A stretch of 40,621 bases of DNA from an uncultured Bacilli bacterium (GTDB lineage Bacteria > Bacillota_I > Bacilli_A > RF39 > UBA660), in assembly GCA_947627675.1 (NCBI GenBank), contig CANQWY010000008.1, positions 1-40,621 of the forward strand, given 5' to 3'. A model generated the notes under the pieces. It was not told where the DNA came from. It saw nothing but the letters and a program-made list of their open reading frames with translations, and searched no databases. Positions 1 to 40,621 of this stretch are shown here, piece by piece (positions within the stretch are counted from its first letter, which is position 1; every line of letters starts with the position of its first letter). The translations under genes and the position numbers were made by a program.

Positions 1-17
1 TCCTATCGGGGATACCA
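1..17 (+). other. attL: tRNA 3' end (T-stem/acceptor/CCA) containing the 12-bp core TCCTATCGGGGA
   Basis: TCCTATCGGGGATACCA reads as T60 + CCTAT + CGGGGAT + A73 + CCA. Positions 1-12 are repeated exactly at 40610-40621. Confidence 0.8.
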
Positions 18-65
18 TATGTTTATTAGACCTTATTTTATAAGGTTTTTTAAATTTTTAATATA

Positions 66-88
66 TTTTACCTCTTGTTTACCTCTTT
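66..88 (+). repeat. Putative integrase arm-type sites (TTTACCTCTT x2, 11-bp period)
   Basis: TTTTACCTCTTGTTTACCTCTTT; the same paired repeat occurs at 40483-40505. Confidence 0.5.
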
Positions 89-94
89 TTTTAT

Positions 95-1222
95 TCAATT
101 TTTATTTAATTTATTTAATATATTTACTGCATTACTTTTCTTTTCTGGAAACATATGATAATATGTTTTTTCTACCATTTGTACTGTATCACCAATACGT
201 TCAGCAACCTCACGACTGTCACATCCTAAATTAATTAATAAACTCACATGGCTATGTCTAAAACCGTGTATTGTTATTTTCCTTACACCAGAAATTTTAA
301 TATATTTATTAAGATGTCTTCTAAAAGTAGTAGGTGCTATATGTTTTATGTTTCCAAATACAAACAGTTTGTTACTGAACCCATATAATTTACTTTCTTC
401 TTCATAAAGTTCTTTTAACATCATTGTTAATTTATCATCTAAATCAACATATCTAATTGAATTATTTGTTTTTGGGTCTGTTATTTCATATCCACCATTT
501 TCTGCTCTCGTTAAATTATCTATTATTTTTATTGATTTTTTTGTTAGGTCAACATTATTCCAATTTAAACCAGCCATTTCCGAAAATCTAACTCCTGTAA
601 AGTATAAGAAATTATACATTTTTTTATCAAAGTCATTGTCTACAAGTTTAATAAATTTTTGAAACTCATCATATGTCCAAAAATTCCATTTTGCTTCGTT
701 TATTTTGTTGTTTTTTTTAGGTACTTTATCTTTCTGTAGTTTTTTGCTGATTTTAATGCTAAATTCGTAGTTAATTGTGCAATATTCAAGTAGTTCTTGA
801 AAATAACCAATTATTTTATTTATGGATTCAGGACATAAATTTTTAGTTTTTAATTTTTCTTTCCATAAAAGCAAGTTATTGGATTTTATAGAGAATAGTT
901 TAAAATTTTTAAAATAAGGTAGTAAATGATTATCTAAAGAATTTTTAAGTTTATAATATGTTGTATATTTTAAAAATTGTTTTTTATATAGTAGCCACTC
1001 TTTATATACTTCTTCAAAATTTATATTATAATTTATTTCATCATAACTTTTAATTTTAATTTTAAATTCACTTTCTGCATCTTCTGCTTCATTTTTTAAC
1101 TTATATAATTTTGACTGTTTTTGTTTAGAATTACCATACATATCAGTATAATAACATCTAAAATACCATTTGCGCCCATCTTTAGTCCACTTTTTTTTAT
1201 CTTTTTCTTGATATACTGCCAT
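95..1222 (-). CDS. int: Tyrosine-family site-specific integrase
   Basis: TGVRFSEMAGLNW, HGFRHSHVSLLINLG and the catalytic-Tyr region EKTYYHMFP; adjacent to attL. Confidence 0.95.
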   Translation of the reverse strand: MAVYQEKDKKKWTKDGRKWYFRCYYTDMYGNSKQKQSKLYKLKNEAEDAESEFKIKIKSYDEINYNINFEEVYKEWLLYKKQFLKYTTYYKLKNSLDNHLLPYFKNFKLFSIKSNNLLLWKEKLKTKNLCPESINKIIGYFQELLEYCTINYEFSIKISKKLQKDKVPKKNNKINEAKWNFWTYDEFQKFIKLVDNDFDKKMYNFLYFTGVRFSEMAGLNWNNVDLTKKSIKIIDNLTRAENGGYEITDPKTNNSIRYVDLDDKLTMMLKELYEEESKLYGFSNKLFVFGNIKHIAPTTFRRHLNKYIKISGVRKITIHGFRHSHVSLLINLGCDSREVAERIGDTVQMVEKTYYHMFPEKKSNAVNILNKLNKN

Positions 1223-1367
1223 ATATATTACTCCTTTTTATTGTTTTAAATTTTTATTTGTGATATAATTGTATAGAAAAGTCCATACAATTATATTGTA
1301 TTTAAAGTTTGCTAGACTTTGTGATTTTTCATTTTTGACTTCGTGTTACAGCACGAGGTCTTTTTGT

Positions 1368-1682
1368 TTAATTAATTTCATTTAATATTTTTTTTATGTA
1401 TTCATCAGCTTCATCTTCATATTCTTTTGTATGCAAAGCCAATAAATCTTTATCTCTTTGTTCTAACTGTGATAATTCTATGTGTGCTAGTTCATGTAAT
1501 ATAGTTTTTCTTTTTTTATAATTGGATAAATCCTTTTCAATAAATATAACATTTATTCCCCTGTAATTAAATACACATCCATCTATATTAATTGGTAAGT
1601 GTAGGTATTCTATACTAGCATTGAAATAATTTAGCAAATCTTGTTGTGTTATTTCTCTTTTTAACAATTCTTTAATTCCCAT
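1368..1682 (-). CDS. ImmA/IrrE-like metallopeptidase
   Basis: HELAHIE zinc motif; located next to the CI-like repressor. Confidence 0.85.
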   Translation of the reverse strand: MGIKELLKREITQQDLLNYFNASIEYLHLPINIDGCVFNYRGINVIFIEKDLSNYKKRKTILHELAHIELSQLEQRDKDLLALHTKEYEDEADEYIKKILNEIN

Positions 1683-1725
1683 AATTTTACTCCTTTATAG
1701 AAGTACCTGTACTAGCATACTTTAT

Positions 1726-2142
1726 TTATATTTTGTTAAAGCATATTTCCTTTGCCTTAAGTAATGCTTTATAAAGTGCATCACTTTTATCTCGATATGT
1801 GATAGAACCACCGTTTTCTTTAAGGTAATTATTATAACTTTCTAAAGTTTTTCCCATTTTTTCATTCTCATTTTTTATACATTTATCATACATATATTTT
1901 TTGAAAATTGCTCTGTTTTTCATGTTCTGGCAACTTTTTACAGTATTATAACTATCACTATATAAACTATTAATACTTATTTTTCCAACTTTTGAATCTA
2001 TGCATTCAGCATAAATCTGATTAGAAAACTCTATTCCTTCAGTTAAAACAATTGTAAAAATAGTAATAGCTATTAAAATAATAACTCCACCAACAATTCC
2101 CAAAACAATAAGTAGTGGTTTATGATTTTTCTTTTTATTCAT
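1726..2142 (-). CDS. Small membrane-anchored protein of unknown function
   Basis: N-terminal transmembrane stretch LLIVLGIVGGVIILIAITIFTIVL; overlaps the repressor ORF. Confidence 0.7.
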   Translation of the reverse strand: MNKKKNHKPLLIVLGIVGGVIILIAITIFTIVLTEGIEFSNQIYAECIDSKVGKISINSLYSDSYNTVKSCQNMKNRAIFKKYMYDKCIKNENEKMGKTLESYNNYLKENGGSITYRDKSDALYKALLKAKEICFNKI

Positions 2143-2494
2143 TATTATCTTCTCCTAACTGTTTATCAATTTCTCTTTTTCTTTTTTCAATTATAAATCT
2201 CATATATTCTTTATCTTCATCAGTTAATATATCTTTGTTTTTTGAAAATAATATATCCAGTTCATCAAATTTTGGGGAATTATCTATCTCATAATCTTTG
2301 TTAATCAAATCCTTAATATCAACATCAAGGATATTTGATAATTTTATTACATCTTCCATTATTGGAGAACGAGTACCATTTTCCCATTTGCCAATAGTAG
2401 AATAATCCTTGTTTATTAATTTTCCTAATTGCTCTTGTGTTAAACCTTTTTCCAATCTTAGATGTTTAAGATTAAAAGCAAAATTATTATTCAT
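2135..2494 (-). CDS. CI-like XRE-family repressor
   Basis: HTH LRLEKGLTQEQLGKLINKDYSTIGKWENGTRSP. Confidence 0.9.
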   Translation of the reverse strand: MNNNFAFNLKHLRLEKGLTQEQLGKLINKDYSTIGKWENGTRSPIMEDVIKLSNILDVDIKDLINKDYEIDNSPKFDELDILFSKNKDILTDEDKEYMRFIIEKRKREIDKQLGEDNNE

Positions 2495-2517
2495 TAATTT
2501 TCCTCCCGTCTATAAAG

Positions 2518-2604
2518 ATTATACACCTAACAAGACAAAAAGTAAATAAAATTGTGACAAATTGTCAAAAAAGTATTGACATAAGACTTTTTGTCTTGTA
2601 TAAT
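2518..2604. promoter_or_regulatory. Divergent early/lysogenic promoter-operator region
   Basis: TTGACA (2576-2581), 17 nt, TATAAT (2599-2604) on plus; AGTAAA/ATTATA (minus TTTACT-17-TATAAT) on minus; inverted 14-mers ACAAGACAAAAAGT (2530-2543) and ACTTTTTGTCTTGT (2586-2599). Confidence 0.8.
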
Positions 2605-2624
2605 TAAGGCAGATAGGAGGTAAT

Positions 2625-2855
2625 ATGACAGCATCAAATTTTATAAAAAGTATAAGAAACAAATATGGATATACGCAAGATGATATGGCAAAAATGCTTG
2701 GAATGACAAGGCAAAACTACAATAAATTAGAAAACAATCCAACTAAATCTAGTTTAGATAAAATTTATTGTATATTTAATTTGTTGAATGAAAATATCGA
2801 TGAATTTTTGTATGCACTTAAACAAGACTATATGTCACATACAAAGGAAGAATAG
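2625..2855 (+). CDS. Cro-like XRE-family regulator
   Basis: HTH NKYGYTQDDMAKMLGMTRQNYNKLEN; downstream of the consensus early promoter. Confidence 0.85.
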   Translation: MTASNFIKSIRNKYGYTQDDMAKMLGMTRQNYNKLENNPTKSSLDKIYCIFNLLNENIDEFLYALKQDYMSHTKEE

Positions 2856-2867
2856 AAAGGAAGTGAA

Positions 2868-2954
2868 ATGTTAATGTCAATAACAACGGCATCAATAATT
2901 ATCATATTAGTGATATTACTTTTAATACTTTTAATATTTTTATGTAATTATTAA
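2868..2954 (+). CDS. Possible single-TM microprotein (28 aa)
   Basis: MLMSITTASIIIILVILLLILLIFLCNY; upstream GAAAGGAAGTGAA resembles an RBS; not in the supplied ORF track. Confidence 0.4.
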   Translation: MLMSITTASIIIILVILLLILLIFLCNY

Positions 2955-2956
2955 TT

Positions 2957-3433
2957 TTATTTATTGTGATTATGAAATCTTAAAAAAATATAAAGAACTC
3001 CACGGGTAGAATATAACTTTAGAAGATTGATTTTTCTTACCTTTATAGGGGTATCACTATTTATAAGTATTGCACCTTCTTCAGATTCATAAGCATCAAG
3101 TTTTATTGGTAAACCCAAAGAATATTTATAATGTCTAACAGTTTGACCATATTTTTTTAAATCAACCCTTGCTAATCTTATCTTCTTTGAAAATGAGTTG
3201 AAATTATTAAATTTTATTTTATATATCTTTATCGGGAACTTATTTCTATTTTCAATTATACAATCTATTGCTAAAACATATTCCCCATCTTCATCTTTGT
3301 GATCTAAAAAAGTAATATAATTTATGTTTTTAATTTCAATATGGGATAGTGAAGAAATAAAGTTAAATAAAAAAGTAAGAAATGACACTATAAATGCTAA
3401 AATGCTTATAAAAACACTTATATCAAGTTTCAA
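2957..3433 (-). CDS. Membrane-anchored protein of unknown function
   Basis: N-terminal hydrophobic segment; RBS-like AGGAGGTGATT upstream on minus strand. Confidence 0.65.
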   Translation of the reverse strand: MKLDISVFISILAFIVSFLTFLFNFISSLSHIEIKNINYITFLDHKDEDGEYVLAIDCIIENRNKFPIKIYKIKFNNFNSFSKKIRLARVDLKKYGQTVRHYKYSLGLPIKLDAYESEEGAILINSDTPIKVRKINLLKLYSTRGVLYIFLRFHNHNK

Positions 3434-3512
3434 ATAATCACCTCCTGTCTATAAAACTATTATAGCACAGGAGAGTAAATAAAATAAACAAAGTCTAGCA
3501 AATGAAAGGACG

Positions 3513-3779
3513 GTGAAAAAACATATGGTAAAAAGAGTAAGTAAATTGTATTCAGCAAATGAAATGCTTGAAATATTAAAGAAGCAGTGGTTAGATACAA
3601 AAGATATTCAGGCACTTGCATCAGTAAGTAAAGATAAAGCAAGAGAAATAAAGAAAAATATAGCAAAAAATTTAGAAGAACAGAATTATTTTTTACCAAC
3701 TGGATTAGTTCCAAATGAAAAGGTTGTCGAATATTTAAATTTAAATATTAAGTATTTAAAAAAAATTTCAGAGAATTAG
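3513..3779 (+). CDS. Small DNA-binding (excisionase/HTH-like) early protein
   Basis: WLDTKDIQALASVSKDKAREIKKNI resembles an HTH; ordinary early-region position. Confidence 0.55.
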   Translation: MKKHMVKRVSKLYSANEMLEILKKQWLDTKDIQALASVSKDKAREIKKNIAKNLEEQNYFLPTGLVPNEKVVEYLNLNIKYLKKISEN

Positions 3780-3794
3780 AAAGAGGTTTAAATT

Positions 3795-4019
3795 ATGAAA
3801 GAAATAATAGGAGAAAATGCAAAACAGGGGTATAGGGAATATTTACAAACATTAAGGAAAACTAAAAGAAAAGAAAGAGCATTATCAATATTTATAGGCT
3901 TATTTATAGTAAGTGCAACTGGTTTATTAATGATATTAAGTTCAAAATTAACTGATGATGCACAAAAAAACTGCATTGAAGCAGGACACAGTGAGGCTTA
4001 CTGTGAAGCCAAGTTATAA
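3795..4019 (+). CDS. Small membrane protein
   Basis: Single TM segment LSIFIGLFIVSATGLLMILSS. Confidence 0.6.
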   Translation: MKEIIGENAKQGYREYLQTLRKTKRKERALSIFIGLFIVSATGLLMILSSKLTDDAQKNCIEAGHSEAYCEAKL

Positions 4020-4097
4020 GAAAAGAAATGCAGTCGAAAACATTTCTATAAGTAATTATAACAAAATTTATAGAGAAAATCAAATTAGGAGGTAAAG

Positions 4098-4739
4098 ATG
4101 AATGACATTAATAGTTTTACATTTTACAAAGGGTATTTTGAATTAATAGATACCATTCCTATTAAAGATAAAAAAGAAGTGCTATGCGCTATAGTTGATT
4201 TTATGTTTAAAGGTATAGAGCCCGATTTAACAGGACATAACCAAGCAATATTTAATACACTGCGTTATCAGTTAAATAAGAGTAAAAATAAATCGAATAA
4301 TGCAAAAAAAGATTGTGAAGAAAAAAATCAAAATGAAATCAACTTAAAATCAAATCAAAATCAAAATGAAATCAACAAGGGTAACATAACAAGTGTTTTA
4401 AGTATTAAGTATTTAGTATCTAGTTTTAAGTTTAATAAAGAATTAGAAATAAAGATAGAAGAATGGTTAAAATACAAATCTGAAAGAAAAGAAAATTACA
4501 AAGAAATTGGACTAAAAACTCTACTTGCACGAATACAACGTGCCACGAGCCAATATGGGGTAGAGAATGTAATAAATCTAATAGATGAGTGTATGGCATC
4601 AAACTACAAAGGTATAATTTTTGAAAAGTTAAAAGGCAATAAAATTAATCCTGAATGGATAAATGACAAAAATATACATGAGGAAGTAGCAAGTGCAGAA
4701 GAAATAAAAAAATTAGAGGAGAGAATGAAAAGGGAATGA
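4098..4739 (+). CDS. Phage replication-associated protein (DUF6291/DnaD-like)
   Basis: N-terminal FYKGYFELIDTIPIKDKKEVLCAIVDFMFKGIEPDLTG; strong RBS AGGAGG. Confidence 0.6.
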   Translation: MNDINSFTFYKGYFELIDTIPIKDKKEVLCAIVDFMFKGIEPDLTGHNQAIFNTLRYQLNKSKNKSNNAKKDCEEKNQNEINLKSNQNQNEINKGNITSVLSIKYLVSSFKFNKELEIKIEEWLKYKSERKENYKEIGLKTLLARIQRATSQYGVENVINLIDECMASNYKGIIFEKLKGNKINPEWINDKNIHEEVASAEEIKKLEERMKRE

Positions 4740-4897
4740 AAACAAGTGATAAAGAATTTAATAAGTTATTAAAAAAATTTAGTGCAAAAAAAGTTATAGA
4801 TATGCACATAATGAGTGAAATAAATCTGACGAGTAAGCAGTTAGATAAAGTAATTAAGTTGAAGAATGGAGAGGTTTATGGAAAAGGAAGTATATGA
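4736..4897 (+). CDS. Small hypothetical protein (53 aa)
   Basis: MKTSDKEFNKLLKKFSAKKVIDMHIMSEINLTSKQLDKVIKLKNGEVYGKGSI; overlapping ATGA start/stop. Confidence 0.6.
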   Translation: MKTSDKEFNKLLKKFSAKKVIDMHIMSEINLTSKQLDKVIKLKNGEVYGKGSI

Positions 4898-5180
4898 GTA
4901 TTTATGCCAAAACCATCTTGGAAAAGACAACTTAATAAAGAATCAAGATTTAAGAGCCAAGTTTGGCATAAGAAGTGATAAAGCAATGAGAAAAGTAATA
5001 CAGAACATAAGAGAGAGTAAAGATTATCCTAAAATGGTAGGAAGTTTGTCAGGACATGCAGGAGGATTTTTTATCTGCGTTACCGATGAAGAAAAACAAG
5101 AAACAATAAATAACATTAAGCATAGAGCAAACCAAATGCTCCGTGCATGTCATATTTTAGAATGGAAGAGAGGTTTATAA
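4866..5180 (+). CDS. Phage hypothetical protein, possible winged-helix
   Basis: ORF with RBS, contiguous with the early operon. Confidence 0.6.
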   Translation: MERFMEKEVYEYLCQNHLGKDNLIKNQDLRAKFGIRSDKAMRKVIQNIRESKDYPKMVGSLSGHAGGFFICVTDEEKQETINNIKHRANQMLRACHILEWKRGL

Positions 5181-5181
5181 G

Positions 5182-5895
5182 ATGGAAGAATTAACACATT
5201 TTAACAAATTGTTTCAAATTAATTGTAATGATAAAACTGAAAAGAAAAGTAACGGTAGTGTTGAATTAACATATTTGAGTTGGACTTATGCTTGGGGAGA
5301 AGTAAAAAAACTTTTCCCAAGTGCTAACTATGAAATATTAAAATTTGGGGAAAACAAATTGCCATATGTCTATGATGAGAAAACTGGTTATATGGTATTC
5401 ACAAGAGTTGAAATAGAAGGCATTGAACATGAAATGTGGTTGCCAGTAATGGATAGTTCAAATAAAGCTATGAAGGACAAACCTTACAAATATTATGTAA
5501 AAAAATATAATTATAGAACAAAGGAAGAAGAAGAAATTGAAAAAGTAGTTCAATCAGCAACGATGTTTGATATTAATAAAACAATAATGAGATGTTTAAC
5601 GAAAAATTTGGCTATGTTCGGTTTAGGATTATACATTTATTCAGGAGAAGATTTACCAGAAAATATTGATATTAACGAAAATACAAGTCAAGAAGATTTA
5701 ACAAAAAAAGAAAGTAGCAAAAAAAATGAGAAAGAAATATTAATTCAAGATTCACAAAAAGAAATCATTAAAAAGAAATTTGATAAGGAAGAAATAAAGG
5801 CTTACTTACAAAAGGTTAATAAACCTAAATTAAGCGAATTAACAATACAAGAAGCAAGTGCATTAATTGTTACAAAGGCAGAGGTAAGTAAATGA
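5182..5895 (+). CDS. ssDNA-annealing recombinase, DUF1071/Sak-like
   Basis: LTYLSWTYAWGEVKKLFPSANYEI ... VVQSATMFDINKTIMRCLTKNLAMFGLGLYIYSGEDLPE. Confidence 0.85.
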   Translation: MEELTHFNKLFQINCNDKTEKKSNGSVELTYLSWTYAWGEVKKLFPSANYEILKFGENKLPYVYDEKTGYMVFTRVEIEGIEHEMWLPVMDSSNKAMKDKPYKYYVKKYNYRTKEEEEIEKVVQSATMFDINKTIMRCLTKNLAMFGLGLYIYSGEDLPENIDINENTSQEDLTKKESSKKNEKEILIQDSQKEIIKKKFDKEEIKAYLQKVNKPKLSELTIQEASALIVTKAEVSK

Positions 5896-6278
5896 CAGAT
5901 TACGAATTATATATGTCAGATAAAATTTATGAAGAGAAGAAATTGGAGGAATTAGAAATGGAAAATGAAATAGTAAAAGTAGAGAATAATGAGATAATTG
6001 TTGCTCAAGAAATGGTAAACAAAATAATTGAATTTAATAAAGCAAAAAAAGAAATGGAATATCAAGAAAAATTATTAAAAGATGGATTAATGGAAGCAAT
6101 GAATAGTGTAGGGTTAAAAAAGTTTTTTATTAACGGTCTATCAGCGGTAATAAAAGATGGAACTACAAGAACTACAATAGATTCCAAAAGACTTAAAGAA
6201 GAGTGCCCAGATATTTACGAGGCATACTCAAAAGTATCAGAAGTTAAACCAAGTCTTACATTAACAGTAGAAGAATAA
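5892..6278 (+). CDS. Phage recombination-operon hypothetical protein
   Basis: Between annealase and nuclease; overlapping start/stop codons. Confidence 0.6.
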   Translation: MTDYELYMSDKIYEEKKLEELEMENEIVKVENNEIIVAQEMVNKIIEFNKAKKEMEYQEKLLKDGLMEAMNSVGLKKFFINGLSAVIKDGTTRTTIDSKRLKEECPDIYEAYSKVSEVKPSLTLTVEE

Positions 6279-6853
6279 TGATAGAGTTTTTGGAAGAACC
6301 ACATTTGTATTTGAAAGATGGAATATTAGTTAAGTCAGTAACACAAATACTACAACTGATATTCCCTGACAAATATAAAGATGTTGATAAAAATACTTTA
6401 AGCAAAAAGGCTTTATTTGGAACACAAGGGCATTCAATAATAGAACATTTAGATGTTAGTGATTTAAATAAAGCAAAAGAAGAAGTAGAGCAAATACAAA
6501 ATAAAGACTTACAAATATGCATTAAAGAGTATTTAAGACTTGTAAAAAAATATGAAATAGTACCAAAAGAACAAGAGCAGATAGTAAGTTATAAACATTT
6601 ATACTGTGGAACTCTTGATATGACAGGTACAGTACAAGGTTTAAATAGTTTATTAGATATAAAATTTACTGCTGAATTAGACAAAGAATATTTAAGTTGG
6701 CAGTTAGGAATGTATAAATTAGCAAAAGGTATTGAATACGATAAATATTATTGTATTTGGCTACCTAAAAAAGAATTAGGACAATTAGTAGAGATTGTAC
6801 CTAAAACAGAAGAAGAAATATTAAAAAAATTGGAGGAATTAGGAATATGTTAA
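6278..6853 (+). CDS. PD-(D/E)XK family nuclease
   Basis: GTLDMTG...LLDIKFTAELDKEYLSWQLGMYKLA. Confidence 0.75.
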   Translation: MIEFLEEPHLYLKDGILVKSVTQILQLIFPDKYKDVDKNTLSKKALFGTQGHSIIEHLDVSDLNKAKEEVEQIQNKDLQICIKEYLRLVKKYEIVPKEQEQIVSYKHLYCGTLDMTGTVQGLNSLLDIKFTAELDKEYLSWQLGMYKLAKGIEYDKYYCIWLPKKELGQLVEIVPKTEEEILKKLEELGIC

Positions 6854-7188
6854 ATGATTTAAATAAAATTATGATAGACGTTCATGTAAAAGAGAGCTAT
6901 GTTGATGGAGATATTGATAAATTTATATCAAATGTAATTAATGGCTTTGAAGAATCTGAGAAAAAAACAGATAAAATTTTAAGAAGTTTATTTGAAGATG
7001 ACAAGTCAATAGATTGGGAATATATTGATAGAACTTCAAGAAATATTAGGAAATTGGATTTAATATCAACTGTCATGCAAACAAAAAAAATGGAAAAAAA
7101 TAAAAAGGATTTAATTAAACTTGGTTTAGAGCTTATAAAAATAGCAAATGATTTAATTGAATTCGGTAAGGGGAGCGCAAATGAATAA
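6847..7188 (+). CDS. Hypothetical protein
   Basis: Continuous early operon ORF. Confidence 0.55.
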   Translation: MLNDLNKIMIDVHVKESYVDGDIDKFISNVINGFEESEKKTDKILRSLFEDDKSIDWEYIDRTSRNIRKLDLISTVMQTKKMEKNKKDLIKLGLELIKIANDLIEFGKGSANE

Positions 7189-7606
7189 AGTAATACTTAC
7201 AGGTAGGACTACAAAGACTATTGAATTAAGATACACTACAAGTAATGTAGCAGTAACTCAATTTACAATAGCGGTTAATAGAGATTTTAAAGATAAAGAC
7301 GGAAATTATAGCAGTGATTTCATAAGCTGCGTTGCATATAGAAAGACAGCTGAATTACTAGCTCAATATGTAGAAAAGGGGGACAAGCTAGGAATAGTTG
7401 GTAGAATACAAACTCGTGATTACACTGATAAAGACAATAACAGGAGATATGTAACAGAGGTAATTGTTGAATCTATCGAGTTTTTAGAGCAAAAAAAGAA
7501 AGATAGTAACACAACAACTGCAGCTCCACAACAAGAGGCTCCACAAACTGATCCATTTGCGGAATTTGGAGAGCAAGTATCAATAGACGATAATTTCTTG
7601 GAGTAG
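7181..7606 (+). CDS. ssb: Single-stranded DNA-binding protein
   Basis: MNKVILTGRTTKTIELRYTTSNVAVTQFTIAVNRDF; acidic C-terminal tail IDDNFLE. ATG at 7181, later than the ORF track start. Confidence 0.95.
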   Translation: MNKVILTGRTTKTIELRYTTSNVAVTQFTIAVNRDFKDKDGNYSSDFISCVAYRKTAELLAQYVEKGDKLGIVGRIQTRDYTDKDNNRRYVTEVIVESIEFLEQKKKDSNTTTAAPQQEAPQTDPFAEFGEQVSIDDNFLE

Positions 7607-7609
7607 GCT

Positions 7610-8062
7610 ATGAGTAAGTATAGGGGAACACCTAAAAAATTAATAGACTATCTTTACGAGCAGGATAAAGAAAAAGTATTTGAAATAACTGGGTACAAAG
7701 AAAAAAGAAATAATAAACAGAATTCAAGATACTGGAAGTTATTAAGTGAGTTATCTTTGGTATTAAAGATAGGCATTGAAGAGTTACACTTTGAGATGCT
7801 AAAGAATTATTCTCAAAGATATGAAATTTTAGTTCCTAGTGAAAAAGAAGTTAGAGGTATTGAGTATTATGAGAAGAAATCAAAGATAATCAGGAATGGC
7901 AAGGAGTATACAGTATATCACGTATTTACTCCCAGCCATGAACTTAATACGAGTGAATTTGCAATATTACTTGATGGGTTAATACAAGAATGTAAAAATG
8001 TTGGGATAGATACAAGAAGTCCAGATGAAATAAAGAGGGAGGAACAATTATATGAGATTTGA
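7610..8062 (+). CDS. NinB/Orf-like recombination mediator
   Basis: NKQNSRYWKLLSEL...HELNTSEFAILLDGLIQECKNVGID. Confidence 0.65.
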   Translation: MSKYRGTPKKLIDYLYEQDKEKVFEITGYKEKRNNKQNSRYWKLLSELSLVLKIGIEELHFEMLKNYSQRYEILVPSEKEVRGIEYYEKKSKIIRNGKEYTVYHVFTPSHELNTSEFAILLDGLIQECKNVGIDTRSPDEIKREEQLYEI

Positions 8063-8414
8063 AATACCGATAAAATTACCAAGTTTAAATGAATATGTAA
8101 ATGAGTGTAGAAGAAATAAGTACAATGCTAATAATTATAAGGCTAAATATGAGCAAGAGATAGGGCTATATTTAATGAAAATGCCTAAATGGAACAATCC
8201 TATTAAAATAAATTTTATATGGGTAGAAGGTACTAAGAAAAGAGATTTGGATAATGTAGCATTTGCGAAAAAATTTATATTAGATGCTATGGTTAAATTT
8301 GGGAAGTTAAAAGATGATAATAGAAAGTGTGTAACCGCTTTTACAGATACGTTTGTTTATGGAGAAACAACTAAGGTTATACTGGAAATAGTCGAGGTAA
8401 AAGATGAGAGATGA
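8052..8414 (+). CDS. RusA-like Holliday junction resolvase
   Basis: LPSLNEYVNECRRNKYNANNYKAKYE...KKRDLDNVAFAKKFILDAMVKFGKLKDDNRKCV. Confidence 0.8.
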   Translation: MRFEIPIKLPSLNEYVNECRRNKYNANNYKAKYEQEIGLYLMKMPKWNNPIKINFIWVEGTKKRDLDNVAFAKKFILDAMVKFGKLKDDNRKCVTAFTDTFVYGETTKVILEIVEVKDER

Positions 8415-8841
8415 GATATTAGTTGAAAAAATCAAAAATGTAATACAAACTTTAGATGAAATTGACGAAATGATTAAAACACAGCCTACTGAATTGCAAA
8501 ATGTAGATTTTGAATTAAGCGACTATTATCATCTAATAGAAAATAATGAGTTAAGTGATATAGCCAGTATAAAGATAGTTAAAAAAATTCATGATTTAAG
8601 AAAAATAAGAAGAACATTAAATAACGAATATGAAATAGAAAACACTTATCAGACTCATAAATTGAAATTACCTGGAACAGAAACGAGAAAGTTTTTAGCA
8701 AACGAAATATATAAAACTGTTAAAAAATTAAATAGTGAATATAAAAACCGTATTTTAACGGAAAACGATATTAAGTTTTTATTAGAAGAAACAACTTTAA
8801 AGAGAAAACCAGGTAGACCTAGAAAGATAGTATCAGAATGA
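8404..8841 (+). CDS. Hypothetical early protein
   Basis: Continuous ORF; basic C-terminus KRKPGRPRK (AT-hook-like). Confidence 0.55.
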   Translation: MRDEILVEKIKNVIQTLDEIDEMIKTQPTELQNVDFELSDYYHLIENNELSDIASIKIVKKIHDLRKIRRTLNNEYEIENTYQTHKLKLPGTETRKFLANEIYKTVKKLNSEYKNRILTENDIKFLLEETTLKRKPGRPRKIVSE

Positions 8842-9053
8842 AATTAATAGATAAATATGGCATGATTTATTATCCAAAGAAAAAAGGGGATAATTACTAT
8901 CTTTGTGTAAAAAGATATAGTCAAGTTTATAAAGGAATGACATATGTCGTCGAAGTTAAAGGAAAAGAAAATATAAACCATTTTATTAGAAATAATCACT
9001 TAGTAAAGTATGAGGAAAAAGATGAAAGATTACATAATAGAGAAACTAACTGA
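8838..9053 (+). CDS. Hypothetical protein
   Basis: ORF overlapping the previous stop. Confidence 0.5.
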   Translation: MKLIDKYGMIYYPKKKGDNYYLCVKRYSQVYKGMTYVVEVKGKENINHFIRNNHLVKYEEKDERLHNRETN

Positions 9054-9168
9054 ATTATTAATTAAACAAGATATAGAGGATAAACGAAAGGGTAAACCTA
9101 CTTATGTAAAAAAGACTAGAGTATATAAAGATTTAATAAAGTTAGTAAAAGAGGTAGGCTATGAATAA
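9022..9168 (+). CDS. Small hypothetical protein (48 aa)
   Basis: MKDYIIEKLTELLIKQDIEDKRKGKPTYVKKTRVYKDLIKLVKEVGYE; short ORF absent from the track. Confidence 0.5.
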   Translation: MKDYIIEKLTELLIKQDIEDKRKGKPTYVKKTRVYKDLIKLVKEVGYE

Positions 9169-9292
9169 AAATATAAAAATAAATTTAATAGAGCTAATAA
9201 TTATAATAATACTCTTTGCATTATGGGGATTTGCGTTTGGATATTATATTGGAAATTTAAACGAATTATGTGGAGTGATAGATAATGAATAA
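9161..9292 (+). CDS. Single-TM small protein (43 aa)
   Basis: MNKNIKINLIELIIIIILFALWGFAFGYYIGNLNELCGVIDNE; overlapping starts/stops on both sides. Confidence 0.5.
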   Translation: MNKNIKINLIELIIIIILFALWGFAFGYYIGNLNELCGVIDNE

Positions 9293-9581
9293 AGATATTA
9301 CATTGGAAGATTTAGATTTTGAATTAAAAGAAATAAAAAAAATAAATGATAATGTTATTTATAATGGAAGTATTATAGAGCATAAATTTATTTACAAATG
9401 TAAGCCAAATATAAACAATAAATATTCATGGCTAGATATTGAATTTAATTTACTAACGAAAGAAATAAGTTTTTTTCAAAATTCAATGAATGCTGGACAT
9501 AGACCTATAATTATTGGGAAAGATTTACAAGAAGCAATATATAACAAATGCAAAGAAATGAAGTGGTTAGATGATAACTAA
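9285..9581 (+). CDS. Hypothetical protein
   Basis: ORF in accessory run. Confidence 0.55.
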   Translation: MNKDITLEDLDFELKEIKKINDNVIYNGSIIEHKFIYKCKPNINNKYSWLDIEFNLLTKEISFFQNSMNAGHRPIIIGKDLQEAIYNKCKEMKWLDDN

Positions 9582-9861
9582 AAGAACAGGAAATGGACAA
9601 ACAGAGTGTGTCAGATGTAAAGAAAAAGGGAAGTTTGCTCTTACTTGGGATAGTTTTTTATTTACTTATAATGACAAACCTTATTGTTCAAGTTGTTTAT
9701 TTGAAATGTTAGAAGAAAAAGACAATGCTATTGATGAAGCAATTAAATATATAAAAGAACATATTCAATATTATGATGATGGTGAATATTCTGGCTATGA
9801 ATGTGAAATTGATGGTTTAAAATTATGGGAAATATTAGAAAGAGGTAAAAATGGAAAATAA
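9571..9861 (+). CDS. Small zinc-ribbon-like protein
   Basis: RTGNGQTECVRCKEKGKFALTWDSFLF...YCSSCLFE; paralogous to 13123-13326. Confidence 0.6.
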   Translation: MITKRTGNGQTECVRCKEKGKFALTWDSFLFTYNDKPYCSSCLFEMLEEKDNAIDEAIKYIKEHIQYYDDGEYSGYECEIDGLKLWEILERGKNGK

Positions 9862-10048
9862 ATTAAACAAAATATTAGAAAAAGTAAAATCAATAGATAT
9901 TTCTTATCAAAATCAAATAAAAAATAAAGAAACTCAAATTAAAATATTAGAAGCAGAAATTGAACAATTATATGGATTTATTAATTCTATCCAAAGTATA
10001 GGAGAACTAATAAGTATTGAGTTAGATAGAGACAAGGAAGTGAAATAA
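9851..10048 (+). CDS. Small coiled-coil protein
   Basis: ORF with heptad-like composition. Confidence 0.5.
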   Translation: MENKLNKILEKVKSIDISYQNQIKNKETQIKILEAEIEQLYGFINSIQSIGELISIELDRDKEVK

Positions 10049-10049
10049 A

Positions 10050-10451
10050 ATGAAATTAGAAAAAGAAGTTAATATATATGAAATAAATCATTGGACTAAT
10101 ATATCAAAAAATTTTGGAGTTGATTTAACAATAGGCATAAAAGATTTATTAAATGAAAAAGAAATGGATATATTAAATACTATTATAGAGAAAAATAAAA
10201 TAAAATTAACTTTAGAAGTAGAAGAACCAATACTTGATGAAGAAGAAAGAAAATATTTAAGCGGTGTTATTAGACCTTTTAGAGATAGGATTAAATTTAT
10301 TAAAAAAAGTAGTTTTTCAACTGGCAGAGAATATATTCATATTGAAACAAAAGATAATTATATGATGACTATGTTTCCATTCGAGCCAAATACTATGTAC
10401 AAGAACATGGAATTAAATAAAGAATATACATTAGAGGATTTGCAATTATGA
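10050..10451 (+). CDS. Hypothetical protein
   Basis: ORF with RBS directly upstream of rtcB. Confidence 0.55.
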   Translation: MKLEKEVNIYEINHWTNISKNFGVDLTIGIKDLLNEKEMDILNTIIEKNKIKLTLEVEEPILDEEERKYLSGVIRPFRDRIKFIKKSSFSTGREYIHIETKDNYMMTMFPFEPNTMYKNMELNKEYTLEDLQL

Positions 10452-11725
10452 AAGATTTGAAAATATTTACGAATAATATCGAACAAGAAGCAATAGACCA
10501 AATTAATTTGTTACTTGAACAAAAAGCATTTAAAAATAGCAAAATTAGAATAATGCCTGATGTTCATGCAGGTAAAGGTTGTGTAATTGGTTTTACTGGC
10601 GATTTAGGTGATAAGGTTATACCTAATATAGTTGGTGTAGATATTGGTTGCGGAATGTTATGTGTTGAGTTAGGAAATATAGATATAGATTTAGAAAAAT
10701 TAGATAGAGTTATTCATGAATGTGTACCAAGTGGAATGAATGTTCATGAAAATCAAAAATACAAGTTTTTGGAAATGGAACAATTATATTGTTTAAAAAA
10801 TTTAAAAAATAAAGATAATTGGTTAGAAAAGTCAATGGGAACTTTAGGTGGGGGAAATCACTTTATAGAAATTGATATTGATGAAGATAATAATAAATAT
10901 TTAGTAATTCATACAGGTAGTAGAAATCTAGGAAAGCAAGTATGCGAAATATACCAAAATAAAGCGATTGAATATTGCTCTTATAAAAATGAAATGCAAG
11001 AAGAAAAAGATAAATTGATTCAAGAATATAAAGAACAAGGTAGACAAAAAGAAATACAAGGTGCCTTAATTGAGATAAGCCAAAAATATGATGGAAAAAC
11101 TAAACTTCCTAAAGATTTATGCTATTTAGAGGGAAAAGATAGGGAAGATTATTTACACGATATGAGAATATGTCAAGAATTTGCTAAAGACAATCGTTTA
11201 TGTATTGCTAAACAAATACTATGTAATTACTTTGAAGTGCCATACAATAAAGATTGCTTTAGTGTTAGATTAAGAGAAATACCTACAGAACCGTCATTTT
11301 TTACGCAAGATTGGGTGGAGCATGATTTTTGGTATTTTCAATGTATTCACAACTATATAAATTTTGATGATAATATCGTTCGCAAAGGTGCTATATCAGC
11401 AAAATTGGGTGAAAAGGTACTAATACCGATGAATATGCGAGATGGCTGTATTATTGGTGTCGGAAAAGGGAATGATGATTGGAATAAATCTGCGCCACAT
11501 GGAGCAGGTAGAATTATGTCTCGTATGGAAGCGAAGAAAACGTTTAAAATAGAAGATTATAAACAATCTATGGAAGGTATTTATACGACATCAGTAAATG
11601 AAGATACAATCGATGAAGCACCATTTGTTTATAAACCAATGCAAGAAATAATTGATTGTATAGGTGATACAGTTGATATTATAAAAATTATAAAACCGAT
11701 TTATAATTTTAAAGCAAACGAATAA
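10448..11725 (+). CDS. rtcB: RtcB-family RNA-splicing/repair ligase
   Basis: MPDVHAGKGCVIGFT, VGVDIGCGMLCVEL, GTLGGGNHFIEI, HTGSRNLGKQV, PHGAGRIMSRMEA. Confidence 0.95.
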   Translation: MKDLKIFTNNIEQEAIDQINLLLEQKAFKNSKIRIMPDVHAGKGCVIGFTGDLGDKVIPNIVGVDIGCGMLCVELGNIDIDLEKLDRVIHECVPSGMNVHENQKYKFLEMEQLYCLKNLKNKDNWLEKSMGTLGGGNHFIEIDIDEDNNKYLVIHTGSRNLGKQVCEIYQNKAIEYCSYKNEMQEEKDKLIQEYKEQGRQKEIQGALIEISQKYDGKTKLPKDLCYLEGKDREDYLHDMRICQEFAKDNRLCIAKQILCNYFEVPYNKDCFSVRLREIPTEPSFFTQDWVEHDFWYFQCIHNYINFDDNIVRKGAISAKLGEKVLIPMNMRDGCIIGVGKGNDDWNKSAPHGAGRIMSRMEAKKTFKIEDYKQSMEGIYTTSVNEDTIDEAPFVYKPMQEIIDCIGDTVDIIKIIKPIYNFKANE

Positions 11726-11762
11726 GTTGAAAATAATTGTTTTAGGATAGGAGATAAATAAG

Positions 11763-12008
11763 ATGGATAAAGAAATATTAGAACAATTGGAAATCGCTGC
11801 AAAATACAATTTATCATTTGCAGTAAATACTGGATATGCTACTCAATTATATAATTATATTAATAATTTACAACAACGAATTGATAAAGCATTGGAATAT
11901 ATTGATTATGAAGTTGCAAGAGTTGATGGAGAAATTTGGAGATTAGAGTTGAATGACGATGAAACAGAAAAATTATTATCAATTTTACAAGATGAGGAAG
12001 TGAAGTAA
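11763..12008 (+). CDS. Hypothetical protein
   Basis: ORF with RBS. Confidence 0.5.
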   Translation: MDKEILEQLEIAAKYNLSFAVNTGYATQLYNYINNLQQRIDKALEYIDYEVARVDGEIWRLELNDDETEKLLSILQDEEVK

Positions 12009-12010
12009 AT

Positions 12011-12268
12011 ATGTTAAAAATTCGTGATGGGGTTGATTTAAAAGAATTAGAAAAGTTTGGATTCAAATATACACCTGATTGTTATGAAGATTATAAATTA
12101 TGGCTACAAAATGATTTAGAAGGAGCGATTTATATTAGAATTACTAATGATAGAATTGTTTATCCCGTGATTGATTTGGATATGTATAATTTAGGAAATA
12201 AAAACGAATTTAAAATATATGATATTTTATATGATTTAATAAAATCAGATTTAATTGAGAAAGTGTAG
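12011..12268 (+). CDS. Hypothetical protein
   Basis: ORF in accessory run. Confidence 0.5.
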   Translation: MLKIRDGVDLKELEKFGFKYTPDCYEDYKLWLQNDLEGAIYIRITNDRIVYPVIDLDMYNLGNKNEFKIYDILYDLIKSDLIEKV

Positions 12269-12276
12269 GAGTAGAT

Positions 12277-12489
12277 ATGTCAAAAGAAGAATTTATAGCA
12301 AAATTACAAATGGTTTATGTAGGTGATAGGAATGCATTTAATGAACTTGTTCAAGTATATGATAACTTATTACAAAAAAACTCTAAAGCAATAGAAAAAT
12401 TATATTGTTGGGGAGAAGCATTAAATCCTGATTTTCAAAAAGAAATGTTATTTATTTTAAAAGAGGAGGAATTAGGAAATGAGAAATAA
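12277..12489 (+). CDS. Hypothetical protein
   Basis: ORF in accessory run. Confidence 0.5.
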   Translation: MSKEEFIAKLQMVYVGDRNAFNELVQVYDNLLQKNSKAIEKLYCWGEALNPDFQKEMLFILKEEELGNEK

Positions 12490-12886
12490 AATAATAACAA
12501 TATACGAATTAATGGGACTTATTAAAGATGGACAAGCACCCAAAAAGATAAAATTATGTGAAAGTAATAATATATATAAATTTAATAAAGATTATTCAAG
12601 CATAGAAGAATTATATTTAACTAATATCGGAAATAGATGGCTTGATTTTTTAGACATAACACTAGACACTAAAGTTGAAATTCTACCAGAAGAAAATGAT
12701 GAGTGGGAAGATATAGAAGAAATAGAAACTTTAGAAGAAAATATAAAATATACTAAAAATAATACAACTCATATTATTGGTATAGATAATAAAGAAAAAG
12801 ACGTCTATATACCTATTCTTAATCAACTTATTAAAAATCAAAAATACTTAAAAGAAAGGTTGGAGAATAAAGATGAAAAAGATTAA
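12479..12886 (+). CDS. Hypothetical protein
   Basis: ORF in accessory run; ends ERLENKDEKD (junction cassette). Confidence 0.5.
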   Translation: MRNKIITIYELMGLIKDGQAPKKIKLCESNNIYKFNKDYSSIEELYLTNIGNRWLDFLDITLDTKVEILPEENDEWEDIEEIETLEENIKYTKNNTTHIIGIDNKEKDVYIPILNQLIKNQKYLKERLENKDEKD

Positions 12887-13139
12887 AGGTTCTACACAAA
12901 TGAAATTATATAGACAAGATAATACATTAATAAAAAAAAGTTATTTTGCTGATATTATTGGTTATTTATACAATAGACATTTAATAGAATTGCCTAATGA
13001 ATATTTTGTAGAAGATGATAATGGGTGGAAATCAACTTATTATTACAATTATTATAAAATCTTTCGTGATTTTGAAAAATTAACTAATAACGAATACAAA
13101 ATAGAAAAGTTGGAGGGTAAAGATGAAACTAACTTATAA
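12873..13139 (+). CDS. Hypothetical protein
   Basis: ORF in accessory run; ends EKLEGKDETNL (junction cassette). Confidence 0.5.
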   Translation: MKKIKGSTQMKLYRQDNTLIKKSYFADIIGYLYNRHLIELPNEYFVEDDNGWKSTYYYNYYKIFRDFEKLTNNEYKIEKLEGKDETNL

Positions 13140-13326
13140 AAAAAGAAATGGAAATGGACAAACTACTTGTTTGCTATGTAATAAATTAACGTGGGATAGT
13201 TTTTGCTATGATTTATATGTAAATGTTATTGATAAATTACTATTTAAAACAATTATATGTAACGATTGTTTTTATGAATTAAAAAATAAAGAAATAATAG
13301 AAAAATTGGAGAGTAAAGATGAATAG
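13123..13326 (+). CDS. Small zinc-ribbon-like protein
   Basis: KRNGNGQTTCLLCNKLTWDSF...ICNDCFYEL; paralog of 9571-9861. Confidence 0.6.
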   Translation: MKLTYKKRNGNGQTTCLLCNKLTWDSFCYDLYVNVIDKLLFKTIICNDCFYELKNKEIIEKLESKDE

Positions 13327-13498
13327 AAAAGAAATAGAAAAATTTCTTAAAAATTGTGATATTGATTATAAATTTTTTGATAAAGAAAAATATTTATTTG
13401 TTTTTAAAAATAATGTGTCTCGTAAAATACCTTATTGGGAATTTGAAAATGCAAATGTAGATTTTAGAATTATAATTTGTCAATATTTATTAAAATAG
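13319..13498 (+). CDS. Small hypothetical protein (59 aa)
   Basis: MNRKEIEKFLKNCDIDYKFFDKEKYLFVFKNNVSRKIPYWEFENANVDFRIIICQYLLK; RBS GGAG upstream. Confidence 0.5.
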   Translation: MNRKEIEKFLKNCDIDYKFFDKEKYLFVFKNNVSRKIPYWEFENANVDFRIIICQYLLK

Positions 13499-13519
13499 AA
13501 AAGTTGGAGGAAAAATAAA

Positions 13520-13807
13520 ATGGAAACAATGTATGATAATACTAAAAAAAGTAAATTGACAAACACAACTAAAACAAATTATTACCAAGTAGATTATTCA
13601 AATGAAGTAACAAGATTAAATGTAGAAAAACAACAACTTATTTCTTTTTTGGAAGATAAGATAAAAGAATGTGATGACACTATAAAATTGTTTTTAAAGA
13701 AAAATGATGGAAGTATGTTTAATGGCATAGAAATAGCACATTTACAAGATTTTAAAAGAATATATCAAGAAGTCCTAGATTTTGTAGAAAAAGGTGGTAA
13801 AGAATGA
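13520..13807 (+). CDS. Hypothetical protein
   Basis: ORF with RBS GGAGG. Confidence 0.5.
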   Translation: METMYDNTKKSKLTNTTKTNYYQVDYSNEVTRLNVEKQQLISFLEDKIKECDDTIKLFLKKNDGSMFNGIEIAHLQDFKRIYQEVLDFVEKGGKE

Positions 13808-13965
13808 AATTTATTAAATGGTTATTATTAATATCAATATTATATACAATATTTTATTTAATTAAACCAATTGATGATAATTATTGTTATTTTGTTGGAC
13901 TTACCATAGGAATGGCATCACAAACTTATTGGTTAGAAAAAGTTAACAAAGGCGGTAAAGAATGA
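13804..13965 (+). CDS. Small membrane protein (53 aa)
   Basis: MKFIKWLLLISILYTIFYLIKPIDDNYCYFVGLTIGMASQTYWLEKVNKGGKE. Confidence 0.5.
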   Translation: MKFIKWLLLISILYTIFYLIKPIDDNYCYFVGLTIGMASQTYWLEKVNKGGKE

Positions 13966-14231
13966 CAGAATATGTATTTGATTATAGTGACTATGGAATA
14001 TTTAATGGTAAACCAACTATAACAAATTATAATCGTGAAGAAAGAAGAAAATACATAAAAAAACATAAACATAATAAAAATGCTGTAATTTGTCATAACT
14101 GTAATAATAAAACAATTTTTATTACTGATGATAATGGAAAACAATTTTGTGAATTATGTGGCAAATTATATCCAACATTAACTATTAAAAACGAAAACGG
14201 AGAATATGAACCATTAGGAAAAATAGGGTAG
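13962..14231 (+). CDS. Small protein with two Cys pairs (zinc-ribbon-like)
   Basis: VICHNCNNKTIFITDDNGKQFCELCGK. Confidence 0.6.
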   Translation: MTEYVFDYSDYGIFNGKPTITNYNREERRKYIKKHKHNKNAVICHNCNNKTIFITDDNGKQFCELCGKLYPTLTIKNENGEYEPLGKIG

Positions 14232-14241
14232 GTGGTAAATA

Positions 14242-14427
14242 ATGACTAAAGAAGAATTATTTGAAATATTTAATTGGTTGGAAGAAAATATGAATGAAAA
14301 TAAATTATTATACTTTAAATTACTAGACAAAAACCAAATAGGAGCATATTTCAAAAGTAACAATCAACATTTTGCGGATTTTTATATTAGTATAATTTTA
14401 AAGATTATAAAAGGTGTTAAAGAATGA
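14242..14427 (+). CDS. Hypothetical protein
   Basis: ORF with RBS. Confidence 0.5.
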   Translation: MTKEELFEIFNWLEENMNENKLLYFKLLDKNQIGAYFKSNNQHFADFYISIILKIIKGVKE

Positions 14428-14819
14428 TACCAAATTTTAATCCTAACAAATGGGATAGAGAAAAAATTATCGATTATGTAATTGGAGAACAACCACTAAG
14501 CGACGAGCAACTAGAATTTTTAAATTATATTGAACAATTAAAACGAGAAAACAAAGAATTAAAAAAATATTGTTGTAAAAGAAATGATTGTGGTGGTCGC
14601 ATAAAAGAAAATCATAAACTAACTGATAGTGAAGTTTTAACTAAATTTGAAAAGTGGCTTGAAGAAGAAATAAAAAAAATTAATAATTTAATAAATCCTA
14701 AAAAAGGTATTAAACCTTATGGAGAAGAACTTAATATTTTAGAAACAATTAGAAATGTATATATGGACTGCAAAGATAAGTTAAAAGAATTGAAAGAGGG
14801 AAGGCGAAATGATACTTAA
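14424..14819 (+). CDS. Hypothetical protein
   Basis: ORF in accessory run. Confidence 0.5.
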   Translation: MIPNFNPNKWDREKIIDYVIGEQPLSDEQLEFLNYIEQLKRENKELKKYCCKRNDCGGRIKENHKLTDSEVLTKFEKWLEEEIKKINNLINPKKGIKPYGEELNILETIRNVYMDCKDKLKELKEGRRNDT

Positions 14820-15060
14820 CAAATGGAATGTTAGATTACATAAATATGAGCCATATGAAATACCAGATGAATGGAATTGTCCAATTTACTGTTCTGATAT
14901 GGATGAAGTAGTAAATTGCCCTCACTGTGGTAAAAAAATGCTATTTGGAGAAACATATACATCAAAGGAAATTCACAATGGTATAGGATTAGGATACGGA
15001 GTATGTGAAGATTGTTATCAAGAAGAATGGGAGAGGAAGAAGAAATATGATATGGATTAG
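14809..15060 (+). CDS. Small zinc-ribbon protein
   Basis: VNCPHCGKKMLFGE...GVCEDCYQEE. Confidence 0.6.
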   Translation: MILNKWNVRLHKYEPYEIPDEWNCPIYCSDMDEVVNCPHCGKKMLFGETYTSKEIHNGIGLGYGVCEDCYQEEWERKKKYDMD

Positions 15061-15229
15061 TTTATCAATAATAATAACTAATGTAAGTATATTGATATTA
15101 AACTTTTCAATACTTAAATTAAGAGATAAAGTAAGAATGAATTATACATTATTAGAAATTTTAAGAGTTAGATATGAAAATAAATTTAATGAATTGGAGG
15201 AAAAGAAAGATGTTAAAGAAAATATTTAA
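15047..15229 (+). CDS. Small membrane protein
   Basis: MIWISLSIIITNVSILILNFSILKLRDKV; ATG at 15047 preferred to the track start. Confidence 0.5.
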   Translation: MIWISLSIIITNVSILILNFSILKLRDKVRMNYTLLEILRVRYENKFNELEEKKDVKENI

Positions 15230-16073
15230 TTTTAAAAAAATAAAAATTGAAAAAGATTATTATTCAGATAAAGAAAAGGAAATAGAGGTATACAATATAC
15301 CAAAAATAACTATATTTTGTATTGTAGGATTATTTATACTAATAACTATATTCTCATCATTTACAACAATAAAAAGTGGAGAAGTTGGTTTAAAGATTAG
15401 ATTTGGTAAAATAGTAGATAGTAGTTTAAATGAGGGAATTAATTTTAAAATACCATATATAGAAAAAATCAAAAAAGTAAACATAAAAGTTCAAAAATAT
15501 GAAAATAATGATGCTTTATCTACATCAACAAAGGATATGCAAATAGTTAATAATATTAAAATATCAATCAATTATCAAGTTGATGGTAAAAAAGCAGTTG
15601 AATTATATAAAACTGTAGGAACTAATTATAAGGAAACAGTATTAGAGCCAGCTATTCAGGAAACAATTAAAGCAGTTATTTCACAATATACATCAGAAGA
15701 ATTAGTAACTAAAAGAAGTGAAATATCTCTTGATATAAATGAAACACTAGATGAACGAATCAATAAATATGGTATCACCAGTGTATCTGTAGCAATAAAT
15801 AATTTTGATTTTAGTGATGCGTACAATCAAGCAATAGAACAAAAAGCAGTAGCAGAACAAGAAGTTGAAACTTCAAAAAATCAATTAGAAAAAGCCAAAG
15901 TGGATGCAGAAACTAAGAGAGTTAAAGCACAAGGTGAAGCTGAGGCAAATAAGCTATTAGAAAAATCTTTAACAAAAGAAATAATCGAACAACAATTTAT
16001 TGAAAAATGGGATGGTAAATTACCAACGACATATGCAGGTGAAGATATATTATCAATGTTTAATTTAAACTAA
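15210..16073 (+). CDS. SPFH/prohibitin-domain membrane protein
   Basis: TM, then SGEVGLKIRFGKIVDSSLNEGINFKIPYIEKIKKVNIKVQKYE...AEQEVETSKNQLEKAKVDAETKRVKAQGEAEANK; RBS GGAGG before ATG 15210. Confidence 0.9.
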   Translation: MLKKIFNFKKIKIEKDYYSDKEKEIEVYNIPKITIFCIVGLFILITIFSSFTTIKSGEVGLKIRFGKIVDSSLNEGINFKIPYIEKIKKVNIKVQKYENNDALSTSTKDMQIVNNIKISINYQVDGKKAVELYKTVGTNYKETVLEPAIQETIKAVISQYTSEELVTKRSEISLDINETLDERINKYGITSVSVAINNFDFSDAYNQAIEQKAVAEQEVETSKNQLEKAKVDAETKRVKAQGEAEANKLLEKSLTKEIIEQQFIEKWDGKLPTTYAGEDILSMFNLN

Positions 16074-16107
16074 ATTTTGTTTCAGGGGAATAAAATAGGA
16101 GGTATAA

Positions 16108-16515
16108 ATGGAATTATTTGAACTAAAAGAGCAAATAGAAGATACCAACATAGATATAGAATATTATAAAAGGGAAATAGAGAGATTAGAAACTAAAGTA
16201 GGAATAAGAGCATCAGATCCATCTAAAGAGATTGTAAAAGGTGGTAGATTTTCAAGAGAGGATGCATTGCTACAATTAGCTCAAATATCATCATATTTAG
16301 ATGATGCATTAAAAAGATTATCAAACCTTAATAGTGCAAAAGATAAAAAATACGAGTTATATCGTAAAGCAAACGATTATGATAGGCAGATATACATAGA
16401 AAAGAGATTATTCAAGTGGAGTAATGCTAAAATATCAGCTAGGCACTGTGGAATATCCAAGAGGACAATAAATAGAATAGTTAAAAGGATTGAAGAAAAG
16501 AGGAACAAAGAATGA
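16108..16515 (+). CDS. ArpU/RinA-like late transcription regulator
   Basis: C-terminal sigma-like HTH LFKWSNAKISARHCGISKRTINRIVKRIEEK; positioned before the late region. Confidence 0.6.
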   Translation: MELFELKEQIEDTNIDIEYYKREIERLETKVGIRASDPSKEIVKGGRFSREDALLQLAQISSYLDDALKRLSNLNSAKDKKYELYRKANDYDRQIYIEKRLFKWSNAKISARHCGISKRTINRIVKRIEEKRNKE

Positions 16516-17396
16516 TAAAGCAGAAAATGTTTAAAACATTAAATGAATACAAAAAAATATTGGAAGAACAAGGATATAAAGTTATATATGTTGGATTATA
16601 TGGTTCACAAAATTATAATTGTGATGATGAATATAGTGATATAGATGTTAAAGCAATCATTCTTCCAACTTTACATGATGTCATTTTTAGGAAAGTAACT
16701 AGCAAAGTTATTGAATGTGAAAAAGGTTCTATTGATGTAAAAGATTTAATTACATTTTACGATGTTATTAAAAAAGGTAATTTTTCTTATATTGAAAGTA
16801 TTGATACTAAATATTCGATAGGTGATAAATATATAAAATCATTATTTAGTCAATTTAAACCAAATTTAAAAAGTATATTAGGGGCAATGCATGAGAAAAG
16901 AAAAGCATTGACACATGAATATCCAAGTAAGTACAAAGAATTTGAACAATGGGGATTTGACCCAAAACAATATCATCACATTGTTAGATTGCTTCACTTA
17001 TTACAGGAGATAGATAAAACTAAAAAGGTTGTTAGTTATTTGGAATATGAAGATGGTAGTGAAAGAGAAGATATGATATCAATTAAAAGAAATAATTTTA
17101 ATTATACAAAAGAACAAGTGGAAACACTTAGTGATATATGTATAGAGGAAGCAAAAAAATACATACCAGATGATTATAAATATGTACCAATTAACATAGA
17201 TAATGAAATAAATGATTTTATAGAAAATAACATTAAAATTGAATTGTTGAAGAATCAACCAGCTTTGTCAGCGAGAGAATATCGTACATTTGATGGAGAT
17301 ATTCCCAAGAAAGATTTAGAAAAATTTCCAATATTAGAACAATATAAAGGCAAAGATATCTCTTATATTGTCTATGAAAGTGTCGAAATACTATGA
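16512..17396 (+). CDS. Pol-beta-superfamily nucleotidyltransferase
   Basis: VGLYGSQNYNCDDEYSDIDVKAIILP (GS-x-DxD motif). Confidence 0.8.
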   Translation: MIKQKMFKTLNEYKKILEEQGYKVIYVGLYGSQNYNCDDEYSDIDVKAIILPTLHDVIFRKVTSKVIECEKGSIDVKDLITFYDVIKKGNFSYIESIDTKYSIGDKYIKSLFSQFKPNLKSILGAMHEKRKALTHEYPSKYKEFEQWGFDPKQYHHIVRLLHLLQEIDKTKKVVSYLEYEDGSEREDMISIKRNNFNYTKEQVETLSDICIEEAKKYIPDDYKYVPINIDNEINDFIENNIKIELLKNQPALSAREYRTFDGDIPKKDLEKFPILEQYKGKDISYIVYESVEIL

Positions 17397-17572
17397 GCCT
17401 AGATAAAGCAATAGCACATGGTAAAGAAAAACGCAAGCCATATAGAGGTGCAAAAGCAGTTGATATCCATTGCAGAAATCACGGTGGAGTTAGACATCAA
17501 CGGGAATGTGTATGGTGCAGAGAAAATCGTACTTATAAAAATAGAAAAAGAATGGTAGGTGATATTAAATGA
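17393..17572 (+). CDS. Small CxxC/His-containing protein (59 aa)
   Basis: MSLDKAIAHGKEKRKPYRGAKAVDIHCRNHGGVRHQRECVWCRENRTYKNRKRMVGDIK; overlapping starts/stops. Confidence 0.6.
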   Translation: MSLDKAIAHGKEKRKPYRGAKAVDIHCRNHGGVRHQRECVWCRENRTYKNRKRMVGDIK

Positions 17573-18468
17573 GTTTTAGAAAATATCAACATATTGAAAA
17601 ATTTGGAACAGATGAAGTAGCAGGAATTGAAGCAGGATTATGCTATGTATTCTATAAAATTGACGGAACTAATTCATCAATTTGGAAAGATGAAAAAGGA
17701 TTGCATTTCGGAAGTAGGACTAGAGAACTTACACTTGATAATGATAATGCAGGATTTATGAATGCAATGATAAATGATGAACGAATAATTAAGTATTTTG
17801 ACAAACATCCTAATCACAGATTATACGGTGAGTGGTTAGTCCCTCATGCCTTAAAAACATATAGAGACGATGCTTGGAGAAAATTTTATGTATTTGATGT
17901 GGTTATTGATATTGATGAAGAAAATGTTGAATATTTAACATATGAAACATATAAATCAATGCTTGATGAATTTGATATTGATTATATACCACCAATTTGC
18001 ATAGTGCGAAATGGTAATCCAGAAACTTTTATTAGGTGTTTAGAAAAAACAGGTGAATTTCTTGTTAAAGATGGTATGGGTAATGGAGAAGGAATAGTTA
18101 TTAAAAACTATGATTATCAAAATAAATATGGTAGAAAAACTTGGGCGAAAATAGTAGGCAACGACTTTAAAGAAAAGCATCATAAAGCTTGGGCACCAAA
18201 TATAATAAGTGATGGAATTTGTGTTGAAGAAAAAATTGTAAATCAATATGTAACTTCAACTTTAGTAGAAAAGGAATATTCTAAAATATCTATTGATGGG
18301 TGGTCTAGTAAAAAAATACCGCAATTATTAAGTACAGTTTTTCATTGCTTGATAACCGAAGAAATGTGGAATATATTAAAAGAATATAAAAATCCAAAAA
18401 TTGATTTTAAAGTATTACAAAACTTTACTATAAGAAAAATTAAGGAAATAAGGGAAGATATTTTTTAA
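17569..18468 (+). CDS. T4 Rnl2-like RNA ligase
   Basis: Motif I FYKIDGTNSSIW, RLYGEWLVPH, GEGIVIKNYDY, KTWAKIVG. Confidence 0.85.
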   Translation: MSFRKYQHIEKFGTDEVAGIEAGLCYVFYKIDGTNSSIWKDEKGLHFGSRTRELTLDNDNAGFMNAMINDERIIKYFDKHPNHRLYGEWLVPHALKTYRDDAWRKFYVFDVVIDIDEENVEYLTYETYKSMLDEFDIDYIPPICIVRNGNPETFIRCLEKTGEFLVKDGMGNGEGIVIKNYDYQNKYGRKTWAKIVGNDFKEKHHKAWAPNIISDGICVEEKIVNQYVTSTLVEKEYSKISIDGWSSKKIPQLLSTVFHCLITEEMWNILKEYKNPKIDFKVLQNFTIRKIKEIREDIF

Positions 18469-18499
18469 ATTGTTTATGAAAGTATAGAAATATTATAGT

Positions 18500-18989
18500 A
18501 AGATTAAAACAAGTCCCGTTCTGTCCCACCTGTGATAGTATTATGGTATTGTGGAATTAGTACAAGAACTAATACACATGATGTGAACCCTTTTTATTCT
18601 TAAAAACACTACTTAATTAGTAGTGTACTGATGGTATATCGCCTTGTTGCGAGGTCAAGTGATAGCAATATCGAGAACATATGCAACCAACGGGAAGTTT
18701 TATATCGTTAGTACAGTGCCAATTAAGGCACGGTGTAAATCTTTGTTTTTCATTATTCACACAAAATGAAGTACTGATTTAATTATCAGTACACTGGGTA
18801 ATATGAATGTTTGCAATTATATAGGTGGCTGTGCTCCAAAAGGATTAAATCCGATAGTGAGGTCAAGCCTAGTGTCCTACCTATCTAGGAATAGTTGAAA
18901 GTTATATTATCTGGTGTAGTGCTAATTAATAGCGCTATTGGGGATTGTTGTATAGCAGTCGGATAGAACTAGAGATAGTTCTATTTTTT
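18500..18989 (+). ncRNA. Large structured non-coding RNA candidate A (GOLLD/ROOL-type class not assignable by eye)
   Basis: ~0.5 kb ORF-free stretch with many perfect hairpins (ACACTACTTAATTAGTAGTGT, GTGCCAATTAAGGCAC, GTACTGATTTAATTATCAGTAC), ending in a strong rho-independent terminator; shares motifs with 24936-25229. Confidence 0.65.
18963..18989 (+). terminator. Rho-independent terminator of ncRNA candidate A
   Basis: ATAGAACTA-GAGA-TAGTTCTATTTTTT. Confidence 0.85.
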
Positions 18990-19003
18990 GTAGGTGATAG
19001 TTT

Positions 19004-19168
19004 ATGAAAGAAATAACGATAAGCCAAATAACAGAATATATAAGTAAATTTGTAGATTATATAAATAACTTTATTGAAGATAGCAGAGAAAAAGCCTTTT
19101 CTATTCAAAAATTAGAAGAAGCTGTATTTTGGCTAACTTATTTAGATGAAGAAAATAAAGAGGTTTAG
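19004..19168 (+). CDS. Small protein resembling the Acb2/Tad1 hairpin cyclic-nucleotide sponge family
   Basis: MKEITISQITEYISKFVDYINNFIEDSREKAFSIQKLEEAVFWLTYLDEENKEV; E-R/K-x-LEEAxxWL signature; absent from the ORF track. Confidence 0.5.
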   Translation: MKEITISQITEYISKFVDYINNFIEDSREKAFSIQKLEEAVFWLTYLDEENKEV

Positions 19169-19172
19169 AGAA

Positions 19173-19463
19173 ATGGAAGAAATAACAAATTGTATCAATT
19201 GTGGTGCGCCACTTAAGTATGGGGAAAACGAGTATGAAAATTTGGCAAAATGTTCATATTGCGGTACTGAATATCATATTGACCGATTAGGAAAAATTGA
19301 AGAATATAAAGTGAATCTTATGATTAATGGGGAAATACATAAATTTTATCTATCAGAATTTAAGTTACACCATATATCAGGAGATTGTTATAGGGACTTA
19401 AACGGTAGATTAGTTACAAATAAAGTAAAGGAAAAAAGGGAAATAACAATGATTGAATATTAA
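19173..19463 (+). CDS. Zinc-ribbon protein
   Basis: CINCGAPLKYGENEYENLAKCSYCGTEY. Confidence 0.65.
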   Translation: MEEITNCINCGAPLKYGENEYENLAKCSYCGTEYHIDRLGKIEEYKVNLMINGEIHKFYLSEFKLHHISGDCYRDLNGRLVTNKVKEKREITMIEY

Positions 19464-19479
19464 TCATTATTTTTTATAT

Positions 19480-19555
19480 CGCAGGGTAGAGCAGTTGGTA
19501 GCTTACAAGTGTCGTTAACTTGTGGTCGTAGGTTCAAGTCCTACCCCTGCAACCA
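19480..19555 (+). tRNA. Initiator-like tRNA with CGU anticodon (reads ACG)
   Basis: 76 nt, canonical numbering: acceptor 2-7/66-71 paired with a C1xA72 mismatch, D-stem GAGC/GCTT with A11-U24, anticodon stem CAAGT/ACTTG with loop GTCGTTA, T-arm GTAGG-TTCAAGT-CCTAC, encoded CCA. Confidence 0.92.
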
Positions 19556-19580
19556 ATTAAGATAAATAGGAGGAGATAAA

Positions 19581-19793
19581 ACGAATTTAGATAAAATGAT
19601 AAAGGTAAAGTTATTAACATTAAGTTCTAAATATGATATATCTCTGATAGAAATACAAAAACCTAAAGATGGTAAAATAAGCAGAGTATTTAATTTTAAT
19701 TATAGATTAAAAGATGCTCCGAAGTTAGATAATATTTGTAAAATATTTTATAACAAGAGAGACTTAGTGAGTTGGTTATTATGCCTAGATTAA
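19581..19793 (+). CDS. Small pre-terminase protein, ACG start
   Basis: AGGAGG-7 nt-ACG AAT TTA GAT AAA ATG...; the in-frame ATG at 19596 lies 22 nt from the SD. Confidence 0.65.
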   Translation, partial: TNLDKMIKVKLLTLSSKYDISLIEIQKPKDGKISRVFNFNYRLKDAPKLDNICKIFYNKRDLVSWLLCLD

Positions 19794-21415
19794 CTGATAA
19801 GCAGAGAAAAGAGATAATTGCCGAGTATGTTGACTGTCAAAGTTACAACAAAGTTGCTAAAAAACATAAAATATCTGCTACTACTGTTAAAAAATGGGTA
19901 TTAAAAGATGTTGATAGTGTAAAAAAGTGCGAACAAAAAAAAGAAGAGAATACACAATCAATGCTATCAATGATAGAACAAACCAATAACAAGCGACTTA
20001 CTGTTATTTCTAAATTAGTTGATGCAATTGATTCAAAAATTGATAAAGTAGACCAATTTACAAATGTAAAAGATTTAGCTAGTGCATATGGAGTACTTAT
20101 AGATAAAGAGTTAAAGTTTGCCGAAATGCAAAATATTAAAAAGAATGCTGATGGGCAAAATGTTTCTTTACCTGCTAAGGATATTGGAAAATCATTTGTA
20201 GATTTAAACAGATGGATAGATGATAGAAGATATCTTGAATACTGGTTAGAGGGTGGACGTGCTTCTATAAAATCATCTTTTGCTAGCGAAAAAGGGATAG
20301 AAATTTTAGAAAATAATCCTAATATGTGTGCTATTTGTATTCGTAAAGTGGGAAACACCTTAAAGGATTCTATATATAGTCAAATGTTATGGGGAATAGA
20401 TAAGTTGTCTGAGACTTATCCTGATATTAGAGAACGATGGATAGCAACAAAAAGTCCATTAGAAATAAAAAATAAAGACACTGGACAAATAATTTATTTT
20501 AGAGGTGCAGACGACCCAGGGAAGATAAAATCAATAAAACCACCTAAAGACAAATATATCGGATTAATAATTTATGAAGAGTTTGACCAAATGAATGGAA
20601 TGAATGAAGTGCGAAAAATAGATCAATCAGTAATTCGTGGTGGTAATGATTTCATAGTGTTTAGATTATATAATACACCTAAATCTAACAATCACTTTGT
20701 CAATAAAGAAAAATTATTACCTAAATCCAATAGACTTGTGCATAAAAGCACTTATTTAGATGTGCCAGTTGAATGGTTGGGGCAACCTTTTATAGATGAA
20801 GCAGAATTTATAAAAAGTACCAACTATAAAATATATGTTAATGAATATTTAGGTGAGGCAACTGGAGACGGTGGTAATGTATTTGAAAATGTAGAATTAA
20901 GAGAAATAACTGATGAAGAGATAAAGAACTTTGATTATTTATATCAAGGCATGGATTTTGGGTGGTATCCCGACCCACTTGCTTGGGTAAAGATGTGTTA
21001 TCAATCAAACAAATTAACATTGTACATTTTCAATGAATTTGTAGTTAATAAAATGAGTAATGCAGATGTTTGGAAATATTTAAAAGAGAATAAAGGTGTT
21101 AAAGAAGAAGACCTAATAACTGCTGACAGTGCAGAGCCTAAATCAATAGGTGATTTTCAAAGTTATGGCTCATTGATGAGAGGTGCTAAAAAAGGTCCTG
21201 ATAGTGTGGAATATTCAATGAAATGGTTATCTGGTTTAGTTAAGATAGTTATAGATCCAAAAAGATGCCCTAAATGTGCCGAGGAATTTACAACATATGA
21301 ATATGAACAAGATAAAGACGGCAATTATATAAGTGGTTATGTTGATAAAGACAATCACTGCATAGATGCTGTAAGGTATGGTTTAAATCCTATATGGAGA
21401 AAGAAAGGAGAATAA
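19781..21415 (+). CDS. Terminase: small-subunit HTH region fused to the large subunit
   Basis: N-terminal YNKVAKKHKISATTVKKWVL HTH; then EGGRASIKSSF Walker A, GLIIYEEFDQM Walker B, YQGMDFGWYPDPLAWVK nuclease domain. Confidence 0.9.
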   Translation: MPRLTDKQRKEIIAEYVDCQSYNKVAKKHKISATTVKKWVLKDVDSVKKCEQKKEENTQSMLSMIEQTNNKRLTVISKLVDAIDSKIDKVDQFTNVKDLASAYGVLIDKELKFAEMQNIKKNADGQNVSLPAKDIGKSFVDLNRWIDDRRYLEYWLEGGRASIKSSFASEKGIEILENNPNMCAICIRKVGNTLKDSIYSQMLWGIDKLSETYPDIRERWIATKSPLEIKNKDTGQIIYFRGADDPGKIKSIKPPKDKYIGLIIYEEFDQMNGMNEVRKIDQSVIRGGNDFIVFRLYNTPKSNNHFVNKEKLLPKSNRLVHKSTYLDVPVEWLGQPFIDEAEFIKSTNYKIYVNEYLGEATGDGGNVFENVELREITDEEIKNFDYLYQGMDFGWYPDPLAWVKMCYQSNKLTLYIFNEFVVNKMSNADVWKYLKENKGVKEEDLITADSAEPKSIGDFQSYGSLMRGAKKGPDSVEYSMKWLSGLVKIVIDPKRCPKCAEEFTTYEYEQDKDGNYISGYVDKDNHCIDAVRYGLNPIWRKKGE

Positions 21416-21416
21416 A

Positions 21417-22715
21417 ACGTTTAAATTATTTTGGAGTAAAATTCTTGCTTTGTTTGGCAAAAAGCAGAACAATGATGAATTATTAATTGATGCAAACGAA
21501 AAATTTACAATAGATTATGAAAATACCAGAGATATTAATTTTACATCTATATTTTCCAACAAATTAGCAAATTATGTGGTAAATGATTCTAATATAGATT
21601 TAACAGGGGATGATAAAAGATCAGAACTGTTAAAAAAGATATTAAAAAAGTTAAGAAAGAAATTAAAAAAAGTAGTATGTCGAGAGTTAGGAACAGGCGG
21701 TGTTCTTGTTATTCCATATGTCACTAATAACAATATTTATTACAATATAGTTTCACAAAATAGATTGTGCATAAATAAAAAAATAGGTGACGATATAGTA
21801 GACTGTACTATAATGGCAGAGCATGTTGTAAAAAGCAAAAACCATTATTATAGATGGGCAGATTATACTTTGAACGATGGTACATTGTATGTTAAGTATA
21901 GGGCTACATTGGATGGTGACCCAGTACCTCTTTCAACAATTAATGAATGGGCAAACATAGAAGATATGGTTATACCTAACGTTGAAAAAATGCTATTCGC
22001 TTATATAAAGTCTCCAATAGATAATAGACACGAGAATGATGACTACGGAGTGCCTATAACTTATGGTTGCGATAAGCAAATTATGGAGATTAAAGATACA
22101 TTAAATCAAATATTGAGAGAATATAAACTTAAAGAGGCATTTGTAGGAGCAGATGTAACAATGTTTAAGGGTGATGATGCACTACCTACTAATGGCTTAT
22201 ATAAAAAAGTTAATTCTGGGGAAGATGACTTTTGGGAAGTATTTGATCCAGCATTTAGGGATACATCTTACTATAATAAGTTGATGAATCAATGCGCCTT
22301 ATTAGAAAAGCAAATAGGTACAAGTAGAGGAATTATTACAGAGCCATTATCAACATATCAAAATACAGATGAGACAAGGCGCTCATTATACGACACATTT
22401 AGTATAGTTGATGATATACGAGACGGAATAGTCGATGGGTTAGAAGATTTTATATATGCATGTAATGTTTTAGCAAATTATTATAATTTAACACCAATGG
22501 GAAAATATGAGATAAAAATAGATTGGGATTATTCGTATATTGAGGATAGCTCTGCGAATTATAATCAATTAGTTAGTGGTGTTAATCAGGGTGTTATAAA
22601 GAAATCTGAATTAAGACAATTTATTAAACCTGAAGAAACTTTAGAACAGGCGCAAGCAGTAATAGATGAAATAAAAAAAGAGAGCCCAACTACAAAGGAT
22701 TTATTAGGAGATTGA
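21417..22715 (+). CDS. Portal protein, ACG start
   Basis: AAGGAG-6 nt-ACG TTT AAA TTA TTT TGG AGT AAA... (FKLFWSKILALFGKKQ); no in-frame ATG for >100 codons. SPP1/phi29-type portal content, e.g. IGTSRGIITEPLSTYQNTDETRRSLYDT. Confidence 0.85.
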   Translation, partial: TFKLFWSKILALFGKKQNNDELLIDANEKFTIDYENTRDINFTSIFSNKLANYVVNDSNIDLTGDDKRSELLKKILKKLRKKLKKVVCRELGTGGVLVIPYVTNNNIYYNIVSQNRLCINKKIGDDIVDCTIMAEHVVKSKNHYYRWADYTLNDGTLYVKYRATLDGDPVPLSTINEWANIEDMVIPNVEKMLFAYIKSPIDNRHENDDYGVPITYGCDKQIMEIKDTLNQILREYKLKEAFVGADVTMFKGDDALPTNGLYKKVNSGEDDFWEVFDPAFRDTSYYNKLMNQCALLEKQIGTSRGIITEPLSTYQNTDETRRSLYDTFSIVDDIRDGIVDGLEDFIYACNVLANYYNLTPMGKYEIKIDWDYSYIEDSSANYNQLVSGVNQGVIKKSELRQFIKPEETLEQAQAVIDEIKKESPTTKDLLGD

Positions 22716-22718
22716 TAT

Positions 22719-22958
22719 ATGAAATTGGAAATAAAAACAGATAAGGATGGGGTTTGTGAATATTTTAAATTAGATGGTAAAAAATTTGGACAAGGTATAA
22801 TGGGGTATGAAATACATCACAATGCAGGGGAAAAACCTGTTGTTATTTTAAAAGTAAGTGCTGATGAATTTATTTTAGATAGTGAAAATAATAAACTTTA
22901 TTTAGATAAATTGAAGGAAAAAAGTTTATTAAAAAAAATCTTAAAGAATATAAGGTAA
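22719..22958 (+). CDS. Hypothetical protein
   Basis: ORF with RBS between portal and minor capsid genes. Confidence 0.55.
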   Translation: MKLEIKTDKDGVCEYFKLDGKKFGQGIMGYEIHHNAGEKPVVILKVSADEFILDSENNKLYLDKLKEKSLLKKILKNIR

Positions 22959-22960
22959 AT

Positions 22961-24700
22961 ATGTTGAGTGAAGAAGCGCTAGAGAGATTATCAGAAAGAC
23001 TTGTAGATAGAATAGAAGAGTTAAACCTATTCATGATTAATAAACTAGGTGAACAAATAATGAGAATTGGTACATTAACGCCTACACAGTTAAGAGAGAT
23101 ATTCCAATCAGTCAAATATGGTAATGATCTTAATGAGATAATAAGTAAAATTGCTGAAATAACAAATAAGAATGTAGCAGATATATATAATATATTTGAA
23201 GAGGTTGCTAAGAAAAATCAGATATTTGCTAAACAGTTTTATGATTATAAAAAAATATCATTTATACCTTATGATAGCAATGTTGAATTAAAAAGTATGG
23301 TAAATGCTTTAGCTAAAGTTACTGCCGATAAATTCAATAATATAGCTCAAACTTCAGCTTATGCAATTTTAAATAGTAAAGGCGATTTAGAGTATACCAA
23401 ATTAAGTGAGGTATATCAAAAACTTACGGATGAAGCAATTTTAAATGTATCTACAGGAAGAGAAACATTTGAGCAAGCAATGAAAAACACTATGAAAGAA
23501 TTAACTTCAAGAGGCATTCAGGATGTAAATTATGCAACGGGCTATCATAGAAGATTAGATAGTTCTGTAAGAATGAATATGAATGATGGTATAAAAAATT
23601 TAACGAATGAACTTCAAAGAAAATTTGGAGAAGAATTTGGTGCCAATGGCGTAGAAGTAGTTCATCATATATATCCGGCTCCTGATCACTCAAGTAAAGA
23701 AAAAGAAGGTTGGTATGATATAGATGGTAAGCAATTTACTAATGAAGAATTTAAGAAAGTAAATGATAGTTTAAATAGGCAAGTAAGCGATATGAATTGC
23801 AAACATTTAACAGTACCCATTATTCTTGGGATCAGTGAACCTTTATATAGTGAAGATCAACTAAAAGCTGATAAAGAAGCCAATTTAAAAGGATTCGAAT
23901 TTGAAGGTAATCATTATACTATGTATGAGGGAACACAATTACAAAGGCAAATAGAGACTAAAATAAGACAATATAAAGATAGACAAATAGGTGCAAAGGC
24001 AATTAATGATAAAGACGAAGTGTATCGTTGTCAAGAAAAACTAGACCAATTAACCCAAAAATATAAGAATTTATCTGATGTAAGTGGATTGCCTACAAAA
24101 GTAGATAGGTTAAGAGTTGATGGGTACAGAAAGGTTAATATTAATAAAAGTTTATATGATGATAGTTCTGATATAAGATATAAATATAGCACAAATGAGA
24201 TAATATCTAAAGCAAAAGACATAACAACTAATAACTTTTATGAAAAAACAAAAGGTGTAAAAATAGAAAGACTAAATGAGAATTATAGTTATTATCAACC
24301 TTATACAAATAAAATTTATTTGGGGAAAAAGGCCAATGAATATAGTTTAATACATGAATTAGGGCATAAATTGTCATTTAACTTTACAGAAGAAGAAAAA
24401 ATACAGTATAATAATATATTAAGGGAAAAATTTTCTTTTTATAAAAAATCAGATTTCAAAAAAATCGAAAGTAAAACAGGTAAATATTGGGTGCTAAAAA
24501 ATAGCGATGGATTTATAACCGAATATCAGAGTAGAATATATGATGGCTTTAGGTCATTTGTTAATGGTAAGCCAAATATTAAATATGCTTATGAATATAT
24601 ATCAGTTGGAATAGAATACTATTTTAAAAACCCAAGATTGTTAAAAAACACAGATAAAGAATTATATAATTTTATAGATAGGATGTTAAAAGATGAATAG
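22961..24700 (+). CDS. Phage minor capsid protein with C-terminal zincin-like domain
   Basis: Phage_min_cap2-type N-terminal region (MKELTSRGIQDVNYATGYHRRLDSSVRMN...HPAPDHS-like block) and C-terminal YSLIHELGHKLSF. Confidence 0.8.
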   Translation: MLSEEALERLSERLVDRIEELNLFMINKLGEQIMRIGTLTPTQLREIFQSVKYGNDLNEIISKIAEITNKNVADIYNIFEEVAKKNQIFAKQFYDYKKISFIPYDSNVELKSMVNALAKVTADKFNNIAQTSAYAILNSKGDLEYTKLSEVYQKLTDEAILNVSTGRETFEQAMKNTMKELTSRGIQDVNYATGYHRRLDSSVRMNMNDGIKNLTNELQRKFGEEFGANGVEVVHHIYPAPDHSSKEKEGWYDIDGKQFTNEEFKKVNDSLNRQVSDMNCKHLTVPIILGISEPLYSEDQLKADKEANLKGFEFEGNHYTMYEGTQLQRQIETKIRQYKDRQIGAKAINDKDEVYRCQEKLDQLTQKYKNLSDVSGLPTKVDRLRVDGYRKVNINKSLYDDSSDIRYKYSTNEIISKAKDITTNNFYEKTKGVKIERLNENYSYYQPYTNKIYLGKKANEYSLIHELGHKLSFNFTEEEKIQYNNILREKFSFYKKSDFKKIESKTGKYWVLKNSDGFITEYQSRIYDGFRSFVNGKPNIKYAYEYISVGIEYYFKNPRLLKNTDKELYNFIDRMLKDE

Positions 24701-24893
24701 AGAAGAATTATTGAAAATAAATGACAAAGAGTTGTTTGAAGAAGAATTAATAAAAATATCTAAAGACTATGAGAGCAACATAAAAAAATGGGATGAAGAT
24801 TTAATAGAACATTATTTAAAAATAGCAGATATAAGTCTAGAGCAATTTAAAAATAGTTTTGATGATAATTTTATTCCAGAAGATTATGAATAA
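24693..24893 (+). CDS. Small acidic protein downstream of the zincin fusion
   Basis: ORF overlapping the previous gene; Glu/Asp-rich. Confidence 0.55.
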   Translation: MNREELLKINDKELFEEELIKISKDYESNIKKWDEDLIEHYLKIADISLEQFKNSFDDNFIPEDYE

Positions 24894-24904
24894 AAAAATA
24901 AATA

Positions 24905-24933
24905 AAGCACTTAAGAAGTAAAGTGCTTTTATT
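24905..24933 (+). terminator. Terminator-like hairpin
   Basis: AAGCACTTAAGAAGTAAAGTGCTTTTATT. Confidence 0.5.
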
Positions 24934-24935
24934 AT

Positions 24936-25229
24936 GCACTACTTTATAGGTAGTGTGATGGTAGTATATATGAGCGGATAGGAACCTTATACTGTTTCTT
25001 GACGAAGAAACGCCAAGTGTACATATAAAGGCAAGTAGGGTGGAGTTATGAAAATTCCTATGGCAGTCGGGTGGAACTCCCCATCCGTCAGTAAAACAGT
25101 ATATTACTGTCACAGTGCTTATAAAATAGCACTATCACTCATCTACCAAGAGTAGATAGAGTCCTTGTGTCGTTAATAATTAAATGTTGACGATAACTGT
25201 TTTAAGTCGATAGAAGTATCGGCTTTTTT
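24936..25229 (+). ncRNA. Structured non-coding RNA candidate B, related to candidate A
   Basis: ORF-free; hairpins CACTACTTTATAGGTAGTG, GTTTCTTGACGAAGAAAC, ACAGTATATTACTGT, GTGCTTATAAAATAGCAC, ATCTACCAAGAGTAGAT; ends in a terminator; shares GCAGTCGGRTRGAACT and CACTAC...GTAGTGT...GATGGTA with candidate A. Confidence 0.65.
25204..25229 (+). terminator. Rho-independent terminator of ncRNA candidate B
   Basis: AAGTCGATA-GAAG-TATCGGCTTTTTT. Confidence 0.85.
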
Positions 25230-25315
25230 GGTGTGGCATAGCAACCGTAGGACTAGCAAATATCTAAAATTCTAGGAGGACACGACCTCTGAAAAAAGTG
25301 GAAGGAGAAGAAGAT

Positions 25316-25930
25316 ATGAAAGAATTTTTGGAAAGTTTAGAAATCGGAGAAGGTAAGGTAAAGTTAAGTAAAGATGAAATTAAATCTATTTTAACTGAAA
25401 GTGGAAAGATTGTTACTAATGAGACTCAAAAAGTAAAGGACTCATTTAATGATGAAATTAACACTTATAAAACTACTATTACTAAATTGGAAAATCAAAT
25501 TAAGGATATGCCAAGTTCTGATGATGTAACTAAACTTCAAAACGAGATTAAAGCATTAAAAGATGCCGAGACTCAAAGACTTGCCGATGAACAATCAAAA
25601 AGAGAAGATGAAGTATTAACATCTAATATTTTAAGTTCATTTGGTGACAAAAAATTTGCAAGTGATTATGCAAAGAATGGATTAATTGCTGATATCAAGT
25701 CTGAATTAAGTAAACCCGAAAATAAAGGAAAAGGAATAAGTGAAATAATGGAATACTTAACAAAAGATAAAGATGGAATTTTTGAAAATCCAAATAAGCC
25801 AAAAGATATGCCATCAATGGGAGATGTAACAACAGAAGTTACAAAAGAGGCATTTGACAAAATGGGTTATAGGGAAAGAATAAAATTCAAACAAGAAAAT
25901 CCAGAAAAATTTAAAGAATTTAATAATTAG
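25316..25930 (+). CDS. Capsid scaffold protein (DUF4355-like)
   Basis: Acidic coiled-coil MKEFLESLEIGEGKVKLSKDEIKSIL...; immediately upstream of the MCP; ATG 25316 after GGAGAAG. Confidence 0.8.
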   Translation: MKEFLESLEIGEGKVKLSKDEIKSILTESGKIVTNETQKVKDSFNDEINTYKTTITKLENQIKDMPSSDDVTKLQNEIKALKDAETQRLADEQSKREDEVLTSNILSSFGDKKFASDYAKNGLIADIKSELSKPENKGKGISEIMEYLTKDKDGIFENPNKPKDMPSMGDVTTEVTKEAFDKMGYRERIKFKQENPEKFKEFNN

Positions 25931-25946
25931 AAAGAAGGAAGAATTA

Positions 25947-26804
25947 ACGGAAAATTTAACAAAATTAGAAAACATGATTGACCCTGAGGTCATGGCACCA
26001 ATGATAAGTGCCAAATTAGAAAAGGCTATTGTAGAAACTCCATTTGTAAAGGTTGATACAACATTACAAGGACAGCCAGGAAGTACTGTTACAGTACCAA
26101 AATATAAATATATAGGAGATGCTGAGGATGTTGCAGAAGGTGTTGAAGCTGGTGTAACTAAATTAGAGACATCTAGTGAACAATACACAATAAAAAAGAC
26201 AATGAAAGCAGTAACATTATCTGATGAAGCAGTATTAAGTGGTTATGGTAATCCAGTAGGAGAAACTAATAATCAATTAGCACTTGCTATGCGTGCTAAA
26301 GTAAATACTGACATTATCAATGCTTTATTGACTGCATCATTAACTCACTCTGAAGAAGGGATTATTAGTTATGAAGGTATAGTAAGAGCAATTGATAAGT
26401 TTAATGAAGAAGTAAATACTGATAAGGTAATGTATGTTTCTCCAGCTCAAGTTACACAATTAAGACTTGACCCAAATTTCATTAGTGCAGACAAATATAA
26501 CAATGATGTTGTTATGACTGGTGAAATAGGTAAAATCGCTAATGCTAGAATTATACCTAGTAGAAAGATAGTTGCAAGTGGAAGTAAATTTAAATGTCCT
26601 ATTGTTCAATTAAACCCTGAACCAATGACAGATGATGATACTCCAGCAGTAACTGTATATTTAAAACGTGATATTAATGTTGAAACTGAGAGACATACAC
26701 TTTCAAGAACAACTGATATATCTGCTGATGAAAATTATATTGCTGCATTAACTGATGAGAGTAAAGTAGTAGTTGTTGAATTTGCAGAAACTGCTACACC
26801 CTAA
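25947..26804 (+). CDS. Major capsid protein, ACG start (unshifted form)
   Basis: AAGGA-7 nt-ACG GAA AAT TTA ACA AAA TTA GAA AAC ATG...; HK97-type content NMIDPEVMAPMISAKLEKAIVETPFVKVDTTLQGQPGSTVTVPKYKYIGDAEDVAEG. Confidence 0.9.
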   Translation, partial: TENLTKLENMIDPEVMAPMISAKLEKAIVETPFVKVDTTLQGQPGSTVTVPKYKYIGDAEDVAEGVEAGVTKLETSSEQYTIKKTMKAVTLSDEAVLSGYGNPVGETNNQLALAMRAKVNTDIINALLTASLTHSEEGIISYEGIVRAIDKFNEEVNTDKVMYVSPAQVTQLRLDPNFISADKYNNDVVMTGEIGKIANARIIPSRKIVASGSKFKCPIVQLNPEPMTDDDTPAVTVYLKRDINVETERHTLSRTTDISADENYIAALTDESKVVVVEFAETATP

Positions 26805-27174
26805 ACCAGCCCAAAAAACGGTAACAATAACTTTACCTGAGGGCGAAGTTTTAGGAATGAATGTAAGTTCATTACAAGAGGCTGAAATCAATGATATTAA
26901 AATAACTGGTACTTCTAAATATGTTGAAAGTTTTCCTGAATTTAGCAAGAGTGCTAAAGGTAATTTCTTAGCAATAAAGTGCGATGAGGCTACAAAAGGT
27001 GAAACAATTAACTGGGAATTATCAGAAGCTAAAACTAAAGGAAAAGGTACTTTAGATGAGGATGGTATCTTAGTAGTTCAACTACATTCAAATACTCAGA
27101 CTATAACACTTAAAAACGGTGAAACATCTAAAGTATTAGATTTAAAGGGCTTAACATTAAGCCCATCAGAATAG
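26803..27174 (+). CDS. C-terminal extension of the MCP via putative +1 frameshift (Ig-like domain)
   Basis: MCP ends ACA-CCC-TAA; +1 slippage gives ...TATP-KPAQKTVTITLPEGEVLG...; no SD for an independent start. Confidence 0.6.
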   Translation, partial: KPAQKTVTITLPEGEVLGMNVSSLQEAEINDIKITGTSKYVESFPEFSKSAKGNFLAIKCDEATKGETINWELSEAKTKGKGTLDEDGILVVQLHSNTQTITLKNGETSKVLDLKGLTLSPSE

Positions 27175-27192
27175 TAAAAGGAGGGCAATTCT

Positions 27193-27573
27193 ATGGAATT
27201 TAAAAACCAATATCTAACTTATGAAGAATATAAGGAATTAGGGGGAAAATTAATAGAAAAGCCCTTTAATTTGTTAGAATTTAAAGCAGAAAAAACTGTT
27301 GATGAAATAACATTTAACCGTTTTAGAAAGTTATCTAAAGAAGAATATCCACAAGAATTAAAAATGTGTGTATATGACTTAATAGACATTATCCATAGTG
27401 AAGGTAAATCCAACTCTCCAGTTAGTGAAACAGTAGGAAGTTATAGTATAACAAGACAATCAGCAGAAACTATAAAAAAGAACAAAGGAGAAATTATAAC
27501 GCAATACTTATCAGGAGTAAAGGTTGATGATGTTCCTGTTCTTTATAGAGGTGCAGATTTAAATGGAAACTAA
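27193..27573 (+). CDS. Head-tail connector (DNA-packaging adaptor)
   Basis: Position after MCP; YEEYKELGG...FKAEKTVDEITFNRF...SVSETVGSYSIT-like block; RBS GGAGG. Confidence 0.7.
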   Translation: MEFKNQYLTYEEYKELGGKLIEKPFNLLEFKAEKTVDEITFNRFRKLSKEEYPQELKMCVYDLIDIIHSEGKSNSPVSETVGSYSITRQSAETIKKNKGEIITQYLSGVKVDDVPVLYRGADLNGN

Positions 27574-27916
27574 TACAAGTCTTACATTGTTTCATAAACG
27601 ATTTAATACGGAAAGTAGAATTGATGAATGGGATAGATATTTAATTGAAAATGTTATGTGGCAAGGAGGAAAAGGTGCTAGTATCAACAAAGGTTATGAA
27701 AGAGCTAATGATATTAGCGTTTGGATACCTTATGACCAAAACAATGATTTAAATGCTGTCCCTTTTGCTATTGGAGATATAGTTGTAAAAGGAAATATTG
27801 AGCAAAGTATCACTAAACAAAGTGATTTGCAGGTAGACAATTTTAATATTACAACTTTAATAAATAATGATTATGGAAGTTACGATATGCAACATATTTT
27901 TATAGGAGCAAAATAA
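27563..27916 (+). CDS. Minor capsid/head-closure protein
   Basis: Order and content (VWIPYDQNNDLNAVPFAIGDIVVKG). Confidence 0.7.
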   Translation: METNTSLTLFHKRFNTESRIDEWDRYLIENVMWQGGKGASINKGYERANDISVWIPYDQNNDLNAVPFAIGDIVVKGNIEQSITKQSDLQVDNFNITTLINNDYGSYDMQHIFIGAK

Positions 27917-28317
27917 CGAGTGTTTATTTGAAGCCGGTAAGCACTATAGAAGCAAGGTTAGGTATTCAAAACGGTGGACCAGCTCATGCTTATTTCACAG
28001 AACAGTGCTATAAACATATGATGCCGTTTGTTCCCGGTGGAGTTATAAGTCATTTAAATAATCTTGCAAAGTTAAACGTTGACAGTATAACTTATGCAAG
28101 CCCAGATGCACATTATTTATATGTAGGAAAGTTATACGTTGATCCAGTAACAAAAAGTAGTTATGCAAGAAAAGGTGTAACAAAAATTCCTACTAATAAG
28201 AATTTAAAATATCATACACTTGGTACAGGTGCTTTTTGGGATAGAAGAATGATAAGTTTTGACATGAATGAGGTAGTGAAAGAAGTACAGACGTATGTAG
28301 ATAGAGGGTGTAAATAA
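27916..28317 (+). CDS. Minor capsid protein 2-like, ACG start
   Basis: AGGAG-7 nt-ACG AGT GTT TAT TTG AAG...; ACG overlaps the previous TAA (TAACG); FTEQCYKHMMPFVPGG. Confidence 0.8.
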   Translation, partial: TSVYLKPVSTIEARLGIQNGGPAHAYFTEQCYKHMMPFVPGGVISHLNNLAKLNVDSITYASPDAHYLYVGKLYVDPVTKSSYARKGVTKIPTNKNLKYHTLGTGAFWDRRMISFDMNEVVKEVQTYVDRGCK

Positions 28318-28739
28318 CGATAGATAAGATAAGGAAATATTTTATTGAAAATAATATTATTGATGAAAATGGCAGAATTAATGTAGATTTCTTAGGTGAA
28401 AATCCTACGGAATTTGCCTTAGAACCCATGCCTGTTAATCCAATATTAAATTCGTTTATTAATGGTGATTCTTTAAGACAATTTCAATTTCAACTGTTAA
28501 GTTGCAATTATTATGGAGCAGATGTAATGCAAAACATGTCTAATAGCAAATATTATGAGGACTTATATAAATTGATAGAGAAATTTAATAGAGAAAAGAA
28601 CCTGCCTAATATAGAGGGTATTAAAACTATCGAATGCTTAAATAATGGTGGAATTTTAGATGCTAGTACAAATACTGCTAGGTATTCTATACAAATGAGA
28701 GTTACTTATTATGAAAATCAGAGAGGAGTAAATAAATGA
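28317..28739 (+). CDS. Minor capsid protein 3-like (tail terminator region), ACG start
   Basis: TAACG stop/start overlap; 37 additional codons before the ATG used by the ORF track; PVNPILNSFINGDSLRQFQFQLLSCNYYG. Confidence 0.8.
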   Translation, partial: TIDKIRKYFIENNIIDENGRINVDFLGENPTEFALEPMPVNPILNSFINGDSLRQFQFQLLSCNYYGADVMQNMSNSKYYEDLYKLIEKFNREKNLPNIEGIKTIECLNNGGILDASTNTARYSIQMRVTYYENQRGVNK

Positions 28740-28957
28740 AAACTATAATAGCAAAAAAAGACTTTAGACTTAATGGAAAATACTATTATAGAGATAGTGA
28801 AATCAAAATAAAGAATTATGCTGATTTAGTTAAATTAAATCAAAATGGATTTATTATACCTCTAAGTTCTGAAGATATGAAAGAAAAAAAAGAAGAGTTA
28901 AAAAATAAAAGAAGTGTTACTTTGAAAAAAAAGAAGGAGGAAGAAGTAAACGGATAA
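28736..28957 (+). CDS. Hypothetical late protein
   Basis: ORF with GAGAGGAG RBS. Confidence 0.6.
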   Translation: MKTIIAKKDFRLNGKYYYRDSEIKIKNYADLVKLNQNGFIIPLSSEDMKEKKEELKNKRSVTLKKKKEEEVNG

Positions 28958-29438
28958 TAAATTAGAACAATTATATCGTGATCAATTTGCTCATTATTAT
29001 AATACTACACCTGATAAAGAAGAAACTTGGGTAAGAGAAGGAGTAGGTGTAGAGGCCTTAAGTATGGCTTTTAATGCACAAGTAGATCAATACAAAACTA
29101 TAATTGACAGAAATGCCAATGCGACATTTAATAACTATCAAATACAAAGTGCTGTAAGTGGTAAAAGAATTTATAAAGGCGATGCAATTTATGATTTCTT
29201 AAATACTGCTAGAAAAAAAGCAAAAGCCATTGAAACTCAATTACTAGAAGTAGATATGGCTGATAGTGCAGATGAGGGCGAAAGCTTTGCATCATTAAAG
29301 TACAATGTATTAATAGTAATAAATGAATTTTTAGGGGACGGAGCAACAATAAGCTATGATTTATATGTAAAAGGGGATCCTGTTGAGGGAACATCAACTA
29401 TTGCTGATGGTAAACCAACTTTTACAGCAACAGTTTAG
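28950..29438 (+). CDS. Major tail protein, ACG start
   Basis: AAGGAGG-9 nt-ACG GAT AAT AAA TTA GAA...; 38 additional codons before the track ATG; position before tail chaperone and TMP. Confidence 0.75.
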   Translation, partial: TDNKLEQLYRDQFAHYYNTTPDKEETWVREGVGVEALSMAFNAQVDQYKTIIDRNANATFNNYQIQSAVSGKRIYKGDAIYDFLNTARKKAKAIETQLLEVDMADSADEGESFASLKYNVLIVINEFLGDGATISYDLYVKGDPVEGTSTIADGKPTFTATV

Positions 29439-29447
29439 TAAACATCA

Positions 29448-29477
29448 AGGGCAAGGGGGAACTCTTGCCCCTTTTAT
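29448..29477 (+). terminator. Rho-independent terminator after the major tail gene
   Basis: GGGCAAGGGGGAACTCTTGCCCCTTTTATT. Confidence 0.7.
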
Positions 29478-29505
29478 TAAATATAAACTAAAAAGGAGAA
29501 CGATT

Positions 29506-30006
29506 ATGGAAGATAAGATAAAAGAACAAGCAAATTTCATTCAGTTAAAAAAAGATAATATATTAAGAATTGGTATTAAAGATAGTGATGGTAATGATAC
29601 TGGAGAACACTTAGAATTTGATATGGAAAGTGTGGATTTGCCATTAAAATTAAATCAATGTGAAGCCCAACATAGAAGAAATATTTCAGATTTAAAGATG
29701 CAGATGACAATATTGAAAAAAAAGCAAGATAAAAAAGGAGAATATTTATTATCTTGGAAACAAGAGCAAGAAATGAAATTAATTAAGAATTTTTATTTAA
29801 AAGAGATAGATGCGCTTGACTTGTTTTTGGGGAACGGTGGCACTAGAAAATTATTAAATGGCAGAGAGCCTTATTATTCAATGTATGATGATATAAGTGA
29901 AATTATAAAACCTATTTTGCCACTGTTGAAGTTAAGAACTGATGATATAATTAGCAAAATTAAAAATAAATATAATGACAAAAATGACGGGAAAGTATTA
30001 GAATGA
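29506..30006 (+). CDS. Tail assembly chaperone-like protein
   Basis: Position between major tail protein and Gp15/TMP; ATG 29506 with AGGAG at 7 nt. Confidence 0.65.
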   Translation: MEDKIKEQANFIQLKKDNILRIGIKDSDGNDTGEHLEFDMESVDLPLKLNQCEAQHRRNISDLKMQMTILKKKQDKKGEYLLSWKQEQEMKLIKNFYLKEIDALDLFLGNGGTRKLLNGREPYYSMYDDISEIIKPILPLLKLRTDDIISKIKNKYNDKNDGKVLE

Positions 30007-30590
30007 ACTATCCAGAATATGTAAAAATTGGAGAAAAAAAATACAAAATTAACACAGACTTTAGAGTAGCAATCGAGTGTAATTCAATTGCGACTGATGT
30101 TGAAATAAGTGATTATGAAAGAGCATTAGGGATAATCTACAAATTATTTGGTGAAGATGGACTTAGTGATTTTGATAATCACGAAAAGTTGTTAGAATTA
30201 GCAAAAAAATACTTATCTTGTGGTAAAGAAATACAGGAACAAATTACAGAAGAGCCCGATATGGATTTTGTTCAGGATATGGATTATATAAAAGCAAGTT
30301 TTAGAAGTGATTATTCTATAAATCTTGACGAAGAAAAAATGCATTGGTGGGAATTTTGCAATTTACTAAATGGATTATCTAATAGTGAAATGGGTAACTG
30401 CTGTATACTTAATAGAATTAGAAATTTAAGGAATTTAGACTTAAAGGATATTAAAGATCCAAAAGAAAGGGAAAAGTTGTTAAAAGCGAAGGAGCAAGTT
30501 TCTTTAAAGAAAAGAAGGCATAAAAAACAATTTACTGAAAAGCAAATAGAAAATATGAAGAAATTTTATGAAAAAACAAAAGATTTCTAG
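30003..30590 (+). CDS. Phage Gp15-family tail chaperone
   Basis: KINTDFRVAIECNSI...ERALGIIYKLFGEDG...WWEFCNLLNGL. Confidence 0.75.
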   Translation: MNYPEYVKIGEKKYKINTDFRVAIECNSIATDVEISDYERALGIIYKLFGEDGLSDFDNHEKLLELAKKYLSCGKEIQEQITEEPDMDFVQDMDYIKASFRSDYSINLDEEKMHWWEFCNLLNGLSNSEMGNCCILNRIRNLRNLDLKDIKDPKEREKLLKAKEQVSLKKRRHKKQFTEKQIENMKKFYEKTKDF

Positions 30591-30603
30591 AAAGGAGAAA
30601 CTA

Positions 30604-32952
30604 ACGGATGGTTGGATTACAATAGGTACTAAATTAGATTCAAACAGTTTGGACAAGGATTTAAGGGATAGTGAAAGAAAACTTAAACAATACGAACGAG
30701 AGGCAGAGAAATTAACAAAACAAAAGGCAAAAATAGATATTGATTTAAGTAGTTATGAAGCAGAAAAGACTAAAATACAAGAAGAAACAGACGAAATATT
30801 AAAACAAGCAAATGCGGAAGAGCAAGTTAACTATATATTAGAATCCGAGAAAATACAGTTGGAAGATTTAGAAACCAAATATAAAAAAATTTTAGATAAA
30901 AATAATGAAATAACAAAAGAATTAGAAGAAAATATAAGTAATCAAGGATTATTAAACACCAAAGTTTCTGAAATGAAAGAAAAATTATCTCAGACTCAAG
31001 GTTACAATGAAGTAAAAAAATCTATTGATAATATAGGTAATTCGATGAGTAGCATAATAGGAAAGGTTGCAAAATGGTCTTTAGCTATTTTTAGTGTAAG
31101 AAGCGCTTATTCTTTAATTAGTAGTTCAATGAGTACACTTTCACAATATGATGAGCAAATGGCTACGGATATTGAATATATTAGATATGCTTTAGCATCA
31201 GCATTAAAGCCGGTAATAGAGGGCATTATTCAACTTGTTTATAAATTGTTAGCATATGTAAATTATTTAGCACAGGCTTGGTTTGGTGTAAATTTATTCG
31301 CTAAAGCGGGTGCTGATAATTTTGCTAAAGTAAGTAGTGGGATAAAGGATGCTACTAATAATGCAAAGGAATTAAATAAGCAACTAACTGGATTTGATGA
31401 AATGAATGTATTACAAGAGAATGGTCAAGTTTCAACAGGTGGTGGAGGTGGAGGAACAACTTTGCCAAGTGTTGATTTAGGAAATATTCAAGATGTAGAA
31501 ATACCAAGTTGGTTAAAATGGATTAAAGATAATGGGGAACTTATTGCAGGACTTATTACAGGGATAGGATTAGCATTATTGGGATTTAAAATAGGAAATT
31601 TTATTTCTAATATAACAAATAGTGGAAAAGCACTACAAGGTTTTGGGGATATAGTATCTAGTGCTACATTCTTAACAGGACTAACAATACTTATTACGCA
31701 TTTATCTAACTTAATTACTCACTGGAATAGCCTAGATACATCTGAGAAAGCTGCTGAAGTTGTTTTTGTTGCATTCGGAGTTGCACTTATGGCGCTAGCA
31801 GTTGTAATAAGAACAGCAATAGATACTGCTACATTTGGAGTTGCTGAAATCATAAGTTTAGTTGTAATAGCAATTGCAGGACTTGTTGCAGGAATATCAG
31901 AATTAACAAGTGTTTTGAATGATAATAATGGTAGAGTGTTTGATGCTACTGAAGCACAAGAGAATTTAACTGATGCGATTAACAATACAAAACAAGCAAC
32001 AGAGAATTATGCCAACTTCTTAGATAATTATGATAATGCTGTCAAAAGAGCTGAAGAGGCTACAGAAAAATTAACTACCGTTCAAAATGAAACAGGAATA
32101 AGCATAGATAAACTTTTAGAAAAAATGGAAGAAGAAAATTTATCTTATATAGATTTAAATGATAATGAAAAAAAAGTTTATAAAGCTTATTATGACAATA
32201 TGGCGGCTCAAGACAATCTAAAGAAATCCACACAAGATTTGGAAGAGGGGGTTGATGCTATAGTTGAAGCTAAAAAGACTGAGCATGATGCTTATTGGAA
32301 GAATGAAGTTGCTATAGCACAACAAAATAAATCTTACGATAAATTAAAAGAAAAAGTTATTGATGCATTTAAAAATGGAGAATTAAGTGCAGAAAGTGCT
32401 AGAGATATAATAGCAAGATGTATGGGGGATATGAGCGAAGATGCAGCCAAAACTTTCGGGAAAGATATACCTAAAGAAATAAAAGAGGGATTAGATCCTC
32501 AACAATATCATTCTAATGGATATAAATTAGGAAAATTTTTTGAAAATACTTGGAATGAAGCATTTAAATCTGTTAAGGATACTTTTAATAGTATTGGAAA
32601 ATTCTTTGGATTTTCTTCTGGAGGAGTAACAACAGGTAAAACAGGTTTCTACAATGGTGGTATCATTGGATTTGAAAATGGCGGAGTAACTAGGAATGTT
32701 GTTAAATGTGCTAACGGTTCTATTATAAATCAACCTGGAAGAGGAGTACCTATATCAACAGCAGTCGGTGGAGAACGCGGACAAGAAGGTATAATTCCAT
32801 TAACTAATAGTCAAATGATGGAACAACTTGGACAAGCAATAGGAAGATATATAACTGTAAATACACAAATGAACAATTATATGAATGGTAGATTAATAAG
32901 TAGAGAGATACAAAAAGTACAAAATAATAGTGATTTTGCAATGAACAGATAG
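30604..32952 (+). CDS. Tape measure protein, ACG start
   Basis: AAGGAG-6 nt-ACG GAT GGT TGG ATT ACA ATA GGT ACT AAA TTA (DGWITIGTKLD); long coiled-coil and hydrophobic segments. Confidence 0.9.
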   Translation, partial: TDGWITIGTKLDSNSLDKDLRDSERKLKQYEREAEKLTKQKAKIDIDLSSYEAEKTKIQEETDEILKQANAEEQVNYILESEKIQLEDLETKYKKILDKNNEITKELEENISNQGLLNTKVSEMKEKLSQTQGYNEVKKSIDNIGNSMSSIIGKVAKWSLAIFSVRSAYSLISSSMSTLSQYDEQMATDIEYIRYALASALKPVIEGIIQLVYKLLAYVNYLAQAWFGVNLFAKAGADNFAKVSSGIKDATNNAKELNKQLTGFDEMNVLQENGQVSTGGGGGGTTLPSVDLGNIQDVEIPSWLKWIKDNGELIAGLITGIGLALLGFKIGNFISNITNSGKALQGFGDIVSSATFLTGLTILITHLSNLITHWNSLDTSEKAAEVVFVAFGVALMALAVVIRTAIDTATFGVAEIISLVVIAIAGLVAGISELTSVLNDNNGRVFDATEAQENLTDAINNTKQATENYANFLDNYDNAVKRAEEATEKLTTVQNETGISIDKLLEKMEEENLSYIDLNDNEKKVYKAYYDNMAAQDNLKKSTQDLEEGVDAIVEAKKTEHDAYWKNEVAIAQQNKSYDKLKEKVIDAFKNGELSAESARDIIARCMGDMSEDAAKTFGKDIPKEIKEGLDPQQYHSNGYKLGKFFENTWNEAFKSVKDTFNSIGKFFGFSSGGVTTGKTGFYNGGIIGFENGGVTRNVVKCANGSIINQPGRGVPISTAVGGERGQEGIIPLTNSQMMEQLGQAIGRYITVNTQMNNYMNGRLISREIQKVQNNSDFAMNR

Positions 32953-32962
32953 GAGTGGTGTA

Positions 32963-33337
32963 ACGTATGTAGATAAAGACAGTGTTGTTGTAGATGGGCT
33001 ATCTATGGGGCCATATATTGTACAGGCAACATTCGGATATTATAAATTATGGAGTTCTGACAGTGGCAGAAACCTAGCAGGAACACAATCAGGAACATTA
33101 ATAGGAATTTTCCCTAAAATAATACTAGAATTTAGACCAGATTTAACAAAAGATGAATTAAATAAAATAGCTGCTATTTTAGATAAAGCAAATCAAACTG
33201 TTGAGTATTTTGATGCTAATAAAAACAAGAAAATAACAATGACTACTTATACTGGAGATTGGGAATTGGTAAATACAAGCATAAATAAAAACAAAGGGTT
33301 TAATTGTTCATTTATAAGTGTTAGGAAGAGAGCATAA
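32963..33337 (+). CDS. Tail protein (DUF6711-like), ACG start
   Basis: AGGAG-7 nt-ACG TAT GTA GAT AAA GAC...; 14 codons upstream of the track ATG. Confidence 0.7.
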   Translation, partial: TYVDKDSVVVDGLSMGPYIVQATFGYYKLWSSDSGRNLAGTQSGTLIGIFPKIILEFRPDLTKDELNKIAAILDKANQTVEYFDANKNKKITMTTYTGDWELVNTSINKNKGFNCSFISVRKRA

Positions 33338-35929
33338 ATGAAATTACATACTGAGGCATTTAAAAATAATATAAAATTATTGGGTCGTGAGTTGGATAGC
33401 ACAATTTCTTATATTTTAAATGACAAAGAAATTATATTAGACAGTGAACAAATAAATTCTATTACTCCTGTATTTGAAACAACACTATTAAAATCAGTTA
33501 TGCGTGAATTAGATATTGACAGTAATATAAGTATTCCAATAGGAACAGTTATTAATTATAAGTTTGGTATTAGGTTTAACGATAGTAAATATGATTATAT
33601 AGATTATGGTAATTATGTAATTTATTCGATTGAAAAGCAGGAAGATACTAATAGTTATAAAATAGTTGCTTATGATAAAATGCTATATTCTATGATTGAA
33701 TACATTGATATAGGTATAAAATACCCAATACAAGTCAGAGATTATCTTAAAGAAATCTGTGACTTTTTAAATATTGAATTTGCAAGTAAAGATGTAGAAT
33801 TTGCTAATTACGATAAAGTAATACAAAATGAGTTATATTTAGACTCTGAAGGAAATTCTTTAGGTTATACATTTAGGGATGTGTTAGATGAGTTATCACA
33901 AGTTACCGCAAGTAATATTGTTATAAACGAGAATGATGAGTTGGAAATTAGATACATAAATGAAACAAATGATGTAATAGATAAGGAATATTTAAACGAT
34001 GCCAATGTTAATATTGGTGATAAATATGGACCAATAAATTCGATTGTATTGAGTAGAAGTGCAGGAGCAGATAATGTATATCTAAAAGATGAAGAGAGTA
34101 TAGAAAAAAATGGTCTATGTGAGTTCAAAATATCAGATAATCAAATAATGAATTTCAATGATAGAAGTGATTATTTATCTGATATTTTAAGCAAATTGAA
34201 TGGATTAGAATTTTATACAAACGACATAGAGAGTACGGGTATTTGTTATTATGACGTTTGTGATAAATATAGTATTCAAATAGATGACAATGTTTACCCT
34301 TGCATTATGTTTAATGACGAAATATTAATTACTCAAGGATTAAAAGAAAATATAAATACTCCATTGCCAGAAGAAACAACTACTGATTATTCAAAGTCTG
34401 ATAAGACAGATAGAAGAATTAATCAACTTTATATAATTGCAAATAAACAGGAAGGGACAATAGAGGCATTATCTAAAAAAGTAACTCCTTTAGAAGAACA
34501 AGTAAATAATTTGGCAAACTCAATAGAATTATTTAGTGTAGATTTGGATTCATATGTATTAATAATACCTAGTGATAGCAAAACACCTTTAGAAACCAAA
34601 GATTACATATTTAATCATTATTCTTACTTTAAAGGTAAACAAGTACAAGTAGTACCTAAATCTTTAACAAATATTGAAGGCATAACAATAACTACTACAC
34701 AAGAGGATATAACAATATCTGTTGACAGTTCTAAAACTATTGAAGAGTTGAGTAGTGAGTTAGAATTTCAATTTGATTATATTGATGGTGAAGATAATTA
34801 CTCTGTTGTCAAAAAGATTAATGTATCATTAGCACCAAAAGGAATAGATGGTAAAAATGGTGAAAATGGTAAAGATGGCGCTCCAGGAAAAGATGGTGAG
34901 CCAGGTAAGGACGGAGCTCCAGGAGAACCAGGACCAGCAGGAGAGCAGGGATTACCTGGAGAAAAAGGCGAAAAAGGTGAAAAGGGAGATAAAGGTGACC
35001 CTGGGCAACAAGGAATACAGGGACCAAAAGGTGAAGATGGTTCAAGTACATATTTCTATGTTAAATATTCTGAAAACTCTAATGGAAATCCAATGACCGA
35101 TACTCCTAATGACAAAACACAATATATGGGGGTAGCAAGTACTACATCAGCAACTGCTCCTACATCATATAGCGCTTATACATGGTCTAGGATTAAAGGT
35201 AATGATGGTGCAAGTGGAACACCAGGACAACCTGGTGCAGATGGTAAAACTCCATATCTTCATATTAAATATTCTGAAGATGGACAAACATTTACTCCAG
35301 CAGATGAAGATTTAGGGTATGACATAGGAGAAAAACCAAGTGCTTGGTATGGTCAATATGTTGATTATACAGAAGAAGATAGCACTCAATTTGAAGATTA
35401 TACTTGGTATAAATTTACAGAAAGCATTGATGGTACTCTAGATAAATTACAAGAACAAATAAATGATAATTCAGCAAGTATTCAAAATAATTATTCTGAT
35501 TTAATACAAGCATTATCGGAAAAAGCAGATATATCAAAAATAGATGATATAACAACACAAGTAAAGCAATTACAAACTGATACATATACAAAGACTGAAA
35601 TTCAACAAATAGCAAACGGAACAGGTGTAGATGGAACAACAGTGACAGCCGTTATATCAACAGAAGGTACTTTTGATAAAGATGGTATGCATTATTCGAG
35701 AAGTGATAAAGACACGGCTACTACAATTAATTACAAAGGACTTGAAGTAGATGATAAAAACGGAAATGAATTATTATTTGCGGGTGTTGAAGATGGAACA
35801 GAAAATTCTATAGTTAGAACAGATAATTTAACTGTATCAACTTATTTAAGAGTTGCAAATAACAGAGGAAGAATAGAAGAGTATGAAGACGAAAACGGAA
35901 ATGTTGGAGTCGGCTTCTTCTTGGTATAG
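33338..35929 (+). CDS. Tail/host-specificity protein with collagen-like repeats
   Basis: N-terminal phage tail protein region; (GXY)n block GIDGKNGENGKDGAPGKDGEPGKDGAPGEPGPAGEQGLPGEKGEKGEKGDKGDPGQQGIQGPKGEDG. Confidence 0.85.
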   Translation: MKLHTEAFKNNIKLLGRELDSTISYILNDKEIILDSEQINSITPVFETTLLKSVMRELDIDSNISIPIGTVINYKFGIRFNDSKYDYIDYGNYVIYSIEKQEDTNSYKIVAYDKMLYSMIEYIDIGIKYPIQVRDYLKEICDFLNIEFASKDVEFANYDKVIQNELYLDSEGNSLGYTFRDVLDELSQVTASNIVINENDELEIRYINETNDVIDKEYLNDANVNIGDKYGPINSIVLSRSAGADNVYLKDEESIEKNGLCEFKISDNQIMNFNDRSDYLSDILSKLNGLEFYTNDIESTGICYYDVCDKYSIQIDDNVYPCIMFNDEILITQGLKENINTPLPEETTTDYSKSDKTDRRINQLYIIANKQEGTIEALSKKVTPLEEQVNNLANSIELFSVDLDSYVLIIPSDSKTPLETKDYIFNHYSYFKGKQVQVVPKSLTNIEGITITTTQEDITISVDSSKTIEELSSELEFQFDYIDGEDNYSVVKKINVSLAPKGIDGKNGENGKDGAPGKDGEPGKDGAPGEPGPAGEQGLPGEKGEKGEKGDKGDPGQQGIQGPKGEDGSSTYFYVKYSENSNGNPMTDTPNDKTQYMGVASTTSATAPTSYSAYTWSRIKGNDGASGTPGQPGADGKTPYLHIKYSEDGQTFTPADEDLGYDIGEKPSAWYGQYVDYTEEDSTQFEDYTWYKFTESIDGTLDKLQEQINDNSASIQNNYSDLIQALSEKADISKIDDITTQVKQLQTDTYTKTEIQQIANGTGVDGTTVTAVISTEGTFDKDGMHYSRSDKDTATTINYKGLEVDDKNGNELLFAGVEDGTENSIVRTDNLTVSTYLRVANNRGRIEEYEDENGNVGVGFFLV

Positions 35930-35939
35930 AGGTGATTGT

Positions 35940-37775
35940 ATGTATTTGAGAAAAATGAAAAAATTAATGAAATTAAATATACAAAAATTTGCAAATAGTG
36001 GAACATTAGGAACTTTAAGTGGTCAGTGGAAAACAACATTCACTGTAACCTGGTCTTTACTTTCACAATCAATTGAAACCAACACATCTACTATAAGACT
36101 TACAGGTACACTTCATACCGATAACTCAACTACAATACAAAGTTCAAGTTCTAAGTTTGTAATAGATGGAACAACAGTATATAATGCATCTTACAAAAAA
36201 ACTGGAGCAGGGGATATCTTTACGAAAACTAAAGATATAACTGTTACCCATAATAATGATGGAACATTCCCTAATAGAGCAGTTAGTTTTAGCGCTTGGG
36301 ATTACGGAGCATTCTCAGCAAGTCCAAGTGGTAGTGGGACGATATCAGGAGTTCCAACTATACCTAGAACCAGTGTGTTAAGTAATTTAGTTACTACAAT
36401 TTCAAATGATGGTAGCACAATCACACTAAGACCAACAATTACAAAATATGCAAGTGCATTTTACGATAGATTGACTTTAGTAAATGGAAGCACAATAATT
36501 GCCCAAATAGATGGTGTTAGTAATAATACTTCAGTATCATTAAATAGCAGTCAAATTAGTGCATTATATAGAGAAATGGGCAATAGTACAAGTAAATCAT
36601 TTAGTGCATATTTAACAACATATACATCAAACGATAAAAGTTCTACAGTAGGAACATCTACATCAATAAATACGACTGTAACCTTGCCTAATTACAATTT
36701 AAGTATTGGTAACGCAACAATTGAAGATACAGACACAAATTACGATGAATATAAAGAGACACCAAATACATTTATTGCTAATATATCTAAGCCTAAAATG
36801 ACATTTAATGCTACATCAACGACAGGAAGTACCTATGGGAATAGTATATCTTATAGAATTAACGATGTAGTAGTTTCTAGTCCTTACACAGTAGATGATT
36901 ACAAAGGTGATAAATATACATTAGTTGCAACTGATGGAAGAAAACAGGTAAGCAAAGAATTCGATATGAAAGTAGTACCTTATTTCAAGCCGACAATTCA
37001 GGCGACAGTAAAAAGGACAAGCCCTACAGGAAGTACAGTAGATGTATCAATCGAAGGTAAATATTATTTAGGTAGTGACTTAACTAATAAATTAACACCA
37101 ACTTATAAAATAAAATATACACCTAGAGGTGGTTCACAGTTAATTGAAAATATATCAGTAACTACAACTACAGAAGGCAATGAGGTCACATTTAAAGGTA
37201 CAACACAATTAACAGGACTTGATTATAAAAAGATTGTTAGTTGGCAGATAGAAATGACAGATGTAATTGGTTATTTAACTATGGTTAGTGATACATTAAA
37301 ACAAGGTTTACCTGTTTGGAATGCATATGAAAAAAATGATGAGCAATACTTCAATGTAAACGGCAATTTCCTAATTGAAAATGAACCATTAATAAGTTTT
37401 CTAAAACCATTATTATTGGATTTGGAACATCCAGTTGGCTCTCTTTATATTTCTACTGATTCAACAGAGCCTAGTAAATTATTTGGAGGAACATGGAAAC
37501 AAATTGAAGATGATGCCTACCTGAAAATTGTAATATCAAAAGCAGGTCAATGTGGTGGTACTTCCAATAATCATACGATACCATTATCGAGCATACCAAA
37601 GCATAGCCATAAACAAAATTATATGTCAACAGACTTCGGACAAGAGGGAAGCAGCGGAAACTACACTTTTGCAAGAGCGACTGGGCAAGACCCTGCCTAT
37701 ACAGGTAGTGCTGGGGGAGGTCAACCATATTACCCATACTACTACGGAATTTATGCATGGATAAGAATAGCATAG
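35940..37775 (+). CDS. Receptor-binding/structural tail protein (DUF859-like, collar-like C-terminus)
   Basis: SGQWKTTFTVTWS...; C-terminal HPVGSLYISTDSTEPSKLFGGTWKQIEDDAYLK...YYGIYAWIRIA; ATG 35940 after GAGGTG. Confidence 0.75.
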   Translation: MYLRKMKKLMKLNIQKFANSGTLGTLSGQWKTTFTVTWSLLSQSIETNTSTIRLTGTLHTDNSTTIQSSSSKFVIDGTTVYNASYKKTGAGDIFTKTKDITVTHNNDGTFPNRAVSFSAWDYGAFSASPSGSGTISGVPTIPRTSVLSNLVTTISNDGSTITLRPTITKYASAFYDRLTLVNGSTIIAQIDGVSNNTSVSLNSSQISALYREMGNSTSKSFSAYLTTYTSNDKSSTVGTSTSINTTVTLPNYNLSIGNATIEDTDTNYDEYKETPNTFIANISKPKMTFNATSTTGSTYGNSISYRINDVVVSSPYTVDDYKGDKYTLVATDGRKQVSKEFDMKVVPYFKPTIQATVKRTSPTGSTVDVSIEGKYYLGSDLTNKLTPTYKIKYTPRGGSQLIENISVTTTTEGNEVTFKGTTQLTGLDYKKIVSWQIEMTDVIGYLTMVSDTLKQGLPVWNAYEKNDEQYFNVNGNFLIENEPLISFLKPLLLDLEHPVGSLYISTDSTEPSKLFGGTWKQIEDDAYLKIVISKAGQCGGTSNNHTIPLSSIPKHSHKQNYMSTDFGQEGSSGNYTFARATGQDPAYTGSAGGGQPYYPYYYGIYAWIRIA

Positions 37776-37791
37776 CAAGGTAGGTGATAAA

Positions 37792-38076
37792 GTGAAAAAA
37801 ATTCTAAATAAAATAAAAGATTCATGGCAATGGATTACACTTTTTATAACAATAATATGTGGTTTTTGGACAATATTTAAATATTTTGATAATCAAAATG
37901 ATGAAATGGCAAAGACAATTCAAATGGCAGAAAAATCAATTATATGGAATGAAAACATACCAGTAATTGAAAGAGCAAGTGTTTGCGATGATTATTTAGC
38001 AAGAGGGTATAATTCATATACAAAGAAATTATGTGAGAATGTAATACTACAAGATGATAGATTAGCAAAGAAATAG
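37792..38076 (+). CDS. Small membrane protein of the lysis region (GTG start)
   Basis: TM WITLFITIICGFWTIFKYF; RBS AGGTAGGTGATAAA. Confidence 0.6.
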   Translation: MKKILNKIKDSWQWITLFITIICGFWTIFKYFDNQNDEMAKTIQMAEKSIIWNENIPVIERASVCDDYLARGYNSYTKKLCENVILQDDRLAKK

Positions 38077-38086
38077 AGGTGATAAA

Positions 38087-38296
38087 ATGAAGAAAAAAGA
38101 TTTAAAAAGCATAATAACATTATTAACAGTAATCACATTATGTTTATCATTTTGCTATGCTGTAGTTGTATTCTGCGACTCTGACATTGCAAACCAAATC
38201 GTTTCAACATTCTTAACAATGGCAATATCAGTTGTAGGCTTCTATATAGGCTATCAAAACAATAAACCAAAAAACAATGACAAGGAAGGTGAATAA
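38087..38296 (+). CDS. Holin-like protein
   Basis: Two TM segments, adjacent to the endolysin. Confidence 0.65.
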   Translation: MKKKDLKSIITLLTVITLCLSFCYAVVVFCDSDIANQIVSTFLTMAISVVGFYIGYQNNKPKNNDKEGE

Positions 38297-38297
38297 T

Positions 38298-39083
38298 ATG
38301 CAAAAAGCAGTATTAAATTTAAATGTCTTAAAGGTAACTCAAGGAATGAATAATACATTCTCACATAAAGGTGTACTTGCCATAGATATAGCAGGTCATA
38401 ACGGATTTAGAGCCCCATTTACTGGCATTATAAAAAAGATTTACACTAAAGACGCTAATCAAGTATGGTTAGAATCTACGGACAAGGTTAAATATGCTGA
38501 CGGTACAGAAGATTACATGACATTATCAATATGGCATGATAACGATGTATCTAATTTAAAAGTAGGACAAGTTATCAAGCAGGGTGAGATATTTTATCAG
38601 CAAGGAACAAAAGGACAAGCAACTGGTGCTCATAATCACTTAACAGTAGGCAAAGGTAAATTCACAGGTACTGGTTGGGGCAAAAACAGTGTAGGGAATT
38701 GGTGTATAAATAATCAATACGACATTACTAAGGCGTTATTTGTTTATGACAAAACTGAAATCAAAAAGAGTGGCGGTTATACTTGGACTAAAACATCTGA
38801 TTTTGAATATAATACACCAGTATCAAATGACAGATACCTAAATTTAAAGCCTACGGTCAGTTCTTGGACGATTTACAAGACTAATAAGTACTTTGTACCA
38901 TCTAAGGCTTCTGACGTCCTAGCAAAGCTAAATCCAAAGAAATTTGGGGGATTAAGTTATAAAATACTTGAAGACTGTGGGAATTATCACTTTAAAATAA
39001 AAACTGATATGTATGGTTACGGATATATAGCAGGTAATCCAAATAAGTATGAATGTACTATCACTTATAAACCTATTTATTAA
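38298..39083 (+). CDS. Endolysin, M23-type (LytM-like) peptidase
   Basis: HKGVLAIDIAG and GAHNHLTVG (HxH) motifs; ATG 38298 after AAGGAAGGTG. Confidence 0.8.
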   Translation: MQKAVLNLNVLKVTQGMNNTFSHKGVLAIDIAGHNGFRAPFTGIIKKIYTKDANQVWLESTDKVKYADGTEDYMTLSIWHDNDVSNLKVGQVIKQGEIFYQQGTKGQATGAHNHLTVGKGKFTGTGWGKNSVGNWCINNQYDITKALFVYDKTEIKKSGGYTWTKTSDFEYNTPVSNDRYLNLKPTVSSWTIYKTNKYFVPSKASDVLAKLNPKKFGGLSYKILEDCGNYHFKIKTDMYGYGYIAGNPNKYECTITYKPIY

Positions 39084-39084
39084 T

Positions 39085-39119
39085 AAAAAGGGCTAGTCTC
39101 AATTGACTAGCTTTTTTTA
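39085..39119. terminator. Bidirectional terminator between converging late and moron operons
   Basis: AAAAAGGGCTAGTCTCAATTGACTAGCTTTTTTT. Confidence 0.85.
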
Positions 39120-39127
39120 TTAATAAA

Positions 39128-39616
39128 TTATCTATAATCAGTAAAAATATAATCACATTTTATAATATCTGCATCGGTGTCTAAATCTAAATCAGATAAA
39201 TCATCTTCAGTAATATCATTATTAATTTCATATAAAATTTTATATGAAGAATATCTATAATTACCATCTATATTATCATTTAATTCTATTTCATCATAAA
39301 ATTTAGTAGCATCTTCTATATTATTAAATATTTTATTATTTTCAAAATTACTATAAGTAACATCACCATTATAATACCAATCGTTGCCTTTTAAAGTACA
39401 AGAATATTCATTACTATGAACTAAATATTTTTTCATTTTCTTTTCCTCCTTAAAATTATAAATAGAATTTCGTAAAAACTGTGCCTTACTTAAATTATAC
39501 ATTTTTAACATTTCATTTAAATCTATCATCTCATCTTTATTTAAATCTACACTAAATGTGGATTTATGCTCTTTAATGTAACTTCGTATGTATTTTGATT
39601 GATTAAATTTTTCCAT
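39128..39616 (-). CDS. Putative RHH-N-terminal protein with an internal start
   Basis: N-terminal KYIRSYIKEHKSTFSVDLNKDEMIDLNEMLKMYNLSKAQFLRNSI; second SD/ATG inside the ORF at 39436. Confidence 0.6.
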   Translation of the reverse strand: MEKFNQSKYIRSYIKEHKSTFSVDLNKDEMIDLNEMLKMYNLSKAQFLRNSIYNFKEEKKMKKYLVHSNEYSCTLKGNDWYYNGDVTYSNFENNKIFNNIEDATKFYDEIELNDNIDGNYRYSSYKILYEINNDITEDDLSDLDLDTDADIIKCDYIFTDYR

Positions 39617-39628
39617 AGTTATTTCCCC

Positions 39629-39913
39629 CTAATCTATACCATATCTGTCAAAATTTACATAACTTTGTCCAATTTGGTTTAAACAAGTTTTTTTAAATAA
39701 ATTTTCTTTATGAGAGTTGTCATTTAATTTTATAGAACCTTCTGTTTCATATTCGTATATATTTTTGAATTTAGCTAATTTTCTCATTTTTGCATTTGTT
39801 TTAACAATTTTTGTAAATATAAATGTTGTTGGTTCAGTTATATCAAAATTATCTCTTATATATTCAACAATCTCTTCATAAGTACCCTTCATTTCTAATT
39901 TAATTTCTTTCAT
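39629..39913 (-). CDS. Hypothetical moron protein
   Basis: ORF downstream of a consensus promoter. Confidence 0.6.
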   Translation of the reverse strand: MKEIKLEMKGTYEEIVEYIRDNFDITEPTTFIFTKIVKTNAKMRKLAKFKNIYEYETEGSIKLNDNSHKENLFKKTCLNQIGQSYVNFDRYGID

Positions 39914-39943
39914 AGTTCATTCCTCTTTCTTCATTACAGTCAT

Positions 39944-39972
39944 ATTGTACCACATTACTCGGGTAATGTCAA
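39944..39972 (-). promoter_or_regulatory. Consensus sigma-70 promoter with palindromic operator in its spacer
   Basis: Minus strand TTGACA-17-TACAAT; spacer palindrome ACATTAC-TCGG-GTAATGT (39952-39969). Confidence 0.85.
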
Positions 39973-39989
39973 TACCTTTTTGAAAATTT

Positions 39990-40481
39990 TCATTTTTTGT
40001 ATTTCAATATTTCTTCGTTCCACCCGTCATATTTTGATTTTAGGTACTTTCTAGTGTAATTTATCATATTTTGTATATTTATACCAAAATCATATTTATT
40101 GTGGCATCTTGAACAAGCGCATACAATATTTTCAGGTATTCCTAAACCAAGTTGACTGCGTTTTATATAGTGACTATTGGCACATGATAAAGGTACAGGT
40201 GTATGACAGTATATACATCTATGATTATCTCTTTCCCATACTATCTTTTTTACTTTCATTGGAATATCAGTTGCTTTAGTTGATTTATGCTTATGATCCT
40301 TAATTTTTGCACAATATTTTTGATTTATTGTGAACTTCTGATTTGTTGTGAATTTCACAATTTTATATTCCTTGTGTTCACAATCGTTGCAACTATTGAA
40401 TGTTATTTCTTTTTTTAATAAGTTACAGTAGACATATTTTCTTCCTTTTTTAGTTTTGACTTTTAAATTTATACAATTCAT
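39990..40481 (-). CDS. HNH endonuclease
   Basis: VWERDNHRCIYCHTPVPLSCANSHYIKRSQLGLGIPENIVCACSRCHNKYD. Confidence 0.85.
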   Translation of the reverse strand: MNCINLKVKTKKGRKYVYCNLLKKEITFNSCNDCEHKEYKIVKFTTNQKFTINQKYCAKIKDHKHKSTKATDIPMKVKKIVWERDNHRCIYCHTPVPLSCANSHYIKRSQLGLGIPENIVCACSRCHNKYDFGINIQNMINYTRKYLKSKYDGWNEEILKYKK

Positions 40482-40482
40482 A

Positions 40483-40505
40483 TTTTACCTCTTATTTACC
40501 TCTTG
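40483..40505 (+). repeat. Putative integrase arm-type sites, right end
   Basis: TTTTACCTCTTATTTACCTCTTG, nearly identical to 66-88. Confidence 0.5.
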
Positions 40506-40609
40506 TTTTTAAGATTTTATAGGTAAACAAAAAGTTATATATAAACAAAAAGCCTTGTTTTTTAATACATTAGAGTTTATTAAAACTTATAAAATATGTT
40601 AAGAATATT

Positions 40610-40621
40610 TCCTATCGGGGA
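40610..40621 (+). repeat. attR core, direct repeat of 1-12 (TCCTATCGGGGA)
   Basis: Exact 12-bp direct repeat at the opposite edge of an integrase-to-HNH prophage. Confidence 0.8.

Follow-up and report, generated by a model that had tools for sequence, protein, structure and literature searches.

A phage-encoded initiator-like tRNA with a CGU anticodon and Shine-Dalgarno-led ACG starts in late virion genes

The single tRNA of the window, the whole 40,621-nt stretch of DNA analyzed here, is very probably a dedicated second initiator, encoded by a phage, that starts translation at ACG codons led by a Shine-Dalgarno (SD) sequence and thereby acts as a translational licence for late virion genes. 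As read from the DNA, the case is made up of the structure of the tRNA, the SD-led ACG starts, the confinement of these starts to the late module and the match between anticodon and start codon across distant phages. The contig is a phage or prophage, carrying an integrase (95-1222) as well as terminase, portal, capsid, tape measure and endolysin genes. The 12-bp repeat TCCTATCGGGGA is present at both ends of the window (1-12 and 40610-40621) and may represent an attachment-site core or the overlap of a circular contig.

Structure and identity of the tRNA

The only tRNA that ARAGORN reports for the window lies at 19480-19555 on the plus strand, has a CGT anticodon starting at position 34 and is named tRNA-Thr(CGT). 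The locus scores 51.6 bits against the Rfam tRNA model (gathering score 29), and its fold is better than that of 200/200 shuffled sequences (z=-3.0). The tRNA with a CGU anticodon that a sequence-only reading had proposed for this site was thereby confirmed. Position-by-position numbering of the 76 nt yields a C1xA72 mismatch, A73 and an encoded CCA end, and reveals that G2:C71, C3:G70 and A11:U24, the formylation determinants of bacterial initiator tRNA (PMC7949028), are all present. The initiator marks named in that reading, C1xA72 and A11-U24, were thereby confirmed, and the same numbering proved it correct on the loss of the three classical G-C pairs of the anticodon stem and on the presence of G32 and U37. 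Indeed, the stem (CAAGT/ACTTG) contains A-U at 29:41, G-C at 30:40 and U-A at 31:39, such that G30:C40 alone is kept of the three consecutive G-C pairs at 29-31:39-41, while the loop reads G32 U33 C34 G35 U36 U37 A38. The three G-C pairs favor binding to the P-site and the loss of all of them impairs initiation in E. coli (PMC4611024, PMC7949028), with 29:41 and 30:40 being the most important of the stem pairs (PMC11231383). On sequence grounds, the presence of 30:40 alone is therefore to be counted against the initiator reading.

The anticodon is CGU rather than CAU, so that the gene is not filed as a tRNA-fMet, and the closest relatives at the DNA level are ordinary phage tRNA-fMet(CAU) genes. 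With the bacterial initiator tRNA-fMet (CAU) the window tRNA shares the 1:72 mismatch, G2:C71, C3:G70, A11:U24, G30:C40 and A73, whereas it differs in the CGU anticodon, in U37 instead of A37 and in the replacement of two of the three stem G-C pairs. Both an initiator tRNA-fMet(CAU) and an elongator tRNA-Thr(CGU), the latter without initiator features, are already encoded by the host (1.57 Mb draft genome), so that no codon lacks a tRNA. The sequence of the window tRNA is unique within the host genome. An origin as a copy of a host gene was rejected: in a pattern search of 386 genomes at order level and 396 at phylum level, the tRNA turned up in no genome other than this one, and here on this contig alone.

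CGU is a valid threonine anticodon, and the name assigned by ARAGORN would suit an ordinary elongator that supplements the decoding of ACG codons and resembles an initiator by chance. We regard this as very improbable. The C1xA72 mismatch and A11:U24 are kept in the window tRNA, unlike in the threonine tRNAs of the host; the host tRNA-Thr(CGU) pairs G1 with C72 and carries a D-stem of the elongator type. Furthermore, codon supplementation was rejected because the host already has a tRNA-Thr(CGU) and because ACG is rare inside the late genes of the window (17/5360 codons). An elongator would also leave unexplained why start codons match the anticodon, as described below.

ACG starts in the late genes of the window

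Every codon of the window was scored for the strength of SD pairing upstream and for the open frame that follows. Among SD-led codons, ACG ranks second to ATG (4/19 with a strong SD, p=1e-3), a rank that it also holds when the rules are tightened. Start candidates with ACG were found for eight late genes (at 19581, 21417, 25947, 27916, 28317, 28950, 30604 and 32963), all of them on the plus strand; 8/8 lie downstream of the tRNA, while 26/26 qualifying starts upstream of it are ATG. The first follows the tRNA directly, the sequence running CCA-attaagataaata-GGAGGAG-ataaa-ACG with 25 nt between the tRNA and the ACG. This element (19569..19583; SD -10.2 kcal/mol) is the only match to GGAGG-spacer-ACG in the window, and it opens a gene of 70 aa (19581..19793), in which an in-frame ATG at 19596 has no SD and whose product has no match among the PHROG profiles.

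The portal protein (21417..22715; phrog_533) starts at an ACG with an SD of -8.7, the next possible start being a TTG 11 codons further on. For the major capsid protein (25947..26804; phrog_544; SD -5.7), residue 3 aligns to position 4 of the profile, and the minor head protein-like gene (27916..28317; phrog_556) has an ACG that overlaps the upstream stop codon. PHROG profiles reach to within a few residues of the ACG in three further genes, namely the tail completion protein (28317..28739; phrog_3266), with residue 2 at profile position 4 and the first ATG at residue 38, the phrog_3099 protein (28950..29438; SD -11.7), with residue 5 at profile position 5 and the first ATG at residue 39, and the phrog_1194 protein (32963..33337; SD -6.9), with residue 18 at profile position 17 and the first ATG at residue 15. 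The phrog_1194 family starts at AGG in phage G398 and at ACG in G400. The tape measure protein (30604..32952; phrog_1535) has an ACG with an SD of -8.7; an in-frame ATG upstream of it, at 30568, lacks an SD and was counted against the ACG reading.

The terminase large subunit (19781..21415, plus strand; Terminase_3 and Terminase_3C) is a late gene that kept ATG. Since some late genes do so, the translational lock is incomplete. The terminase carries an N-terminal extension of ~145 residues that appears helix-turn-helix-like by eye and is possibly a fused small subunit. Within the late operon, ahead of the scaffold gene, 407 nt of non-coding sequence (24894-25300) form a strongly structured RNA (MFE -120.9 kcal/mol, z=-5.9), for which Rfam gave no credible match; it contains GUGUCGUUAA, a 10-mer identical to one in the anticodon arm of the tRNA.

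Scoring of SD sequences in a genome of 28% GC is prone to false positives, and a few other codons score as well, so that the ACG sites might be chance look-alikes in genes that start at a later ATG, GTG or TTG. This reading is barely credible in view of the homology of the encoded proteins. In seven capsid relatives without such a tRNA, an SD-led ATG lies one codon away from the site that aligns with the ACG at 25947. In addition, the stretch TKLENMIDPEVM of the window capsid is identical in the relative L046 and spans the next downstream ATG; conservation across this codon means that translation of the capsid protein must begin upstream of it. Protein conservation likewise extends upstream of later ATG codons in other genes, and several open reading frames have no canonical start within 100 codons. 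Chance SD matches are thus argued against by the codon scan, the strict criteria, five relatives without the tRNA and the enrichment of the cognate codon in other phages.

Matching anticodons and start codons in other phages

A scan of IMG/VR for an initiator D-arm combined with a non-CAU anticodon returned many initiator-like tRNAs, with the anticodons CGU (reading ACG), CUU (AAG), CCU (AGG) and UAU (AUA), each one base away from CAU. The class proposed on this basis is defined by an initiator-like body, a non-CAU anticodon, location on a phage contig and cognate SD-led late starts, all of which are found for the window tRNA. The phages are distant from each other, with an identity of mostly 20-35% between structural proteins of different anticodon classes. 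Phage initiator-like tRNAs with GUU, CAC (reading GUG), CAG (reading CUG) or UAC anticodons (L072/L083, L086-L088, L089/L090, L074) showed no cognate-start signal where scanned and were left out of the class, as were CGU or UAU tRNAs in high-GC contigs (L033, L057, L073). Six further pattern matches (L053, L056, L066, L076, L082, L120) were rejected as unconvincing initiator tRNAs.

When identical criteria were applied to all contigs, the 12 SD-led ACG starts were all in CGU phages (p=1e-9) and the 48 SD-led AGG starts all in CCU phages (p=2e-19), with 0 in the remaining contigs in either case; ATA starts numbered 10 (20 ATG) in UAU phages and 19 (276 ATG) elsewhere (p=6e-5), and AAG starts 5 (47 ATG) in CUU phages and 8 (249 ATG) elsewhere (p=0.05, weak alone), with p-values that overstate the number of independent events because some contigs are near relatives (G397/G793/G794, G398/G791, G390/G391); by similarity of structural proteins there are roughly seven or eight lineages. 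In the five relatives without the tRNA, the same criteria gave no ACG, AGG or ATA starts. The start codon of equivalent genes follows the tRNA: the portal protein starts at ACG (window, G400), AAG (G391), AGG (G397, G398) or ATA (G790), the major head protein at ACG (window), AAG (G391), AGG (G398) or ATA (G790), the terminase small subunit at ACG (G400) or AAG (G391), and the tape measure protein at ACG (window, G400) or ATA (G790). In G403, which has a UAU tRNA, the frame of the relative of the G400 terminase small subunit opens at ATA. AAG is kept at the aligned start of capsid proteins that are just 47% identical, and several open reading frames with cognate starts contain no ATG, GTG or TTG in their first 100 codons. 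As in the window, most cognate starts across the class belong to the late module, and ATG is retained by the early genes.

A 1:72 mismatch (CxA, CxU, AxA or GxA), A11:U24 and G30:C40 are present in every member that has matched starts. At 31:39, U.G or U-A generally takes the place of G-C, and most members have U at position 37. The features that the sequence-only reading had called odd, the anticodon stem and U37, hence recur across the class. Strong support for its central proposal, a phage initiator tRNA retargeted to ACG, comes from the SD-led ACG starts in the downstream late genes, from the ATG at the aligned capsid start in relatives without the tRNA and from the agreement of CCU, CUU and UAU anticodons with AGG, AAG and AUA starts in other phages.

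Base 37 of the tRNA also covaries with the mRNA base at -1, as counted after removal of homologous genes. In U37 phages, A is found at -1 in 33/38 cognate starts compared to 72/162 ATG starts (p=1e-6). In A37 phages, U is found at -1 in 15/23 cases compared to 3/38 in U37 phages (p=3e-6), a signal that was treated as suggestive because it comes mainly from one lineage and G396 disagrees. An artefact of overlapping upstream stop codons was not supported by the overlap check. U37 seems to pair with the A directly before the start codon, which suggests a four-base contact between the start site and the tRNA.

Non-AUG starts can give some initiation in bacteria, and ACG could accordingly serve as a weak start for the host tRNA-fMet that keeps virion proteins low or delayed, the phage tRNA being unrelated. 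This is highly unlikely: capsid and portal proteins have to be made in large amounts, a CAU anticodon pairs very poorly with AAG or AGG, and in all four classes the start codon in use goes with the phage-encoded anticodon, just as the base at -1 changes with base 37 of the tRNA. Initiation by the phage-encoded tRNA remains the preferred reading.

Outside this class, BLAST searches of GenBank and cultured phages with the class tRNAs gave almost exclusively tRNA-Met where annotated, and 5/5 unannotated records that were checked have CAU. In Lysinibacillus contaminans (L035, 289-363), an fMet-like CGU tRNA lies beside three CAU copies in a tRNA cluster and may be a mutated copy of the host initiator. 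Further fMet-like CGU tRNAs occur in records of Ciceribacter, Xylophilus, Ca. Jorgensenbacteria and Rhizobium (L034, L036, L037, L038).

Proposed mechanism, purpose and relation to known systems

By inference, the window tRNA is made and charged in the cell and works in the P-site of the ribosome, and the licence it provides is temporal. The late transcript would begin with the tRNA, which is located at the head of the late module; in the promoter search, promoter-like sites were no more numerous than expected by chance. After processing, the tRNA would be charged, formylated and bound by IF2, and would then act at SD-led ACG codons. Formylation is proposed because of the 1:72 mismatch and A11:U24, and these retained features, together with G2:C71 and C3:G70, would mark the tRNA for formylation as well as for exclusion from elongation. 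Given the CGU anticodon, the first amino acid would be placed at SD-led ACG codons, where U37 probably adds a fourth pair with the A at -1. The portal, capsid, connector, tape measure and other late genes appear to have switched from AUG to ACG, while early genes keep AUG, so that efficient translation of the switched genes would become possible only after the phage tRNA has been made.

MetRS reads CAU (PMC4611024), and a CGU tRNA is therefore plausibly charged with threonine, which we consider somewhat more probable than methionine. Methionine would fit as well, since GCN is frequent as the second codon at cognate starts, as it is in Met-Ala starts. In the laboratory, re-coded initiators start with amino acids other than methionine (PMC11231383, citing Chattapadhyay et al. 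1990). Extended to the class, and with confidence a little short of even, several phage lineages may have a private initiation code, in which the anticodon is one base off CAU, base 37 extends the pairing to four bases, virion proteins begin with Thr, Arg, Lys or Ile depending on the anticodon, late genes are placed under a lock, and the starts are missed by gene callers that accept ATG, GTG or TTG.

With respect to purpose, as opposed to the mechanism of initiation, the altered initiator might mainly escape host nucleases of the VapC type, which cut the anticodon arm of tRNA-fMet, with the start codons having followed. Indeed, the anticodon arm differs from that of the host tRNA-fMet at the stem, the loop and the anticodon, and VapC cleavage of tRNA-fMet, as well as phage tRNAs that evade anticodon nucleases, have been described (PMC10264068 and works cited there). 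The window encodes RtcB RNA ligase (10448..11725, plus strand; PF01139, E=3e-58) and, upstream of the tRNA, a further RNA ligase (17569..18468, plus strand; PF09414, E=4.7e-17), both of which are possible candidates for tRNA repair with a putative link to the start system. An RlaP-like protein at 16512-17396 gave a weak match below the Pfam cut-off; the three genes together suggest an RNA-repair set for defense against tRNA-cutting nucleases. G398 also has an RNA ligase (phrog_968; L101 2287-3435, minus strand), which itself seems to start at AGG. By contrast, most other members, some of which are fragments, yielded no RNA ligase or RtcB, and escape from nucleases would not need new codons that are confined to late virion genes. 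As the main purpose, nuclease escape is thus rather unlikely, and a translational lock on late genes is preferred, although both can hold. The phage tRNAs known to evade tRNA-targeting defenses likewise have an altered anticodon loop and occur in phages with RNA-repair genes, but they substitute for cleaved host tRNAs, whereas here the decoding specificity is changed and the genes have been rewritten to match (PMC10264068).

The closest analogue is provided by engineered amber initiators, i.e. UAG-reading tRNA-fMet (reviewed in PMC11231383), which likewise combine an initiator body with a new anticodon and a matching non-AUG start. These are laboratory constructs, whereas the pair of tRNA and start codon described here is natural, phage-encoded, used by many virion genes and present in several lineages. 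The papers searched, which took in few subscription journals and no bioRxiv preprints, contained no natural precedent for an initiator tRNA whose altered anticodon goes with matching start codons. In the prevailing view, every bacterium relies on a single initiator specificity (CAU) and on AUG-like start codons. Phage suppressor tRNAs recode stop codons, such that a phage-encoded tRNA changes the meaning of a codon for late genes. The present case resembles stop-codon recoding in that a phage tRNA alters codon meaning in late genes, but differs in that the change takes place at initiation and on sense codons, the meaning of which during elongation is presumably untouched.

The pairing of ACG, AGG, AAG and AUA starts with their tRNAs looks like a natural second start code for late genes. 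If true, the capsid, portal and tail genes of these phages are cut short or overlooked by gene callers restricted to ATG, GTG and TTG, and the tRNAs may supply natural parts for orthogonal initiation in synthetic biology. A natural second initiator for ACG, AGG, AAG or AUA would show that the identity of the start codon can be re-coded much like that of stop codons, and phages could thereby switch on their virion genes at the level of translation.
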